Source: Polyangiaceae bacterium (lineage in GTDB: Bacteria > Myxococcota_A > Polyangia > Polyangiales > Polyangiaceae). Taken from it: a stretch of 64,000 nucleotides of DNA. The notes under the pieces were generated by a model. It made no database searches. It was not told the origin of the DNA and saw only the letters and a list, made by a program, of their open reading frames with translations. Both the position numbers and the translations under genes were made by a program. Positions 1 to 64,000 of the stretch are shown one piece after another; position 1 is the stretch's first letter, and every line of letters starts with the position of its first letter. Where the stretch lies: NCBI GenBank assembly GCA_020846005.1, contig JADLEQ010000085.1, positions 124,001 through 188,000 on the forward strand, given 5' to 3'.

Positions 1-756
1 GCCGTCCGGGACCAGTGGCTCCGGGAGGCCGGGCGACTGCTCCTGCTGCGGCACCCGAACATCGTCTACGTCCATGACTCCTTCGAGGCGGCGGGTCTCT
101 TCTACCTGCTGCTGGAGCGGTGCGATCACACGCTCGAGCAGATGATCGGCACGCCGTTCACGGATCGGCTCGTGGTCGACATCAGCCGACAGCTGCTCTT
201 CGCACTGCAGTACCTGGCCGACTCGGGGATCGTCCACAACGACCTGCACGCAGGGAACGTCATGGTCGTGCAGACGGATCGCCCCACGGTGAAGCTGAGC
301 GACTTCGGCATCGCGCAGGAGCTGTACGGGCAGCGCGCGGTGCGGCCGACGCTCGTGCACCACCGCATCATGGCGCCGGAGGTCGTCGCGGGGGGCTACT
401 CCACGACCCAGAGCGACCTCTACCAGCTCGGCCTGCTCGTATACGCCATGCACACCGGCCTCTACCCGATCGACTTCGGCGCCGGTTACGACGACGTGGT
501 CGCGCAGATCCGCGCGGGCGTGCCGCGGTCGCGCGCCGAGGCGCTCGGGACGCCGATCGGAAACATCGCGAGTGTGCTGCTGCGGCGTCACGAGCAGTAT
601 CGGTACACCTCGCCCGCGCAGGTCTGGGAGGATCTCCGCCGCCTGGATGTCTGGGGGCCCACGGATCCACCGCCCCGGCGCACGCCCGTCCATCCGCCGC
701 CCGCGACGGTGCCGCCGCCGCCCGCCCGGGCGCGCGGTGGCTCGCCAACCTCGTAG
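1..756 (+). CDS. Ser/Thr protein kinase, 3' part (5' end outside window)
   Basis: The frame is open from the first base, so the N-terminal lobe (glycine loop and catalytic Lys) lies outside the window. What remains is a kinase C-lobe: the catalytic loop reads HNDLHAGNV (bases about 235-260), then DFG in SDFGIAQ (about 298-318), and MAPE as the activation-segment end (about 370). The catalytic Asp and Asn are kept, but the usual HRD Arg is Asn, so this is a non-RD kinase. A short Pro-rich tail follows the domain and ends in TAG. It probably phosphorylates proteins on Ser/Thr in the cytoplasm; the target is unknown. No transmembrane segment is seen in the visible part. Confidence 0.85.
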   Translation, partial: AVRDQWLREAGRLLLLRHPNIVYVHDSFEAAGLFYLLLERCDHTLEQMIGTPFTDRLVVDISRQLLFALQYLADSGIVHNDLHAGNVMVVQTDRPTVKLSDFGIAQELYGQRAVRPTLVHHRIMAPEVVAGGYSTTQSDLYQLGLLVYAMHTGLYPIDFGAGYDDVVAQIRAGVPRSRAEALGTPIGNIASVLLRRHEQYRYTSPAQVWEDLRRLDVWGPTDPPPRRTPVHPPPATVPPPPARARGGSPTS

Positions 757-788
757 CCTCCTCGCGACGCGCGCGAGCGATCCGCCCC

Positions 789-896
789 ACCGACCACGCG
801 CGGGGGCGTGGGCGACGAGCGCTCAGCCGCTCTCCGCGCGGAACCGACCACGCGCGGGGGCGTGGGCGACGAGCGCTCAGCCGCTCTCCGCGCGGA
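789..896. repeat. Perfect 54-bp tandem duplication
   Basis: Bases 789-842 and 843-896 are identical and directly adjacent. The second copy contains the last 20 bases, including the stop codon, of the leftward gene that ends at 877; the first copy is a duplicate of that 3' end plus downstream sequence. No gene lies in 757-876. Confidence 0.95.
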
Positions 897-1221
897 GTCG
901 GCGCCGGCTGCGCGCCTTGTGCGTGGCGCACGGGCGGCACAGTGACTCGCCGTGCGACGCCGCCCCGCAGATCACGCACCGCCCCGCGTCCCGCCGCTCC
1001 CGGTAGCGCTCGCGCATCAGCTCGCTCGATCGCTCCGCGCAGGCGGTGCAGAGCTGGTAGCCGCGAGCCCCGGCGCCGCACTGGATGCATCGCCCGGCCT
1101 CGCGGCGCTTGCGGCGGTACTCGCGGAAGTACGCGACGTGCGCGCGGCACTGGCGGTGGCCCGGCGCCGCCGGACGATCGCACTTCGTGCAGCGTCGGGT
1201 CGACTTGCGGGGGGCGGCCAT
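877..1221 (-). CDS. Small Cys-rich, basic, putative zinc-binding protein
   Basis: 114 residues from an ATG at 1221. The protein carries three spaced cysteine clusters: CTKC followed by a Cys, CIQCG followed by CTAC, and CVICG followed by CRPC. They are separated by Arg-rich helices (RRKRREAGR, RERYRERRDAGR). The repeated R-E-A/D-A-G-R-C-x-x-C-G pattern suggests three related zinc-ribbon-like units. Cys pairs plus basic stretches fit a nucleic-acid or protein-binding zinc protein, but I recognise no named family. The frame stays open upstream to 1404, but that extension would run through tRNA-Pro, so the ATG at 1221 is preferred. The gene ends inside a 54-bp tandem duplication. Confidence 0.7.
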   Translation of the reverse strand: MAAPRKSTRRCTKCDRPAAPGHRQCRAHVAYFREYRRKRREAGRCIQCGAGARGYQLCTACAERSSELMRERYRERRDAGRCVICGAASHGESLCRPCATHKARSRRRLRAESG

Positions 1222-1267
1222 GGAAGCGTGCGGGGCTCGCGAGCTGCGGATCGAGGCGGCGCTGTAG

Positions 1268-1341
1268 TCGGGGTGGCAGGATTTGAACCTGCAACAGCCG
1301 GCACCCAAAGCCGGCCCTCTACCAGGTTGAGGTACACCCCG
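1268..1341 (-). tRNA. tRNA-Pro (anticodon UGG)
   Basis: The minus strand folds as a tRNA. The acceptor stem is CGGGGTG with CACCCCG and discriminator A. The D stem is CCTC/GAGG. The anticodon stem is CCGGC/GCCGG around loop TTTGGGT, giving anticodon TGG. The T arm contains GGTTCAAATCC. The C1-G72 pair is typical of bacterial tRNA-Pro. The CCA end is not encoded (the next bases are CTA). Confidence 0.95.
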
Positions 1342-1414
1342 AGAGGTGCGGGGCGGCAAGCTAGCGCAGGCCGGGCCCCACCGCCAACGCCTCGTGTGGG
1401 TCACCCGGTGCCGC

Positions 1415-1774
1415 TCAGTCGGGCACCGGGACCAACACCACGCGCAGGCGCACGGGGGCGCGATCGGCCTCCACGATGCGGTCCCAGGGGAAGTACCCGG
1501 GGCGCTCCACCGTGATCCGATGCTGGCCGACCGGCAGGCGGACCCCGCGCGCGGCGACGTACGCTAGCGGCCCGACGTACTGTTCGTCGATGTACACCGC
1601 AGCGTCGCCGGGTGCGGGGCGCTGCACGTCGAACCGCAGGCTCACCGCCGCTCGCCCGGCGGCAGGGCCGCACGCCGCCACGGCGCCGGCCAGCGCCGCC
1701 GCCAACGCCAGGGCGCGCCAGCGCGATCGCCCGCCGCCGGGGCGCGGCGGCCGCCCCCGCCCGCTCACTCCCAT
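1415..1774 (-). CDS. Small lipoprotein with PEGA-like domain
   Basis: 119 residues. The N terminus is Arg-rich, then a hydrophobic stretch leads to a lipobox-like VAAC (Cys35), predicting a lipid-anchored envelope protein. The C-terminal part (about 45-112) has a small beta-domain with [27 protein letters not shown] and a final beta strand. This is the pattern of PEGA domains (surface beta-sandwich modules with a Gly in the turn and HxITVxxxGY). The ATG overlaps the end of guaA by 10 bases, so it is probably co-translated with guaA. Its role is unknown. Confidence 0.72.
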
Positions 1775-3315
1775 TCGATCGTCGCCGGGGGCTTGCTGCT
1801 CACGTCGTAGACGACCCGGTTGATCCCGCGCACCTCGTTGATGATGCGGGTCGAGAGCGTCGCCAGGAGATCGTGCGGGAGGCGAGCCCAGTCGCTCGTC
1901 ATGCCGTCGCTCGAGTGGACGGCCCGGATCGCGCAGCACTCCTCGTACGTGCGGTCGTCTCCCATCACCCCGACGCTGCGCACCGGGAGGAGCACGGCGA
2001 ACGCCTGCCACAGGGACTCGTACAGTCCGGCCGCCCGCACCTCCTCCTGCACGATGGCGTCCGCGCGCCGGAGCGTGGCGAGCCGCGCCTCCGTCACCTC
2101 GCCGAGGCAGCGGATGGCGAGGCCCGGCCCCGGGAACGGGTGCCGCCACAGAACACCGTGCGGCATCCCGAGCGCCGTCCCCACCTGGCGCACCTCGTCC
2201 TTGAAGAGCTCCCGGAGCGGCTCCACGAGCCCGAGCTTCATACGCTCGGGCAACCCGCCGACGTTGTGGTGGCTCTTGATGACGGCGCTCGGGCCTCGGA
2301 CGCTCACGCTCTCGATCACGTCCGGGTAGAGCGTCCCCTGGACGAGCCAGCGCGCGCCCTCCACCCGCGCCGCGTGCTCCTCGAACACCTCGATGAACAC
2401 GCGCCCGATCGTCTTGCGCTTCGTCTCCGGATCGGTGACCCCGGCGAGCGCCTGGAGGAAGCGCTCGCGCGCGTCGGCGACCACGACCTTGAGCCCGAGC
2501 CCCTCGCGCATCGCGCGCTCGACGCCCTCGCGCTCCCCGTCCCGCAGCACGCCGTTGTCGACGAAGATGCAGGTGAGACGCTCGCCGAGCGCGCGGTGAC
2601 ACAGCACCGCCGCGACCGCCGAGTCCACGCCGCCGGACAGCCCGCAGATCACCTGGTCCGTCGGGCCGACGCGCTCGCCGACGCTCGCGACCGCCTGCTC
2701 GACGAACGAGGACGGCGTCCAGGTCGGAGCGAGGCCTGCGACGTGGAACAGGAAGGCGCGCAGGAGCTCGCCGCCGCGCGGCGTGTGCGCGACCTCGGGG
2801 TGGAACTGCAGGCCGTAGAGGCGTCGCTCGGGGTGGGCGATCGCTGCGAGTGGGGCGTTCCCGCTGCTCGCGACCACGCGAAAACCCTCGGGCAGGCCCG
2901 TGAGCTTGTCGCCGTGGCTCATCCAGACGCCGAGGTCGTCGCCCGGCGCGAACGGGTCGAGCACGCCGACGTTCTCTCCCACCGTCACGCGCGCAGGCCC
3001 GTACTCGCGGCGGTCGCTTCCCTCCACGCGCCCGCCGAGCTGGTGCGCCATGAGCTGCAGGCCGTAGCAGATCCCGAGCACCGGGACGCCCAGCTCGAAC
3101 AGCCCCGGGTCGCTCTTCGGCGAGTCCGGCGCGTACACGCTGTCCGGCCCGCCGGAGAGCACGATCGCGCGGGGCGCCAGCGCGCGGATCCGCTCGAGCG
3201 GGATCGTGCCCGGGTGGATCTCGCAGTAGACCTGCGCCTCGCGGATCCGGCGCGCGATGAGCTGCGTGTACTGCGAGCCGTAGTCGAGGACGAGCACCGT
3301 CTCGCGGAGGGTCAT
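1765..3315 (-). CDS. guaA: GMP synthase (glutamine-hydrolysing)
   Basis: 516 residues, the usual length. GuaA converts XMP, glutamine and ATP to GMP. The N-terminal class I amidotransferase domain has the nucleophile Cys83 in GICYGLQ and the His172/Glu174 pair in FHPEV. The ATP-pyrophosphatase domain has SGGVDS at 227-232, and the C-terminal dimerisation domain ends in PPATIEWE. The ATG at 3315 matches the family N terminus; a TACGCG hexamer ends 8 bases before it, suggesting a leaderless start. The PEGA-like lipoprotein gene overlaps its 3' end; guaB is not in the window. Confidence 0.97.
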
Positions 3316-3370
3316 GGCGGGCCCGCGTAGCACGCGGCCCCGCTCGGCGACACCGCGCCGCGCGGCCCGG

Positions 3371-5704
3371 TCAGCGCGCCGCGGCGAGCCCCGCCACCTG
3401 CCCGGAGTCCGGCGCCTCGACGACGACGACCACGTGCCGATCGAGGGCGAAGCCGCCCGCGATGCGCGCGAGACGCTCCGGGGCGATCGGGGCGGGCGCC
3501 GGCCCCGCCCACAGCCGACGGAGGCGCGTTTCGGCGCCGAACGCGGCCCAGCCTCCCTCTCGCTCCGCCCAGGCGGACTCGGCTCCCCAGCGGTCGGGCA
3601 TGGAGGCCAGCCGCGCCCTGGCCGCCGCGACCGCCGACGCCAGCGCGCCGGCGTCGGCGGCGCGGAGCGCGAGCACCACCGCGCCGCCGCGCGTGCCGCC
3701 GAGGACACGCGCCGTCTCCTGCAGTCCCTCGCGCGCGAGCGCCGCCTCGAGCCGAGCGCGGGCGGACGGGCCCGCCGCGGCCAGCGGCACGCCGACGTAG
3801 GCGATGGGCAGCGCCCCTGGGCGCTCGAACCGGACGCTGCCGGGGCGCGGGTCGACCGCGGTCGCCGCCGGGCACGGCTCCGGGGCGTCGCGCAGCGAGC
3901 GCAGCCACTGCTCGAGCCGGTCCGCTGCCGCGCGCGCCGCCTCGCCCGTAGGCGCCATCACGGCGACGCGCAGCGGCTCGCGCGCGAACGCCAGCCGTTG
4001 CGCGTCGACGACCGCAGGCCGGAGCGCGGCGAGGGTCGCCGGCGTCCCGCGCGGCTCGAGCCACGACGGCCTGCCGGGCGCGAGCGCCTCCAGCGTCGCG
4101 CTCCAGGCGCGCGCGTCCACCCCGGCGTGCTCCGCCAACAGGCGTGAGCGCTCCAGATCGACGAGCGGAGCCCCGATCGGGCGGAGCAGCGCTCGTCCGA
4201 GCACGTCCGCGACTCGGAGGGCGTGCACCGCGGGGGGCTCGCGCGGCGTCCGGCGTGGCGCGCGCACCTGGAGCCCGACGGCGTCTGGATGCAGCAGGAC
4301 GCCGGCCTCCACCGAGCCGGCGCCGTTCAGCGCGCTCGCGACGGCCCGGAGCGCGAGCGCGGACGCGCCGGCGTCCGCCGCCGACTCCCGCGCGGTGCCG
4401 CACGGGCTGGCGAGGAGGATCGCCACCTCCGCGTGGCCGCGCTCTGCGCGCGTGCGCGTGTCGAGGGCATCGTCGCCCCACGCGCGCGAGAGCGCGTCGA
4501 ACGCGGCGGGGAAGCGCGCCGCCTCCGCCGCCCCCGCGCGAGAGCGGTGTACGATCGCGCGCCGCAGCGCCGGGCCGGGCGGACGCGTCCCGACGAGCAT
4601 CTGCCACGCCGCGCGCGCCGCCGCCTCGCGCGGATCCCGCGCGGCGGCTGCGGTGTCGTCTGGCTCGTCGACCTCCGAGTCCAGGCCGTGCTCGAGCTCG
4701 TCGGTGGCGATGAGCGCAGCGCGCGCCGCGTCGGTGGGCGTGACGGGCGCGCCCCCGTCGGGGGCGGGCTCGAGGTCGACGCGCAGGCACGCGCCGCGCA
4801 CCCGCACGACGCTGGCCGCGTCGCGGACCTGCCACGCAGGCTCCAGCGCTCCGAGGCGCACCGAGAGCGGTGCGCCGGGCTCCCGGAGCGACCGGGCGGC
4901 AGCGCGGGCGCGGGCGCCGTCCCGGACCCTGATCGCGATCGTCAGCGGCGCGGCGTCGCCCGCGGCGGGCGCGCCGAGGACTACGTCGCTCGCTGGCCAC
5001 GGGTCGAGCGGGGGTGCGCCGTCCGGCCAGGCGGCGAGGGCGTCTCGCGCCCGCGACGCGGCGGCGAGCAGCGCGCCGGGGCCGACGGCCGCGAGGCTCG
5101 CCGTGGCGCGCGTCGCGGCGCCGGCTCGCACGGCCTCGACGAGCGCAGCCGCCCTCGCCGGAGCCAGCGGCGCGCGCCGGCCGGCGCCGGCCCGCGCGCT
5201 GCACTCGTCCGCTGGGTCGCCCGCCGCCGGCGTCGGCGCGGCGAGCGCCCGCGCCGCGGCGGCGTTCGCCGGGTCTCGTGGCGGCGCAGGGGTGATGAGC
5301 GCCGCGGCGAGCGCGCGGACGGCGCGCTCCGCCTCGTCCGGCGTACGCACGAGGACTCGCGCGTCCAGCCCGAGCGCGTGCGGTCGCACCGCTACGGTCG
5401 ACGTGGTCGCCGCGCGGAGGCGGGCGCGCAGCAGCTCGGCGAGCGCGAGCGAGCCGATGAGCCCGTGGTCGTGCGCGACGGCGAGCGCGATCGCCCCGCC
5501 CGGCTCGCCGTCGCGCGCGAGCAGCCCGAGCGGCGGCCGATCGGCCAGGGTCCGCACCTCGACCTCCATCGCGGTCGGCGCGGGCCGGGGGTCACCGCGG
5601 CCGGGTTCGCGGGGCGCCCCGGCGGCGGGTCCAAGACAGCCGCTCAACACGAGCGCCGCGAGCGTCAGCGCCCCGCGGGGCGCGCTGCCGGGTCGCTGCG
5701 TCAC
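3371..5704 (-). CDS. Large lipoprotein with M16 (insulinase-like) fold, probably inactive
   Basis: 777 residues with a signal peptide and lipobox LSGC (Cys near 23), so lipid-anchored in the envelope. The body looks like two tandem M16-peptidase halves. Near residues 70-95, [22 protein letters not shown] sits where M16 enzymes carry HxxEH, but that exact motif is not present. Similar helix/strand patterns recur later (for example [18 protein letters not shown], then a [17 protein letters not shown] stretch). Composition is extremely Ala/Arg rich. It may be a non-catalytic M16 partner subunit or a structural lipoprotein; the family assignment is tentative. It lies between guaA and the sigma-factor gene, same strand, with no overlap. 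Confidence 0.6.
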
Positions 5705-5836
5705 CGCTCGCGGTCCGCTGCGCAGCGCGGCGCGACGCCCCCGCGCGCGCCTTCGCCGCGGGCGGGGAGCCGGAGGAGGGCTCCGAGGAGCGCGAGCGGC
5801 GTGCGGCGAGCCACCGGTCGCGAGGCTAACACGGGC

Positions 5837-6496
5837 TCACGCGGCGAGGCGTTCGCCGCCCAGCAGCTCGGCCAAACGGCTCCGGATCTTGTGCTTCTTC
5901 GAGTACACCGTCTTCACGCTGATGCCCATCCGCGCGGCGACCTCCTCGGGCTCGAGGCCCTCGCCGAAGTAGAGGCCGATGAACTCCCGGTCCTTCTCCG
6001 TGAAGTCGCAGAGCAGCCGCTCGACCGCGCGCGCGCGCTCCCGCAGGTCGAGCACCTCGAACGGGTCCGCGGCGTCGCTCGAGAGGCGCTCGGCTTCGAC
6101 CACGGCCGCGCGTCGGGGCTCTCGCCGCAGTCCGCGGAGGTAGTCGTACGCGGCGTGCGCGGCGAGCATGCCGAGCCAGCTCCCGAGCTTCACGCCGCGG
6201 TCGACCTCGAAGGAGCGGAGCTTGTGCTTGTCGTTGGCGAGGAGCGAGAGCAGCAGCACCGCCCGGATCTCGCGTACATCCTCCGCGCCCACCACCGCGC
6301 TGAACCGCGAGGTGACCTTGGTGATGCAGCGCTCGAGCAGCCGCCCATAGCGACGCTCCAGCTCGACCCACGCGCGCGGCTGATCGGCGAGCAGGCCGGC
6401 GAGCAGCTGCCGCTCTTCGGTGCGCGCGTCGGGGGGCGCGCTCGCGTCGAGCGTCGAGGGGGCGGGCACGGAGGGGGACGATGCGGAGGGGTACAT
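5837..6496 (-). CDS. RNA polymerase sigma-70 family (ECF-like) sigma factor
   Basis: 219 residues. After a Pro/Ser-rich leader of about 25 residues comes a sigma region 2-like part (about 30-125, ending in LGSWLGMLAAHAAYDYLRG). A region 4 helix-turn-helix follows near 165-212 (FTEKDREFIGLYF, EPEEVAARMGISVKTVYSKKHKIRSRL). It would direct RNA polymerase to specific promoters. No anti-sigma gene adjoins it. The ATG at 6496 has an AGGAG Shine-Dalgarno sequence 5 bases upstream, and a sigma-54-type promoter lies just before it. Confidence 0.9.
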   Translation of the reverse strand: MYPSASSPSVPAPSTLDASAPPDARTEERQLLAGLLADQPRAWVELERRYGRLLERCITKVTSRFSAVVGAEDVREIRAVLLLSLLANDKHKLRSFEVDRGVKLGSWLGMLAAHAAYDYLRGLRREPRRAAVVEAERLSSDAADPFEVLDLRERARAVERLLCDFTEKDREFIGLYFGEGLEPEEVAARMGISVKTVYSKKHKIRSRLAELLGGERLAA

Positions 6497-6516
6497 GGGG
6501 ACTCCTGCTCCCGCAC

Positions 6517-6533
6517 TGCAGCCCGCGTGCCAG
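6517..6533 (-). promoter_or_regulatory. Sigma-54 (-24/-12) promoter of the ECF-like sigma gene
   Basis: On the minus strand this reads CTGGCACGCGGGCTGCA. It matches the sigma-54 consensus TGGCACG-N4-TTGCW at all but one base (CTGC for TTGC) with exact spacing. The -12 GC is 21 bases before the ATG at 6496, so transcription would start about at the AGGAG ribosome-binding site. rpoN itself lies about 11 kb away in this window. The promoter call is inferred from motif match only. Confidence 0.65.
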
Positions 6534-6565
6534 GCATTTGTCGTGTGATTTCAGTTGCTTGTGCT

Positions 6566-6603
6566 GCGTAACAGGGCGTAACTCCGGCCGCGCGCGGCGT
6601 AAC
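6566..6603 (-). promoter_or_regulatory. Three phased GTTACGC direct repeats upstream of the sigma-54 promoter
   Basis: The minus strand carries GTTACGC at 6597-6603, 6576-6582 and 6566-6572. The spacings are 21 and 10 bases, so all three sit on the same face of the helix. They lie about 60-95 bases upstream of the predicted start site, where a sigma-54 activator would bind. Alternatively they are degenerate -10-like TACGC elements of another promoter, since the window's other putative -10 boxes often read TACGCT. Confidence 0.5.
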
Positions 6604-6656
6604 GGGTGACGCTCGGATCGGCCCGGAGACGCGCCGCGTCATGCTAGCTTGCGCGG

Positions 6657-7172
6657 GTGCGCGGCCGGGTTCACGCGATCGTGCTGCTCTCCTGGGCACT
6701 TCTACGCACGCTCGTGCGACTTCTCCTCGGCATCGGTCGGCGTGGGCTCGCCGCGTTCCGCGCCAACTACGACGCGGATCTGCTCCCGCCGGTCACGCCG
6801 GCGGAGCGCGAGGCGCTGTCGACGTTCGGTGGCTGCATCGCGTGCGGGCTGTGTGACCGGGGGGCCGCGGGGGCGCGTGGCTCCGGCGCAGCGTGGCGCG
6901 GTACGATGAGCTTCGTCCTCGCCGCCTCGCGCTCGATGCCCGACCACCCTGCGGCCGCCCGGATGCTCGCCGGCGTGCCCATCGAAGCGCTCGAGGCCGA
7001 GGAGCGGAGCTGCCCGACCCGCGTGCCGATCGCCGCGCTCGCACGCTTCGTCCTCGAGAAGGCGGGGGAGATCGAGCGCTCGGGTCTGGACAACCGGCGC
7101 GCGGGATCGGAGCCTCCCTCTAGCGCAGCCGGAACGTCCGGCCGCGCGGCCGAATCTCCGAGACTCTCATGA
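6657..7172 (+). CDS. Small protein with a single four-Cys (4Fe-4S-like) motif
   Basis: 171 residues from a GTG. A hydrophobic N terminus (AIVLLSWALLRTLVRLLLG) could be a membrane anchor. It is followed by GGCIACGLCD (Cys near 60, 63 and 66) and a later CPTRVP (Cys near 119). CxxCxxC followed by CP is the ligand pattern of one ferredoxin-type 4Fe-4S cluster. The final 30 residues are Ser/Arg/Gly-rich and look disordered. The stop overlaps the next gene's ATG by 4 bases, so the two are probably made together; it may hand electrons to or from the downstream reductase, which is inference. A TAGCTT hexamer ends 6 bases before the start. Confidence 0.68.
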   Translation: MRGRVHAIVLLSWALLRTLVRLLLGIGRRGLAAFRANYDADLLPPVTPAEREALSTFGGCIACGLCDRGAAGARGSGAAWRGTMSFVLAASRSMPDHPAAARMLAGVPIEALEAEERSCPTRVPIAALARFVLEKAGEIERSGLDNRRAGSEPPSSAAGTSGRAAESPRLS

Positions 7173-8002
7173 GCGCTGATCCCAAGCCGACCGACCCGCC
7201 GCTGCCGCCGCTCGAAGGGTGGGCGCTCGTCCTCGGAGCCTCGAGCGGCTTCGGCGAGGCGACGGCCCTCGCGCTCGCGCGAGCCGGGTTGCACGTCGCG
7301 GGCGTCCACCTGGATCGCCGCGCGACCCAGCAAAACGTGGAGCGGATCACCCAGGAGATCCGAGGCTTCGGCCGTGAGGCGCTCTTCTTCAACGTCAACG
7401 CGGCGGATCCCGATCGTCGGCGCGAGGTCGCGGCCGCCGTGGCGCGCCGGCTCGCGGAGCGGGGGCGGGGCGAGCGCGTGCGGGTGCTGCTCCACTCGCT
7501 CGCGTTCGGGACGCTCAAGCCGTTCTTCGGAGGCGGCCCGGACGATCACCTCACGCAGAAGCAGATGGAGATGACGGCCGACGTGATGGCGCACAGCCTC
7601 GTCTACTGGACGCAGGCGCTGCTCGACGCCGACCTGCTGGGGGAGGGGTCGAGGATCTTCGCGATGACCAGCACCGGCTCGACCCAGGTGTGGCGCGGGT
7701 ACGGCGCGGTGAGCGCCGCGAAGGCGGCGCTCGAGTCCCACGTGCGCCAGCTCGCCGTGGAGCTGGCTCCGCGCGGGATCACCGCGAACGCGCTCTGCGC
7801 TGGGGTCACCGACACGCCGGCGCTGCGCAAGATCCCGGACAACGACGCGATGGTCCAGGTGGCTTTGCGCAAGAACCCGTACGGGCGTCTCACGCGGCCG
7901 GAGGACGTGGCCAGCGCGGTGGTCGCCTTGGCGCAGCCCTGCACCTACTGGCTCACGGGCAACACGCTCTACGTCGACGGCGGAGAGGCCGCGGCGGGCT
8001 GA
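7169..8002 (+). CDS. SDR oxidoreductase, enoyl-ACP reductase (FabI/FabL) type
   Basis: 277 residues. The N-terminal dinucleotide site is GASSGFGEA (about 21-29). The catalytic pair is in YGAVSAAK, a Tyr-x6-Lys spacing, which marks the divergent FabI/FabL enoyl-ACP reductases rather than the Tyr-x3-Lys of classical SDRs. AALESHVRQLAVELAPRGI and the ending NTLYVDGGE also fit FabL. It would reduce trans-2-enoyl-ACP with NAD(P)H in fatty-acid elongation. Another 2-enoyl substrate is possible because no other fab gene is near. It is translationally coupled to the Cys-motif protein upstream. Confidence 0.82.
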   Translation: MSADPKPTDPPLPPLEGWALVLGASSGFGEATALALARAGLHVAGVHLDRRATQQNVERITQEIRGFGREALFFNVNAADPDRRREVAAAVARRLAERGRGERVRVLLHSLAFGTLKPFFGGGPDDHLTQKQMEMTADVMAHSLVYWTQALLDADLLGEGSRIFAMTSTGSTQVWRGYGAVSAAKAALESHVRQLAVELAPRGITANALCAGVTDTPALRKIPDNDAMVQVALRKNPYGRLTRPEDVASAVVALAQPCTYWLTGNTLYVDGGEAAAG

Positions 8003-8014
8003 TCCCGTCGGGCG

Positions 8015-10294
8015 TCAGCGGACGAGGGTGAGCCGCGGGGCCGCGCCGAAAGCGGCGAGGTGTCCGCTCTCTTCGACGACGTACACGCCCGAGCGTTCAT
8101 CGACGCGGATCCGGTCGGGGACGAGATCGCACGGGACGATCCCGAGCACGTCGCCGTCCGCCGGCCGGACGACGTGCACGCGGTGCTGCGGCACGAACAG
8201 GGCGCCGCTGCGCAGGACCGGCTCCAGGCGGCGCGGGGTGTCCGCCTCGGCGGGCCGCGGGAAGACGTGGGAGTACCGGACGCCGCCCGTGGCTGCGTCG
8301 ATGCACGTGAGGACGCCGGCGCCGGAGTTGGCGAAGACGGCGTCGTCGACCGCCAGCCAGGCGGTGGTCGGGGCCGCGAAGCCCGTCGGGAGCGACCAGA
8401 GCGGGCGCCCCGTGGAGCGCTCGAACGCCCGAGCCCCGACGCCGGCGCGATCACGGACGGGGACCACGACGACCGCGCCGGCGACGAGCGGCGCGATCCC
8501 GGGGATCGCGCGCGCGTCGAGATCGACGGCCCAGCGCCGCTCGCCCGACCAGGCGTCCACGTGGTGCAGGCGCCCGGCGGCCGCAGGGGCGCCGCCCAGC
8601 GCGAGCGCGGCGTCGTGATCGATCGTCACGTCGCCGGTGAAGGGGAGGCGATCTCGGACGCGCCACACGACCTCGCCGGTCGTCACGTCGAGCGCGAAGA
8701 GCGCGCTGTCACCGCCCGCGACCACGAGGAGCTTCCCGGCGCGACGCAGGCGATAGCTCCCCGGGCGGCGCGCCGTGTGCCGCCAGCGGATCTCGCCGGC
8801 GGTGAGATCCAGCGCGGTGATGCGCCGCAGATCCTCGACGATCACCAGGAGGCGCGGCAACCCCGGCGCGTGCACCACGGCGCCCGTCGCCTGACCGCCG
8901 GCGCGCGGCGCGACCGCGGCGGAGAAGCGCACCTCGCCCGTGGCGAGCTCGTGGAGGTGGACGCGCCCCTCCGCGGTGAGCCGCAGTACGCCGAGCGGCG
9001 AGGGGACCAGCGCGGCGCGCGCCGAGGGGACGCGCCACGCGAGCGCGCCGGTGGCGCGGTCGATGCAAGCCGTCTCGCGCGCGCCGTTCACGACGACGCG
9101 CTCGCCGCAGAGCAGGACGCCCTGCAGGTCGACGCCCGGGACGGTCGCCACCCAGCGCGGCTCGAACCGCATCCGGCCGCCGTGGGCCCACGTGCCCCCG
9201 GCCGGGGCGATCGGGCGCGCGCGGCTCCAGGCGCGATAGCTCTCGGGCTCGGGGTTGGCGAGCGAGTCGTCCAGCGCCTCGTCCAGACGCTCGGCGAGCG
9301 CCTCGGCGCGCGCGCGCAGGCGCGCGAGGCGGAGGTTCCGATCCTGTCCCGGGTCGTGGCGAAGGGTCGCCTCGACGAGCGCGGCGGCGGCGCGTGCCAC
9401 CGCGCGCGCGAGGTGCGTCGGGTCGAGCGCCGGGAAGGCGGCCCGGTCGTCGATCTCGCCGGTGGGGGAGATCGACAGCGTGAGCCCGCCCTCCGCGCCG
9501 GCCAGCGTGAGGGCGACGCGCGCGCCGTCGACCTCGAAGCGCCGGTGGAGCGGCCGGCGCGCAGCCGCGGCGTCGAGCGCCTCGCTGCACAGCCCGACCA
9601 GCTCCTCGAGGACCAGGTAGACGAGCACGCCGTCGAGCTCGACGGCGCGTCCCCGCACCACGAAGCTCAGCGAACCGCGGAGCAGCAGCGCGTGGACGTC
9701 GGCTCGCTCCACCCGGGCGCCGGCGGGCGCGGGCGTCGCGACGCCCCGGCGGAGGCCGACCCGCGCGCCCACCGCCACGCTCCGCGTGCCGCGCCCGACG
9801 AGGTGCTCCTCGACGCGCAGGAGCGGCGCGGCCGCGGCGAACGGCCTGGCGTCGGCGAGCGCGCGCTCAGCCGACTCGAGCGCCGCCCCGAGCATGCCCG
9901 TCCGCGGCGCACACTGCTGCAGGGCGGCGAGGAGCGCGCTCGCGAGGGCGTCGAGCGCGATCCGGCGGCCGTCGATCGCGACCTCGACGAGCCGACCGGG
10001 GCGGAAGAGCGTGAGCCACGCGCCGTCGCCGTCGCGCTCGAGCCCGAGCTCCCACGACTCGTCCGCTGCGTGGAACCCGACGCTCGCGCGATCGCGCCGG
10101 CCCGTCGCGAGCGCGCCGACCGCCACCGCGAGGTCGCCGAGAAACGGCGCCACCTCGCCGGAGCCGATCCGGGCGGTGAGGTTGACGCCGTCCACGACCA
10201 GGTCGACCAGCCCCCGGAGGGGGGTGAGGGGAGCGTGGGCGGTGACGGACGGGGGATCGGGGAGGGCTCGGACGACGACGTGGACCGCGGGCAT
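8015..10294 (-). CDS. Large protein with C-terminal PQQ-like beta-propeller
   Basis: 759 residues from an ATG at 10294, chosen because a TACGAT hexamer lies 9 bases upstream; an ATG at 10348 would add 18 residues. The N-terminal half (to about 380) is all-alpha/beta sequence I do not recognise. From about 390 on, PQQ-like propeller blades repeat: CIDRATGALAWRVPS, ALDLTAGEIRWRH, ALDVTTGEVVWRV, HVDAWSGERRWAV, ERSTGRPLWSLP and CIDAATGGVRYSH. No signal peptide is visible. Such propellers usually bind proteins; without catalytic residues I infer scaffolding or signalling. It is convergent with the SDR gene and divergent from the GT-C-like gene. Confidence 0.75.
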   Translation of the reverse strand: MPAVHVVVRALPDPPSVTAHAPLTPLRGLVDLVVDGVNLTARIGSGEVAPFLGDLAVAVGALATGRRDRASVGFHAADESWELGLERDGDGAWLTLFRPGRLVEVAIDGRRIALDALASALLAALQQCAPRTGMLGAALESAERALADARPFAAAAPLLRVEEHLVGRGTRSVAVGARVGLRRGVATPAPAGARVERADVHALLLRGSLSFVVRGRAVELDGVLVYLVLEELVGLCSEALDAAAARRPLHRRFEVDGARVALTLAGAEGGLTLSISPTGEIDDRAAFPALDPTHLARAVARAAAALVEATLRHDPGQDRNLRLARLRARAEALAERLDEALDDSLANPEPESYRAWSRARPIAPAGGTWAHGGRMRFEPRWVATVPGVDLQGVLLCGERVVVNGARETACIDRATGALAWRVPSARAALVPSPLGVLRLTAEGRVHLHELATGEVRFSAAVAPRAGGQATGAVVHAPGLPRLLVIVEDLRRITALDLTAGEIRWRHTARRPGSYRLRRAGKLLVVAGGDSALFALDVTTGEVVWRVRDRLPFTGDVTIDHDAALALGGAPAAAGRLHHVDAWSGERRWAVDLDARAIPGIAPLVAGAVVVVPVRDRAGVGARAFERSTGRPLWSLPTGFAAPTTAWLAVDDAVFANSGAGVLTCIDAATGGVRYSHVFPRPAEADTPRRLEPVLRSGALFVPQHRVHVVRPADGDVLGIVPCDLVPDRIRVDERSGVYVVEESGHLAAFGAAPRLTLVR

Positions 10295-10395
10295 CGCGAG
10301 CAAATCGTAGGAGGCGCTGCCCGGCGACCCGAAGTTCTCGGGTGCCACGGCCGCGATCTGGACAACGAGCCGCGCCCGGGTCTAGGCGCCGGCGG

Positions 10396-11811
10396 GTGGA
10401 CGACCTGGCGCGCGCCAGCGAGCGGGAGACCCGCGCCGCGGCGCTCGCGGGCGCCGTCGCGGCCGGCCTCGCCCTGGCGCTCGGGTGGGGGTTCACGGTC
10501 GACGACGCGTGGATCTCGGCGCGGGTCGCGTGGAACCTCGCGGAGGGCAGGGGGTACGCGTTCAACCCGGGCGGGCCGCGCGTCGACGCCGTGACGCCCC
10601 TCGGCTGGGCGCACGTGCTGGCGCCGTTCGCGGCGCGCGGCCCCGCGGCGGCGGTCGTGGCCGCGCGCTGGGGAGGAGCCACGGCGACCGTCCTGGCGAC
10701 GGCGTGGTTGGGGCGCGAGGTGGCGCGCCTCGCCGGGAGCCGGTGGCGCTACGCGCCGCTCGCAGTGCTGGCGGCGTCGCTCCCGTTCGGCGCGTGGGCG
10801 GGCGCCGGGATGGAGACGGGCTTCGTCGTTGCGCTCGCCACGCGCGCGCTCGGCGCCGACCGCTGGGCGCTCGCGGCCGGAGGGCTCGCGGCGGCGTGGC
10901 GGCCCGAGCTGACGCCGTGGGCGATGACGCTCGCGGCGCTGCGCGGCGAGCGGCTGGCGGCGCTCGGCGCGCCCGCCGCCTGGCGCGCGCTCGCGGTGCT
11001 CGGGCCGGTCCTCACCGTGGCGGCTGCGCGCCTCGCGCTCTTCGGGTCGCCGCTGCCGCTGGCGGTCGTCGCGAAGCCGTCCGATCTCGCCCACGGGGCG
11101 CGGTACGTGGCCGCCGCGAGCCTCCACCTCGGGATCCCCGCGCTGGCCGTGGCGCCGGGGGCGTGGCGCCTCGCCCCGTGGTCCACTCGCGCGCTCGGGC
11201 TGGCCTGCGTGGCCCACGCGGGCGCGCTGGTGCTCGTCGGGGGCGACTGGATGTCGCTGTTCCGCCTGGCGGTGCCCGTCCTCCCCGGGCTGACGCTCGC
11301 CGCAGCGTCCCTGGCGGCCGCCGCGAGGCCGCGGGCGACGGTCCTGCGCGTGGGGATCGGCGCCGCGCTTGCGGTGCGCCTGGGCCTCGAGCTCGGGCCC
11401 GCGGCGCGGGGCGTCGCGGCGCAGCGCGCCGAGTTGATCGAAGCGGTGCGGCCCGCGCTGGTCGGCGCCCGTCGAGTCGTCGCGCTCGACGTGGGGTGGG
11501 TCGGGACGGCGTACACGGGGGAGCTGGTCGATCTGGCGGGTGTGACCGATCCGGAGGTCGCCGGATACTCGGGCGGGCACACCTCGAAGCGTTGGCCCGC
11601 GGGGGCGCTCGCCCGCCGCGACGTCGACGGCGCCGTGTTGCTCCTCGCCCCGAACGAGGAGCTGGCCACCCCGTGGTGGCGGAGCGCGTTCGCGCGGGAG
11701 GTGGAGCGCCGCGCCGCCGGCGAGCTCCAGGCGCGCCGGGTGGAGCGCCTCGCGACGACCCCGCTACGGGGTACCGGGCAGCGGTACGTGTGGCTTCGCT
11801 TCGCTCCGTGA
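10396..11811 (+). CDS. Polytopic membrane protein, GT-C-fold glycosyltransferase-like
   Basis: 471 residues from a GTG, preferred because TAGGCG lies 7 bases upstream; an upstream GTG at 10342 would overlap the divergent gene's leader. The early loop FTVDDAWISARVAWNLAEG, then GYAFNPGGPRVDAVTPLGW, is typical of GT-C transferases: an acidic DD motif after the first transmembrane helix, then a G-Y-x-F-N segment. About eight to ten hydrophobic helices follow, with a soluble C-terminal part (from about 375: VVALDVGWVGTAY, DPEVAGYSGGH). It probably transfers a sugar from a polyprenyl-phosphate donor outside the membrane; the substrate is unknown. Confidence 0.72.
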   Translation: MDDLARASERETRAAALAGAVAAGLALALGWGFTVDDAWISARVAWNLAEGRGYAFNPGGPRVDAVTPLGWAHVLAPFAARGPAAAVVAARWGGATATVLATAWLGREVARLAGSRWRYAPLAVLAASLPFGAWAGAGMETGFVVALATRALGADRWALAAGGLAAAWRPELTPWAMTLAALRGERLAALGAPAAWRALAVLGPVLTVAAARLALFGSPLPLAVVAKPSDLAHGARYVAAASLHLGIPALAVAPGAWRLAPWSTRALGLACVAHAGALVLVGGDWMSLFRLAVPVLPGLTLAAASLAAAARPRATVLRVGIGAALAVRLGLELGPAARGVAAQRAELIEAVRPALVGARRVVALDVGWVGTAYTGELVDLAGVTDPEVAGYSGGHTSKRWPAGALARRDVDGAVLLLAPNEELATPWWRSAFAREVERRAAGELQARRVERLATTPLRGTGQRYVWLRFAP

Positions 11812-11837
11812 GATCCGCCGCGCGGGACGCGCGACGC

Positions 11838-13541
11838 TCAGCTCGCGCGCGCGCCGGCCTCGAGCGTGTCTCTGAGCGCGACCAGCGCCGCGCGGAGCTC
11901 GCGCGCGGTGGGGAAGCGCGAGCGCGGATCGGGCGCCATCGCCCGCTCCACGAGCTCGCGCCAGTGCGGCGCCAGCTCGCGGGAGACCGGCGCCGGTGCG
12001 CTCGGCGGCCCGGTCGTCGCCGGCCCGACCCGCTGGCGGGACTGGCTCGTTCGGACGGGGGGCGGCTCCCCGGTCACGCACTCGTGGAGCACGCCGCCGA
12101 ACGCGAAGACATCGGCGCGCGCGTCGACCTCGCGCCCCTCCTCCTGCTCGGGCGGCATGTACCCTGGCGTGCCGAGCGGCGCGTCGACGTTGGTGATCCG
12201 GGTCTCGGCCCACTCGATCCGTGCGACGCCGAAATCGAGCAGCTTGACGGTGGGCCCGGCGCGGTCGTCCGCGGCGCGCGCCAGGAAGATGTTGCTCGGC
12301 TTCAGGTCTCGGTGAACGACGCCCGCCGCGTGGACCGCGCCGAGCGCGTCGGCGAGCTCCAGCGCGATGGCGATGGTCACGTCGTCGGGCAGCGGCCCTA
12401 CGCGCCGCAGCCGAGACGCGAGCGACTCGCCGTACAGGCGCTCCATGACGAGGTACGCCGTGCCGTCTGCCAGGTGCCCGTCGTCGAGGATCTCGACCAC
12501 GTTCGGGTGCCAGGCGAGCCCGAGCGCCGCCGCCTCCCGGCGCAGCCGGTCGGCCGCGACCGTGTCGTGCGCGACGGCCGTTCGCAGCACCTTGATCGCC
12601 ACCGTCCGGGCGTCCGCGAGCCGCAGCGCCTCCCAGATGGCGCCGCTCGCGCCGGAGCCGAGCGGCTGTCGGAGCCGGTAACGCCCCGCGAGGACGTTCC
12701 CCTCGCGCAGCCCGCCGCCGCCGCGCCCCCGGCTCTCGCGCAGCGCAGCGTCGCGCTCCAGCGCCTGGATCCGGACGAGCTGCGCGCGCGACTCGGACCG
12801 GCGGCGCAGCTCGCCGCTCGCGAGCGCACCTGCGGTCGCGCCGACCGCCACCCCGGCGAGGACGGCGACGACGCTCTCGAGCTGCGTCCCACCGGCCGAG
12901 AGCGCGATGAGCGTGCCGCCCGTCCCTCCGCCGACGCCGCCGGTCGCCACCAGCACGGGCGCCAGCGTGGCCTGCCACCGAGCCTCGAAGCGCGCGAGCG
13001 CGCGCCCCTTGTCGTCCCGCACCAGGCGGTGCTGGACGCGGGCCGGCGCGAGACCGAACAGCCGCGGTACCGCCGCGACCTCCGCCTCCCGTGCGAGCAG
13101 GCACAGGCCGTCGCGCTCGCGCGGCGCGTCGAAGGGCACCACGACCTGCCCGACCCATCGCCCCGGGCCGACCTCGAGCGTCTCCCACGCGTCGGTGACC
13201 AGCTCGTCACCTCCGTGGCGCTCGAGCTGACGGTAGGCCGCCTCCGGCGAGGGCGCGCCGCGTAGCACTCGCGTCCACGCGCCGAGGTTCTCCGCGTGCG
13301 CGCAGAAGCGAGACAACGTCGCGAGCTCGCCCCGGCTCCGGCGCTGGACGAACGCGACGAGCGAGCCGTGCCAGCGCTCGAGGCCGAGCGGTCGAGTCTC
13401 GTCGTCCAGGTGATCGCGCTCGATCCCCGCGGCCGCGAGGAAGGCGTTGGCCTCGGCGCGCCCGCCCCCGTGCTCGACGCAGAGGAGGAGCGCCTTCGCC
13501 CGCGAGGTGGTGGTCGTACCGGCGGAGCCGTCGCGCTGCAC
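11838..13541 (-). CDS. Membrane-associated Ser/Thr protein kinase with N-terminal sensor-like region
   Basis: 567 residues from a GTG at 13541; TACACT lies 6 bases upstream. Residues 1-190 form a soluble region ending in ARFEARW, a pattern seen before paired transmembrane helices in some myxobacterial sensor proteins. Two hydrophobic segments follow (about 191-216 and 222-242). The kinase domain starts near 288 (YRLRQPLGSGASG), with Lys in VAIKVLR, catalytic HRDLKPSN, LLDFGVAR and YMPPEQ. All key residues are present, so it should be active. The divergent neighbour is a dynamin-family GTPase; a functional link is only a suggestion from position. Confidence 0.88.
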   Translation of the reverse strand: MQRDGSAGTTTTSRAKALLLCVEHGGGRAEANAFLAAAGIERDHLDDETRPLGLERWHGSLVAFVQRRSRGELATLSRFCAHAENLGAWTRVLRGAPSPEAAYRQLERHGGDELVTDAWETLEVGPGRWVGQVVVPFDAPRERDGLCLLAREAEVAAVPRLFGLAPARVQHRLVRDDKGRALARFEARWQATLAPVLVATGGVGGGTGGTLIALSAGGTQLESVVAVLAGVAVGATAGALASGELRRRSESRAQLVRIQALERDAALRESRGRGGGGLREGNVLAGRYRLRQPLGSGASGAIWEALRLADARTVAIKVLRTAVAHDTVAADRLRREAAALGLAWHPNVVEILDDGHLADGTAYLVMERLYGESLASRLRRVGPLPDDVTIAIALELADALGAVHAAGVVHRDLKPSNIFLARAADDRAGPTVKLLDFGVARIEWAETRITNVDAPLGTPGYMPPEQEEGREVDARADVFAFGGVLHECVTGEPPPVRTSQSRQRVGPATTGPPSAPAPVSRELAPHWRELVERAMAPDPRSRFPTARELRAALVALRDTLEAGARAS

Positions 13542-13573
13542 CCGCGCAGTGTAGTCGCTTCGCGCGCGGCTGC

Positions 13574-13651
13574 GCACCGCGCGGCGGCCCCCGGCGCGCG
13601 GCTGGGCACCGCGCGGCGGCTGGGCACCGCGCGGCGGCCCCCGGCGCGCGG
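13574..13651. repeat. Short direct repeats between divergent genes
   Basis: GCACCGCGCGGCGGC occurs at 13574-13588, 13606-13620 and 13624-13638. The first and third copies are followed by the same CCCCGGCGCGCGGC tail. The repeats fill the 150-base gap between the kinase and dynamin genes, between their putative promoters. Confidence 0.85.
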
Positions 13652-13691
13652 CGCCGCCCCGCCGGATCGCCGGCGCGGTACGCTCGGCCCG

Positions 13692-16274
13692 ATGGTGCGC
13701 TGGGCGCCCCCCCTGCAAGACTGGATCGAGCGCGCAGAGCTGCTCGGCGCGGGGCTCGACCGCCTCCGGGTCGACGCCCGCCAGGCGCTCACGGAGGGAC
13801 GCGGCGCGGACGCGCGAGGCCACGCACTCGACCTGCTCGAGGAGCGGCCGACCTCGCGCGCAGGGCTCGGACTCTGGGTCGAGGCGGCCGCGAGCCTGGG
13901 GCTCGACGACGAGCGCCTGGAGGCGCTCGAGCGCCTGAGCCGGCTCGAGCCGGATCGCGCCGACGTGTGGCTCGCGCTCGCGGACGCGCGCGCCGTCCGC
14001 GGCGATCCGACGCGGGCGGAGCTCGAGCGCGCCGCGGCCGCGGGCGCGCCGCGGGCGGCCGCCGACGCGGCGCGCCTCCGCCTCGCGTACGCCGACGTGC
14101 GAGCGGGCGACCCGGACCGCGCCGAGCGCTGGATCGACGCGCTCGGGATCGAGGCGCGGCAGGCGCTCCCGGCGGCGCTGGCCCGCGCCGACGCGCTGCT
14201 CGCGCGCGGGGACGCGGCGCGCGCCGAGGCGGCGCTCGCCGGCCGGGGCGACCCACACCCGCTCGACACCGCCGGCACCGGCGTCCGCGCGCGGGTCGCG
14301 GCGGCGCGGCGTGGCCCCGACGCGCTCCGGTGGGTCGTCCGCGCGCTGGTGCTCGACGCGCCCGGCGCGCTCGACGCAGCGATCACGCTCGTCGCGCGCG
14401 CGGATCCCGACGAGCGTGCGGTGCTCGAGCGGATCGTCGCGGAGGTCGGGCGCGCGGGGGATCCCCGCTGGATCGCGGCGCTCGCCGAGGCGGACGGGGA
14501 TCCCGCGCGGGGCCTCGCGTCGCTGGCCGACGCGGTGCAGAGAGGAGCCGCGGGCCCCGCCCTGACGGCGCTCGTGCGCGCGGCGGTCCGCGCGAGGGCC
14601 GAGACCGAGCTCCGCCTCGCGGTCCGCGCTGCCGCGGAGGCCGGGACGTCCCCGGGGCCGGGGGCGCCGGCCCTGGTGGCGGCGCTCGCTGCCAGCGCCC
14701 CCGGTGGCGCGCTGGCGGCCGTGGAGACGCTCTGCGGCGACACGGACGAGGGCGCCTGGGCGGCCGAGCTCCGCTGCGCGGCGTACGCTCGGTGGTTGCC
14801 GCTCGACGCGCCGGCGGCGTGGAGCGAGCTCGGCGCCGAGCTCGCCGAGCTGTGCCGCGCGCTCGGCGCGACGGAGGAGGCGCGGGCCGTCGAGCAGATC
14901 GAGCTCGAGCGAGCGCGTCCGCTCCGCGTCGCCGTGATCGGTGAGTTCAACGCGGGGAAGTCGAGCTTCGTGAACGCGCTGCTCGGGCAGCAGGTGGCGC
15001 CGGTCGGCGTGGTGCCGACCACCGCGACGGTGAACCACCTCGCCTGGGCGGGGCACCGCTTCGCGCGCGTCGTCCCGAGCGGCCTGCGCCCCGAGCGCGT
15101 GGTCGCGTTCGAGGAGCTCGGGCGCGCGCTGGCCGAGCTGCCCCCTTCTGAGATCGATCGCGTCGTGCTCCACGCGCCCATCGAGTGGCTGCGCCGCGTC
15201 GAGATCGTCGACACGCCGGGGAGGAACGCGCCCGATCCAGCCCACTCCGCCGCGTCTCGGCGGGCGGTCGTCGACGCGCACGCGGTGCTGTTCCTGCTGG
15301 ACGCCACGCGCCCGCTCAGCCGCTCCGAGGCGGACGCGCTGGCGGAGGTGTCGGCGGGGGGCCTGCCCGTCGTGGTGCTCGTGAACAAGATCGATCGACT
15401 GTCGAGCGACGAGCAGCTCGAGGCTGCGCTCGCCCACGTGCGCGCCGGGGTGGCCGAGGCCGCGGGATCGGGCATCGCCGGCGTCGCGGCGCTCTCCGCG
15501 CGCCTCGCGCTGCAGGGCCGCGCGGGGGACGCCGACGCCCTCGGCCGCTCCCGGTGGGCAGAGGTCGAGGCGCTCCTCGAGTCCAAGGTCGTCTCGCGGT
15601 CCGCGACGCTCCGAGAGCGGGCGCTGCGTTCGCGCGCGCGCGCGCTCGTCGCCCGGCTCCAGGTGCGCTCCGGCACGCTGGCGGCCGGCGCGGCAGAGCG
15701 CGCCCGGCGCGCAGCGGAGCGTCGCGAGCGTTCGCGCGCGGCGCTCGACGCGATGGAAGCCCACGGCGACCGAGTGGAGGACGAGCTGGCGGAGGAGGTG
15801 AGCGCAGGGATGGCGGCGCTGAAGGCCGAGTGGGCGCCGCACTCGGGCACGCTCGAGGCGCTCGCCGGGCGGCGCTTCGTCGCGCGGCGCGCCGAGGGCC
15901 TCGCGCTCCGCCTCGTCGATCGGGTCGCGGATCGAGTCGGGATCGACGGCGGCGTGGCCGAGCCCTGGCGCGGGCGGGTGCTCCCCGTCGCGACCGCGCT
16001 CGTGCGCGCGCTGGCCCCGGCCCTCCGGGTGACCAGCGGCTCGGCCGGGGCGGACCCGCAGGGCGTCGAGCCGCGGTGGCTGGCGGCGCTGCTGGTCGAG
16101 GAGTGCGCCGCGGCGCTCACCGCGCTCGCCGCCGAACCTGCGCCCGCGGAGGCGCTCGGGCCGGTCCGGCGACTGGAGGCCCTGGCGGCGGCCCTCGCGG
16201 CCGCCGGGGAGCTGGGCGTCGAGGGAGGCCCGGTGAATGGGGAGCCGCGCGCGCTCGTCTCTTCGGCGAGATGA
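13692..16274 (+). CDS. Dynamin-family GTPase with long helical N-terminal region
   Basis: 860 residues. The first 410 are Ala/Arg/Glu-rich helices arranged like TPR pairs. The GTPase domain follows: P-loop GEFNAGKS (417-424), switch PTTATVN, DTPG and NKID. This is the bacterial dynamin-like set. The remainder is long helices (a probable coiled coil around RARRAAERRERSRAALD) as in membrane-remodelling dynamins. It likely acts at membranes by GTP-driven self-assembly. The ATG is preceded by TACGCT with a 7-base gap, suggesting a leaderless message. Confidence 0.88.
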   Translation: MVRWAPPLQDWIERAELLGAGLDRLRVDARQALTEGRGADARGHALDLLEERPTSRAGLGLWVEAAASLGLDDERLEALERLSRLEPDRADVWLALADARAVRGDPTRAELERAAAAGAPRAAADAARLRLAYADVRAGDPDRAERWIDALGIEARQALPAALARADALLARGDAARAEAALAGRGDPHPLDTAGTGVRARVAAARRGPDALRWVVRALVLDAPGALDAAITLVARADPDERAVLERIVAEVGRAGDPRWIAALAEADGDPARGLASLADAVQRGAAGPALTALVRAAVRARAETELRLAVRAAAEAGTSPGPGAPALVAALAASAPGGALAAVETLCGDTDEGAWAAELRCAAYARWLPLDAPAAWSELGAELAELCRALGATEEARAVEQIELERARPLRVAVIGEFNAGKSSFVNALLGQQVAPVGVVPTTATVNHLAWAGHRFARVVPSGLRPERVVAFEELGRALAELPPSEIDRVVLHAPIEWLRRVEIVDTPGRNAPDPAHSAASRRAVVDAHAVLFLLDATRPLSRSEADALAEVSAGGLPVVVLVNKIDRLSSDEQLEAALAHVRAGVAEAAGSGIAGVAALSARLALQGRAGDADALGRSRWAEVEALLESKVVSRSATLRERALRSRARALVARLQVRSGTLAAGAAERARRAAERRERSRAALDAMEAHGDRVEDELAEEVSAGMAALKAEWAPHSGTLEALAGRRFVARRAEGLALRLVDRVADRVGIDGGVAEPWRGRVLPVATALVRALAPALRVTSGSAGADPQGVEPRWLAALLVEECAAALTALAAEPAPAEALGPVRRLEALAAALAAAGELGVEGGPVNGEPRALVSSAR

Positions 16275-16378
16275 CCGCGCGACGCGTGTCCACCCCGCCG
16301 CTCGGCCCCACGGGGGCGATCGCGCCCAGCGGGCGATCGCGCCCCGCGCGCGTGCTAGAGTACCGGCGTACACCCCGC

Positions 16379-16858
16379 ATGCCGCGTCGCTCCACGCTCC
16401 TCGCCGCGTTTCTGTTCACCCTGTCGCTCGGGCTGGGGACGGGCGCGCAGGCGGATCCGCTGGCCGAGATCGGCGGCGAGGCGCTCTCGATCGAGGCGGA
16501 TCGGCTCCGCGTCGACATCGAGAAGGGGACGGCCGTGCTCGAGGGCTCCGTCCGCGCGACGCTGGGCGAGCTCGAGGTCACGTGCAGCCGCGTGGAGCTC
16601 ACGTACGATCAGGCGCCGAGCGTGAAGTGGGCGAAGGGCTCCGGCGGGGTGCGCGCGCGGATGAAGGGCGTGGAGGCCCGCGCCAGCGCCGTCGAGGTCG
16701 ACATGGCGAGGCGCAAGGTCGCGCTCTCCGGCGGGGTGCAGCTCCGGCGCGGCAAGGGTTGGGTCAAGGCCGAGCGCGCGAGCATCGATCTCGACACCCG
16801 TCGGATCTCGCTCGAGGACGTGTCCGGATCGATCCCGGTCGAGGCGCCCGCGCGGTGA
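16379..16858 (+). CDS. lptA: LPS-transport periplasmic protein LptA-like
   Basis: 159 residues. A cleavable signal peptide (AFLFTLSLGLGTGAQA) is followed by an OstA/LptA beta-jellyroll: IEADRLRVDIEKGTAVLEGSV, EVTCSRVELTYD, VEARASAVEVDMARRKVALSGGV and KAERASIDLDTRRISLEDV. LptA bridges the periplasm and carries lipopolysaccharide from LptBFGC to LptD. It is first in the lptA-lptB-rpoN block; TAGAGT at 16356-16361 is a plausible -10 box. No LptC homologue is seen between it and the upstream gene. Confidence 0.88.
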   Translation: MPRRSTLLAAFLFTLSLGLGTGAQADPLAEIGGEALSIEADRLRVDIEKGTAVLEGSVRATLGELEVTCSRVELTYDQAPSVKWAKGSGGVRARMKGVEARASAVEVDMARRKVALSGGVQLRRGKGWVKAERASIDLDTRRISLEDVSGSIPVEAPAR

Positions 16859-16892
16859 GCCGCGGGCCGCGCCCACGCCCGTCGGTCGCGCC

Positions 16893-17612
16893 GTGACGCC
16901 GCCGGTCGGGGGCGTGCGCGCGGTCCTCGCTTGCGACGGCGTCGCGTCCCGCCTGGGCGGGGTAGCCGTCCTGCAGGCGATCGATCTGGAGGTGGGTGCC
17001 GGCGAGGTGGTCGGCCTGATCGGGCCGAGCGGGGCGGGGAAGAGCACCCTCTTCGCGGTCCTGGCCGGCGAGCTCCGACCCGACGCCGGGCGAGTCTGGC
17101 TCGGCGGGCGGGAGGTGACGAGCGAGCCCCTCTGGCGCCGCGCTCGCGCCGGGCTCGGGTGGGTCCCGCAGACCCCGAGCGTGCTGCTCGACCTCGACGT
17201 CGCCGACAACCTGAGGACGTTCGAGCGCGCCGCTCGGGTGGCGCCCCGCCCCCCTCACGAGCGCGCGGCCGAGCTCGGGCTGGCCGGCGCGCTGGGCACC
17301 CGCGCGCGCTCGCTCTCCGGCGGCGAGCGGCGCCGGCTCGAGCTGCTGCGCGCCCTGGTCGCCGCGCCGAAGGCGCTCCTCTGCGACGAGCCGCTCGCCG
17401 GGCTCGATGGCGCGCTCGCGGCGCTGGTGCTCCGCCGCCTCCGCCGCGAAGCAGAAGCGGGGGCGGCCGTCGTGATCGCCGATCACCGCCTGACCGAGCT
17501 CCTCCCCGCCTGCGATCGGGTGCTGCGACTGGTCGGGGGCCGGCTCGAGGCGGCGGACACCGTCGAGAGCGTCGCGGCGGATCCCGGTCGGCGAGCAGCG
17601 TACGAAGCGTGA
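16893..17612 (+). CDS. lptB: LptB-like ABC transporter ATP-binding protein
   Basis: 239 residues from a GTG. It has Walker A GPSGAGKS (about 49-56), Q-loop PQTP, signature LSGGERRR, Walker B ALLCDEP and switch His in ADHRL. Position between lptA and rpoN is the conserved LptB location, so it should power LPS extraction from the inner membrane with LptF/LptG, which are not in this window. GPSG replaces the more common GPNG. The match to LptB rests more on synteny than on any unique residue. Confidence 0.85.
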   Translation: MTPPVGGVRAVLACDGVASRLGGVAVLQAIDLEVGAGEVVGLIGPSGAGKSTLFAVLAGELRPDAGRVWLGGREVTSEPLWRRARAGLGWVPQTPSVLLDLDVADNLRTFERAARVAPRPPHERAAELGLAGALGTRARSLSGGERRRLELLRALVAAPKALLCDEPLAGLDGALAALVLRRLRREAEAGAAVVIADHRLTELLPACDRVLRLVGGRLEAADTVESVAADPGRRAAYEA

Positions 17613-17693
17613 CTTCAGGCCCGGCGGCCGGTGCCCGTGCCATGGGCCGGCGCGCTTCTTGCGTCGGGGTGATACACTGGCCGCTGCCCCCGC

Positions 17694-19184
17694 ATGGAAA
17701 TCAAGCAACAGCTCCGCCTGTCCCAGCAGCTGGTGATGACGCCCCAGCTGCAGCAGGCCATCCGCCTGTTGCAGCTCTCGCGGACGGAGCTCGTCGAGGA
17801 GGTCCGCAACGAGCTCGACAACAACCCCGTGTTGTCCGAAGACGAGCCCGAGCGCGCGCGCCAGGCGTCGGGAGAGCGCGCCCCGGGCGCGAGCCAGGCC
17901 GCGCTCGACGCCGAGACGCTCTCGCGCCGCTCCACCGACGAGCGCCAGGCGGAGCGCGCGACGCGCGAGGTCGACTGGGAGAAGTTCCTGGAGAACCGCA
18001 CGCTCCAGGGGCCGATGCCCTCGGGGCGCGCGAGCGGCGAAGATCTCCCGCCGATCGAGCAGAACCTCACCCGGCAGATGAGCCTGCCGGAGCACCTCCG
18101 CTGGCAGCTCCAGATGGGCGAGTTCACCGACGTGGAGCGGCGCTTCGGCGAGCTCGTCATCGGCAACCTGGACGACAAGGGCTGGCTCGATCTCGCCGGC
18201 GTCGAGCGCTCCGACGGCACGCGCACGCCCGATCTCACGATTGAGGATCTCGCGGTGGAGGCCGGGCTGCACCCGGACGACGCCCCGCTCGTCCTCGAGA
18301 TGATCCAGCGCTTCGATCCGCTCGGCGTGGCGGCTCGGGATTTGCGCGAGTGCCTGCTGATCCAGGCGCGACACTTCGGCTATCCGGACTACGAGATCGA
18401 GATCATCGATCGGCACCTCCACCACCTGGAGAAGCACAACTACCAGGCCATCGCCCGGGAGATGAAGCTCGATCTCGAGGAGGTCTACGAGGCCGCGAAG
18501 GCCATCCAGAAGCTCGAGAGCCGCCCGGCGCGGAACTTCTCGGACCAGGACGACCGCTCGATCGGCATCACGCCGGACGTCTACGTCGTGAAGGACGACG
18601 ACGAGTTCGTGGTGGTCGACAACGATCGCGGGCTGCAGCGCCTCTTCATCAACGACGGCCTCGCCCGACGCCTGATGTCGGATCCGCACGCCAAGGAGTT
18701 CATCGGCGAGAAATTGCGCAACGCGCAGTGGCTCATCCGCGCCATCGAGCAGCGCCGCAAGACGATCCTTCGCGTAGCGGAGTGCATCGTGGAGAAGCAG
18801 CGCGACTTCTTCGAGCACGGCGTCGCCCACCTGCGGCCGATGATCCTCCGGGACGTGGCCGAGGCCGTCGGGATGCACGAGTCGACCATCTCGCGCGTCA
18901 CGACCAACAAGTACGTCCATACGCCCCAGGGGCTCTTCGAGCTGAAGTACTTCTTCAACTCGAGCATCCGCCGCGTCGCCAACGAAGACATCGCGAGCGA
19001 GAGCGTCAAGCAGGCGATCAAGAAGCTGATCGACGACGAGGACAAGACGAACCCGCTCAGCGATCAGGCCATCGTCGAGGCGCTGGAGAGCGCGGAGGGG
19101 ATCCGCATCGCCCGCCGAACGGTCGCCAAGTACCGCGAGGTGCTCGGCATCCTCGCCTCGTCCCGGCGCAAGCGGGTGTTCTGA
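17694..19184 (+). CDS. rpoN: RNA polymerase sigma-54 factor
   Basis: 496 residues. The N-terminal region I is Gln/Leu-rich (QLRLSQQLVMTPQLQQAIR) and contacts activators. The middle binds core polymerase. The C terminus has a helix-turn-helix (VGMHESTISRVTTNKYVHT) and the RpoN box ARRTVAKYRE at 473-482, which reads the -24 element. It needs AAA+ activators to open promoters. TACACT at 17673-17678 is a possible -10 box. Downstream hpf and ptsN follow the usual rpoN operon order. Confidence 0.97.
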   Translation: MEIKQQLRLSQQLVMTPQLQQAIRLLQLSRTELVEEVRNELDNNPVLSEDEPERARQASGERAPGASQAALDAETLSRRSTDERQAERATREVDWEKFLENRTLQGPMPSGRASGEDLPPIEQNLTRQMSLPEHLRWQLQMGEFTDVERRFGELVIGNLDDKGWLDLAGVERSDGTRTPDLTIEDLAVEAGLHPDDAPLVLEMIQRFDPLGVAARDLRECLLIQARHFGYPDYEIEIIDRHLHHLEKHNYQAIAREMKLDLEEVYEAAKAIQKLESRPARNFSDQDDRSIGITPDVYVVKDDDEFVVVDNDRGLQRLFINDGLARRLMSDPHAKEFIGEKLRNAQWLIRAIEQRRKTILRVAECIVEKQRDFFEHGVAHLRPMILRDVAEAVGMHESTISRVTTNKYVHTPQGLFELKYFFNSSIRRVANEDIASESVKQAIKKLIDDEDKTNPLSDQAIVEALESAEGIRIARRTVAKYREVLGILASSRRKRVF

Positions 19185-19277
19185 GCCCGCCCGTCGCGCG
19201 GGTCGGGCGCGGCCCGGCGAGCGCGGACGGCGTCGGCACCGGGCGGGGGACCGGCCGCCGGCTTCGTCGTCGAACGC

Positions 19278-19307
19278 TTGGCGAACCGGCGACTTCGCAG
19301 TTACGCT
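19278..19307 (+). promoter_or_regulatory. Possible promoter of hpf
   Basis: TTGGCG (19278-19283) and TACGCT (19302-19307) are separated by 18 bases, as in a sigma-70-type promoter, within the 222-base rpoN-hpf gap. The -10 box overlaps GTTACGC (19300-19306), the same heptamer repeated before the sigma-factor gene near 6.6 kb. The leader to hpf would be about 90 bases. Confidence 0.4.
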
Positions 19308-19406
19308 CCCGTTCGTGCCCGGAGGCGTCTCCAGCCGCTCCACGTCGCCGCGACCCCGCGCGGACGGTGCGGCGGGAGCCCGGCCCCGGCAGCCAAGGAG
19401 GCGTTC

Positions 19407-19853
19407 ATGACCGTCCGCATCACCTTCCGCCACCTCGATCCGAGCGACGCCATCAAGGACTACGCTCGGGAGAAGATCGGCAAGCTGCAGAAGTTCCTAC
19501 GGCAGCCGATGTCCGCGAAGGTCACGCTCTCCGTCGACAAGCTCGCTCACCTGGCCGAGGTGCAGATCTCGAGCGGCGGCGAGCACCAGGAGGCGCACGT
19601 CGTCAGTGACGACATGTACGCGTCGATCGACGCGGTCGCCGACAAGCTCGAGCGACAGATCCGCACCCGCAAAGGGGCGGCCGAGGCGAAGAAGCGTCGC
19701 GCGACCCTCCGCAGCTCTCCGGTGGCGTCGCCCGAGCCCCTTGCATCCGCGCGCGAGGTGGGAAAGGGTGCGTCGTCGGCCGGCTCGTCCCGCCCGGCAT
19801 CGAAGAAGAAGACGACGATCCAGGCCTCCGCTCGGCCTCGCGCGAGGGCGTGA
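19407..19853 (+). CDS. hpf: Ribosome hibernation-promoting factor (HPF/YfiA)
   Basis: 148 residues. The first 95 form the beta-alpha-beta-beta-beta-alpha HPF fold: VRITFRHLDPSDAIKDYAREKIGKLQKF, AKVTLSVDKLAHLAEVQI, and SDDMYASIDAVADKLERQIRTRKG. It binds the 30S decoding centre and silences ribosomes in starvation. The C-terminal 50 residues are Ser/Lys-rich and disordered rather than the dimerising domain of long HPF, so it is the short type with a tail. The start has AAGGAG at 19395-19400. Confidence 0.93.
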   Translation: MTVRITFRHLDPSDAIKDYAREKIGKLQKFLRQPMSAKVTLSVDKLAHLAEVQISSGGEHQEAHVVSDDMYASIDAVADKLERQIRTRKGAAEAKKRRATLRSSPVASPEPLASAREVGKGASSAGSSRPASKKKTTIQASARPRARA

Positions 19854-19914
19854 GCCCCCGCTCCGGGGGGCGTCACCGCCCGTCGCGCCGGGCCGCCTCG
19901 AACCACGCTTCACC

Positions 19915-20385
19915 ATGCGACTCACCGAAGTCCTCACCCCCGAGCGCATCGTGATCGACGCCGCGGGCGCCGAGCTGTGCGACAAGGCGTCGGCGCTGCG
20001 GCGGCTGGCGACGCTGCTCGCCGTCCCCGCGCGCGCCGACGAGGGCTCCGTGCACGCCCTGCTGGACGAGCGCGAGCGTGTGCAGAGCACCGGGATCGGC
20101 GACGGGGTGGCGATCCCCCACGCCTTCCTCGACGAGGCCATCGGGCAGTCTGCGGCGCTGCTGCTCTGCCGCCACGGCATCCCGTTCGATGCCATCGACT
20201 CCGCGCCGGTCGGCATCGTGTTCGGGGTGGTGGGGCCGAGGAGCGAGACGGGGGCGCACCTGCGGATGCTCGCGCGCATCTCGAGGTTGCTCCGCAACTC
20301 GGAGACCCGCCGGCGCCTGCTGGCCGCGGTAGATGCATCCGAGGCGTTCCGCCTGGTGGCCGAGCAAGACGAGGCGCTCGGCTGA
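19915..20385 (+). CDS. ptsN: PTS-Ntr EIIA component
   Basis: 156 residues of the EIIA(fru/Ntr) fold. The phosphorylated His is in GVAIPHAF (about residue 66), followed by the conserved LLLCRHGIPFDAIDSAPVGIVF and LARISRLLRN. It receives phosphate from HPr and regulates targets by protein contact rather than by sugar transport. It sits between hpf and hprK, the standard rpoN-linked arrangement. Confidence 0.95.
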   Translation: MRLTEVLTPERIVIDAAGAELCDKASALRRLATLLAVPARADEGSVHALLDERERVQSTGIGDGVAIPHAFLDEAIGQSAALLLCRHGIPFDAIDSAPVGIVFGVVGPRSETGAHLRMLARISRLLRNSETRRRLLAAVDASEAFRLVAEQDEALG

Positions 20386-20414
20386 GGCCGGGCCGCGAAC
20401 CGGAGGCGCGGGGG

Positions 20415-21461
20415 GTGACGACGATCGGACGGGAAGCCCACGAGCAGCAGGGACCGCCGGTCTCGGTTCGGGAGCTCCTCGGGGATCCGGCGCTCGACCT
20501 GTCGCTCTCGTTGCTGGCGGGGGGGGGCGGGCTCGACCGGCGCATCACGCACCCCCGCGTCCAGAAGTCCGGGCTCGCCCTGGTCGGCCACCGCCACGGG
20601 GTCGTACCGACCCGGGTGCAGGTGCTGGGCGAGACCGAGCTCTCGTATGTCGAGTCCCTCGAGCCCGCCCGCCGCGTCGAGGCGGCCCGCGCGCTGTTCT
20701 CGTTCGGCCTCTCCTGCGTCCTCGTCACGCGCGGGGCGTCCCCGGCGGTGGAGCTCGTCGCCGAGGCGGAGGCGACCCAGACGCCGCTGCTCTCCAGCCC
20801 GCACCGCTCCTCGGCGGCGATCAACGCGCTGCACGCGCTGCTCGACGAGCGGCTCGCGCCACGGACGCGCATCCACGGCGTCCTCGTGGACGTGTTCGAG
20901 GTCGGGGTGCTCCTGCTGGGACGGAGCGGGATCGGCAAGAGCGAGTGCGCGCTCGAGCTGGTGATGCGCGGGCATCGCCTCGTGGCGGACGACGCGATCG
21001 AGGTGGACTACCGCCCGCCCGGGATGGTGTTCGGGCAGGCGCCGCCGGTGCTCCGTCACCTGATCGAGGTGCGAGGGCTCGGGATCCTCGACATCAAAGA
21101 CCTGTACGGCGTGACGGCGATCCGCGACCGGAAGCGCATCGACATCGTCGTGGAGCTCGAGCTCGAGAAGCCCGACTCGGAGATCGATCGCCTCGGACTC
21201 GACGACCGCCGTAAGCCGGTCCTCGGCGTACCCGTACGCGCGGTCACGCTGCCCGTCCGCTCCGGGCGCAATATGAGCAGCATCATCGAGATCGCCGCCC
21301 GCAACGAGCTGCTCCGCCAGGCGGGGCGCAACGCCGGGCGCGATCTGGTCCAGGCCGTGGACCGCGTGGCGCAGGGCGCGCCTGCGGGCTTGGCGCCGCG
21401 GGTGGCCTCGCCGAACGAGAGCGCGCTGCCCCCGCCCGCAAGCGCGAGGCCCCGCCGATGA
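20415..21461 (+). CDS. hprK: HPr kinase/phosphorylase
   Basis: 348 residues from a GTG. The N-terminal domain (1-145) is followed by Walker A GRSGIGKS (169-176), catalytic HRLVADDAIEV and the family signature GLGILDIKDLYG, then the C-terminal ARNELLRQAGRNA region. It phosphorylates or dephosphorylates the regulatory Ser of HPr according to ATP, Pi and PPi. The last 30 residues are a Pro/Arg-rich extension. It overlaps rapZ by 4 bases. Confidence 0.95.
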   Translation: MTTIGREAHEQQGPPVSVRELLGDPALDLSLSLLAGGGGLDRRITHPRVQKSGLALVGHRHGVVPTRVQVLGETELSYVESLEPARRVEAARALFSFGLSCVLVTRGASPAVELVAEAEATQTPLLSSPHRSSAAINALHALLDERLAPRTRIHGVLVDVFEVGVLLLGRSGIGKSECALELVMRGHRLVADDAIEVDYRPPGMVFGQAPPVLRHLIEVRGLGILDIKDLYGVTAIRDRKRIDIVVELELEKPDSEIDRLGLDDRRKPVLGVPVRAVTLPVRSGRNMSSIIEIAARNELLRQAGRNAGRDLVQAVDRVAQGAPAGLAPRVASPNESALPPPASARPRR

Positions 21462-22399
21462 CGACCAGCACCGTGGTCGTGGTGACGGGCCTGTCCGGCG
21501 CGGGCAAGTCGACCGCGCTCCACGCGCTGGAGGATCTGGGCTTCTACTGTGTCGACAACCTCCCGACGCCGGTGGTCGCGCAGGCCGTCGAGGCTTGCGA
21601 GCGCGGTGGGGTGCAGCGCCTCGCGCTCGGCATCGACGTGCGCGTCGGGACGTTCCTCGACGAGGTGAAGGCGACGGTCGACGAGCTCGGCGCGCGCGGC
21701 GCGCGCGAGGTGGTCGTGCTCTTCCTCGACGCCAGCGACGAGGCGCTCCTGCGTCGCTTCTCCAGCACCCGGCGCCCGCACCCGCTCTCCACCCTGTCCG
21801 CGCCGGGCGCCGAGGCCGCGGCGGTCGCGGTGCTGGACGGCATCCACGCGGAGCGGGAGCGCCTGGCGTCGCTCCGCGCCCGCGCCTCGCTCATCGTGGA
21901 CACGACGGCGCTCAGCGTGCACGAGCTGCGGGCGCGGGTGGTCGCGCGCTTCGGTCCGGCCGGGGGGCGAGCGCCCAGGATGCGAGTGCGCCTGGTCTCG
22001 TTCGGCTTCAAGTACGGCGCGCCCGTCGACGCCGACATGCTCCTCGATGTCCGGTTCCTGCAAAACCCGTACTTCGTCCCCGAGCTGACGGCCCTGCCCG
22101 GGACGGACGCGCGCGTCCGCGACTACGTCCTCGCCCAGGCGGACACCGGCGAGCTGGTCGAGCACGCGATCGGGCTCCTGCGCTTCTGCCTGCCGCGGTA
22201 CGAGGCCGAGGGGAAGAGCTACCTGACGATCGGCATCGGCTGCACGGGCGGCCGGCATCGCTCGGTGGCGCTGGCCGAGCACTTTCGCGCGCTCCTGGCT
22301 GCCCCCGGCGGCCCCCACTTCGACGTGGTGCACCGGGATGTCGAGCGCTCGGCCGGGGACGGCCGGCCGAGCGAGCCCGGCGCCGCGCGGGGTTCATGA
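21458..22399 (+). CDS. rapZ: RapZ/YvcJ family nucleotide-binding protein
   Basis: 313 residues. The P-loop is GLSGAGKS (11-18). FYCVDNLPTPVV, FLDASDEALLRRFSSTRRPHPL, the FGFKYG motif and IGIGCTGGRHRSV are family hallmarks. Enterobacterial RapZ is an RNA-binding adaptor controlling GlmS; the role here is inferred only from homology and from the rpoN/PTS setting. It starts with the hprK stop (ATGA overlap). Confidence 0.95.
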   Translation: MTTSTVVVVTGLSGAGKSTALHALEDLGFYCVDNLPTPVVAQAVEACERGGVQRLALGIDVRVGTFLDEVKATVDELGARGAREVVVLFLDASDEALLRRFSSTRRPHPLSTLSAPGAEAAAVAVLDGIHAERERLASLRARASLIVDTTALSVHELRARVVARFGPAGGRAPRMRVRLVSFGFKYGAPVDADMLLDVRFLQNPYFVPELTALPGTDARVRDYVLAQADTGELVEHAIGLLRFCLPRYEAEGKSYLTIGIGCTGGRHRSVALAEHFRALLAAPGGPHFDVVHRDVERSAGDGRPSEPGAARGS

Positions 22400-22417
22400 T
22401 ATCATCTGCGGGAGGCC

Positions 22418-22693
22418 ATGGGCACCGCGCGTGGGAGCTTCGAGGTCGTCAACCGACTCGGCCTGCACGCGCGCGCCGCGACCAAGCTGGTCCAGCTCGC
22501 GTCGCGGTTCCCGTGTGACATCGTGGTGCGCCGCGACGGCCAGGCGGCGAACGCCAAGAGCGTGATGGGGGTCCTGCTGCTCTGCGGGTCGAAGGGCACG
22601 GTGCTGGAGATCGAGGCGAACGGCGACGAGGCAGAGGAGGCGATCGCCTCGCTGGGCGAGCTGATGGCGGCGCGTTTCGGGGAGCCGGACTGA
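22418..22693 (+). CDS. ptsH: HPr phosphocarrier protein
   Basis: 91 residues. His17 in RLGLHARAA is the PEP-dependent site and Ser48 in AKSVMGVL is the HprK site. It passes phosphate from PtsI to PtsN. A GGGAGG ribosome-binding site precedes the ATG. A perfect palindrome, ATGATATCAT (22396-22405), spans the rapZ stop and contains a TATCAT -10-like hexamer, so a separate promoter is possible. Confidence 0.96.
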   Translation: MGTARGSFEVVNRLGLHARAATKLVQLASRFPCDIVVRRDGQAANAKSVMGVLLLCGSKGTVLEIEANGDEAEEAIASLGELMAARFGEPD

Positions 22694-22697
22694 GGCG

Positions 22698-24473
22698 ATG
22701 GTGTCGAGCCCTTCCGAGGCGCCTTCCATCGTCCTCCATGGCCTCGCGGGGTCCGCTGGCCTCGCGTACGCGAGCGTCCACGTCGTCGACACCCGCCGTC
22801 CGGCGGTCGTGCACCGGCGCGTCCAGCCGGAGCAAGAGGACGAAGAGCTCGATCGCTACGACCTCGCCGTGGCGTCGGCCGCGCGCGGGCTGCTCGAGGT
22901 CGCGGAGCGGGTCCGGTCCTCGCCGGCCCGGGTCGAGGCGTCGATCCTCGAGGCGTATGTCCTGATGGTGAAGGACGAGACGCTGAGACAGCGAGTGGCC
23001 GCGCTCGTGCGGGACGAACGCATGGGCGTCGAGTGGGCGCTGGAGCGCGCCATCGACGCGATGGCCTCGGCGCTGGCGGGGGCCGGGGACTCGTACCTCG
23101 CCGAGCGGTCGCACGACCTGCGGTTCGTGGGCGAGCGGCTCCAGCGCGCGCTCTCGGGGCGACCGCGCGGGGCGATGGCGTCGCTCACCGGTGAGCCCGT
23201 CATCATCGTCGCCCACGACCTCTCCCCGGCCGAGACGGCGGGCTTCACGCGCGAGCGGGTGGCCGCGCTCGTGACCGAGGTCGGCACGCGGACGAGCCAC
23301 ACGGCGATCCTCGCACGGGCGCTCCACATCCCGGCCGTGGTCGGGGTAGCGGACGTGCTGGCTCACGTCGCCGAGGGCGACCGGATCCTGGTCGACGGTC
23401 TGCGGGGGCGCGTCGTCGTGCGGCCGGACACCGAGCTGCTGGCCGACGCCGGCGCCCGAGCCGAGCGGCACGAGGCGCTGGAGCGCGGGCGGCGGGCCGG
23501 GCGCGGCCGCTCGCCGACGACGCGATGCGGGCGGAGCGTGGCGCTCCGCGCGAACCTCGAGCTCCCGAGCGAAGCTCGCGAGGCCGCGGAGGTGGGAGCG
23601 CAGGGCGTGGGGCTCTACCGAACGGAGTTCCTCTACGTCGACCGCGTCGAGGCGCCCTCGGAGCAGGAACAGTACGAGACGTACCGCGGTGTGCTCGAGT
23701 CGTTCCACCCCCATCCGGTCACGCTCCGGACGTTCGATCTCGGGAGCGACAAGGCGTCTCCCGCGTTCGGCGCAGCGCCCGAGGCGAACCCGGCGCTCGG
23801 GGTGCGCGGCGTGCGGCTGGCGCTCGCCCGGCCCGAGCTGCTGCTGGCACAGCTCCGCGCGATCCTGCGGGCGGCGGTGCACGGCACGGCGCGCATCATG
23901 ATCCCGATGGTGGCGACGCTCGGCGAGGTGGCCCAGGTGAAGGCGCTGGTGGAGCTCGCCGCGGGCGAGCTCCGCGAGCGGCGAGAGCCGTTCCCGGAGG
24001 CGGTGCCGCTCGGCGTCATGATTGAGGTGCCATCGGCGGCGCTGCTCGCCGACGCGCTGGCGCGCGAGGCGGAGTTCTTCAGCATCGGGACCAACGATCT
24101 CGTCCAGTACACGCTCGGCGTCGACCGAGCGAGCGCCGCGCTGGCGCGGCTCGGGAGCTACTGGGATCCTGCAGTCCTGCGCCTGGTGCGGGGGGTCGTC
24201 GCGGCGGCCGGCGCGAGGCGGCGTCCGCTCGCGCTCTGTGGTGCGATGGCGAGCGACCCGCTGTCCGCGGTCCTGCTCGTCGGGATGGGCGTGTGCGATC
24301 TGAGCATGGAGCCCTCGGCGCTCCCTCACGTCGCCGAGGCGCTCTCGCGGGTCACGCTGGCCGAGGCCGAGGAGGTCGCGCGGGCGATCGAGGGCGCGAC
24401 GGAGTCGCGCGAGGTGGAGCAGATCCTGCGCGCGAGGCTGGAGTCGCGCCTCGGGGACCTGCTCGAGGGCTAG
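22698..24473 (+). CDS. ptsI: PTS enzyme I (PEP-protein phosphotransferase)
   Basis: 591 residues with no GAF domain, so EI rather than PtsP. The phosphorylated His201 is in GTRTSHTAILARA. The PEP-binding barrel has GLYRTEFLY, MIPMVATLGE, MIEVP and FFSIGTNDLVQYTLGVDRA. The acid-base Cys514 is in LCGAMASD; EI proteins usually have CGE, and here the Glu is Ala. There are four bases between ptsH and this gene. No EIIB/EIIC sugar permease is present, consistent with a regulatory phosphorelay. Confidence 0.95.
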   Translation: MVSSPSEAPSIVLHGLAGSAGLAYASVHVVDTRRPAVVHRRVQPEQEDEELDRYDLAVASAARGLLEVAERVRSSPARVEASILEAYVLMVKDETLRQRVAALVRDERMGVEWALERAIDAMASALAGAGDSYLAERSHDLRFVGERLQRALSGRPRGAMASLTGEPVIIVAHDLSPAETAGFTRERVAALVTEVGTRTSHTAILARALHIPAVVGVADVLAHVAEGDRILVDGLRGRVVVRPDTELLADAGARAERHEALERGRRAGRGRSPTTRCGRSVALRANLELPSEAREAAEVGAQGVGLYRTEFLYVDRVEAPSEQEQYETYRGVLESFHPHPVTLRTFDLGSDKASPAFGAAPEANPALGVRGVRLALARPELLLAQLRAILRAAVHGTARIMIPMVATLGEVAQVKALVELAAGELRERREPFPEAVPLGVMIEVPSAALLADALAREAEFFSIGTNDLVQYTLGVDRASAALARLGSYWDPAVLRLVRGVVAAAGARRRPLALCGAMASDPLSAVLLVGMGVCDLSMEPSALPHVAEALSRVTLAEAEEVARAIEGATESREVEQILRARLESRLGDLLEG

Positions 24474-24534
24474 CCCGCCGGCGGGCCCGCGCGTCCGTGG
24501 GCGCCCAGGTCGAGCGCGGGGCCGCCGGGCGCCC
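24473..24534. terminator. Two GC hairpins after ptsI
   Basis: A perfect palindrome, GCCCGCCGGCGGGC (24473-24486), overlaps the ptsI stop codon. A second stem pairs GGGCGCCC at 24499-24506 with the same palindromic octamer at 24527-24534. There is no U-tract, so these may be Rho-type or attenuating structures. They mark the end of the rpoN-PTS block. Confidence 0.35.
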
Positions 24535-24608
24535 GGCCCGCGGGGGCTGGGGCCGACTCCGGCGGCGCACTGGCCTGCACCCGGGGAGTCGAGTATCAGC
24601 GCCCGCCC

Positions 24609-25652
24609 ATGCACGTTCTCGTCGCCGGCGGGGCCGGCTACCTCGGCTCCACGCTCGTCCCGCACCTGCTCGCCTCGGGTCACCAGGTGACGGTGCTGGA
24701 TCGCTTCTTCTTCGGCGAGGAGCCGCTGGCCGCGGCCCGCGCGCGGCACGGGGCGCGCCTGCGCCTCCTGCGGGCCGACCTGCGGGACGTGCCGAGCGGC
24801 GCGTTCGAGGGGGTAGACGCCCTGGTGGATCTGGCAGGGATCTCGAACGACCCTGCGTGCGAGCTCGACCCGGGCCTCACGCGCGCGATCAACCTCGAGG
24901 CGTGCCTCGCCACGGCGCGCGCCGCGGCGGAGGCGGGCGTCCAGCGCATCGCGTTCGCGTCGTCCTGCAGCGTGTACGGCCACGGCGAGAGCACCTCGCT
25001 CACGGAGGAGAGCGGCCTCGCGCCCGTGTCGCTCTACGCGCACTGCAAGGCCGACGCGGAACGCGGGCTGTTCGCGCTCGGGGCCGAGCGCGGGCTGCCG
25101 GTGACGGCGCTCCGCCTCGCGACGGTCTTCGGGCTCTCCGGGAGGACTCGGCTCGACGTCGCGATCAACGTGATGACGAAGAACGCCTGGGTGGACCGCA
25201 AGATCACCGTCGAGGGCGGGGGCCGCCAGTGGCGTCCGTTCGTCCACGTGCGCGACGTGGCCGAGGCGTTCCGCAGGGTGCTCGAGGCCCCCGCCGCGGT
25301 GGCGGGGGGACAGGTGCTCAACGTCGGTTCGGACGCGAACAACACCCGGATCGTGAACCTCGCGTACCGGATCCGGGACCAGGTACCGGGCACCGAGATC
25401 GTGATGGCGGGCACCGATCCGGACCGCCGGGACTACAACGTCGGCTTCGCCAAGATCGGTCGAACGCTCGGCTGGACGCCCCCCACGTCGATCGACGAGG
25501 GCATCGCCGAGGTCCTCGCCGGCCTGCGGGAGGGGCGCCTCGATCCCGCGGATCGTCGCTGCTACACGCTCAAGCACTACCTCTTCCTCGCCGAGGTCGA
25601 GCGGGCCTACGCCGAGGTCGCGCTCGACGGCCGCATCCTCGCGCGGCCGTGA
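24609..25652 (+). CDS. NAD-dependent epimerase/dehydratase (extended SDR)
   Basis: 347 residues. The Rossmann motif GGAGYLGS is at 7-14, followed by ADLRD, DLAGISNDP and the catalytic SSCSVYG with YAHCK (Tyr-x3-Lys). The C-terminal substrate domain has RPFVHVRDVAEAF and NVGSDANNTRI. It probably acts on a nucleotide sugar (4-epimerisation or dehydration). It begins a run of glycan-type genes. A TATCAG hexamer lies 9 bases before the ATG. Confidence 0.88.
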   Translation: MHVLVAGGAGYLGSTLVPHLLASGHQVTVLDRFFFGEEPLAAARARHGARLRLLRADLRDVPSGAFEGVDALVDLAGISNDPACELDPGLTRAINLEACLATARAAAEAGVQRIAFASSCSVYGHGESTSLTEESGLAPVSLYAHCKADAERGLFALGAERGLPVTALRLATVFGLSGRTRLDVAINVMTKNAWVDRKITVEGGGRQWRPFVHVRDVAEAFRRVLEAPAAVAGGQVLNVGSDANNTRIVNLAYRIRDQVPGTEIVMAGTDPDRRDYNVGFAKIGRTLGWTPPTSIDEGIAEVLAGLREGRLDPADRRCYTLKHYLFLAEVERAYAEVALDGRILARP

Positions 25653-25732
25653 ACGGCGCAGGCGCCCCGCGAGCGGCCCGCAGGCCCGGCTCGCCGGTTG
25701 GCCCGCGCCGCGGCGTGCGCTATCGGCGCGGG

Positions 25733-27538
25733 ATGCGCCCACCGCTCCGCTCCAGCGCCTCGATCGCCCTCCTCGCCTCCGTCCCGCTCGCCGCCTGCGG
25801 CGCGGGCGCGGCCGCCGAGGCGGTGCGTCCCCCGGAGCGGAGCGCCGGTGCCGCCCTTGGGGAGCAAGCGCCGGGTTGCCACGACGTGGCGCGCGGCGCC
25901 GAGCCGCTGGTCGTCGACTGGCGCGCCGAGGATCGTGGCGATCTCGAGATCGCGATGAAGCAGGGCGTCGCCGTGGTCGCCTACGACTGCAAGGGGCTGC
26001 GCCTCCTCACGGAGTGCAAGCTCGAGGGGACGTACGGCTACCTGGGGATGACGAAGCGCGAGCAGGTCGTCCGGCTCTCCGGGGCGGACGAGGTGAGCGC
26101 GAACCTGCCCTTTTCGGGCGGCGCCGTGGGCGGGGGGGTGACGCGCGCGTCGACGCTCGACGTGGCGATGATCCTCGTCGGGAAGCGGCGCACGACGTGG
26201 GTGGGCCCCACCCGCGCGGATCTCCAGGGGGCGTGCGAGGGCGCGACGCACTGGGTTCGTGGCGCCACGGTCGGTGCCTTCGTGCTCGAGCAGGGCTCGG
26301 AGGCGCGCGTCCGCGCGGCGGCCGAGGTGTTCGGCGCCGGCGCCGGCGGTTCGTCCGAGAGCTCGCGGCAGTCTCGCACCCAGGACGGCAACCCGAAGGC
26401 CTGCGGCGACGCGTCGCCGGACGCGTCGAAGCCGCCCCCGCAGTGCGCCGCGCCCGTCCGCATCACCCTGGTGCCGATCCTGGCCGCGCCCGCGGAGGGG
26501 GCGCCCCCGGCGGCGGCCGAGCCGAGCGCCGGAGCGGCGGCGGAGCCGGCTTGCCCGGCGGGGTTGGTGTTCGCCGAGGGCAAGTGCGTCGCGCCGGGGG
26601 CCGCGGCGGCCTACCTCTGCGATCCGGCCGATCGCGCGACCTGTGAGGCGCAGTGTCAGAAGGGCCACGCGGGGAGCTGCGGCCACCTCGGCCAGCTCCT
26701 CCTCTCCGGGCAGGGCGCCGCGCGCGACCCCGCGAAGGCGGCGGCCGCGCTCGAACAGGGCTGCGACGGCGCCGTCCCGGAGGCCTGCGCAGCCCTAGGC
26801 GCGCTGGTCGAGGCGGGCGAGGGCGTGGCCAAGGACGAGGCGCGCGCGATGGGGATCTACGCGAAGGCCTGCGACGCGGGCGCTGCCGTGGCCTGCGAGC
26901 GCCTCGGCGCCGCGACGCTGCGTGGCGCCGGCGGCCTCTCCCAGGACACACCGCGCGCGCTCGGGTTGCTCCGGCGGGGCTGCGACGGCGGCGCCGACTC
27001 CGCCTGCGCCGCCGCGGCCACCCTGCTGCTCTCGGGGGATGGCGTGGCGCGGGAGGTCCCGGCCGCGCTCGACCTGCATCGAAGGGCGTGCGCTGGCCGC
27101 GTGGCGGCGAGCTGCGTCGAGCTCGGGGCGGCCCACGAGCCCGGCGGCGCGGCCGCGCCCAACCCGGTGCTCGCCTCGGTGTACTACCGGCGCGGGTGCT
27201 ACCGAGGGCAGGCGGAGGCGTGCGCGCACCTGGGGCGGCTCGAGTGGGCGACCAGCCCGGACCAGGCGAAGCGCGGCTTCGAGCTGGCCTGCCAGCGAGG
27301 GTCCGAGCTCGGGTGCGCGGCGATGATCGTGCTCTTCGGCGCGCAGCGGCCGCTCGTGCCGGGGGTCGAGCGGCGCATGGCCCTGGTGAAGGCCTGCAAC
27401 GCGGGCAACGTCCGCGACTGCGGGCTCGCGGGGCTGCTGGAGGCGGCGTCCCGCGGGGCCATGGCGCGGAGCCTGCTCGATCGGGCGTGCCAGCGGGGCG
27501 ATCGACTCTCGTGCGACGCCGCCAAGAAGCTGCCGTGA
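25733..27538 (+). CDS. Cys-rich Sel1-repeat lipoprotein
   Basis: 601 residues. Lipobox LAAC (Cys near 23) predicts lipid anchoring. The first 270 residues carry an unassigned beta-rich domain and a low-complexity Ala/Pro linker. From about 290, Sel1-like repeats of 36-40 residues follow with paired cysteines (for example GHAGSCGHLGQLLLSGQG, GAVPEACAALGALVEAG, GAAVACERLGAATLRG). Such repeats are usually protein-binding solenoids. TATCGG is 6 bases before the ATG. Its stop overlaps the next gene's GTG by 4 bases, so it is embedded in the glycan cluster. Confidence 0.85.
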   Translation: MRPPLRSSASIALLASVPLAACGAGAAAEAVRPPERSAGAALGEQAPGCHDVARGAEPLVVDWRAEDRGDLEIAMKQGVAVVAYDCKGLRLLTECKLEGTYGYLGMTKREQVVRLSGADEVSANLPFSGGAVGGGVTRASTLDVAMILVGKRRTTWVGPTRADLQGACEGATHWVRGATVGAFVLEQGSEARVRAAAEVFGAGAGGSSESSRQSRTQDGNPKACGDASPDASKPPPQCAAPVRITLVPILAAPAEGAPPAAAEPSAGAAAEPACPAGLVFAEGKCVAPGAAAAYLCDPADRATCEAQCQKGHAGSCGHLGQLLLSGQGAARDPAKAAAALEQGCDGAVPEACAALGALVEAGEGVAKDEARAMGIYAKACDAGAAVACERLGAATLRGAGGLSQDTPRALGLLRRGCDGGADSACAAAATLLLSGDGVAREVPAALDLHRRACAGRVAASCVELGAAHEPGGAAAPNPVLASVYYRRGCYRGQAEACAHLGRLEWATSPDQAKRGFELACQRGSELGCAAMIVLFGAQRPLVPGVERRMALVKACNAGNVRDCGLAGLLEAASRGAMARSLLDRACQRGDRLSCDAAKKLP

Positions 27539-28707
27539 CCCACGCCGGAGCCTCCGTGACCCACGATCCCCCGCGCCCCATCGAGTTCTACCGTCACTCC
27601 CTCGGCGAGGCCGAGGCGGCGAGCGTCCGCGAGACGCTGGCGTCCCTGTTCCTCACGCTCGGGCCGCGCGTCGGCGCGTTCGAGCGGGCCCTCGCGGAGC
27701 ACCTCGGCGTGCCCCGCGTGGTCGGGACCTCGAGCTGCACCACGTCCTTGCTGCTCGCGCTCCGCGCGATGGACGTCGGCCCGGGGGACGAGGTCATCAC
27801 CACGCCGATGACGTTCGTCGCGACGTCGAACGCCGTGCTCCACGCCGGCGCGACGCCCGTCTTCGCCGACGTGCTCCCGCGGACGGGACTCCTCGACCCG
27901 AGCGCCGTGGCGCGCGCGATCACGCCGCGTACGAAGGCGATCATCGCGGTGCACCTCTACGGCCAGCTCGCCGACGTGCGCGCGCTGCGCGAGCTCGCGG
28001 ACCAGCACGACCTTTGGCTGGTCGAGGACGCCGCGCACGCGGTGGAGGCGAGGGACGGTGCCCTGCGCACCGCGGCGCTCGGCGACGCCACCTGTTTCAG
28101 CTTCTACGCCACCAAGAACCTCACGAGCGGCGACGGCGGCGCGGTCGCCGTGCACGACGTCGCGCTCGCCGAGCGGATCGCGCGGCTGCGCAACCACGGC
28201 GTGTCCAAGGACGCCGCGTCCCGCCACGGCGGCAGCTACCAGCACTGGGACCTGGTCGAGCTCGGGTACAAGGCCGCGATGACGGACGTGGAGGCCGCCC
28301 TGCTCCTCCCGCAGCTCCCCCGGATCGAGGAGAAGCGCGCGCTCCGCGAGGCGCTGGCGCGCCGCTACGAGCGGGGGCTCGAGGGCCAGGCCGGGATCGA
28401 ACTCGTGCCCCAGGCCGGGACGAGCGGGCGGCACCTGTTCGCGGTGCTCGTCCCGAGCGGGACCCGTGAGGCGGTGCTGGAGGGCCTCGGGCGGCGCCGG
28501 ATCGGCTGCGCCATCAACTACCGCGCGGTGCATACGCTCGCGTACTACCGCGAGCGGTTCGGCTACCGTCGTGAAGCCTTCCCGATCGCGGCCGACTTCG
28601 GCGAGCGGACGCTCTCGCTGCCGCTCTGGCCGGGCCTGCCCGAGGCGGACGTCGACCGAGTGGTCGAGGCCGTCGTGGCCGAGGTCGAGGCGGCGGCGCG
28701 GGGATAG
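27535..28707 (+). CDS. DegT/DnrJ/EryC1-family PLP aminotransferase
   Basis: 390 residues from a GTG overlapping the Sel1 gene (a second GTG at 27556 is possible). The PLP lysine is Lys194 in FYATKNLTSGDGG; TSSCTTSLLLAL binds the cofactor phosphate, VEDAAHA stacks on the ring, and HLYGQ is conserved. The family transfers an amino group to 3- or 4-keto nucleotide sugars, as in aminosugar synthesis. With the upstream SDR it could make a UDP-aminosugar. The product is unknown. Confidence 0.9.
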   Translation: MTHAGASVTHDPPRPIEFYRHSLGEAEAASVRETLASLFLTLGPRVGAFERALAEHLGVPRVVGTSSCTTSLLLALRAMDVGPGDEVITTPMTFVATSNAVLHAGATPVFADVLPRTGLLDPSAVARAITPRTKAIIAVHLYGQLADVRALRELADQHDLWLVEDAAHAVEARDGALRTAALGDATCFSFYATKNLTSGDGGAVAVHDVALAERIARLRNHGVSKDAASRHGGSYQHWDLVELGYKAAMTDVEAALLLPQLPRIEEKRALREALARRYERGLEGQAGIELVPQAGTSGRHLFAVLVPSGTREAVLEGLGRRRIGCAINYRAVHTLAYYRERFGYRREAFPIAADFGERTLSLPLWPGLPEADVDRVVEAVVAEVEAAARG

Positions 28708-28768
28708 CGACCCCGGGGCCGCGAGGCGGGGCTTCGCGGGTCCGAGGGCTCGTGGTAGGCGGTCGCGC

Positions 28769-29872
28769 GTGATCGATGGATCCCCCGCGCGCGGCGCAGG
28801 CGACGCCGGCGTCGACGTGAGCGTCGTCGTCCCGCTCTACAACGAGGAGGGGAACGTCCAGGAGCTGGTGGAGCGCCTCGTGGCGGTGCTCCGGGCGACG
28901 GGAGAGACGTTCGAGCTCGTGCTGGTGGACGACGGCAGCCGGGACGAGACGCCCGTGCTGCTGCGGCGCCTGGTCGCCGAGGTCCCGGAGCTTCGCGCCG
29001 TCCGCTTCGCGCGAAACTACGGGCAGGAGGCCGCCGTCCAGGCGGGCATGCTCGCGTCGACGGGGCGGTGGGTCGTCCAGACGGACGGCGATCTGCAGAA
29101 CCCTCCCGAGGAGATCCCGAAGCTCCTCGCGCGACGCGCCGAGGGGTGGGAGGTGGTCTTCGGCGCCCGCGAGCGCCGGCAGGACCCCTGGCACCGTGTC
29201 CTGGCCTCCCGGCTCCTGGTGCGGGTGATGAGGAGCCTGCTCGGGATCGAGCTCCCGCCCGACGTGACCACGTTCCGCGTCATCCGGGGCGATGTGGCGC
29301 GCCTCATCGCGTCGCTCCCCGAGAAGCGGAAGTTCTTCAGCGCGCTCGTGGTGTGGAGCGGCGCGCGGGCCGTGAGCATCCCCGTCGCGCACGCGGCGCG
29401 GAAGGCCGGTGAGACGAAGTACACCCTCGGCAAGCTCGTGAACCACGCGCTCGACCTCACCGTCGGGTTCAGCGTGCGGCCGCTCCGCTTGATCGGGGGG
29501 ACGGGCGTCGTGATCGCCCTCGGGGGCATGGCGTTCGCCGCCTACCGGGTGGCGCAGAAGCTCCTCGGCGTGGACATCACGCTGGGCTACACGAGCATGT
29601 TCGCCGCCGTGGTCGTGCTCGGCGGGCTCCAGCTGATCGCCCTCTCGGTCATCGGCGAGTACGTGGGGCGGATCTTCGTGCAGATGCAGGATCGCCCGCT
29701 CTATCGCGTGGCGGACGAGCTCCGCGGCGCGGCGGCCCGCGCACGCCTCGGGGACCCAGGGGGCGAGTCCGTGGCCGGCGCGCTCCGCGTCGCGCGCGCG
29801 GCTGGGGCGCCCCCCGAGGAGGCGCCGCCCAGGTCGGCCCGCGTCCGCACCGGGACGGAGGGCGCGCCGTGA
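28769..29872 (+). CDS. Family 2 glycosyltransferase, polyprenyl-phosphate type with two TM helices
   Basis: 367 residues from a GTG. The GT-A domain has VVVPLYNEEGNV, LVDDGSRDE and QTDGDLQNPPEEI. Two transmembrane helices near the C terminus (GGTGVVIALGGMAFAAY, FAAVVVLGGLQLIALSVIGEYVG) end in the GRIFVQMQDRPLY motif. This is the DPM1/ArnC/GtrB layout: transfer of a sugar from a nucleotide donor to undecaprenyl phosphate at the inner membrane. The last 60 residues are an Ala/Arg-rich tail. It overlaps the next gene by 4 bases. Confidence 0.92.
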   Translation: MIDGSPARGAGDAGVDVSVVVPLYNEEGNVQELVERLVAVLRATGETFELVLVDDGSRDETPVLLRRLVAEVPELRAVRFARNYGQEAAVQAGMLASTGRWVVQTDGDLQNPPEEIPKLLARRAEGWEVVFGARERRQDPWHRVLASRLLVRVMRSLLGIELPPDVTTFRVIRGDVARLIASLPEKRKFFSALVVWSGARAVSIPVAHAARKAGETKYTLGKLVNHALDLTVGFSVRPLRLIGGTGVVIALGGMAFAAYRVAQKLLGVDITLGYTSMFAAVVVLGGLQLIALSVIGEYVGRIFVQMQDRPLYRVADELRGAAARARLGDPGGESVAGALRVARAAGAPPEEAPPRSARVRTGTEGAP

Positions 29873-31140
29873 CGCGCCGTGTGCTCATCGTAGGCTGCGG
29901 GTTCCCGCAGCTCGGGCTGCTGCGCTTCGCGCGGGGCGAGGGCCTGTACGTGGTGGGCGCCGACGCCAACCCCGGCGCGGTCGGCGTCGCCACGTGTGAC
30001 GCGTACGCGCAGGCCTCCACGGCCGACGCGGGGGCGTTGGTCCGCGCCGCCCGCGAGCACGGCGCGGACGCCCTGACCACCTGCGGCTCCGAGCTGGCGC
30101 TCGCCCCGGTGGCCGAGGCGGCGCGAGCGCTCGGGCTGCCCTTCTACGCGACGCCGGAGCTGCTGGCGGCCATGCGCCACAAGCACGACATGCGCGCGCT
30201 CTACGCCGCCGGCCACGCGCCGTCGCCGGCCTACCGCGCCGCTCGCTCGCTCGACGAGGTGAGCGCGTTCGCCCGCGAGCACGGGCTCCCGCTCGTGGTG
30301 AAGCCGTCTCGCGGCTGGGGGCAGCGGGGCGTGCGCGTCGTGCGAGACGAGTCGGAGCTCCTGGCGGCGGCCACCGCAGCGCTGGAGGCCGCGCGCGACG
30401 CGAGCGGCAACGCGCCGGAGGAGCGGGGCGCGCCCGTCTGCGTCGTCGAGGAGTTCGTGGAGGGCTCGGAGTACAGCGTGGACGCGTACACCGCCGACGG
30501 CGAGACGGAGGTGCTGGCGGTGACCGAGCGGATCATCACCACGTACCCCGATCCACCCGGGATCACCTTCGCGGAGGTGTACCCCTCTGGGCTAGAGCCG
30601 GCGGCGCTCCGCGCGGTCGAGGACGCCGCTCGCCGGGGCGCGCGAGCGCTCGGGATCCGGCGCGGCCCCACGTACACGCAGGTCCGGTTCGGGCCGAGGG
30701 GCGCGTTCCTGGTGGAGACAGCGCATCGCCTGGGCGGCGGCCTGGATCCGGACGTGACGCTCCTCGCGAGCGGGGTCTCGCTGTACCGCCGGATCCTGGG
30801 GGTCGCGCTCGACCGCCCCGACTGGGAGCGCGCGGGCGCAGAGGCGGCGCGTCACGGCGGCGCGACCGGCCGGTTCCTCGTCGCGCGGGCCGGGCGCGTC
30901 CAGTCCGTGACCGGGCTCGAGGCGGCGCGCCGGTCGCCCGGGGTCGTCGACGCCCAGGTGTACGTCGAGCCGGGGAAGCTCGTCGGGCCGCTGACGGACG
31001 GCAGCCAGCGCGCCGGGCATGTCCTCGCTGCGGGCTCCTCCCGAGAGGACGCCGAGGCCCGAGCGCGTGCCGCGATGGATCTCATCCAGATCACGACCCG
31101 GCCCGAGCCCAGCGTGGCGAGCGAGGGGAGGGCGCAGTGA
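29869..31140 (+). CDS. ATP-grasp carboxylate-amine ligase
   Basis: 423 residues. The N-terminal Rossmann-like part starts LIVGCGFPQLGLLRFA. The ATP-grasp core has LPLVVKPSRGWGQRGV, a Glu-rich VVEEFVEGSEYSVD and the metal-binding VETAHRLGGG. ATP-grasp enzymes join a carboxylate to an amine or thiol through an acyl phosphate. Placed between a sugar aminotransferase/GT2 pair and a methyltransferase, it may amidate an aminosugar with an amino acid; this is inference. It overlaps both neighbours by 4 bases. Confidence 0.88.
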   Translation: MTRRVLIVGCGFPQLGLLRFARGEGLYVVGADANPGAVGVATCDAYAQASTADAGALVRAAREHGADALTTCGSELALAPVAEAARALGLPFYATPELLAAMRHKHDMRALYAAGHAPSPAYRAARSLDEVSAFAREHGLPLVVKPSRGWGQRGVRVVRDESELLAAATAALEAARDASGNAPEERGAPVCVVEEFVEGSEYSVDAYTADGETEVLAVTERIITTYPDPPGITFAEVYPSGLEPAALRAVEDAARRGARALGIRRGPTYTQVRFGPRGAFLVETAHRLGGGLDPDVTLLASGVSLYRRILGVALDRPDWERAGAEAARHGGATGRFLVARAGRVQSVTGLEAARRSPGVVDAQVYVEPGKLVGPLTDGSQRAGHVLAAGSSREDAEARARAAMDLIQITTRPEPSVASEGRAQ

Positions 31141-31922
31141 CTCGAGGGCGAACCTGGCTCGAGCTCATCCGCGATCGTTCGCGGAAGCAGGGGCTCTACG
31201 ACTCTCCCGGCTACTGGGACATGAAGGCCACGGCCTACTCCGGGCTCGCGCGCAGCAACTGGCCGAGCAACGCCTACAACCGCGAGGTGCACCGGCGGCA
31301 GATGGCGGTGCTCGACCGGCTCCTCGGGGACGTGCGCGGCCGGCGCGTAGCGGATGTCGGGTGCGGCACGGGGCGCGCGAGCCACCACCTCGCGCGGCGC
31401 GGCGCCCGGGTGACGGGCTGGGACTTCTCGCCGAAGGCCGTCGAGGCCGCGGCGGGCGAGGCGCGGGCCGAGGGCCTGAGCGCCGAGTTCCAGGTGGGCA
31501 ACGTGCGTGAGCCGTTCCCGGCGGAGCTGCACGGCGCGTTCGACGCGGTCGTCGTGATCGGGTGCCTCACGCTCGCGTGCCGGGACACCGCGGAGCTCGA
31601 TCAGGCGCTCGGGCACCTCGCGGCGCTCCCGGCGCGCGGCGCGAAGCTGGTGCTGATCGAGCCCCTGCACGAGTCGCGGCTCCTCCGGCGCATCCTCCGG
31701 CTCTCGGTGGACGGCCTGGTCGAGCGCGCGTCCCGGCTCGGGCTCGACCTCGTCCACCGCGAGGGGCTCTTCTTCTTCCCGGCTCGGTATGCGCTCGCGT
31801 TCCGCGAGCTGCCCGACGCCATCGTCCGTCCGGCGGTCGAGGTGGGCGAGCGGGTGCTCGGCGTGTCGCCGGCGCTGGAGCGGCTGGGAGACTACAAAGT
31901 CGTCGCGTTCACCCGCCGCTGA
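31137..31922 (+). CDS. SAM-dependent methyltransferase (class I)
   Basis: 261 residues. The SAM site VADVGCGTGRASHHLAR lies near 65-82, followed by GWDFSPKAVEAA and the VVIGCLTLACRD region. The N terminus (GLYDSPGYWDMKATAYSGLARSNWPSN) looks like a substrate-cap region. It is translationally coupled to the ATP-grasp gene, so it probably methylates the product of that pathway. O- versus N-methylation cannot be told. Confidence 0.88.
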   Translation: MTRGRTWLELIRDRSRKQGLYDSPGYWDMKATAYSGLARSNWPSNAYNREVHRRQMAVLDRLLGDVRGRRVADVGCGTGRASHHLARRGARVTGWDFSPKAVEAAAGEARAEGLSAEFQVGNVREPFPAELHGAFDAVVVIGCLTLACRDTAELDQALGHLAALPARGAKLVLIEPLHESRLLRRILRLSVDGLVERASRLGLDLVHREGLFFFPARYALAFRELPDAIVRPAVEVGERVLGVSPALERLGDYKVVAFTRR

Positions 31923-31956
31923 GCGCGCGGCGCAGCGCGCGCGCGCCGTCCGTGGC

Positions 31957-33138
31957 ATGACTCCCTCGATGTCCCGTGGGAGGTCGCCCGTGACGGCCGG
32001 GAGGCGCGCGCGCCCGCAGCGGCCCCTGGATGAGCGCCTCGTCGGCGGCAACCGGGCGACGCTCCTCCGTGACGGCCGCGAGGCGTTCCCCGCGATGCTC
32101 GAAGCCATCGCCGGCGCGCGCGATCAGGTGTTGCTCGAGATGTACTGGTTCGACTCCGATCGCGTCGGCCGGCGGTTCGCGACGGCGCTCGGCGCCGCGG
32201 CGCGGCGGGGCGTGGAGGTCGCGCTCATGTACGACAGCTTCGGTTCGGCGGCGGCCGATCGGAGGATGTTCGCCGAGCTCGAGGCGTCGGGTGCGCGGGT
32301 GCACGAGGTCAACCCGATCGCTCCCTGGCGCGATCGCTTCGAGCTCACGACGCTGCTACGTCGCACCCACCGCAAGCTGCTCGTCGTAGACGGTCGCGCC
32401 GGCTTCACCGGCGGGATCAACCTCGCGGACCAGTGGCTGCCCGAGGAGGACGGCGGCGATGGTTGGCGCGACGACGCGGTGCGCATCGAGGGGCCCGTCG
32501 CCGCGCAGCTCGTGGAGCTGTTCGCCCGCGCGTGGGAGCGAGGGGGGCGAGGCGCGCTGCGACGCCTGCCCGTCGCCGCGCCGGTCGGCACGCACCAGGC
32601 GCGGGTGCTCGGGGAGCGGTGGTTCAGGAGCCAGCTCTCCATCGTCCGGGCGTACGTCCACCACATCGCGACGGCGACCCGGCGGGTGTGGATCACCAAC
32701 AGCTACTTTCTCCCGAGCTCTGGAGTGCTGAAGGCGCTGACGCGCGCGGCGGCCCGCGGCGTCGACGTGCGCGTGCTCCTCCCGGGGACGAGCGACGTGG
32801 AGGTCGTCCGGAGGGCGGCTCGCGCGAGCTACGATCGGCTGCTCTCGGGGAGGGTGCGGATCTTCGAGTGGTACGGCCGCGTGCTCCACGCGAAGACGGC
32901 CCTCGTGGACGACGACTGGTGCACCATCGGCTCGTTCAACCTGGACCACCTCTCGCTCCGCTACAACCTCGAGCTCAGCCTCACGGTGGCCGATCCCGGC
33001 TTCGTGGGCGAGCTCGCGCGGAGCTTCCTCGACGATCTCGAGAGCTCCCGCGAGGTCCGCCGCGAGGCGCACCTGGCGCGGAGTCGCGTGGAGCGCGCGA
33101 TCGACTGGGCGCTCTACCGCGCGCGATCGCTCATGTGA
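31957..33138 (+). CDS. Phospholipase D-family protein, cardiolipin synthase-like
   Basis: 393 residues. There are two HKD motifs: THRKLLVVDG (about 138) and LHAKTALVDDDWCTIGSFNLD (about 310). FTGGINLADQW and NSYFLPSS are typical of ClsA/ClsB proteins. No N-terminal transmembrane helices are seen, so it resembles soluble ClsB. It would join two phosphatidylglycerols into cardiolipin or transfer a phosphatidyl group to another alcohol. Its 3' end overlaps the convergent HD gene by 8 bases. Confidence 0.88.
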   Translation: MTPSMSRGRSPVTAGRRARPQRPLDERLVGGNRATLLRDGREAFPAMLEAIAGARDQVLLEMYWFDSDRVGRRFATALGAAARRGVEVALMYDSFGSAAADRRMFAELEASGARVHEVNPIAPWRDRFELTTLLRRTHRKLLVVDGRAGFTGGINLADQWLPEEDGGDGWRDDAVRIEGPVAAQLVELFARAWERGGRGALRRLPVAAPVGTHQARVLGERWFRSQLSIVRAYVHHIATATRRVWITNSYFLPSSGVLKALTRAAARGVDVRVLLPGTSDVEVVRRAARASYDRLLSGRVRIFEWYGRVLHAKTALVDDDWCTIGSFNLDHLSLRYNLELSLTVADPGFVGELARSFLDDLESSREVRREAHLARSRVERAIDWALYRARSLM

Positions 33139-34447
33139 CGGCGCCGTGCGGAGCGTCCGCCTCGACGGCCGCGACCACGGCCTCGCGGATCTCGGGCGCG
33201 AACACCAGCCGCACGCGTCGCAGGCGCTCCGACTGCAGGCGCGCGAGCAGGAACGACACCTCGGACGGCCGCGCCCGTCGCCCGCCCCCCAAGATCACCG
33301 TGAGCGGTTCGTCTTCGCCCGCGAACGGCACGTCCTCGGCCACGTCCAGCCCGACGTAGTGCTCGGGCGCGAGCCCGTGACCGCGCGCCACGTCGCGCGC
33401 GCGCTCGAGCGCCCGCTGGCGAGCCTCGGGCTCGCGCTGCTCGCCGAGCAGCTCGTGGGTCTTGAAGAGCCGGCGACGGTTCATCCGCCGCGCGAGATCG
33501 GCCAGGATCGGGTCGGGCGCGTCCTGCCAGGCGCGGAGCGCGACCGACAGCACCGCGTCGTCCAGCTCGAGGTACGTCCCGAGCGAGCAGTCGCCCGTCA
33601 TCGCGAGCGTCGCGATCGCCGGTGGGACCCCGGGGAGCCGCTGCCCGTCGAGGAGCAGCACCCGCACCCGGGCGAGGATCCGCGTGATCATCTGCTCGGC
33701 CGCCCGGCCCGCCTTGTGGAAGTACACCTGCTGGAACATGAAGAGCCGGGCGAGGACGAACGACTCGATCGCGGGCAGCCCCTTCGCGCCGTCGATCGCG
33801 AGCCCGGGGCCACCCTCCGTCTCGGGGGCGTCGCCGAAGCGGAAGCTCCGGAGCAGCCAGTCGAGATCGAAGCGACCGTAGGAGACCCCGGTGAAATGGG
33901 CGTCGCGGAGCAGGTAGTCGGAGCGGTCCACGTCGAAGGTGCCGCTCACCGCGCGCGCCAGGTAGCCGAGCTCGTGGCGCCCGTGCACGAGCTCGGCGAC
34001 CCGGGCGGGGAGGGCGGGGTCGACCTCCCGGAGCGAACGCCCGACCTCCGTGCCGTCGTCGAGGAGGACGCGGCGGGTCCACTCCTCGTGCCGGGGGCCG
34101 TCCGGCAGCGCCTCCTCGAAGAGGTGGGAGAAGGGTCCGTGGCCGAGATCGTGGAGCAGCGCGGCGACCAACGCCTCGCGGGCGCGCTCGCTCGTCAGCC
34201 GCTGCCAGTAGGGGAGCTCGCCGTGGAGCGCGCGCAGGCGCTCGACCAGGCGCTGCATCACGTGGGCGGTGCCGATGGCGTGGCTGAACCGCGTGTGGTC
34301 GGCGCCGGGGTAGGCGAGCGACGCGAGCCCGAGCTGCTTGATGCGCCGGAGCCGCTGCACCTCCGCCGTCTCGAGCAGGCGCGGCAGGAGGGCGCTCTCC
34401 GCGGACTCGAAGGCGATGAGCCCGTGGACGGGATCTCGGAGGAGCAC
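33131..34447 (-). CDS. HD-domain phosphohydrolase (dGTPase/SAMHD1-like)
   Basis: 438 residues from a GTG at 34447; TAGGCT lies 6 bases upstream. It starts LLRDPVHGLIAF, the hallmark of the SAMHD1-like group. Metal ligands are in HTRFSHAIGTAHV and LLHDLGHGPFSH, with a later Asp in DVDRSDYLLRD. It probably hydrolyses (d)NTPs or another nucleotide. A C-terminal region of about 150 residues (LTVILGGGRRARPSEVSFLLARL) is conserved in this group. Confidence 0.88.
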   Translation of the reverse strand: MLLRDPVHGLIAFESAESALLPRLLETAEVQRLRRIKQLGLASLAYPGADHTRFSHAIGTAHVMQRLVERLRALHGELPYWQRLTSERAREALVAALLHDLGHGPFSHLFEEALPDGPRHEEWTRRVLLDDGTEVGRSLREVDPALPARVAELVHGRHELGYLARAVSGTFDVDRSDYLLRDAHFTGVSYGRFDLDWLLRSFRFGDAPETEGGPGLAIDGAKGLPAIESFVLARLFMFQQVYFHKAGRAAEQMITRILARVRVLLLDGQRLPGVPPAIATLAMTGDCSLGTYLELDDAVLSVALRAWQDAPDPILADLARRMNRRRLFKTHELLGEQREPEARQRALERARDVARGHGLAPEHYVGLDVAEDVPFAGEDEPLTVILGGGRRARPSEVSFLLARLQSERLRRVRLVFAPEIREAVVAAVEADAPHGAVT

Positions 34448-34547
34448 GCGCCGAGCCTACCCGAGGCGTGGGCCGGGGCCGCCCGGCGGCCGGCCGCCGC
34501 GCCGTTTTCCCTGGACAGGAGGGCGAATCGCTCGTAGCGGTTGGAGG

Positions 34548-36728
34548 ATGCGAGAACCGCTCCAAGCCGCCTCCGACTCCCCGCCAGCAAGCGGGGAGTG
34601 CCCGAGCCGGAGCGGACTGCGGCTGGTCGAGGTGCTGCGGGCGCTGCCGGAGGGGGAGCTCCCCGCGCTCATTTCACGCCTCAACATCGTGGTCGACGAG
34701 GCGAAGCGCATCGACGTCCCGACGCAGGTCGCCCGATCGCTGGTCGCGCTCCCGGAGCTCCGGGACCCGTCCCAGCTCGAGCCGGCCACCCGCGAGCTGC
34801 TCTTGCGCGTGGCGGAGGCGCGCGGGGTGCTCGCTGTGGCGGCCGTCCCGGACGCCGCGGCGCCGCTGCTGTCGCGGGGGGTCTTGTTCCGGCGGGACGG
34901 CTGCCGGGGCACCGAGCTGCTGCTGCCCGTGGCGCATCAACTGCTGCTGCGGTCCTGGGAGGGCGATGACCCGCGCGGGATCCGAGCGCTGCTGGCTCAG
35001 TGCTCCCCGGAGGTCGCCGGGAGCATGGTCGCCCACTACACCGGCCGGCCGTCGACCCCTCCGGTCGTGCTCGGCCTCGAGCTGGTATGGGAGATCTTCG
35101 AGGACTCCGCGCGGCTGCGCGCCGAGATCGACCAGCTGGCGCCGCTCGAGCGCAAGCTCCTCCGCTCGATCGAGAAGGTCGGCGGAGAGGTGGAGACGGA
35201 CGAGCTGCTCGACCTCGAGCGGGAGCCGATGCGCCTGCGCGGCGCCACCGGGGCGACGCCCTCGCGGAGGGGCGTCGGGTTCGCGTTGGAGCGTCGCGGG
35301 TTCCTGATCCCGGTGCACCCGAACCGCCACGTGGTCCCGACCGAGGTGGCGGCGATCGTCGGCGCGGCGACTCGCGCCGAGCGCGACGCCCAGCGCCGCG
35401 AGATCGCGAGCCGCGTGCTGTCGGCCGACCACGCGCCGCGGCGCGCGCGCTTCGCCGTCGATCCGGTGCCGCTGGCGCTGGCGACAGCGATGAGCGTCCG
35501 CGATCCGACGACCGAGGTCCGCCCCGGGGTGGGCACGCCGCGGTCACTCCTGGCCCGGTTTGCGGGTCGGTTCGGGCGCGACGCCGACACTGTCGCGCTC
35601 CTGGCGGCGCTGAGCCGCGCGATCGGGCTGTGGGATCGCTCCGCGGTCGACCTCGCGTCGCCGCCGGGGTCGTTGCGGGTCGGCGAGCTCGGCTACGCGC
35701 TCTTCGCGGCGTGGAGCCGGGGCGGCGCCTGGGACGAAGCGCGGCCGGATGGCGAGGTCCTCCGCGTCTCGATCGAGACGCGTGAGGCCAGCACGGGCGG
35801 CGTCATCCGGGAGCTCGTGCTCGACGCGCTGCGTGAGCTCGGGGATGACACCTGGGCTCCGTGGGAGGCCGTCGCGTCCTACGTACGCGCGGACGGCCGC
35901 ATCGCCGGCCTCGCGCGGCTCCTCGAGCGGTGGGCGCTCCGGAACGGGCTTGAGCCGACGAGCCCGCTGGAGGTCGCGCGGCGAGTGGCCACGGTGAGCC
36001 TCCCGGCGCTCGGCATCGTGGACCTCGGCGACTTGGAGCCCGGCGAGACGGAACTCGAGGGCCCCGCGCTGCGGCTGACGCCGCGCGGCCGGGCGTTTCT
36101 GGCGGCCGAGCGACCGAGCTCGCCCCAGGACGGGAGTCGATACCTCGACTCGGCCACGCTGCGCGTCGGGCGCGGCGCCCGCGTCGGCGCGGTCCTCGCG
36201 TGCGCTCAGTTCGTCGAGCTCGGCTCGGTCGGTGGCGAGCTGGACCTGGTCGTGACGCCGGCGTCGATCGCGCTCGCGCTGGCCGCCGGCGTGGAGACGG
36301 ACACCGTGCGCGAGCAGCTCGAGGCGCTGGCCGGGCTGCCCGATCCGGTAGCGCGCGTCCTCGCGCAGGCGAGCGCGGTGGTCGGTCGCGCCGAGCTGGC
36401 GCGCGTCGAGGCGTTTCTCTGGGTGGAGGATCCCGAGGTGCGCGAGCTGCTGCGCACGCGCCGCCAGACCGCCGATCTCTTCCTCGACCCGTCCCCACCC
36501 TCCGGTCTCCTCGTCGCGCCGGGCGTCGAGCTCGACCGCCTCGCGCGACGGATGCGATCGCTCGGCGTCGAGCTCGTCGTCGACGGCGACGTGTACCGCA
36601 CGCGCTCGACCATCCCGGGGCGCTCGGGATCGAGCACCTCGATCCCTGCCGTCCAGGCGCCCCGCAAGCCCAGCACGACGCGCCCGCGGGCGCGCCGTTC
36701 GTCGCACCAGATCCCTGCCAAGAAGTGA
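34548..36728 (+). CDS. XPB/Ssl2-like helicase-associated-domain protein without a helicase motor
   Basis: 726 residues. I see no Walker A or DEAD/DEAH motif. The middle has winged-helix-like segments (LLRSIEKVGGEVETDELLDLE). The part from about 550 (VGAVLACAQFVELGSVGGELDLVVTPASIALAL, VREQLEALAGLPDP, LLVAPGVELDRLARRMRSLGV) matches the helicase C-terminal-type domain found in XPB-related proteins and in actinobacterial and myxobacterial stand-alone proteins. It may bind DNA or pair with a helicase encoded elsewhere. A GGAGG sequence abuts the ATG with no spacer, so the start is uncertain. Confidence 0.65.
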   Translation: MREPLQAASDSPPASGECPSRSGLRLVEVLRALPEGELPALISRLNIVVDEAKRIDVPTQVARSLVALPELRDPSQLEPATRELLLRVAEARGVLAVAAVPDAAAPLLSRGVLFRRDGCRGTELLLPVAHQLLLRSWEGDDPRGIRALLAQCSPEVAGSMVAHYTGRPSTPPVVLGLELVWEIFEDSARLRAEIDQLAPLERKLLRSIEKVGGEVETDELLDLEREPMRLRGATGATPSRRGVGFALERRGFLIPVHPNRHVVPTEVAAIVGAATRAERDAQRREIASRVLSADHAPRRARFAVDPVPLALATAMSVRDPTTEVRPGVGTPRSLLARFAGRFGRDADTVALLAALSRAIGLWDRSAVDLASPPGSLRVGELGYALFAAWSRGGAWDEARPDGEVLRVSIETREASTGGVIRELVLDALRELGDDTWAPWEAVASYVRADGRIAGLARLLERWALRNGLEPTSPLEVARRVATVSLPALGIVDLGDLEPGETELEGPALRLTPRGRAFLAAERPSSPQDGSRYLDSATLRVGRGARVGAVLACAQFVELGSVGGELDLVVTPASIALALAAGVETDTVREQLEALAGLPDPVARVLAQASAVVGRAELARVEAFLWVEDPEVRELLRTRRQTADLFLDPSPPSGLLVAPGVELDRLARRMRSLGVELVVDGDVYRTRSTIPGRSGSSTSIPAVQAPRKPSTTRPRARRSSHQIPAKK

Positions 36729-36743
36729 TGGGGCGCGGCGTCC

Positions 36744-37997
36744 TCAGGCGCGGAGGCGGGACTCCACCCAGCGCTCGAGCCCCGGTGAGCGGCTGACGCT
36801 CTTCACCGCGCCGTCGGCGACGAAGATCTCCGCGGGCAGCGGGCGGCCGTTGTACTCGCTCGCCATCGTGAAGCCGTACGCGCCCGCGTCTCGAAGGACG
36901 ACGGCCTCCGGCGCCGGATCGCCGAGGGGGTGCTCGCCGAAGTCGTCGGCGCTCTCGCAGACGGGCCCCACGACGCGCCACGGCGCACCGCCGGGGAGCC
37001 GGTCGACCGGCTCGACTCGGTGCTTCGCGCCGTAGAGCGCGGGGCGCACGAGGTCGTTCATCCCCGCGTCGATCACCAGCCATCGTCGCGCGCCGCTCGT
37101 CTTCGTCTGGAGGGTGGACGCGACGAGCACGCCGTGCGGGGCTACCAGCGCGCGCCCGGGCTCGACGACGAGCGACAGGGCGTCGAGCCCCTCTGCCTGG
37201 AGCAGCCCGAGCGCCGCCTCGACGAAGCGCGCCGGGGCGACCGCGGGCCTGCCCCCGTAGTCGATCCCGAAGCCCCCGCCGAGATCGACGAGCTCGAGCC
37301 GGCCGCCGCTCGCCAGGCGCGCCCGGGCGACCCCGCACGCCACGCGGCCTGCGACGACGTACGGCTCCGGTTCGGTGAGCATCGAGCCGACGTGTGTCGA
37401 CACGCCGACGGCCACGAGCTCCGGGGAGGCGTCGACCGCGGCCCACGCCGCAGCGACGTCCGCCAGCGCGATGCCGAACTTCGCCTCGTCGTGGCCCGTC
37501 GCGACGTGGGCGTGGGTGTCGACCTCAAGCCCCGGGTTGATGCGCAGCGACACGCGCCCGACGCGGCCCAGCGCCCGCGCGCGCGCGGCCACCCGCGCCG
37601 CCTCCTCGACGCTCTCGAGCTGGATGGCTCGGATCCCGTGCCCGATCGCCAGGTCGAGATCGTCTCGGCTCTTGCCCACCCCGCTCATCACGATGCGCGC
37701 CGGTGGCACCCCCGCCGCCAGCGCGACCTCGAGCTCGCCGCGGCTCACCACGTCAGCACCCGCGCCCTGCTGGGCGAGCGTCCGGACGACGGAGCCCGCC
37801 GTGTTCGCCTTCACCGCGTACGCCAGGAGGTGGCGGTCGCTCCCGAGCGCGGCGCGCGTGTCCGCGGCGCCGGCGGCCATGGCGTCGAGGTCGTAGACGT
37901 ACGCGGGCGTGGGCGCCCCGGCGTCGCGCAGCAGGCCGGCCAGCGGGCGGTCGCCCAGCGCGAGCGCGCCGTCGGCGGTTCGTGTCAGTCCGTGCAC
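36744..37997 (-). CDS. lysA: Diaminopimelate decarboxylase
   Basis: 417 residues from a GTG at 37997. The PLP Lys63 is in LLAYAVKANT. HVGS, GGGFGIDYGG, EPGRALVAPHGVL, the active-site Cys in VCESADDF and AGAYGFTMASEYNGR are all family motifs. It makes L-lysine from meso-diaminopimelate, the last step of lysine synthesis. It is convergent with the upstream helicase-domain gene and divergent from pyk; other lysine genes are not here. Confidence 0.96.
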   Translation of the reverse strand: MHGLTRTADGALALGDRPLAGLLRDAGAPTPAYVYDLDAMAAGAADTRAALGSDRHLLAYAVKANTAGSVVRTLAQQGAGADVVSRGELEVALAAGVPPARIVMSGVGKSRDDLDLAIGHGIRAIQLESVEEAARVAARARALGRVGRVSLRINPGLEVDTHAHVATGHDEAKFGIALADVAAAWAAVDASPELVAVGVSTHVGSMLTEPEPYVVAGRVACGVARARLASGGRLELVDLGGGFGIDYGGRPAVAPARFVEAALGLLQAEGLDALSLVVEPGRALVAPHGVLVASTLQTKTSGARRWLVIDAGMNDLVRPALYGAKHRVEPVDRLPGGAPWRVVGPVCESADDFGEHPLGDPAPEAVVLRDAGAYGFTMASEYNGRPLPAEIFVADGAVKSVSRSPGLERWVESRLRA

Positions 37998-38102
37998 GGC
38001 GCTGCTCTCGCCCGGGCAGCGGGCGCGCGCAAGGGCTGGCTCCATCCGGGGGCCCCGGGCGAGGGCGCGCCGGCGAGGCGCGGGTGTGGCATCCTCGGGG
38101 CC

Positions 38103-39506
38103 GTGGCGCCCCGGCGAGCCAAGATCGTCTGCACCCTGGGCCCCGCCGTCGACTCCGACGACGCGGTGCTGGCGCTCGCCAGGGCGGGGATGGACGTGGC
38201 GCGCCTGAATTTCTCCCACGGCGATCCGCGCGACCACGTCGAGCGGGTCCGGCGGGTGCGTGAAGCGAGCCGGAGCGTCGGGCGGCCGATCGCGGTGCTG
38301 CAGGATCTCGCGGGGCCCAAGCTCCGAACCGCCTCCGAGGGCTTCCCGCCGGGGCTCGTCACCGGCGAGACGGTGGATCTCGTCGCGGGGACGCGCGGCT
38401 CGTCCGAGGTCATCGCGGTCGACTACCCGACGCTCGCGCAGGACGTGCAGCCGGGAGACGCCGTGCTCCTCGCGGACGGACACGTGGCGCTCCGCGTCCG
38501 AGCGCTGCGGGGCGATCGCGTCCACTGCGATGTCGAGCACGGCGGCGCGCTCCGCGCGAGGATGGGCGTCGCGCTCCCGAGCGCCCGGGTGCGCGGAGGC
38601 GCGCTGACGGAGAAGGACCGGCGTGACGTCGCGCTCGGCCTGGAGCTCGGGGTCGACTGGCTGGCGCTCTCTTTCGTGCGCCGCCCGACCGATCTCGACG
38701 AGCTGCGCGCGCTCCTCGACGGCGCCGCGCACCCGCCCGCGATCGTCGCCAAGATCGAGACGGCGCAGGCGGTCGCCCACCTGGACGCGATCGTCGCCGC
38801 CGCCGACGCGTCGATGGTCGCGCGTGGGGATCTCGGCGTCGAGCTGCCGCCCGAGACGCTGCCCGGCGTCCAGAAGACCATCCTCGGGGCGTGCCGAGCC
38901 CACCAGCGCCCCGCGATCGTGGCGACCGAGATGCTCCAGTCGATGGTCACCTCGCCCCGGCCCACGCGCGCCGAGGCCAGCGACGTGGCGGGCGCGGTGT
39001 TCGACGGTGCGGACGCCGTGATGCTCTCGGCCGAGACGGCCACCGGCGCCCACCCCATCGACGCGTGCGCGACGATGGACCGGATCGTCCGGGAGGCGGA
39101 GGCGAGCCGCTTCTACGGTCCCCCGGCCTCCGTCCCAGACGGCACCGTCCCCGAGGCCGTCGCCGAGAGCGCCTGCCAGCTGGCGCGCACGGTCCGCGCG
39201 CGGGTCATCGTGGCGCTCACCACCAGCGGGGACACCGCGCGCCTCGTCTCCAAGGCAAGGCCGCCGGTCCCGATCCTGGCCCTCTCCCAGCAGCCGCGGA
39301 CGCTCGCGCGGCTGGCGCTCGCGTGGGGGATCTTGCCCCGTCCGCTCGAGCTCCTGCGCGACGCGGACGAGATGAGCCGCCGCGCGGCGGTGCTCCTCCA
39401 GGAGCACGGCCTCGCCGGCCCGGGGGATCGCTTCGTCCTCGTGTATGGCGGGCCGCTCGGGCAGCGTGGCGCGACCAACGCGCTGCGCGTCGAGGTCGTC
39501 CCGTGA
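38103..39506 (+). CDS. pyk: Pyruvate kinase
   Basis: 467 residues from a GTG. It begins RRAKIVCTLGPAVDS and has RLNFSHGD, VLQDLAGPKLRT, FVRRPTDL, AKIETAQAV (catalytic Lys), MVARGDLGVELP, ATEMLQSM and VMLSAETATGAHP. It converts PEP and ADP to pyruvate and ATP. The C-terminal regulatory domain is present but short. PEP is also the donor for the PTS-Ntr genes in this window. Its stop overlaps the following kinase gene by 4 bases, an unusual pairing. Confidence 0.97.
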   Translation: MAPRRAKIVCTLGPAVDSDDAVLALARAGMDVARLNFSHGDPRDHVERVRRVREASRSVGRPIAVLQDLAGPKLRTASEGFPPGLVTGETVDLVAGTRGSSEVIAVDYPTLAQDVQPGDAVLLADGHVALRVRALRGDRVHCDVEHGGALRARMGVALPSARVRGGALTEKDRRDVALGLELGVDWLALSFVRRPTDLDELRALLDGAAHPPAIVAKIETAQAVAHLDAIVAAADASMVARGDLGVELPPETLPGVQKTILGACRAHQRPAIVATEMLQSMVTSPRPTRAEASDVAGAVFDGADAVMLSAETATGAHPIDACATMDRIVREAEASRFYGPPASVPDGTVPEAVAESACQLARTVRARVIVALTTSGDTARLVSKARPPVPILALSQQPRTLARLALAWGILPRPLELLRDADEMSRRAAVLLQEHGLAGPGDRFVLVYGGPLGQRGATNALRVEVVP

Positions 39507-41317
39507 TCGCGCCGGCGGAGGAGGCCCCGGAGCTCTCCAAGTACGAAATCCTCGAGGAGATCGGCCACGGCGGGATGGCGCGAGTCTACCGAGCGCGCGA
39601 TCGGCGCCTCGGGCGGGAGGTCGCGGTCAAGGTGATCCACCGGCACCTGCGGGAGAGCCCCGAGGTCGCCGCGCGGTTCGCCAGCGAGGCGCGCGCCGTC
39701 GCCAAGCTCGAACACCCGAGCATCGTGAAGGTGTACGACGTGAGCGACGCCGACGAGGCCGACCACTGGCTGGTGGTCGAGCTCGTCCGCGGCACCACGC
39801 TCCGCAAGCTCCTGCACTCGCGCGGACGCCTCCCCGCGGAGATCGCGGCGGCGATCGGGATCGAGCTGGCCAGCGCGCTCGCGCACGCGCACGGCGCCGG
39901 CGTGGTGCACCGCGATGTGAAGCCCGAGAACGTCCTCGTCGAGCTGCCGACCGGCGTGCGGATCGGCGGGGAGGAGCGGGCCGCGTCGCCGGGCGGGAGT
40001 CGCGTGAAGATCACGGACTTCGGCATCGCGAAGCTGCTCGACGCGCAGGGGGTCACCTCGACGGGGCAGGTGCTCGGATCGCCGGCGCACATGGCGCCGG
40101 AGCAGATCGAGGGGGGCGAGGTGGACGCGCGTTCCGATGTCTTCGGCCTCGGCGTGCTGCTCTACGAGTGCCTGGTGGGCAAGCTGCCGTTCGACGGCAA
40201 GAACCCGGCGCAGGTGCTGCGCCGAGTGCTGGATGGCGCGTTCGTGCCGCCCGAGCGCGCGGAGCCGACGGTCGGCGCGACGCTCGGGGCGATCGTGAGC
40301 CGCGCCCTCGCGCACGATCCCGCAGAGCGCTGGCCGGACGCGACGTCGCTCGCCAACGCGCTCCGCGCCGCGCTCGCCGCGGTCGAGGTCCTCGACCCCG
40401 CGAGCGAGCTCGCCGCGTGGCTCGAGCAGCCGGAGGAGTACCGGCGCCAGCACGAGGAGAACTTGGTCGCCCGGCTGGTGGGGCTCGGCGTCCGCGCCCG
40501 CGCGGCGCGCGACGTCACGGCGGCCGCAGCGCATTTCAACCGGGCGCTCGCGTACCGCCCGGCGGATCCAGAGCTGATCCGCCTCGTCGCGGGGCTGGCG
40601 CGACAGGCGCGGCTCCGGCGCCACCTCCGCCGCGGCGGCGCGGTGCTCGGCGCGGCCGTGGCGGTCGCCGGGGCGAGCTACGCTGTCGCGCGGTCGGTGC
40701 TCACGCCGCGACTCGGCGACGTGGAGGCGGAGGCGGCGCGCGTGCCGCGCGTGGACCGCGTGCTCCCGGCGGTGGCGCCGGTGCCGGTCCCGCTCGGGCG
40801 CCCCACCCAGTCGGCGCCCCCGGAGCGCCAGGAGGGGCCGCCTTCCTTGCGCGCGGCGCCGCCCGCCGGTGAGCCCAGGTCGCGCAAGGTTCGGATCGCC
40901 GTGGGAGGCGCGAAGGGCGGTCAGGTGCTGGTGGACGGAGCGCCGTTCGCGGAGTGGTTCACCTCGGCGATCGAGCTCCCGGTCGGCACCCATCGGTTCG
41001 AGGCGGTGCCGCCCAGCGAGACGTGCTGCGAGGCGAAGGGGCCGCAGATCATCTCGGTGCCGCCGGGGGACGGCGTCTTCAACGTGCAGCTCGCGCTCCC
41101 GTTTCGCGCGGCGACGGTAGGCTACGCCGTCCCGCCCGGCGGGACGGCGCGGTGCCCGCTGCTCTTCTCGCAGGTCCTGTCGGGCAGCGGAGAGGTGACG
41201 GTGCCGATGGCGCGAGGGCGGGTGTCCGCGACGTGCACGCTGAGCCGCGATGGACAGCCCGACCAGACGCGGGCGCTCACCGTCATCGCCGGCGAGCGGG
41301 CTCCGCTCTCCTGGTGA
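39503..41317 (+). CDS. Ser/Thr protein kinase with TM helix and PEGA-like C terminus
   Basis: 604 residues from a GTG coupled to pyk. The kinase domain (about 13-275) has GHGGMARVY, Lys in VAVKVIH, HRDVKPEN, ITDFGIAK and MAPEQIEGG, so it should be active. A TPR-like helix pair follows (AAAAHFNRALAYRPADPEL). One transmembrane helix lies near 375-395 (GAVLGAAVAVAGASYAVA). After a Pro linker, a PEGA-like beta domain (GGQVLVDGAPFAEW, LPVGTHRFEAVPP) would be outside the membrane, as in other myxobacterial membrane kinases. Confidence 0.92.
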   Translation: MIAPAEEAPELSKYEILEEIGHGGMARVYRARDRRLGREVAVKVIHRHLRESPEVAARFASEARAVAKLEHPSIVKVYDVSDADEADHWLVVELVRGTTLRKLLHSRGRLPAEIAAAIGIELASALAHAHGAGVVHRDVKPENVLVELPTGVRIGGEERAASPGGSRVKITDFGIAKLLDAQGVTSTGQVLGSPAHMAPEQIEGGEVDARSDVFGLGVLLYECLVGKLPFDGKNPAQVLRRVLDGAFVPPERAEPTVGATLGAIVSRALAHDPAERWPDATSLANALRAALAAVEVLDPASELAAWLEQPEEYRRQHEENLVARLVGLGVRARAARDVTAAAAHFNRALAYRPADPELIRLVAGLARQARLRRHLRRGGAVLGAAVAVAGASYAVARSVLTPRLGDVEAEAARVPRVDRVLPAVAPVPVPLGRPTQSAPPERQEGPPSLRAAPPAGEPRSRKVRIAVGGAKGGQVLVDGAPFAEWFTSAIELPVGTHRFEAVPPSETCCEAKGPQIISVPPGDGVFNVQLALPFRAATVGYAVPPGGTARCPLLFSQVLSGSGEVTVPMARGRVSATCTLSRDGQPDQTRALTVIAGERAPLSW

Positions 41318-41435
41318 GCGCTCGCGTCCCGTGGTGCGGGTGGTGAGCCGCTCCCGATCCGCGGTACGCTGGCCGGGGTCCCTCACGGGACCGGTCCGCC
41401 GCCCGCGACTCGCTCGCGCGCCGGCCCCCTCGAGC

Positions 41436-42443
41436 ATGTCGCCCTCGCCCCACTCCCCACGCGCGGTCTCGTCGCTCCCGGGTCGCCTCCGCGCCGTGAC
41501 GCTCATCGCGCTGGCCCTGGCGGCGGTCACCCCGGCCGCCGCGCAGCCCAAGCCCGAGGCCCCCGGGCCCGCGCTCTCCGACGAGGCGGAGCACCAGCGC
41601 GTCTTCGGCCTGTACGAGGCGGGGCGGTACGAGGAGTGCGCACGGCTCGCAGGCGCGCTGCTCGACCTGGGCGGCACGCGCCCGCTCGCGGAGCCCCGGG
41701 TGATCGAGGCGACGCGCCTGCTACATGCGGCGTGCCTGCTCGGCGCCGGCGATCCGGCCAGCGCCGCCGAGCCCCTCCGCCGCGCGCTCAGGGACAACCC
41801 GCAGATGGCGCCGCCGGATGCGCTCGCGTACCCGGACGCGGTGATCGAGCTGTGGGCGCGCGTGCGCGACGCAACGCGGAGCCGTATCGTCGAGGAGGAG
41901 CGGGCCCGAGCGAAGCGCGCGGCGGTGGAGGCGCGTCGCCGCGCCGATCGGGAGCGGGCGGAGCGAGAGCGCGTCGCGCGGCTCGAGCAGCTCGCGGCCC
42001 GCGAGACCGAGCTCGTCCGCCGGCCGCGCTGGCTCGCTTTCGTGCCCTTTGGGGTCGGTCAGCTCTCCAACGACCAGCCGGCGCTCGGCGCGACGCTGCT
42101 CGGCGTGCAGGTCGGGCTCGCGGGCGCGACGCTCGCCGGCTTGCTGGTACAGCTCTCGGCGTACCGCCAGATCGCCGAGGCGCGGAACTCCGGCCGCATC
42201 CTGGAGCCCGAGCGGACCAACGCCCAGCTCTCCACCGCGCAAGACGTCATCGTCTTCGGTGGGTGGGGGTTCGTCGGCGTCGCGGCGCTCGGCGTCGTGC
42301 ACGCGAACCTCACCTGGGTCGGCGACGAGCGCGTGGAGCGGCGGCGCCCGCTGCCGCCGGTCGTGCGGCGCCCGACGACCGGAGCGTGGGGCGTGGGGGT
42401 CGGCGTCGCCCCCGGCGGCGTCTCCCTCGGGGTCGCGTTCTGA
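41436..42443 (+). CDS. Secreted/membrane protein with TPR-like N terminus
   Basis: 335 residues. A signal peptide (LRAVTLIALALAAVTPAAAQ) is followed by a TPR-like region (QRVFGLYEAGRYEECARLAGALLDL, CLLGAGDPASAAEPLRRALRD). Next come a highly charged coiled coil (about 145-190, RARAKRAAVEARRRADRERAERERV) and a hydrophobic C-terminal part with two or three membrane segments (GATLLGVQVGLAGATLAGLLV, VIVFGGWGFVGVAALGV). This layout is common in myxobacterial envelope proteins of unknown function that lie beside kinases. Confidence 0.75.
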   Translation: MSPSPHSPRAVSSLPGRLRAVTLIALALAAVTPAAAQPKPEAPGPALSDEAEHQRVFGLYEAGRYEECARLAGALLDLGGTRPLAEPRVIEATRLLHAACLLGAGDPASAAEPLRRALRDNPQMAPPDALAYPDAVIELWARVRDATRSRIVEEERARAKRAAVEARRRADRERAERERVARLEQLAARETELVRRPRWLAFVPFGVGQLSNDQPALGATLLGVQVGLAGATLAGLLVQLSAYRQIAEARNSGRILEPERTNAQLSTAQDVIVFGGWGFVGVAALGVVHANLTWVGDERVERRRPLPPVVRRPTTGAWGVGVGVAPGGVSLGVAF

Positions 42444-42450
42444 GCGTCGC

Positions 42451-43197
42451 TCAGCGGCGCTGCCAGATCGCGATGTAGAAGCCACCGAAGGCCGCCAGGG
42501 GGCCGTCGCACAGCCGGCGCTCGAGCGACGAGAACACGCGCCGGCCGAGGGAGCCCTTCATCGCCAGCGCGGCGGGCGTCACGATGCGGATGCCGCGGGC
42601 GCCGACCCAGCGGCAGCCCACCGGGGTCAGCCGGCGCGCCGCGCGGGGTGAGTCCCAGCGCGTGTACACGTGGCTCTCGTCTGCTCCCTCCGCGATCCGC
42701 CCCGCCGGGAGGGTCCGCTTCACGAGGCCGCGGAGGCTCCACGGGTTGTAGAGCTCGGCCAACACGTGGCCGCCGGGGCGCACGACCCGCGCCATCTCGG
42801 AGAGGGCGCGGTCGATGTCGGGCACGTGCGCGAGCACCTTGAACGAGCAGGCCACGTCGAACGTGGCGTCGGGGAAGGGGAGCGTCGTCGCCGACGCGAG
42901 CTGGACATCGAGGCCGCGTGCGCGCGCCTTCTCGAGCATGCCCGGGGAGAGATCCACGCCGGTCGCGCGGCGCGCCACGCGCGCGATGCGCGTGAGCACG
43001 AGGCCCGTGCCGCAGCCGACCTCGAGCACCTCGCGGCCGGCGCCGTACCTCGCCACGAGCCCGCTCTCGAGCTCGTCGACGAGGTCGTGGTAGCCGCCGC
43101 GCGACGCCTCGCCGCGCTCGGCCTCGTAGCGCGCGCTGAACGCGTCGTAGTAGGCGCGGTTGGCGTCATCCGTCCCGCTGGCGTCGAGGCGCGTCAT
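42451..43197 (-). CDS. SAM-dependent methyltransferase (class I, UbiE/COQ5-like)
   Basis: 248 residues. Motif I is VLEVGCGTGLVLTRIA (about 57-72), then GVDLSPGMLEKARARG, LPFPDATFDVACSFKVLAHVPD and MARVVRPGGHVLAELYNP. The C-terminal part has a Trp/Arg-rich substrate region. The substrate is not identifiable. Its ATG overlaps the stop of the upstream propeller lipoprotein gene (ATGA), so both belong to one transcript. Confidence 0.88.
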   Translation of the reverse strand: MTRLDASGTDDANRAYYDAFSARYEAERGEASRGGYHDLVDELESGLVARYGAGREVLEVGCGTGLVLTRIARVARRATGVDLSPGMLEKARARGLDVQLASATTLPFPDATFDVACSFKVLAHVPDIDRALSEMARVVRPGGHVLAELYNPWSLRGLVKRTLPAGRIAEGADESHVYTRWDSPRAARRLTPVGCRWVGARGIRIVTPAALAMKGSLGRRVFSSLERRLCDGPLAAFGGFYIAIWQRR

Positions 43198-44189
43198 CGG
43201 ACGGGGAGGGCGATCGGCTCGTCGTCGAACCGGATCCGTGAGATGCGCCCGGCGTCCGACTCCGCGACGTAGAGCCAGGTGGTGCCGAAGGCGTCGTTCC
43301 CGAAGGCGCCGGCGGCCGGGGACACCAGCTCCGACGAGCTGGCGATCACCTCGGCCGCGCCGCCTGAGGGAGGCAGCCGCACCACTCCGCTCCCGCGCGT
43401 CACCAGGACGAGATCGCCGTTCTTCATCACGTGCACGCTGCCCACGCCGGGGTACCCCGTCGCGATCTGAGCCGGCGGCCCGAAGCTGCCGACGGCCGGG
43501 CTGCGCGGGATGGCGTAGAGCTTGCCGGTGTCTCCGGACGCGACGTACAGGGTGCGCCCGTCGGCTGCGAACGCGAGCCCCGCTGGCCGGGAGATGTCCG
43601 AGCTCACCAGGACCGGGCTCTGCCCCTGGGGATCGACGCGGTAGACGGTGTCGACGTCGAGATCCGTGAAGACGATGGAGTCGTCTGGCCCGACCGCCAC
43701 CGAAGCGGTGGTGCCGTACGGGCTCGTGCCGCCGTTGACCAGCGGCGCGACCGTCGGCGTGCCGGGCGCGAACAGCCCCACGATCCCCGTCCCGGTGGTG
43801 TGGCGCGCGCACACCAGCACGTCACCCTGCGCCCGGAGCGCCAGGCCGCGTGGCGCCGCGAGGAACAACGCGTTGCCGGTAGCGCCTCCCGAGTCGACCG
43901 CGGCGAGCTCGCCCGCGACGCTGCGGCTCACCAGGAGCCGCGCGTCCGCCCCGCTGCCCCACGCCACGATGCCGTCGAGCGGCCCAGGTACCGTGGCGAA
44001 CCGCTCCAGCCGAGGGGCGGGGGCGTCGGGCGCGGCGTCCGGGCCGGCGCCCCCGGCGCCGCCCGCCTCGAGCTGGCCGGAGTCGACCCCCGCGTCGCTC
44101 GCGGGCGTGCCGCCTGCGTCGTCCCCACAGCCTGGGAGGGCAGCGAGGAGGAGGGTCGTGGTGGCGAGCGCGAGAGCCGTCCGTCCCAT
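43194..44189 (-). CDS. Lipoprotein with NHL/SMP-30-like beta-propeller
   Basis: 331 residues. Lipobox LPGC (Cys near 21) precedes an Ala/Gly/Asp linker. The rest is a six-bladed-type propeller with repeating SVAVGPDDSIVFTDLDVDTVYRVD, GLAFAADGRTLYVASGDTGKLYAI and GSVHVMKNGDLVLVTRGSGVVRL. It probably lies on the outer membrane and binds a ligand or partner; SMP-30 lactonase metal ligands cannot be assigned. TAGACG lies 7 bases upstream of the ATG, consistent with a leaderless start. Confidence 0.82.
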   Translation of the reverse strand: MGRTALALATTTLLLAALPGCGDDAGGTPASDAGVDSGQLEAGGAGGAGPDAAPDAPAPRLERFATVPGPLDGIVAWGSGADARLLVSRSVAGELAAVDSGGATGNALFLAAPRGLALRAQGDVLVCARHTTGTGIVGLFAPGTPTVAPLVNGGTSPYGTTASVAVGPDDSIVFTDLDVDTVYRVDPQGQSPVLVSSDISRPAGLAFAADGRTLYVASGDTGKLYAIPRSPAVGSFGPPAQIATGYPGVGSVHVMKNGDLVLVTRGSGVVRLPPSGGAAEVIASSSELVSPAAGAFGNDAFGTTWLYVAESDAGRISRIRFDDEPIALPVR

Positions 44190-44277
44190 GGGGCGCCGTC
44201 TACTGGCGCAGCGCGGCCGGCGCCAGGGGCTCCCCGCTCCGGCGGATCGAACCGCCGTTTCGTCCGTAGAACCGCGC

Positions 44278-44676
44278 ATGGACGAGCCCCGCGCCGACCC
44301 GCCCGACGTCGGCGCGGCGCCTCCCGCCGCGGCGCCGCTCCCGCCGGGTCCGCAGCCGTCGGCTGCCTCACCTCCCGCGAGCGACGCGCTGACGCGGGCC
44401 CCGCCGGCCTGGCGCGCGCTGGCCGAGCGGGAGCTCCCCCCGCGGCTCGCGTGGCTGCTGATCGTCGGGCTGTCGATCGGCGCGGGGGCGCTCGCCGCGA
44501 GCGTCCGGGAGCGCCGGCAGGCCGCCGAGGACTGTCGCGCCGCCTGCGAACGAGGGAGCACGGCCTGGGGCGCGCCGCCGAGCTGCGAGTGCCCGGCGCC
44601 GGAGGACGCGCGCGCGCTGGGTGACGACCGCGCTCCGGATCCGTGGCCGGGGCGTCACGGGCGGCCCGGGCGCTGA
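44278..44676 (+). CDS. Small single-pass membrane protein
   Basis: 132 residues. A Pro/Ala-rich, probably cytoplasmic N terminus (1-55) leads to one transmembrane helix (LAWLLIVGLSIGAGALAAS, about 60-78). A short tail follows with Cys-containing CRAACERGS and CECPAPE. No family is recognised. It is divergent from the propeller lipoprotein. Codon use looks like the neighbours, which supports it being coding. Confidence 0.55.
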   Translation: MDEPRADPPDVGAAPPAAAPLPPGPQPSAASPPASDALTRAPPAWRALAERELPPRLAWLLIVGLSIGAGALAASVRERRQAAEDCRAACERGSTAWGAPPSCECPAPEDARALGDDRAPDPWPGRHGRPGR

Positions 44677-44752
44677 GCGCGGAGGCCGGACGCCGCGTCG
44701 GCCGTCGCCGCGCGCCACCTCGAGCGCTCGGCTGCGCTAGAGTGCGCCGCGC

Positions 44753-45208
44753 GTGGACGACTCGGCGCTCGTGCTCGGCTGGGCCGAGGTGGTGGCGCTG
44801 CCCGAGTGGGGGATCCGCGGGATCCGCGCGAAGGTGGACTCCGGCGCGCGCACGAGCGCGCTGCACGTCGAGTCGATCGAGGAGCTCGGTGGCGATCGGG
44901 TCCGGTTCCACGTCGTCGTGACCCGTCGCCCGGTGCGTCGAGTGCACGTCGAGGCCGTCGTCTGCCGGCGGGCCGCGGTCCGCGCGAGCTCGGGGCACGC
45001 CGAGCCCCGGATCTTCGTCCGCACCTCGCTGCGCGTCGGTCACCACGAGCACCCGATCGAGATCGGCCTCGTCGCTCGGGACACGATGCGCTTCCGGATG
45101 TTGCTGGGGCGCAGCGGCGTGCCGCGCGGGGTGCTCGTCGACTGCGCGCGGCGCTATCTCCTCGGGCGCCCGTCGCGGACGCGCCGGCGCAGGGGAACTC
45201 AGCGATGA
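44753..45208 (+). CDS. Retropepsin-like ATP-dependent zinc protease family (RimB-type)
   Basis: 151 residues from a GTG; TAGAGT lies 9 bases upstream. The motif AKVDSGARTSALHV carries the aspartic-protease-like D-S-G of the RimK-associated family often annotated ATP-dependent zinc protease. FRMLLGRSGV near the C terminus matches the second half. It pairs with rimK through a 4-base overlap. Activity in this family (RimB in pseudomonads) is tied to RimK-made poly-glutamate modification of proteins. Confidence 0.86.
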   Translation: MDDSALVLGWAEVVALPEWGIRGIRAKVDSGARTSALHVESIEELGGDRVRFHVVVTRRPVRRVHVEAVVCRRAAVRASSGHAEPRIFVRTSLRVGHHEHPIEIGLVARDTMRFRMLLGRSGVPRGVLVDCARRYLLGRPSRTRRRRGTQR

Positions 45209-46395
45209 AGATCGCCATCTTGTCTCGCCGGCCGGAGTCCTACAGCACCCGGCGCTTGAGCGACGCGTGCGCCGGGCGCGGGCATCGGGTGCGGGTCCTC
45301 GATACGCTGAGCTTCACCATGCTGGTCCGGTCGGGGAGTCCCGAGCTGCGCTGGCGCGGGAAGCCCCTCCGCGCCCTGGACGCGGTGGTCCCGCGCATCG
45401 GGGCGTCGATCACGCACTACGGGGCCGCCGTGGTGCGCCAGTTCGAGCAGATGGGCGTCTTCACGCTCAACTCGTCGCAGGCCATCACGGTCGCGCGGGA
45501 CAAGCTCCGCTCGAGCCAGGTGCTCAGTCGCCACGCCCTCGGCCTCCCGGCGACGGCCTTCGTCCGCCGGCGAGGGGACGTCCTCGCGGCGATCGAGCAG
45601 GTCGGCGGCGCGCCCGTGATCCTCAAGCTCCTGGAGGGGACGCAGGGGATCGGGGTCATCCTCGCCCAGACGACCGAGGTGGCCGAGGCGATGGTCGCCA
45701 CGCTGCAGAGCGCGCGGCAAAACGTCCTGATCCAGAAGTTCGTGAGCGAGAGCCACGGGCGGGACGTGCGCGCGCTGGTGGTGGGTGGGCGCGTGGTCGC
45801 CGCCATGCGCAGGACGGCGCGGGGAGGGGACTTCCGGGCCAACGTCCATCGCGGAGGGACGGCCGAGGCCGTGGAGCTCGACGCGAGCTACACGCGGGCG
45901 GCGATCCACGCGGCGCAGATCCTCGGGCTGCAGGTGGCCGGCGTCGACATGCTGGAGACCCGCGAGGGCCCGCAGGTGCTGGAGGTGAACTCGTCGCCCG
46001 GCCTCGAGGGGATCGAGCGCGCCACGGGCGTCGACGTGGCCGACGCGATCGTCGCGCACCTCGAGGAGCAGGTGCTGTTCCCCGAGGTGGACGTCCGGCA
46101 GCGCCTCGGACTGAAGGCGGGCTACGGCGTGGTCGAGCTCAAGATCGCGCCGGACTCGCCGCTCGCCGGCCGGAGCCTGGCCGAGGTGGCGCTGCGGGAG
46201 CGGGACGTCCAGGTGCTCAGCATCACGCGGGGCAGCGTGGTCATCCCGACGCCGCGCGGCACGCGGGTGCTGCTCCAGGGGGACGTGCTCCTCTGCTTCG
46301 GGAAGCTCCTCACGCTGAAGGCGCTGATGCCGCCCCGCGCGGGGTCGCGCACGACCGTGCGGGCTGTGCGGGTCCCGAAGCGCCGGAGCGCCTGA
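45205..46395 (+). CDS. rimK: RimK-family ATP-grasp glutamate ligase fused to an RCK_C domain
   Basis: 396 residues, about 100 longer than typical RimK. The ATP-grasp core has LNSSQAITVARDKLRSSQVL, VILKLLEGTQGIGV, VQKF-like LIQKFVSES, GGDFRANVHRGG and LEVNSSPGLEGIE. It would add glutamate residues to a protein (ribosomal protein S6 in E. coli) or another acceptor. Residues from about 308 (GYGVVELKIAPDSPLAGRSL, VLSITRGSVVIPTP, LLQGDVLLCFG) form a TrkA/RCK_C domain, a small-ligand regulatory module best known from potassium transporters. Confidence 0.9.
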   Translation: MKIAILSRRPESYSTRRLSDACAGRGHRVRVLDTLSFTMLVRSGSPELRWRGKPLRALDAVVPRIGASITHYGAAVVRQFEQMGVFTLNSSQAITVARDKLRSSQVLSRHALGLPATAFVRRRGDVLAAIEQVGGAPVILKLLEGTQGIGVILAQTTEVAEAMVATLQSARQNVLIQKFVSESHGRDVRALVVGGRVVAAMRRTARGGDFRANVHRGGTAEAVELDASYTRAAIHAAQILGLQVAGVDMLETREGPQVLEVNSSPGLEGIERATGVDVADAIVAHLEEQVLFPEVDVRQRLGLKAGYGVVELKIAPDSPLAGRSLAEVALRERDVQVLSITRGSVVIPTPRGTRVLLQGDVLLCFGKLLTLKALMPPRAGSRTTVRAVRVPKRRSA

Positions 46396-46396
46396 C

Positions 46397-46413
46397 GCAC
46401 GCAGGAGGCGTGC
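46397..46413. terminator. Hairpin between convergent genes
   Basis: GCACGC and GCGTGC pair around a five-base loop in the 25-base gap between rimK and the convergent gene. There is no T-tract, so it could serve as a weak bidirectional terminator. Confidence 0.3.
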
Positions 46414-46420
46414 CCTCGAC

Positions 46421-47062
46421 TCAGTCCGGTATGACCGACTTCGCGGCGACCACCACCGAGTGGATTCGCCACTCGGCGGCTTCGTTCTTCGAGAAGCGGA
46501 AGCTGACGTGCCGCTCGTCTCGCTCGACGGCGGAGTCTCCGCGCCTCGTGCCCGCCAGGTACGCGATCCCGGACACCTGCGCGTTCCTCCCGGAGCCGTC
46601 GATCTGGATCTCGAGCCTGCGCAGCGAGACGGAGAGGTGGTCGTAACGATCCTGCTCTCGCGCGGTGACCTGTCCGAGCTCCCGGCGGTCCGCCCGCACG
46701 CGCACGACCTCGGGGACCGTCGCCTCGACCCGCTCCTCGAACACCTCTTCGTACGACTTCGCCAGCGCGAGCGCGCGCATCGCCGGGTTCCCGCTGCCCT
46801 CCTCGACGCTCACGAGCTCCTCGAGGCGGGCGAGGACGCGTCGGATCTGCTCCTCGTCCGTCTCACCGGCGAAGAGCGCCCAGGCGATCAGCCCGGCACC
46901 CGCCAGCGCGGCAGTCCCGAAGAGGTAGCGCCGGTCCACGCGCGCGAGCAGGCCCGCCGGGGGCTCCGGGGCGGCGGGCGGCCTGCGCGCGCGGCTCGGG
47001 GGCGCAGCGCTCCCCGGGCGCGCCGAGGGGCGGCCCGATGGCCCCGAGCGGCGCTCGATCAC
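46421..47062 (-). CDS. Single-pass membrane protein, NTF2-like domain suggested
   Basis: 213 residues from a GTG that overlaps the previous gene's stop (GTGA). A Pro/Arg-rich N terminus is followed by a transmembrane helix (YLFGTAALAGAGLIAWALFAG, about 50-70). The soluble domain begins DEEQIRRVLARLEELVSVEEG and continues with beta-rich segments (HLSVSLRRLEIQIDGSGRNAQVSG, RHVSFRFSKNEAAEWRIHSV). The helix-then-curved-sheet order suggests an NTF2-like fold, but I am not sure. It forms a two-gene unit with the next gene. Confidence 0.68.
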   Translation of the reverse strand: MIERRSGPSGRPSARPGSAAPPSRARRPPAAPEPPAGLLARVDRRYLFGTAALAGAGLIAWALFAGETDEEQIRRVLARLEELVSVEEGSGNPAMRALALAKSYEEVFEERVEATVPEVVRVRADRRELGQVTAREQDRYDHLSVSLRRLEIQIDGSGRNAQVSGIAYLAGTRRGDSAVERDERHVSFRFSKNEAAEWRIHSVVVAAKSVIPD

Positions 47063-48126
47063 GACTCGCGCGCCAGAGACACGCGCCAGTCGACCGGCAG
47101 GTCGAGGAAGCCCTCGAGGCAGAGAAAGTCGTAGAGCGAGTCGCAGATCACCTGGGCCGAGGCGCTGAAGACATGCGGATCGGTGAAGAACTTCACCGTC
47201 TCTTCGCGGAACGCCTCCTGCCCCTCGGTGAGCGCGGCGAGCAGCTCGTCGCCACAGAAGCTCACCATCCGCTGCATGAACGCCCGCTCCCACTCGGCGC
47301 GGAAGGCCGGGAACCGATCGCCGAGCACCTTGTAGCCGACGCTGTTCGGCTGCGCGGCGGTCCCGGCGGCGCGCAGTGTGTCGCGCGCGAGCGCCCCCAG
47401 GTGCGGCGGCAGGTGCTCGTGGAGGAAGCGCATGAGCACCGCGGTGTAGATCGTCATCACCCGGTTCAGCTCGGGCGAGCGACGCGAGAGGAAGGCGACC
47501 TGGAGGTCTCGCTCCATTTTCGCGAGCAGCTCCAGCGTAAGCTGCTTGATCTCGGGGTCCACGTACTCGAAGCCCTCGAGCTCGGCGCGCAGGCGGTTCT
47601 TGTAGCGCGACAGCACGTAGAAGACGCCCTGCTCGGCGTGGTGGATCGTCTTCTCCTTGTCCGCCTTGGTGCGCTCGTGCAGCTCGCTCTCGAAGAACAG
47701 CTTGGCGATGCGCTTGCCGAGGCTCTTCAGGATGCTGGTCGCGAAGTTCGAGTCCGGGGTGAGGATGCGCTGGAGGAGCGCGGTCATCGTGCGCGCCTGC
47801 TCCGCCTCCGTCTCGCCCGGATCGCGCCGCGGCGGCGCGGTCTCCACGATGGTCGCCTGCATCGCCTTGAGCTGCGCCACCACCTGCGCGGTGATGGCGT
47901 CGAGCTCCGCGTTCGTCTCCATCTCGCCCTTGTAGTGAACGATGCGGGCCTGGACCTGCTCGTTGAGCAGCCCCAGCGCCTGGAGGGTGAGCGTCTCCTT
48001 CTGACCATCCGACATCGACCCGAGCGGACCTCGAGGCACGGGCGGGCCGCCTGCCGGCGCGGGCGCACCCGGCGGGCGGCGGGGAGGGAGCGGCGGCGGC
48101 TTGGGCGCGGCGGGGTCGGTCGACAC
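47059..48126 (-). CDS. Conserved-looking protein of unknown function, Pro-rich N terminus
   Basis: 355 residues from a GTG at 48126, chosen because TATCCT lies 9 bases upstream; an ATG at 48015 would remove the first 37 Pro-rich residues. The body is helical (LTLQALGLLNEQVQARIVHYKGEME, NFATSILKSLGKRIAKLFFESELHE, VMTIYTAVLMRFLHEHLPPHL). No signal peptide or catalytic motif is apparent and I do not recognise the family. It is coupled to the downstream membrane protein. Its promoter abuts a 26-bp tandem repeat array. Confidence 0.68.
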   Translation of the reverse strand: MSTDPAAPKPPPLPPRRPPGAPAPAGGPPVPRGPLGSMSDGQKETLTLQALGLLNEQVQARIVHYKGEMETNAELDAITAQVVAQLKAMQATIVETAPPRRDPGETEAEQARTMTALLQRILTPDSNFATSILKSLGKRIAKLFFESELHERTKADKEKTIHHAEQGVFYVLSRYKNRLRAELEGFEYVDPEIKQLTLELLAKMERDLQVAFLSRRSPELNRVMTIYTAVLMRFLHEHLPPHLGALARDTLRAAGTAAQPNSVGYKVLGDRFPAFRAEWERAFMQRMVSFCGDELLAALTEGQEAFREETVKFFTDPHVFSASAQVICDSLYDFLCLEGFLDLPVDWRVSLARES

Positions 48127-48142
48127 GGCTGCGCGAGGATAC

Positions 48143-48246
48143 ATCGCCGCGCAGCGGGGCGTCGGGCAATCGCCGCGCAGCGGGGCGTCGGGCAATCCCC
48201 GCGCAGCGGGGCGTCGGGCAATCCCCGCGCAGCCGGGCGTCGCCGA
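48143..48246. repeat. Four tandem copies of a 26-bp repeat
   Basis: Units start at 48143, 48169, 48195 and 48221. The first two are identical, the third differs by one base and the fourth by a few. The core reads CGCGCAGCGGGGCGTCGGGC. The array lies in the 224-base gap between divergent genes, immediately upstream of the putative leftward -10 box at 48136-48141. A rightward TACGCT is at 48303-48308. Confidence 0.95.
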
Positions 48247-48349
48247 CGCGGCTCGCCCGGCGCGGCGCGGGGGGGGGCTCGGCGCCTCGCCGAGCCGGCG
48301 TGGTACGCTCGCGCGGACCCGCGGGCGACCAGCGGGGAAAGGAACCAGG

Positions 48350-50404
48350 ATGCTCAGGCCCTCCGCGATCTTCATCGGTATCGCCGCGACCACCTTGGTC
48401 TCGGTCGGCTGCGCCACCGCGCACGTCTCGACCGACCAGCTCCCGCTCCGCCGGGTGGTGGTCTATCGCAACGGGGTCGGATACTTCGAGCGGGCGGGTC
48501 AGGTGGAGGCCGAGGAGGTGACGTTCAAGGTGCGTCGCTCTCGGGTCGGCGATTTCCTCGCGACGCTGGCGATCGTGGAGCGTGGGGGCTCGAGCGTGCG
48601 CAGCGCGTCGTTCCCGCTCGAACTCGACGACGAGACGCCGTCCGATCCGGAGCCGCCGCACCCCTTCCTCAAGCCGCTCCCGGCCTCGGGCCCCGCGCCC
48701 AAGGTGGATCCGGACCCGCTCCGGAAGGTCGTCCTGCGCCTCGACGGCAAGGAGCACGATCTGGCGATCGGGTACGTCGTGGAGACGCCGGTGTGGCGGC
48801 CGTCGTATCGCCTGGTCGTGCACCCGAACGGGCAGGCGGACCTGCAGGCGTGGGGGATCGTGCAGAACCTCTCGGGAGAGGCCTGGGAGGACGTGCGGCT
48901 GACCCTCGTCGCGGGGGCGCCGCTCGCCTTCGAGTCCACCCTCGGGGATCCCGTCATCCCGCGGCGCCCCGTGGTCACGGACACGGGGGAGGTGATCGCC
49001 GCCGTGCCCGAGGGCGAGACGAGCGTGGAGGAGAAGCAGGCCGAGACGGACCGCTACGGCGGCGAGTACGGGGCTCCGCCCCCACCGCCCGCACCGATGG
49101 GAGACTACGCCCCCGCGGAGCCGGCGGCGGACGAGATGAGCGAGGGCGAGCGGGACGACGACGGCGCCGCGCCGGGCGGTTATGGTCGGGGCGGGGGAGG
49201 CATGGCTGCCAAGCCGAAGAAGGCGCCGATGCGGCTCAGCGCGTCGAGCGGCCCCAAGGCGGAGGCCGCCGACATGCCGGCCGCGGCGGCTCCGCCGATG
49301 TCGCGCGCGGCGGCGCGGCGCCAGGCGCTCGAGGAGGCGCGCCGCTCGGGGTTGAGCCAGCCCCGGCGGGTGAGCGCGCTCGCAGCCGTCGCGGTGGAGA
49401 GCGGCACGACCCGCTACGACATCCCCGATCCGGTCACGATCCCGGACGAGAGCGCGACGATGGTGCTGCTCGTGAGCCAGCGGGTCCCGGGTGAGGCCGT
49501 CTTCCTGTTCGCGCCGGACGGCGGCGTCCCGGACTCGGCGACGCACCCGTTCCGGGTGGCGCGCTTCACGAACGCGACGCGGGGCATGCTGGAGCGCGGG
49601 CCCATCGCGGTGTTCGAGAAGGGCTCCTTCCTCGGTCAGGGGCTCGTCGAGTCCCTGCCGAAGAACGCCAAGGCGACGGTGCCGTTCGCGCTGGAGCGGA
49701 GCCTCGCGGTGGAGAGCAAGCGGGAGTACGAGGAGCTCGGCGCCCGCATCCACAAGATCGAGGCCGGCATGCTCACCATCGATCGGGACGCGGCGACGCG
49801 CACCATCTACACGGCGCGCAACGGCGATGAGCACCCCGCCAAGCTGCTCATCAAGCACCCGCGGATCTCGGGCACCCAGCTCCACAAGCCGCTGCCGGGG
49901 ACGGAGGACAACCTGGGCACGGGGAGCGCGCTCATCCCCATCCAGGTGAAGGCCCACGGCCGGGCCGAGCTCACCGTGGACGAGCGACAGCCGCAGACCC
50001 GCGTCGTCGACTGGCTGGACCCGCTCGCCGACGAGGCTGTTCAGGGCTACCTGGCCGACTCGCGGGCCAACGCGGACGCGGCCCGACGGCTGCGCGAGCT
50101 CTGGGTGGTGCGCGCCGAGCGCGTCAAGCTGAGCGACGAGCGCGGCAAGTTGATGCAGGAGCAGCAGGAGCTCACCCAGGCGACCTACGAGACCCGGCGC
50201 AACCTCGACGCCATCGAGAAGAACGCGCAGGCTGGCGACCTCCGGGGGAAGCTCATGCGACGCCTGACGGAGTGGAGCGGGCGCCTCGAGCAGATCACGA
50301 AGCGCCTGGTCGAGCTCAACATGGCGCTGAGCGAGGCCGAGGTGCGGTTCCGCGACGGGGTCCGCGAGATCAAGATCCTGGAGCCTCTCCCGCGCAAGGA
50401 GTGA
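48350..50404 (+). CDS. DUF4139-type lipoprotein
   Basis: 684 residues. Lipobox VGCA (Cys near 21). The N-terminal part (VVVYRNGVGYFERAG, FKVRRSRVGDFLATLAI) and the central GYVVETPVWRPSYRLVV, GIVQNLSGEAWEDVRLTLV match the DUF4139 family of beta-sandwich envelope proteins. A low-complexity Gly/Pro/Glu insert (about 225-340) interrupts the domain. The C-terminal third is a coiled coil (RVKLSDERGKLMQEQQELTQ, RLEQITKRLVELNMAL). An AAAGGA ribosome-binding site precedes the ATG. The function is unknown. Confidence 0.85.
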   Translation: MLRPSAIFIGIAATTLVSVGCATAHVSTDQLPLRRVVVYRNGVGYFERAGQVEAEEVTFKVRRSRVGDFLATLAIVERGGSSVRSASFPLELDDETPSDPEPPHPFLKPLPASGPAPKVDPDPLRKVVLRLDGKEHDLAIGYVVETPVWRPSYRLVVHPNGQADLQAWGIVQNLSGEAWEDVRLTLVAGAPLAFESTLGDPVIPRRPVVTDTGEVIAAVPEGETSVEEKQAETDRYGGEYGAPPPPPAPMGDYAPAEPAADEMSEGERDDDGAAPGGYGRGGGGMAAKPKKAPMRLSASSGPKAEAADMPAAAAPPMSRAAARRQALEEARRSGLSQPRRVSALAAVAVESGTTRYDIPDPVTIPDESATMVLLVSQRVPGEAVFLFAPDGGVPDSATHPFRVARFTNATRGMLERGPIAVFEKGSFLGQGLVESLPKNAKATVPFALERSLAVESKREYEELGARIHKIEAGMLTIDRDAATRTIYTARNGDEHPAKLLIKHPRISGTQLHKPLPGTEDNLGTGSALIPIQVKAHGRAELTVDERQPQTRVVDWLDPLADEAVQGYLADSRANADAARRLRELWVVRAERVKLSDERGKLMQEQQELTQATYETRRNLDAIEKNAQAGDLRGKLMRRLTEWSGRLEQITKRLVELNMALSEAEVRFRDGVREIKILEPLPRKE

Positions 50405-50449
50405 CGGCGGGCGGGCCGGTTGACGCGGGCCCGCGCGCTCCCCATGCTC

Positions 50450-50488
50450 CGGGCGCCCAGCCCCGGCCCACGGCCGGGCGGGCGCCCG
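50450..50488 (+). promoter_or_regulatory. Two-tier GC hairpin just upstream of bolA
   Basis: The outer stem pairs 50450-50458 with 50480-50488 (9 bp). The inner stem pairs CCCGGCC (50462-50468) with GGCCGGG (50472-50478) around a three-base loop. The structure ends 7 bases before the bolA ATG, so it could mask the ribosome-binding region or act as terminator of the preceding gene. Confidence 0.45.
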
Positions 50489-50495
50489 AGGCCCG

Positions 50496-50747
50496 ATGGA
50501 TCCCAGCGACGTGAGCCACCTGTTGTCGACGGCGTTCCCTGGCGCCGAGATCGAGGTCACCGATTTCACCGGGACGGGCGATCACTTTCGGGCCCGCATC
50601 GTCTCCCAGCGTTTCCGAGGGCTCGGCCCGCTCGACCAGCACAAGCTGGTGTACGCCGCGCTCGCCGAGCCGATGAAGGGCGCGATCCACGCGCTCTCCC
50701 TCGAGACCCACACGCCCGAGTCCTGGGCCCGCCGTCAGGCCCGCTGA
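50496..50747 (+). CDS. bolA: BolA/IbaG family protein
   Basis: 83 residues covering a complete BolA fold: VSHLLSTAFPGAEIEVTDFTGTGDHFRARIVSQRF, then LDQHKLVYAALAEPM and IHALSLETHTP. The invariant His of the FxGxxRLxQHRLVY-type motif is present in QHKLVY. BolA proteins bind CGFS glutaredoxins and a shared 2Fe-2S cluster; such a glutaredoxin is the next gene, 43 bases downstream. It is likely involved in Fe-S or iron homeostasis. Confidence 0.93.
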   Translation: MDPSDVSHLLSTAFPGAEIEVTDFTGTGDHFRARIVSQRFRGLGPLDQHKLVYAALAEPMKGAIHALSLETHTPESWARRQAR

Positions 50748-50790
50748 GCTCGGCCGATCGAGCTCCGGGCACGTCACCAGAGAGGCACGC

Positions 50791-51111
50791 ATGGAAGCCG
50801 CCACCCGCGATCAGATCGAACGCACCCTCGCCGCGAACCGCGTCGTGCTCTTCATGAAGGGGAGCAAGGTCTTCCCGCAGTGCGGCTTCTCCGCCCGGGT
50901 GGTCGACATCCTCAAGCGCACCGGGACACCCTTCGTCGACGTGAACGTACTGGCGGACGCAGCGCTCCGTGAGGGCATCAAGGAGTTCGGGAGCTGGCCG
51001 ACGATCCCGCAGCTCTACGTGGACGGCAAGCTGATCGGGGGGTGTGACATCGTGACGGATCTCTTCGAGTCGGGAGAGCTCGAGAAGGTCCTCGCGCCGC
51101 CGAGCGCGTGA
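50791..51111 (+). CDS. grxD: Monothiol (CGFS) glutaredoxin, Grx4 type
   Basis: 106 residues. The active-site CGFS begins at Cys31 in FMKGSKVFPQCGFSARVV. WPTIPQLYVDGKLIGGCDIV carries the TVP-like (here TIP) and GG-CD glutathione-binding motifs. It carries a 2Fe-2S cluster bridged with glutathione or BolA. An AGAGAGG sequence precedes the ATG. Forms a bolA-grx pair. Confidence 0.96.
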   Translation: MEAATRDQIERTLAANRVVLFMKGSKVFPQCGFSARVVDILKRTGTPFVDVNVLADAALREGIKEFGSWPTIPQLYVDGKLIGGCDIVTDLFESGELEKVLAPPSA

Positions 51112-51154
51112 GCGTCGCGCGGCGCGGCGTGGGCCGCGCTGCTTGCCGCCGGGC

Positions 51155-53659
51155 TCACGGACCCACTTGCGGCGTCTCGCCGCGGGCCGCCATCGCCAGG
51201 AAACGCGCCACGTCGGCGTTCGCCGACTCCACGTCGAACGCGACGAAGTGCCCGTCGCGGTCCGTCGGGGGCCCGTACTGGCGTACGGCGAGAGTGTACG
51301 CCACCGTCTCGATGGTGGCGTTGCCCGCGACGGGGACGGGCGCCACGGTGCGCCCCTCGAAGGCCGTCGACGGCGGGTTCGCGCTCGGGTCGTGCGCCGC
51401 GAGCGCGAAGTCGCCGGCCATCGCGTACGTCGCCATGGTCGTCTCGGTCGAGTAGGTGTCGCCGAGCCCGAACGTCTGGAAGACATGCTTCGGGGAGCGG
51501 TTCTCCTCGGGGCTGCGCCCGATCACGCGCGCGTAGTTCAGCGGGTCGGCCTGATCGATCCAGTGCTGGAGCAGCGTCAGGACCGGGTGCATGTCCCCCC
51601 CGGCGAGCTTCCCCGTGGCGTCGAAGTCGCCCAGCACGAAGGGCACCGCCGCGGCGATGTTCACCGGCTTCGTCTTCGTGAGGAGGGAGTGCATGAGGCT
51701 CGCGCCGTTGCCGCTCAGCACGACGGCTCGGAAGGTGTCGGCGTACGGCATGGCGAGGCTGCCGAGCGTCGCGCCCTGGGAGTGCCCGAAGAAGAAGACG
51801 TTCGCCGGGTCGAGCCGGAGCGCGTCCCCGCCGGTCGTCGCGGCGTCCAGATCGAGCGCGGCGGCGAACCGCCCGAGGGCGATCTGGTCCGCGGCGCCCT
51901 GGTGGGCGTTCCCGCGCGCCGCGTCCGGGTTGGCGAAGTTGAAGAAGAGGTCGTTCGGCGACTTGGTGGAGCCACCGCGCCGCGGCCCGTGCTGGACCTG
52001 GTCGATGCCGAGGACGGCGAACTGCACCGCGCCCCCGGGCGCTGCCGCGTTGGCGAGGGCGCCCGCGACCTCAGCGTTCACGTGGCTGCGGAAGGACCCG
52101 CCCGTGCCATGGGCGAACACCACCACCGGCCACCCGGAGGAGGGCATCGTGCCCTTCGGCACCGTGAGCGCCATGCACACGTCCTCGCTGCGCACGGGGC
52201 TCGTCGTCTGGAGCTTGCCGGCCGGAGCGTCGAGGTAGGGCGCCTCGCCCTGCTGGAAGATCGGGAGCGAGACCAGCGCGTGGTACTCGTCGTAGGCCGG
52301 ATCCCCCGCGCCGCAGGCGCGCTCTCCCGTGGCGTCCGGGCAAGGCGACGTCGCGCCCGCGCCGCAGCGCACCCAGCTCGAGCTGGTCGGGACCGGCTCG
52401 GCCTCGACCGTCGCGGCCAGCTCGCGCATCGGCGCGCGGTGGTCGCCCACGGTGATCACGGCGGCGTTCAGCACCGACGCCGCGGGCTTGCCTTGGTCGG
52501 CCAGGTAGGCTCGGAATGGCGCGTACGCGGCGTGGGCGTCAGCGAGCGCCGGATCCGCGGGCGTGGCGTCGCCCATCAGCGCGACGAGCTGGGGGCTCGC
52601 CTTCACCGGCTGCCCGACCTTGTCGCGCGCCTCCGTCGTGAGCCAGACGGCGTACGTGTGGCCCGGGAGCAGCGGGGCGCCCCGCGGGCGGCGGATCCCG
52701 AACCAGTGCTCGCAGACGTACTTGGAGCGGCCCTCGGACGCGAACCAGTAGAGTCCCGCGTTGGACCCGTACTCGGGCGCGCCCGGTGTCACGTCGATCC
52801 AGTTCACGGTCGTGTTCGGCGAGCGGAACGAGTCGAAGTCCACGGGCGCCGAGAAGCGGAAGATCACCGTCGGGTACGTGCCCCAGGCCGACTCCGATCC
52901 GGCCACCGCGTCGACGTAGCGCTGCACCGGGTCCCACCCGAGCAGCTCCTTGCCCGGCGTGGGGAAGCCGTCGAGGTCGAGCTTCCCGGCCTTCTTTCGC
53001 GCGTCGCTCGGGAACGGCGAGCGGAAGAAGTCGCCCCCCGCGGATCCCTGCGCGCCGGGGAGCTCGAACAGCGCGACGGGCGCGGCCGTCCCCGGTGGGT
53101 CGCAGTTGACGCCCCGCCAAGTGGGCAGCCCGAACGAGGGCGCCCCCGGGAGCGCTGGCGCGCACGCGCCGGTGGCGCAGGCGAGGCCCGCGTAGCAGTC
53201 GACGCTGGTGGTGCACGCGGCCCCGACATCGCCCGTGCCCTCCGGCGCGCACGCCGTGTTGAACCCGTCGATGGCGCAGCGGAGCCCCGAGATGCAGTCG
53301 AGATCCGCCGTGCACGCCTCACCCAGGACCGCGCCGCCCGCCGCCTGGCACTGGCTGCCGGCCGCGGTGGCCGCGCACTGCAGGCCCTCCTTGCATTCGC
53401 CGGAGATGGTGCACGGCGCGCCCTCCAGGAGGGAGCGGCCGAGCTCGCACTTGGCGGTGGTGGCGCCGCAGCTCAGGCCGGGCCGGCATCGGGTCGCCTC
53501 GCTGCACGCGTCGCCCACCCCGGCCATGTTGCCGGTCCCGCCCCCGCCGACGCCCCCGCCGATCCCATCACCCGTGTCCGTCCCGCTGGTGCAGGCGAGC
53601 GGGAGCGCCAGGAGCGCGGCGAACGTGGCGAAGAGCGTGAAGTAGCGCGTCCGAAGCAT
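51155..53659 (-). CDS. Surface lipoprotein with Cys-rich repeats and an alpha/beta-hydrolase domain
   Basis: 834 residues. The ATG at 53659 has GGAGGT about 10 bases upstream and begins the signal peptide; lipobox LPLAC (Cys near 22). After a Gly linker come four or five Cys-rich modules (for example CSEATRCRPGLSCGATTAKC, CTISGECKEGLQC, CTADLDCISGLRC). The hydrolase has the oxyanion region VVVFAHGTGGS and the nucleophile elbow FFFGHSQGATLG (Ser in GHSQG). It is probably an outer-surface esterase or lipase-like enzyme; the substrate is unknown. Confidence 0.83.
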   Translation of the reverse strand: MLRTRYFTLFATFAALLALPLACTSGTDTGDGIGGGVGGGGTGNMAGVGDACSEATRCRPGLSCGATTAKCELGRSLLEGAPCTISGECKEGLQCAATAAGSQCQAAGGAVLGEACTADLDCISGLRCAIDGFNTACAPEGTGDVGAACTTSVDCYAGLACATGACAPALPGAPSFGLPTWRGVNCDPPGTAAPVALFELPGAQGSAGGDFFRSPFPSDARKKAGKLDLDGFPTPGKELLGWDPVQRYVDAVAGSESAWGTYPTVIFRFSAPVDFDSFRSPNTTVNWIDVTPGAPEYGSNAGLYWFASEGRSKYVCEHWFGIRRPRGAPLLPGHTYAVWLTTEARDKVGQPVKASPQLVALMGDATPADPALADAHAAYAPFRAYLADQGKPAASVLNAAVITVGDHRAPMRELAATVEAEPVPTSSSWVRCGAGATSPCPDATGERACGAGDPAYDEYHALVSLPIFQQGEAPYLDAPAGKLQTTSPVRSEDVCMALTVPKGTMPSSGWPVVVFAHGTGGSFRSHVNAEVAGALANAAAPGGAVQFAVLGIDQVQHGPRRGGSTKSPNDLFFNFANPDAARGNAHQGAADQIALGRFAAALDLDAATTGGDALRLDPANVFFFGHSQGATLGSLAMPYADTFRAVVLSGNGASLMHSLLTKTKPVNIAAAVPFVLGDFDATGKLAGGDMHPVLTLLQHWIDQADPLNYARVIGRSPEENRSPKHVFQTFGLGDTYSTETTMATYAMAGDFALAAHDPSANPPSTAFEGRTVAPVPVAGNATIETVAYTLAVRQYGPPTDRDGHFVAFDVESANADVARFLAMAARGETPQVGP

Positions 53660-53750
53660 GAGCGTTCGACCTCCGAGAAGGAAACCCAACGCGCAGCCTA
53701 GCCTCCTCCGGGGACCTCGGCCAGCCGGGCGCTCGTGACGCCCCCGCGCC

Positions 53751-54407
53751 TCACGGGTAGCGGAGCAGTGACGTCACCGGCGTCGGGGCCAGGGCGTCGC
53801 GCCCGCCCAGGGCCTCGAGCTCGAGCACGAAGGCGAACCCGATGACGTACGCGCCCTGGCGCCGGACCAGCTCGCCCGCAGCCGAGGCCGTCCCACCCGT
53901 GGCGAGCAGGTCGTCCACCACGAGCACCCGGGCGCCCTCGCGCAGGGCGTCGGCGTGCATCTGGAGCTCGTTCTCGCCGTACTCGAGGGAGTAGGCGACG
54001 GTGTCCGCGCGTGCGGGCAGCTTACCCGGCTTGCGCACCGGCACGAAGCTCGCGTTCAGCCGGGCGGCGAGGGCGCCGCCGAAGATGAAGCCGCGCGCCT
54101 CGATGCCCACCACCGCGTCGATCGGCTCGCCGAGGTAGCGCTCGGCGATGCCGTTCAGCACGATGTGGAACCCGCGCGGGTCGGCGAGGATCGGGGTGAT
54201 GTCGCGGAAGAGGATCCCCGGCTTCGGGAAGTCCGGGATGTCGCGGACGAGCTCGCGGACGTACTCGAGCCGGTTGGCGTCGAGCTCGCGACTACGCGCG
54301 GGGGCCCCGGGCTGCGCCTTCTTCTTGTCGACGCCGCGCGGCGTGGGCGCCCGACGTGCAGGGACCGGCTTCTTCGACTTCACCACGCTGCGCTTCGCTG
54401 CCGCCAT
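53751..54407 (-). CDS. apt: Adenine phosphoribosyltransferase
   Basis: 218 residues against about 175 usual. IPDFPKPGILFRDITPIL, GIEARGFIFGGALA, RKPGKLP and the PRPP motif VLVVDDLLATGGTA are all present. It salvages adenine with PRPP to AMP. The extra N-terminal 40 residues are Lys/Arg/Pro-rich and look disordered. The long start is supported by TAGGCA 7 bases before the ATG; this hexamer overlaps the surE stop codon, implying an internal promoter. Confidence 0.94.
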   Translation of the reverse strand: MAAAKRSVVKSKKPVPARRAPTPRGVDKKKAQPGAPARSRELDANRLEYVRELVRDIPDFPKPGILFRDITPILADPRGFHIVLNGIAERYLGEPIDAVVGIEARGFIFGGALAARLNASFVPVRKPGKLPARADTVAYSLEYGENELQMHADALREGARVLVVDDLLATGGTASAAGELVRRQGAYVIGFAFVLELEALGGRDALAPTPVTSLLRYP

Positions 54408-54417
54408 GTCGGCCTGC

Positions 54418-55200
54418 CTAGACCGAACCGGCGGCGGCGTCGACGGGGAGACCGCGCTCGGTCTCGATCACGCTCTCGGCCGCGCTCATCGTGGAGCGTC
54501 CCCACAGGTCGAGCACCAGCGGCGTGACGCCGATGACGCCCTCGTCATAGGCCTCCGTGTCCGATCCGGCGACCGGCGCGTGGTCGACCCCGGAGCCGCC
54601 GATCCAGAGGTACTCCCGCCCCCGCGGGTCGCGGCGAAACTCCACCAGATCCTCGTACGTCCGCGTGCCGAGCCGCGTGGCCCGCAGGCGCCACTCCCGG
54701 CCGGGCGGGAAGTTGACGTTCAGCAGCGTCCCCGGCGCGCAGCCGTCCCGCAGCATCGCCAGGGCGAGCCGCGCCGCCACGCGGGCCGCTGCGCCGAGCT
54801 CCGCGCGGTGATCGGCCGAGACCGCCAGCGCCGGCAGGCGCCGGAGCGCGCCCTCGCGCGCCGCAGCGACCGTCCCGCTGTAGAACACGTCGTCGCCGAG
54901 GTTGAGCCCGTGGTTCAGCCCCGACACCACGAGATCCGGCCGGCGGGGCAGGACGCGTTGCTCCGCGTGGAGCGCGACGTAGACGCAGTCCGCGGGCGTG
55001 CCGTCCAGCGAGTACTCGCCCTCGGCGTGGCGGGTCAGGCGCAGCGGGCGGTGGAGGCTCAGCGCGTGGCTGGCCGCGCTCTGCTCGGAGTCCGGCGCGC
55101 ACACGACCACGTCGCCGACGTGCAGGAGCGAGCGCCGCAGGGCCTGGAGGCCGGCCGATCGCACGCCATCGTCGTTCGCGAGCAGGAAGAGGGGACGCAT
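54418..55200 (-). CDS. surE: 5'-nucleotidase SurE
   Basis: 260 residues. It starts LFLLANDDGV with the NDDG metal site. APDSEQSAASHALSLHRPLRL, YSLDGTPADCVYVAL, VVSGLNHGLNLGDDVFYSGTVAAAREG and LLNVNFPP are family motifs. It dephosphorylates nucleoside 5'- or 3'-monophosphates (and short polyphosphate) in stationary phase. It lies 10 bases upstream of apt, giving a nucleotide-salvage pair. Confidence 0.97.
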   Translation of the reverse strand: MRPLFLLANDDGVRSAGLQALRRSLLHVGDVVVCAPDSEQSAASHALSLHRPLRLTRHAEGEYSLDGTPADCVYVALHAEQRVLPRRPDLVVSGLNHGLNLGDDVFYSGTVAAAREGALRRLPALAVSADHRAELGAAARVAARLALAMLRDGCAPGTLLNVNFPPGREWRLRATRLGTRTYEDLVEFRRDPRGREYLWIGGSGVDHAPVAGSDTEAYDEGVIGVTPLVLDLWGRSTMSAAESVIETERGLPVDAAAGSV

Positions 55201-55257
55201 CGAGGATTTCTCGTGGCGAGCGCTCGCCGTGCTGGCGGCGTAGTACGCTCGGGCCCG

Positions 55258-56445
55258 GTGCGCGAGTCCGAGGTGCGTGACGAGATCGCCGTGCTGGCGA
55301 ACGAGGCGATCGGTCGCTTCGGGGTCGCCGGCGCGGTCACGCTCGAGGCCGACCGCGCGGTGCTCTCGGGGCCGGGCGGCGCGGTGGCCTTGCCGCTCGG
55401 ATCGCTGGTCGAGCAGTGGCGGGAGCTGCCCTTCGACGAGCGCCGGCGGCGCGTGAACGAGCTGGCGCGGGGGCTCGTCGCGGCGCGCCGCGGGTCGCTC
55501 GCGCCTGCGCCGGGGGGCGGGGGGAGCGCCTCGGGTGGGCTGCGGCTGCTCGGTGCGCTGGGCCTCGCCACGGCGGTCGCCGCGGTGGCCTGGTACCTCC
55601 GGTCGGCCCGTGACGCCGACGAGGCGCGCAGCGCGCCCGCCGTCGACGCGGTCGCCCAGCTGGCCGAGATCGAGCGCGAGCGCTCCGAGCGCGCGGCGCG
55701 GGTCTGCGAGGCGACGCGCGCGCGCTTCCTGCGAGGGGGCACGCCGACTCCGCTCGACGTGGAGGGGTGGGTCGTCGAGCTGAGCGGGCTCGGCGCGCCC
55801 GGCGTCGCGTCGGCGACCGCGCTGGCCGAGCTGGTGGGCGGCAGCGGGCGGGTCGCGTGGGCTGGCGCCCCGGACCTGGCGGCCGTGGACGGCCCCGACA
55901 CGGCCGTGACCGTAGCGGACAGCAGCGTCACCGGCGCCGACGCCGGCGCGACCGGCGGCGTCACCTTGCGCTTCTCCGGGGCCTACGTGAAGGCCTACTT
56001 CGACGAGGCGACGCGCCCGGCCTTCTTCCCGTTCGCCGCCGCGGCGGTCGAGCGGCTGCGTCTCGCCTCGGCTGCGCTCTATGCCCGGTGCGCCCACGGG
56101 GGGGGATACTCGACCGGCGCTTGGTTTGCCGGGGAAGACCTCGGTGCCGTGGCCACCAGCGTGGTGTTCGTCATGGGGACGAACGCCGACGTACCGCAGC
56201 TCCGAGATGCCTTCGCGGTGAAGGACGGCGGGCTCGACCGGGCGGGCCTGCTCCAGGAGATCCGCGCGAGGGCCGCCCGGCTCGAGCGCCGCCAGGTGCT
56301 GGCGGCGCTGTCGCCCAACGGCGGGATGCTCCAGGGGCGGAGCGACGGCGCGCACACGATCACCTTCCCGTTCCGCGACGCGCACCGGGCGACGCGCGCG
56401 AGCCGCGCGCTGGCGGTCGTGGCGGGGCTGGCCGTCGAGTACTGA
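55258..56445 (+). CDS. Single-pass membrane protein of unknown function
   Basis: 395 residues from a GTG; TACGCT lies 8 bases upstream, suggesting a leaderless start divergent from surE. The cytoplasmic part (1-85) contains VRDEIAVLANEAIGRFG and a helix VEQWRELPFDERRRRVNELARGL. One transmembrane helix lies near 97-115 (LGALGLATAVAAVAWYL). The C-terminal domain (about 125-395) has no recognised motif. Its 3' end overlaps the convergent EpmA-like gene by 86 bases. Confidence 0.7.
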   Translation: MRESEVRDEIAVLANEAIGRFGVAGAVTLEADRAVLSGPGGAVALPLGSLVEQWRELPFDERRRRVNELARGLVAARRGSLAPAPGGGGSASGGLRLLGALGLATAVAAVAWYLRSARDADEARSAPAVDAVAQLAEIERERSERAARVCEATRARFLRGGTPTPLDVEGWVVELSGLGAPGVASATALAELVGGSGRVAWAGAPDLAAVDGPDTAVTVADSSVTGADAGATGGVTLRFSGAYVKAYFDEATRPAFFPFAAAAVERLRLASAALYARCAHGGGYSTGAWFAGEDLGAVATSVVFVMGTNADVPQLRDAFAVKDGGLDRAGLLQEIRARAARLERRQVLAALSPNGGMLQGRSDGAHTITFPFRDAHRATRASRALAVVAGLAVEY

Positions 56446-57658
56446 CGGCCGGGGGCCCCGGCACGGCCGCCACCGCCTCCACCCGCTCGGCGCCGGCGGT
56501 GAGCAGGACCAGCCGGTCCACGCCGAGCGCGTTGCCGCCGCTCGGCGGCATGCCCTCGCCGAGCGCGCGGAGGAACGCGTCGTCCAGCGGGTAGACGCGG
56601 CGCCCGGTCCGGCGTCGGGCGGCGCGCTCCGCGACGAACCGGGCGCGCTGCTCCACGGCGTCGGTGAGCTCGCCGTAGCCGTTGCAGAGCTCGACGCCGG
56701 CCAGGTAGAGCTCGAAGCGCTCGGCGACCCGACCGTCGGCCGGGCTGCGGCGGGCGAGCGCCGCCTGGGTCGCCGGGTACTCCACGACGAAGACCGGTCG
56801 CTCGAGCCTCGCGAGCGCCGGCTCGACCTCCGCCACCCACCGCGCGAAGAACTCGTCCTCGTTCGTCTCGGCGAGCGTGACGGCGTCGGCCACCCCGGCG
56901 AAGCGGCGAAACGCTTCGCGCACCGTCACGCGCTCGAACGGAGCGCGCAGGTGGACCCGACGCCCGGCGCGCTCGACCGAGCTCCGCCCGGCGACCGTCG
57001 ACACGACGTGGCGGACGAGCGCCTCGGTGTCGTCGATCACCGCGCTCATCCCGGAGAACGCCCGGTACCACTCGAGGAGCGTGAACTCCGGGAGGTGCAG
57101 GGGGCCGGCCTCGTCGAGCCGGGTGACGCGCGCGAGCTGGAAGACGCGCGGCATCCCGCCGACGAGGAGGCGCTTCAGCGAGAGCTCGGGGGAGGTGATG
57201 AGGTAGCCGCCCTCGGCGCGCAGGGCGTCCACGTGCGCGTCGACGCCCGGTGTGCGGACGCGGAGCGGCGTCTCCACCTCCACGAACCCGCGGGGCGCGA
57301 ACCAACCCCGGATCGCCGCGAGCGCCTGGGCCCGGGCGACGAGGCGCGGCCCCACGCCGGCCCAGGAGAGGCGCGCGTGCTCGCCGTCTCCGCGCGGCGC
57401 CGGGTACGGGTAACGAGCCACGAGCCGCGCCCGCTCGACGACGCTCCCCCCGGTGAGCCGCCCGCTCACCACGACGAGCTCGCCGGCCGCGAGGGGCGTC
57501 GCCCGCTCGAAGCGCACCCGGCATGTCGCGAGCGCGTCGGCGAGGACCCACTCGCGGCCGGCGCCCGCCGCGATCCGCCCTCCGACCCGGACCGATCGCC
57601 CGGCGTGCGCGGGCGCCAGATCGCTCGGCGAGGCGACGGACCCGCGCGCGGAGATCAC
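56360..57658 (-). CDS. epmA: EpmA/GenX-like class II lysyl-tRNA-synthetase paralogue with an extra N-terminal domain
   Basis: 432 residues from a GTG that overlaps the fliQ-like stop. The class II core has motif 1 GFVEVETP, motif 2 FTLLEWYRA and motif 3 GGNALGVDRLVLL, with LCNGYGELTDAVEQRARF in between. The size and sequence fit EF-P beta-lysylation ligase rather than LysS. Residues about 15-95 (SVRVGGRIAAGAGREWVLADALATC, ELVVVSGRLTGGSV) look like a small OB-type beta-barrel that typical EpmA lacks. EF-P and EpmB genes are not in the window. The C-terminal 35 residues are a Pro/Arg tail. Confidence 0.82.
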   Translation of the reverse strand: MISARGSVASPSDLAPAHAGRSVRVGGRIAAGAGREWVLADALATCRVRFERATPLAAGELVVVSGRLTGGSVVERARLVARYPYPAPRGDGEHARLSWAGVGPRLVARAQALAAIRGWFAPRGFVEVETPLRVRTPGVDAHVDALRAEGGYLITSPELSLKRLLVGGMPRVFQLARVTRLDEAGPLHLPEFTLLEWYRAFSGMSAVIDDTEALVRHVVSTVAGRSSVERAGRRVHLRAPFERVTVREAFRRFAGVADAVTLAETNEDEFFARWVAEVEPALARLERPVFVVEYPATQAALARRSPADGRVAERFELYLAGVELCNGYGELTDAVEQRARFVAERAARRRTGRRVYPLDDAFLRALGEGMPPSGGNALGVDRLVLLTAGAERVEAVAAVPGPPAVSTRRPAPPRPPARGSRASPGARRGTGR

Positions 57659-57915
57659 CCGCCGACGAACGCCCGCTCCGCGAGCAGCGCGATCTCGCGG
57701 CCCATCCACGGCCCGGCGATGGCCAGCGCGATGGCGACGACGACCAGGCGGGGGAGGTGCGCGAGCGTCGAGTCCTGGATCTGGGTCGCGGCCTGGAGGA
57801 CGGCGACGGCGAGCCCGACGACGGCCGCGACACCGACGACGGGCAGGGACACCGCGACGGCCAAGAGCAGCGCCTCCTGCGCCAGCCCGACGAGCCCGGC
57901 GACGGTCTCCGGCAC
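57655..57915 (-). CDS. fliQ: FliQ/SctS family type III export-apparatus subunit (orphan)
   Basis: 86 residues from a GTG, the full length of the family (85-90). Two transmembrane helices, AVAVSLPVVGVAAVVGLAV and LVVVAIALAIAGPWMG, flank the invariant loop LQAATQIQDSTLAHLPRL. FliQ/SctS forms part of the helical export gate with FliP and FliR. None of the other export genes is in the window. It starts 2 bases after a repeat lipoprotein and overlaps the EpmA-like gene by 4 bases. Confidence 0.92.
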   Translation of the reverse strand: MPETVAGLVGLAQEALLLAVAVSLPVVGVAAVVGLAVAVLQAATQIQDSTLAHLPRLVVVAIALAIAGPWMGREIALLAERAFVGG

Positions 57916-57917
57916 GC

Positions 57918-58589
57918 TCAGTCTCCCGGCGAGTCCGTTGGGGCGTCGCCCGCCGAGGCATCGCCCGGAGCGCCACCGCTCGACGAGCCGGCCGCCCCCG
58001 CGGCCCCCGCCGCGCCGCTGGTGCCGGACGCGCCGCTCGCGCCGCTGGCGCCGGACGCGCCGCTGGTGCCGGACGCGCCGCTGGTGCCGGCCGCGCCGCT
58101 GGTGCCGCTCGCGCCGCTGGTGCCGCTCGCGCCGCTGGTGCCGCTGGCGCCGCTGGTGCCGGACGCGCCGCTGGTGCCGCTCGCGCCGCTGGCGCCGCCC
58201 GCGCCGCCGGCGTCCGTCCCGCCCGCGCCGCCGGCGTCCGTCCCGCCCGCGCCGCCGGCGTCCGCCCCGCCCGTGCCGCCCGCGCCTGCCGTCGGGTTCA
58301 CCCCGCCGCCCGCGCCGAACGAGGCGTCCACCGCCGGCGAGGGCCGCCCGCCCGCCGTGGCGGAGCGGCAGGCGCTCACCGAGGGGGTCTCCGGCGGCCG
58401 GGGGCAGCACACGTCGCGCCCCGCGCGGACGCTGGAGCCGGCGACGCAGACGAACCCCTCGTCGCAGTCGAGGCTACCCCGATCCCGGTTGCACGGCTCG
58501 CCCTCGCCGTCCTCGCCGCACGCGCCCGCCGCCAGGGCCCCGGCGGCACAGAGGATCGCGGCCCAGATCCGAGACCTCGTTCGCGGCAT
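57918..58589 (-). CDS. Cys-rich lipoprotein with SGASGT-type low-complexity tail
   Basis: 223 residues. Lipobox AGAC (Cys near 24). A short Cys-rich domain follows (CNRDRGSLDCDEGFVC, CCPRPPE). About 130 residues of Gly/Ala/Thr/Ser repeats (SGASGTSGASGT, GAGGTDAGGAGG) then run to the end. It is related in plan to the next lipoprotein, so the pair probably arose by duplication. It likely extends from the outer membrane as a flexible stalk. Its ATG overlaps the previous stop by one base. Confidence 0.75.
   Translation of the reverse strand: MPRTRSRIWAAILCAAGALAAGACGEDGEGEPCNRDRGSLDCDEGFVCVAGSSVRAGRDVCCPRPPETPSVSACRSATAGGRPSPAVDASFGAGGGVNPTAGAGGTGGADAGGAGGTDAGGAGGTDAGGAGGASGASGTSGASGTSGASGTSGASGTSGASGTSGAAGTSGASGTSGASGASGASGASGTSGAAGAAGAAGSSSGGAPGDASAGDAPTDSPGD
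58011..58272. repeat. Degenerate 9/18-bp and 24-bp coding repeats
   Basis: From 58011 to about 58200, imperfect copies of GCGCCGCTGGTGCCG recur in 9- or 18-base steps. From 58201, a 24-bp unit beginning GCGCCGCCGGCGTCCGTC repeats at 58201, 58225 and 58249. They encode the Gly/Ala/Ser/Thr tail of the lipoprotein read on the minus strand. Confidence 0.85.
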
Positions 58590-59149
58590 CACCCCGTACC
58601 CCCTTCCGCTCCTGCCACGCAGGAGCCGGTCGCGCTGCACACCAGGGGCGGCGTGCAGTCCTCGCTCGTCACGCACTCGGGCTGGCAGACGCCGCCGGGC
58701 CCGCACACGAGGTCACCCGGACACTCGCTGGTGTAGCGGCAGGCGCTCGCGTCGGTCGCCGCGCCGCCGGAGCCGCTCGCGCCGGAGGAGCCGCTCGCGC
58801 CGGAGGAGCCGCTCGCGCCGGAGGAGCCGCTCGCGCCGGAGGAGCCGCTCGCGCCGGAGGAGCCGCTCGCGCCGGAGGAGCCGCCCCCGCCGTCGCCGGA
58901 GGTCCCGCCCGTGCCCCCGACCTTGAGCGCGCACTCGCCCGAGCCGCCGCCCGGCGGGCAGCAGCGATCGATGGAGTCGTCGAGCAGCTCCGCGGCGGCG
59001 ATGCACACGAACTCCGAGTCGCAGTCTTGATTGCCGTTGCGGTCGCGATCGCAGCGATCACCCTCGCCCTGCTTGCCGCAGCCGGGGGCCAGCGCGATGG
59101 CGAGCCAGGTGAGGGCGACGGCCGCGCTCAGGACAGGGGACGTCTTCAT
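58589..59149 (-). CDS. Cys-rich lipoprotein with SGASGS spacer between two Cys modules
   Basis: 186 residues. Lipobox APGC (Cys near 24). A Cys module (CDRDRNGNQDCDSEFVC, then CCPPGG and CALKV) is followed by an exact SGASGS repeat tract. A second Cys module closes the protein (CRYTSECPGDLVCGPGGVC, CVTSEDCTPPLVC). TACATG lies 8 bases before the ATG. This is the first gene of an operon leading into the second lipoprotein, fliQ and epmA. Confidence 0.77.
   Translation of the reverse strand: MKTSPVLSAAVALTWLAIALAPGCGKQGEGDRCDRDRNGNQDCDSEFVCIAAAELLDDSIDRCCPPGGGSGECALKVGGTGGTSGDGGGGSSGASGSSGASGSSGASGSSGASGSSGASGSSGASGSGGAATDASACRYTSECPGDLVCGPGGVCQPECVTSEDCTPPLVCSATGSCVAGAEGGTG
58771..58878. repeat. 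Six perfect 18-bp tandem repeats inside a lipoprotein gene
   Basis: AGCCGCTCGCGCCGGAGG is repeated exactly at 58771, 58789, 58807, 58825, 58843 and 58861. The array is in frame and encodes the SGASGS spacer, so copy-number change would alter spacer length without a frameshift. Confidence 0.97.
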
Positions 59150-59190
59150 TCGCTCGGCATGTAGCAGCGGCGGCGGGCCGGTGTCCATGG

Positions 59191-59913
59191 TCAGCCGCGG
59201 ATCCGGCGCTCCTTCGCCTCGACGGCCTCGGCGAACAGGCCGACGTACGAGGCCGCGCTCGTCAGGGAGAAGAACAGCGAGAAGTACACCAGCCAGCGGC
59301 CGACCACGACCAGATCCACCACGCCGAGGTCCAGGAAGCCCAGGGAGAGGTGGTACGGGAACCCCACGATCAGGCACAGGATCCCGACCAGCTGGAGCGC
59401 GGTCTTCTGCTTGCCCCCCTCGCCGGCCGCGATCACCACGCCCTCGCTGCTCGCGATCGACCGGAGCGCCGTGATCGTGATCTCGCGCGCGAGGAGCAGG
59501 ACGACCGCCCACTCGGCGATGCGTCCCATCGGGACCATCCAGACCAGACACGCCATGACCAGCAGCTTGTCCGCCAGCGGGTCGAGGAACTTGCCGAGCA
59601 CGCTCACGACGTCGAGGCGACGCGCCAGCCAGCCGTCGAGGAGGTCCGTGATGGCGGCGGCCGCGTAGACGAGCGCGGCGATGGCGCACGAGCGGGGCGT
59701 CCCCACGTCGAGCAGCCAGAGCACGAGGGGGATGACGAGGATCCGGGCGAACGTGAGGAGGTTCGGGACGTTCAGCGCGTCGTCGCGGAGCGAGCGGCGG
59801 CGCGCGTGCGCCTCCGGGCTCCCGCGCAGGGGTCGTCCGCCGGGCGCCTCGGCGCCGCGGGGGGGCGCCGAGGCCTCGGGCGGCGGGGGGGTGGGCGGTC
59901 GGGACGTCGCCAT
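59191..59913 (-). CDS. pgsA: CDP-diacylglycerol-glycerol-3-phosphate 3-phosphatidyltransferase
   Basis: 240 residues. The CDP-alcohol phosphotransferase motif is DGWLARRLDVVSVLGKFLDP followed by LADK (Asp-Gly-x2-Ala-Arg-x8-Gly-x3-Asp-x3-Asp). NVPNLLTFARILVIPLV opens the membrane core. It makes phosphatidylglycerophosphate, the precursor of phosphatidylglycerol and cardiolipin. The first 50 residues are a Pro/Arg-rich extension. The ATG is supported by TAGCCT 8 bases upstream. Confidence 0.95.
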   Translation of the reverse strand: MATSRPPTPPPPEASAPPRGAEAPGGRPLRGSPEAHARRRSLRDDALNVPNLLTFARILVIPLVLWLLDVGTPRSCAIAALVYAAAAITDLLDGWLARRLDVVSVLGKFLDPLADKLLVMACLVWMVPMGRIAEWAVVLLLAREITITALRSIASSEGVVIAAGEGGKQKTALQLVGILCLIVGFPYHLSLGFLDLGVVDLVVVGRWLVYFSLFFSLTSAASYVGLFAEAVEAKERRIRG

Positions 59914-59924
59914 CGGGGCGCAGG

Positions 59925-61436
59925 CTAGCGCGGCGGCCCGGCGGGCGGGGAGCCGAGGACCAGCAGCGCGCCGTCCCCGCTGAAGGCCAGGAAACCGCGC
60001 GTGCCGAGCGGGGCCTCCTCGGGCGAGGCGGCCCGCGGGACGAGCCGGCCCATCCACCCGAGCACGTCGGCCCCGCGCGCGAGCAGCGGGCGCTCGGCCG
60101 TCGTTCGGAGCGAGCGGACGGGGCGCTCATGCTCCACGACGACGGCCCCGCGCCCCGAGAGCTGCACCACGGCGACGTGGTCGCCCTCGCCGTCGGGGAC
60201 GCGCCCGTGCTCGTGGCGCAGCCGGCCGTCGAAGGCCAGCAGCGCGGACTCCCGGACGTAGAGGAAGTCGTCCGTCAGCTCGACGACCGTCGGGTCGCAC
60301 CCGGGCCGCGCCCCGAGCAGCACGTGGCCGAGGCCCTCGAGCTGGACGAACGGTGCGTGTGCCCCGCCGAGCGGCTCTGCGGTCTCGCGCCCTCGCGCCC
60401 GGCGGAGGAGCTGCGTCGCCACGAACGCCGGCCCCGCGGGCACGAGCGCGCGGAGCGCCGCCTGCCGGAGCCCGCACACCTCGACGACCGCGAGCGCGAC
60501 CAGGCCGTCCCCGAGCGCACGGGCGGCTCCGAACGTCGGCAGCTGGAGTGGCGCCGGGTGCGCGGGGCGGCCCGATCCCGAAGCTGGCGGCTGGACGGAC
60601 CGCGCGCCCGGAGGCTGCGCCGGGGCCGGCGCGGGCTGGGGAGGCGGCATCGACTCGGGCAGCGGTGGGATGACCGGGCCGAGGCGGCCGCCTCCCGCCG
60701 CGCCTCGCGACGGAGGCGGCGCGAGCCCGTCGCCGCCGGGCTCGCGCGTGAGCCAGCGCCCGGCGCGCGACGGCGCGCCCTCGCTGGCGGCGGCGGCCCG
60801 TGAGAAGGGCTGCGCGTCATCGCTGGCCGTCAGCTCCGCGGCTGCCTCGGCCGCGGCGCGGCGCACCTCGGCCGCCTCGGGGGCGGGCTCCGCGGGCTCG
60901 GCCGGGACCCGCTGGTCGAGCAGGAGCTGCATCCTGCGCGCCATCTGGGGCTGCCCCGCCCGCTCGAACGCCGCGAGCGCCTTCGCCGGCTCGCCGAGCC
61001 GCTCGTACACCAGCCCGAGATAGCCCCACGCGCGCTGGTGCCCGGGGACGCGCTCCAGCACCTCCAGCAGGGCGTCGCGCGACTGCGTGGTCTGGCCCGT
61101 CTTCAGGTAGCTGAGCGCGAGGTTTACCCGGGGGGTGATCTCCGCCGGGCGCGCGCGGATGATCTCCTCGTAGATCGTGATGGCGCGCGGGTAGAGCCCC
61201 AGCCGAAAGTAGACGACCCCGAGGAGCCCCTGGCCCTCCACGTCTCGCGGCTGCAGCGAGAGCGCGCGCTCCAGCTCCTCCTTGGCCTCGCCCACGCAGT
61301 CGTCCTGCAGGAGCTCGCTGCCGCGGTACAGGTGGTACAGGAACTCCTCGCCGTCGAACGACGACGGCGGCGGCGAGGAGTCCGGGGCCGACTCGGCCGG
61401 CCCGCGCTGCGCCGTCGGCTCCTCCGTGCTCGCCAT
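59925..61436 (-). CDS. TPR protein with C-terminal AIM24-like domain
   Basis: 503 residues. The N-terminal third has three or four TPRs (EEFLYHLYRGSELLQDDCVGEAKEELERAL, GLLGVVYFRLGLYPRAITIYEEII, VNLALSYLKTGQTTQSRDALLEVL, WGYLGLVYERLGEPAKALAAFERAG). A Pro/Ala linker (about 185-290) follows. The C terminus matches AIM24: FVQLEGLGHVLLGA, VELTDDFLYVRESALLAFDG, VAVVQLSGRGAVVVE. The AIM24 fold is a double-stranded beta-helix of unclear function. It follows hisA in the same direction after 17 bases. Confidence 0.82.
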   Translation of the reverse strand: MASTEEPTAQRGPAESAPDSSPPPSSFDGEEFLYHLYRGSELLQDDCVGEAKEELERALSLQPRDVEGQGLLGVVYFRLGLYPRAITIYEEIIRARPAEITPRVNLALSYLKTGQTTQSRDALLEVLERVPGHQRAWGYLGLVYERLGEPAKALAAFERAGQPQMARRMQLLLDQRVPAEPAEPAPEAAEVRRAAAEAAAELTASDDAQPFSRAAAASEGAPSRAGRWLTREPGGDGLAPPPSRGAAGGGRLGPVIPPLPESMPPPQPAPAPAQPPGARSVQPPASGSGRPAHPAPLQLPTFGAARALGDGLVALAVVEVCGLRQAALRALVPAGPAFVATQLLRRARGRETAEPLGGAHAPFVQLEGLGHVLLGARPGCDPTVVELTDDFLYVRESALLAFDGRLRHEHGRVPDGEGDHVAVVQLSGRGAVVVEHERPVRSLRTTAERPLLARGADVLGWMGRLVPRAASPEEAPLGTRGFLAFSGDGALLVLGSPPAGPPR

Positions 61437-61453
61437 GGGGGTCGTGGAGCCTA

Positions 61454-62188
61454 TCAGACGCTCACGGGCGCGTCGCCGCGCGCGGCCGCCAGCGCGGCGT
61501 CCAGCGTGAACCGGCCCTCGTGGAGGGCGCGCCCCACGATCGCTCCCGCGATCTCGCGGTGCCGAGCGAGCCGCGCCACGTGCTCGATCGAGCCCACGCC
61601 CCCGCTCGCGATGACCGGGATCGAGGTGGAGCGGGCGAGGCGAACCGTGGCGTCGACGTTCGGCCCCTGCTCCATGCCGTCGCGCGCGATGTCGGTGTAG
61701 AGCACCCCCGCGAGCGGGAGCGCCGCGAGCTCGGCGAGGAGCTCCGTCGCGAGCGTCGCGGACTGCTCGAGCCAGCCCCGGGTCGCGACCCGGCCGTCGC
61801 GCGCGTCGAGCGCGACGACCACTCGCCCGGGGTGCGCCGCGGACAACTGCTCCACCATCTCGCGATCCTCGAGCGCCGCCGTGCCGAGCACCACCCGGTC
61901 GGCGCCGAGCTCGAGGTACGCCTCGGCCGCGACCCGGGTGCGGACCCCGCCCCCCACCTGCACCCCGCGCCCGAACGCCTCCACGACGCGGCGGACCAGC
62001 GCGCGCTGGACCGGGAAGCCCTCGCGGGCGCCCTCCAGATCGACCACGTGGAGGTGCCCCGCACGGCCACGCCACCCGGCCGCGAGCTCCACCGGGTCGA
62101 TGGAGTAGCGCGTCACGTCCTCGTAGCTGCCCTGGCGGAGGCGGACGGCGCTGCCGCCCAGGAGGTCGATGGCAGGGTAAAGATCCAT
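61454..62188 (-). CDS. hisA: HisA, ProFAR isomerase
   Basis: 244 residues forming one TIM barrel. Catalytic Asp8 is in YPAIDLLGG and the second Asp is in YTDIARDGM. Phosphate sites are VQVGGGVR, VVLGTAAL and VIASGGVGS. It isomerises ProFAR to PRFAR in histidine synthesis. It follows hisH after 14 bases. The partner hisF is not in the window. Confidence 0.97.
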   Translation of the reverse strand: MDLYPAIDLLGGSAVRLRQGSYEDVTRYSIDPVELAAGWRGRAGHLHVVDLEGAREGFPVQRALVRRVVEAFGRGVQVGGGVRTRVAAEAYLELGADRVVLGTAALEDREMVEQLSAAHPGRVVVALDARDGRVATRGWLEQSATLATELLAELAALPLAGVLYTDIARDGMEQGPNVDATVRLARSTSIPVIASGGVGSIEHVARLARHREIAGAIVGRALHEGRFTLDAALAAARGDAPVSV

Positions 62189-62202
62189 GGGGACCGGGGA
62201 GA

Positions 62203-62871
62203 CTACTCGGCGGCGCCGTCGCGGAGGAAGGCGGAGAGGAGGGCGAGCCCGGCGTCCTGGCTCTTCTCGGGGTGGAACTGGCTGGCGAAGACCGCCCCGC
62301 TCGCCACCGCGGCCGTCACCACGCTCGCGCCGTGGGTCACCGTCGCGCGGACGACCTCGGGCCGAGAGGGCACCGCGTGGAACGAATGAACGAAGTACAG
62401 CCACGCGCGTTCTCCGCCGGCCGCCTCGAGGAGCGGATGGCCCCCTGCGGCGAGGCGGAGCTGGTTCCACCCCATGTGCGGGATCTTGACGCCGGGCTCC
62501 GGGTGGAGCCGGACGACCGTCCCCGCGAGCCAGCCCAGCCCCCGCGCCTCGGGCGCCTCCTCGCTCGACTCGAAGAGCGCCTGCAGGCCGAGGCAAATCC
62601 CGAGGTACGGCACGCCGCGCTCGAGCGCGCCGAGGAGCGCGGCGCGCAGCTCCAGCCGATCGAGGGCGGCCGCGAAGTCGCGGAACGCGCCCTGCCCCGG
62701 GACGACGACGCGATCGGCACGCGCGAGGGCCGCTGGGTCGGCGGTGCGCTCGATCCGCGCGACGACCCCGGCGCGCTCCGCCGCGGCCGCGAGCGCGCGC
62801 TCGACGCTCCGGACGTTCCCGATCCGGGTGTCGACGAGCGCGACCTCGAGCGCCGCGGAGGGCGTCGTCAT
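62203..62871 (-). CDS. hisH: HisH, imidazole glycerol phosphate synthase glutaminase subunit
   Basis: 222 residues. The nucleophile Cys93 is in GICLGLQALF; the triad is completed by His200 and Glu202 in FHPEKS. VPGQGAF and HMGWNQL are family motifs. It feeds ammonia to HisF. Its ATG overlaps the hisB stop by 4 bases. Confidence 0.97.
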   Translation of the reverse strand: MTTPSAALEVALVDTRIGNVRSVERALAAAAERAGVVARIERTADPAALARADRVVVPGQGAFRDFAAALDRLELRAALLGALERGVPYLGICLGLQALFESSEEAPEARGLGWLAGTVVRLHPEPGVKIPHMGWNQLRLAAGGHPLLEAAGGERAWLYFVHSFHAVPSRPEVVRATVTHGASVVTAAVASGAVFASQFHPEKSQDAGLALLSAFLRDGAAE

Positions 62872-63461
62872 CCGTCCAGGCTGCCCTTCGTCGACGGGAT
62901 CCCGGCGGCCCGAGGATCGATCTCGACGGCTCGTCGGAGCGCGCGGGCGAAGGCCTTGAAGCATGCCTCGACGATGTGGTGGAGGTTCGTCCCCTCGTGG
63001 AGCCGGACGTGGAGGTTGGCGCCGCACGTCCGCGCAAACGCCTCGAAGAAGACCTCGGCGAGCTCGGTGTCCCAGGCGCCGAGCTTCGCCTTGGGCAGCG
63101 CGACTCGCCACACGAAGAAGGGCCGCCCCGAGAGATCGAGCGCGACGCTGGCCAGCGTCTCGTCCATCGGTTGAGTGGCCTCGCCGAACCGGCGGATCCC
63201 CGCCCGCTCGCCGAGCGCGTCGCGCACGGCGCGGCCAAGGACCATCCCGAGATCCTCGGTCGTGTGGTGGCCGTCCACGTCCACGTCGCCGGCGGCGCGG
63301 ACGCTGAGATCGAGGCACCCGTGGCGCGCGATCTGCTCGAGCATGTGGGAGAGGAAGGGGAGGGGCGTCGCGATGCTCGCCTGGCCGCTGCCGTCCAGAT
63401 CGAGCTCCACGGTGATCTCCGTCTCTCGGGTCTTGCGCTCCACCTTCGCGGTGCGGGTCAT
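62868..63461 (-). CDS. hisB: Imidazoleglycerol-phosphate dehydratase
   Basis: 197 residues, the single-domain dehydratase without the phosphatase half. Manganese-binding His motifs are HHTTEDLGMVLG and HHIVEACFKAFARALR; FLSHMLEQIARHG opens the first half. It converts IGP to imidazole acetol phosphate. Its start overlaps the upstream gene by 4 bases, forming an upstream-gene-hisB-hisH-hisA run. Confidence 0.97.
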   Translation of the reverse strand: MTRTAKVERKTRETEITVELDLDGSGQASIATPLPFLSHMLEQIARHGCLDLSVRAAGDVDVDGHHTTEDLGMVLGRAVRDALGERAGIRRFGEATQPMDETLASVALDLSGRPFFVWRVALPKAKLGAWDTELAEVFFEAFARTCGANLHVRLHEGTNLHHIVEACFKAFARALRRAVEIDPRAAGIPSTKGSLDG

Positions 63462-64000
63462 TCCAGCTCCTCGATCTTCCAGCGGCCTTCCTCCTCGACG
63501 AGCTCGAGGGTGGCGCCGCCACCGTAGGACATCGTGGCACGGTCGCCCACGATCTCGAAGCGGGCCGCAGCGAGGCTCGCCTCGAGCGCCTGGACGATTC
63601 GATCCATCTCCGCGCGCTGCTCGCCGTCCCAGTCCGCCGCGAGCTTCTTCTCGTCCAGGCCCTCGCCGAGGGCACGCGGCACGAACCGGAGGAGGATGTC
63701 CCAGCGCTTGCGCCCGTAGGCGCGGACGAACGACCGCACCGCCTGCTCGGGCGTCGCCTGGCCGTAGAGATCGATCGCGTGGCCGTCCACCTTCCAGCCG
63801 TCCGGCTCGAGCACCAGGCGGAGGGGCTCGCCCTCGGGAGAGACGACCACCGCGGTGACGACCGGCGAGCTCGCCGGCCGGCGGAGGGCTCGCGCGAGCT
63901 CGCGCGTCTCCTCGGGCCGCGCCTTCGCGAGGCGGACGAAGGCGTCGAGCGGGAGCCCCGCGCGCGCCTCGTCGCTCAGCAAGGCGTAGGCGTCGGCGTA
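63458..64000 (-). CDS. Conserved protein upstream of hisB, 5' end outside window
   Basis: The frame is open to the end of the window; a TTG at 63982 exists, but the upstream residues (YADAYALLSDEARAG) read as protein, so the gene is taken as partial. The visible 180 residues include LEPDGWKVDGHAIDLYGQATPEQAVRSFVRAYGRKRWDILLRFVP and end WKIEELE. The pattern of repeated helical AVRSFV-x-A and beta strands ending in an E-G-R-W-K-I-E-E-L motif suggests an NTF2-like or DUF4878-like fold. The function is unknown. Confidence 0.7.
   Translation of the reverse strand, partial: YADAYALLSDEARAGLPLDAFVRLAKARPEETRELARALRRPASSPVVTAVVVSPEGEPLRLVLEPDGWKVDGHAIDLYGQATPEQAVRSFVRAYGRKRWDILLRFVPRALGEGLDEKKLAADWDGEQRAEMDRIVQALEASLAAARFEIVGDRATMSYGGGATLELVEEEGRWKIEELE

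Follow-up and report, generated by a model that had tools for sequence, protein, structure and literature searches.

A Lone fliQ-Type Gene of Polyangiaceae as the Likely sctS of a Dispersed Non-flagellar Type III Export Apparatus

Type III secretion systems (T3SSs) nearly always occur as gene clusters. The 64,000-nucleotide stretch of DNA analyzed here (the window), from a soil myxobacterium of the Polyangiaceae, carries a single fliQ-type gene, placed between two lipoprotein genes and the gene of an EpmA-like ligase. With which partners does its product work? The original prediction was undecided between a dispersed export apparatus and a membrane protein derived from FliQ with another use. 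The window belongs to contig C85 of a 5.7-Mb genome assembled in 119 contigs and 99% complete.

The sctS Locus and Its Neighbors

The four genes predicted to lie head to tail are present on the minus strand, from 59149 to 56360, with the expected spacing: the lipoprotein genes overlap by 1 bp, a 2-bp gap separates the second from the fliQ-type gene (sctS, see below), and the latter overlaps the ligase gene by 4 bp. Rather than the four-gene operon that had been proposed, they form the tail of a longer minus-strand run, hisB-hisH-hisA-TPR protein-pgsA-lipoprotein 1-lipoprotein 2-sctS-epmA, with gaps of about 10–40 bp. Promoter and terminator scans of the sctS operon found nothing. The features are as follows:

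61454..63461, minus strand, hisA-hisH-hisB, start of the co-directional run in the window (annotated by eye)
59925..61436, minus strand, TPR-containing protein of the same run (annotated by eye)
59191..59913, minus strand, pgsA-type CDP-alcohol phosphatidyltransferase, conserved upstream neighbor (annotated by eye from the sequence)
58589..59149, minus strand, Cys-rich lipoprotein 1, 186 aa, SGASGS repeats, motif CGKQGEGDRC...C (Pfam matches sub-threshold only)
57918..58589, minus strand, Cys-rich lipoprotein 2, 223 aa, SGASGT repeats, lipobox AGAC, motif CGEDGEGEPC...C (no Pfam domain)
57655..57915, minus strand, sctS (fliQ-type) export-gate subunit, 86 aa, the window's member of the scattered set described below (Pfam, NCBIfam, and PDB relatives)
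56360..57658, minus strand, EpmA/GenX-type EF-P lysine ligase, 432 aa (NCBIfam TIGR00462 above cutoff)

The fliQ-type product matches Pfam PF01313 (Bac_export_3) with 84.8 bits for a cutoff of 25, and its assignment to the FliQ family is far above chance. NCBIfam refines this predicted FliQ/SctS identity to SctS: the protein scores 81.5 bits with the SctS equivalog TIGR01403, above the cutoff of 76.5, and 74.3 bits with the FliQ model TIGR01402, below the cutoff of 88.9. Its PDB relatives are FliQ and SpaQ. The window gene is of non-flagellar type and is not decayed.

Gene order around sctS was compared among 40 named Polyangiaceae-type sctS loci retrieved by a genome scan with a narrow FliQ alignment. 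Across Polyangiaceae we found a conserved order, pgsA, GEGERC-type lipoprotein, sctS, (TetR), epmA. At 32 of the 37 testable loci, the gene directly upstream of sctS encodes a lipoprotein with the motif C..(Q)GEG.RC...C. Since 1-kb control windows contain this motif in only 28 of 725 cases, the association is not due to chance. Of the 32 named loci with enough sequence, 28 have pgsA upstream; 33 of 34 named loci have an EpmA-type gene downstream, and in 18 named loci a TetR-type gene separates it from sctS. Beyond this family the surroundings differ: one other family (f8) retains the lipoprotein at sctS without epmA, and in three other families sctS is immediately followed by sctT. This last arrangement ties the SctS studied here to a SctT.

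The conserved lipoprotein-sctS-epmA order could be taken to mean that SctS is a FliQ-derived membrane protein whose local system also includes the lipoprotein and the ligase. This reading, the second of the predicted options, is disfavored and in our view extremely improbable, given the locus of family f8, the pairing of sctS with sctT in other families, and a distribution of sctS that tracks the other sct genes (see below). We regard the GEGERC-type lipoprotein and the EpmA ligase as long-standing operon neighbors, at most coexpressed with sctS; their linkage is no proof of a role in secretion.

Relatives normally encode a single lipoprotein at the sctS locus, and both window copies carry the motif. 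The pair is therefore probably a local tandem duplicate with expanded repeats, the SGASGS and SGASGT stretches of both proteins being encoded by 18-bp tandem arrays. A third lipoprotein-like protein with long SGASGS/GGASGS repeats (L019 16896-18998, minus strand) is encoded on C85, about 9 kb past the window end and about 14 kb from the sctS operon. Such linkers recur in this genome, and with a third repeat lipoprotein at this distance the repeats are not special to the sctS operon. The ligase had been predicted as EpmA-like, and it passes the EpmA/GenX equivalog TIGR00462 with 293.5 bits for a cutoff of 286.9; its aminoacylation activity is a prediction. About 100 extra N-terminal residues precede its catalytic domain (the model match starts at residue 107). 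This extension may be a reduced OB-fold of the kind present in LysRS.

A Flagellar Set and a Scattered Set

By homology search, the source genome encodes two homologs each of FliQ, FliP, FliR, FlhB, and FlhA, and also second copies for SctJ/FliF and FliI/SctN. One set is flagellar and clustered on C70, where a FliQ of its own is found with flgB, flgC, fliE, fliF, fliG, fliI, fliN, flhF, and a fliA-like gene (names assigned by eye, except for the FliQ, FliP, FliR, FlhB, FlhA, FliF, and FliI homologs found by search). The other set is scattered:

C85:181655-181915 (57655-57915 of the window), sctS
C91:74387-75524, fliO-sctR
C105:12831-13577, sctT
C105:24868-25884, sctU
C11:4599-6569, sctV
C113, sctJ, a short lipoprotein of 270 aa with lipobox VSAC
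C16, sctN, the second FliI/YscN-class ATPase

Each scattered gene stands alone among housekeeping genes, the nearest pair being sctT and sctU, about 11 kb apart. The window gene is thus an orphan, as first described, only locally: non-flagellar homologs of FliP, FliR, FlhA, and FlhB (sctR, sctT, sctV, and sctU), together with sctJ and sctN, lie at other loci. It had also been considered that a full flagellar locus might possess its own FliQ and the window copy be decayed. The flagellar locus exists, on C70, but the window copy is of a different, non-flagellar type and shows no decay. No flagellar rod, ring, or hook gene lies beside any scattered sct gene, and neither sctQ, sctL, sctD, sctI, nor genes for a needle or a secretin were recognized beside them. 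In the 0.8 Mb read of one flagellum-free relative we found no SctQ, SctL, SctD, or SctC and no FliN/FliM or FliH-like match.

For every scattered Sct protein, the Sct model of NCBIfam outscores the flagellar one, and the reverse is true of the C70 FlhA; FliO, for which there is no Sct counterpart model, stands outside this comparison. The margin is wide for SctJ (118 bits with the SctJ model vs. 30 for FliF) and narrow for SctN (best model SctN, 559 bits, vs. 543–546 for the FliI models). NCBIfam T3SS cutoffs are passed only by SctS (equivalog) and SctR (subfamily, just under equivalog); SctU, SctV, SctJ, and SctN fall under the equivalog cutoffs, and SctT is weak (62 bits with Pfam, under the NCBIfam cutoff). 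For these other members, the typing therefore relies on how their scores compare, on the SctV tree, and on the genes they occur with. In this tree, built with a quick method with SH-aLRT support only and without Cystobacterineae "Myxo" sequences, flagellar and non-flagellar proteins are split with a support of 99. The scattered SctV of Polyangiales form one group (88) that lies with rhizobial SctV among the non-flagellar proteins, apart from the FlhA of Myxococcota flagella.

A full flagellar locus in the genome and a FliO homolog adjoining sctR might suggest that the scattered set, as a spare or paralog of the flagellar export apparatus, helps to build the flagellum. FliO, however, also occurs in non-flagellar T3SSs of Myxococcota (PMC12403147). 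Given the NCBIfam scores, the position of SctV in the tree, and the carriage of the set by genomes without a flagellum (20 of 35, see below), we rejected this reading, which is largely refuted and retains very little probability; four flagellated genomes lacking the scattered set also contradict it.

Three other scattered genes also have recurrent neighbors. Directly upstream of sctJ, a gene (L120 8159-10504, C113) encodes a kinase-like protein with a membrane segment, so annotated by eye and without a Pfam match. A kinase-like gene occupies this position in eight of nine genomes, and the protein is a candidate for a partner of the scattered system. A FIST-domain protein gene (L018 6582-7724, C11) precedes sctV by 12 bp, an adjacency retained in four Polyangiaceae genomes. 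In seven of nine genomes, dnaJ adjoins sctN in either orientation (L182, L187, L192, L177, L196, L206, and L211).

Distribution and Maintenance of the Scattered Genes

By homology, we surveyed 58 further genomes, almost all belonging to the order of the source genome. Six genes were scored, sctS, sctV, sctR, sctU, sctJ, and sctN, the scattered type being called from identity, E-value, and contig. The seventh, sctT, was located only in the source genome and, adjoining sctS, in other families. Among the 45 good-quality genomes counted, source genome included, 26 carry all six genes, 9 carry four or five, 10 carry none, and not one carries one to three. Pairwise Fisher tests among the six genes give p values of 1e-4 to 1e-9, uncorrected for kinship. 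Across the order, the six genes are thus present or absent as a block. A flagellum is encoded in 15 of the 35 set-positive genomes and missing from the other 20.

In the local DNA of nine genomes, every core gene examined stood at a separate locus. Fragmentation of metagenome-assembled genomes affects most of the genomes but not the two assembled as single contigs. In one of these, of 12.2 Mb, sctR lies at 1.07, sctS at 1.75, sctU at 4.24, sctV at 4.50, sctJ at 4.76, and sctN at 8.14 Mb; in the other, of 10.3 Mb, the smallest distance, 51 kb, is that between sctS and sctV. In several further Myxococcota families, we found a non-flagellar sctV with no recognized T3SS gene within the 12–20 kb read (loci L280, L281, L283, L292, L294-L296, L298, and L299). 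Scattering may be phylum-wide in Myxococcota.

Such a layout, with no outer parts recognized beside the genes, is what decaying relics of a formerly clustered T3SS could leave, and the NPTH self-cleavage motif of SctU is indeed lost in at least one genome (G021). This motif is nevertheless kept in 25 of 30 SctU, and Walker A in all 15 SctN. The scattered genes are full-length open frames in nearly all genomes, and between two congeners sctV shows a dN of 0.09 and a dS of 0.59 (dN/dS about 0.15). From the retention of both motifs and this ratio, the set looks maintained. Since the all-or-none distribution also does not fit piecemeal loss, decay is disfavored and appears highly unlikely.

We conclude that the window gene is very likely the sctS of a non-flagellar type III export apparatus whose core looks complete and whose genes are dispersed over the chromosome. 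This is the first of the two predicted options, and it agrees with the non-flagellar sctR, sctT, sctU, sctV, sctJ, and sctN found elsewhere, all but sctT sharing the distribution of sctS. In T3SSs, the gate consists of SctRST and is completed by SctU and SctV, with SctJ as the inner ring and SctN as the ATPase. By homology, SctS would join SctR and SctT in an R5S4T1 inner-membrane gate, which SctU and the SctV ring would complete; the lipoprotein SctJ would constitute the inner ring, and SctN would power export or unfold substrates. Proteins would thereby be exported across the inner membrane. Taking the needleless T3SS* of Myxococcus as a model, one may suspect that the output serves predation or some other contact function.

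Comparison with Known Systems and Implications

Abby and Rocha (2012) described a secretin-less "Myxo" T3SS, clustered and found only in Cystobacterineae (PMC3459982). The scattered set resembles in content the "Myxo" T3SS of Myxococcus and Anaeromyxobacter; with the short variant it shares SctRSTUV, SctN, and SctJ (no secretin being reported), the phylum, and long retention. The "Myxo" loci are, however, clustered with a conserved order, whereas the scattered set consists of single-gene loci, as read in nine genomes, and its hosts are Polyangiales. The needleless T3SS* of Myxococcus xanthus (MXAN_2434-2464) is likewise a non-flagellar, inner-membrane system that lacks needle and secretin and belongs to a predatory myxobacterium, and its cluster is required for prey lysis (PMC12075869, PMC10433427). 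It differs in forming one large cluster that also encodes SctD, SctI, SctQ, SctL, and chaperones.

Scattered T3SSs were reported mainly in Chlamydiales (PMC3459982). There, a functional non-flagellar T3SS is spread over several loci, at least four, of which three carry core genes, and includes a secretin; in the Polyangiaceae set, nearly every core gene occupies a separate locus. The flagellar export apparatus of C70 shares homologous FliPQR-FlhB-FlhA, FliI, and FliO with the scattered set, but lies in a cluster that also holds genes for rod, hook, MS ring, and regulators, and belongs to a separate FlhA/SctV clade.

In previous surveys, multiple sctV and sctR copies were noted in Myxococcia and Polyangia (PMC11509652), and a considerable fraction of the T3SS genes of M. 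xanthus was found only in Myxococcaceae bins (PMC11821767, PMC10469934). Our literature search, with subscription papers mostly outside its reach and priority therefore uncertain, did not find a fully dispersed T3SS set described in Polyangia. Standard T3SS detection tools require clustering, a secretin, or both, and because of this a conserved T3SS spread singly would be missed. In the TXSScan T3SS model, the secretin is among the mandatory components and components are clustered by default (PMC4793230).

Reports of "Myxo" systems restricted to Cystobacterineae would need revising, as would reports that Polyangiaceae hold few such secretion genes. We also considered a broader scenario, in which a secretin-less T3SS with a single gene per locus would be ancestral in Myxococcota and widespread there (Polyangia, Bradymonadia-like, and other lineages), older than the clustered "Myxo" loci, and a surviving early form of non-flagellar T3SS, exporting proteins across the inner membrane only. 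We consider this scenario rather unlikely. The scattered set would be useful for dating the origin of non-flagellar T3SSs. With many natural cases of such a T3SS with or without flagella, it raises the question of the role of an export apparatus without a known needle.
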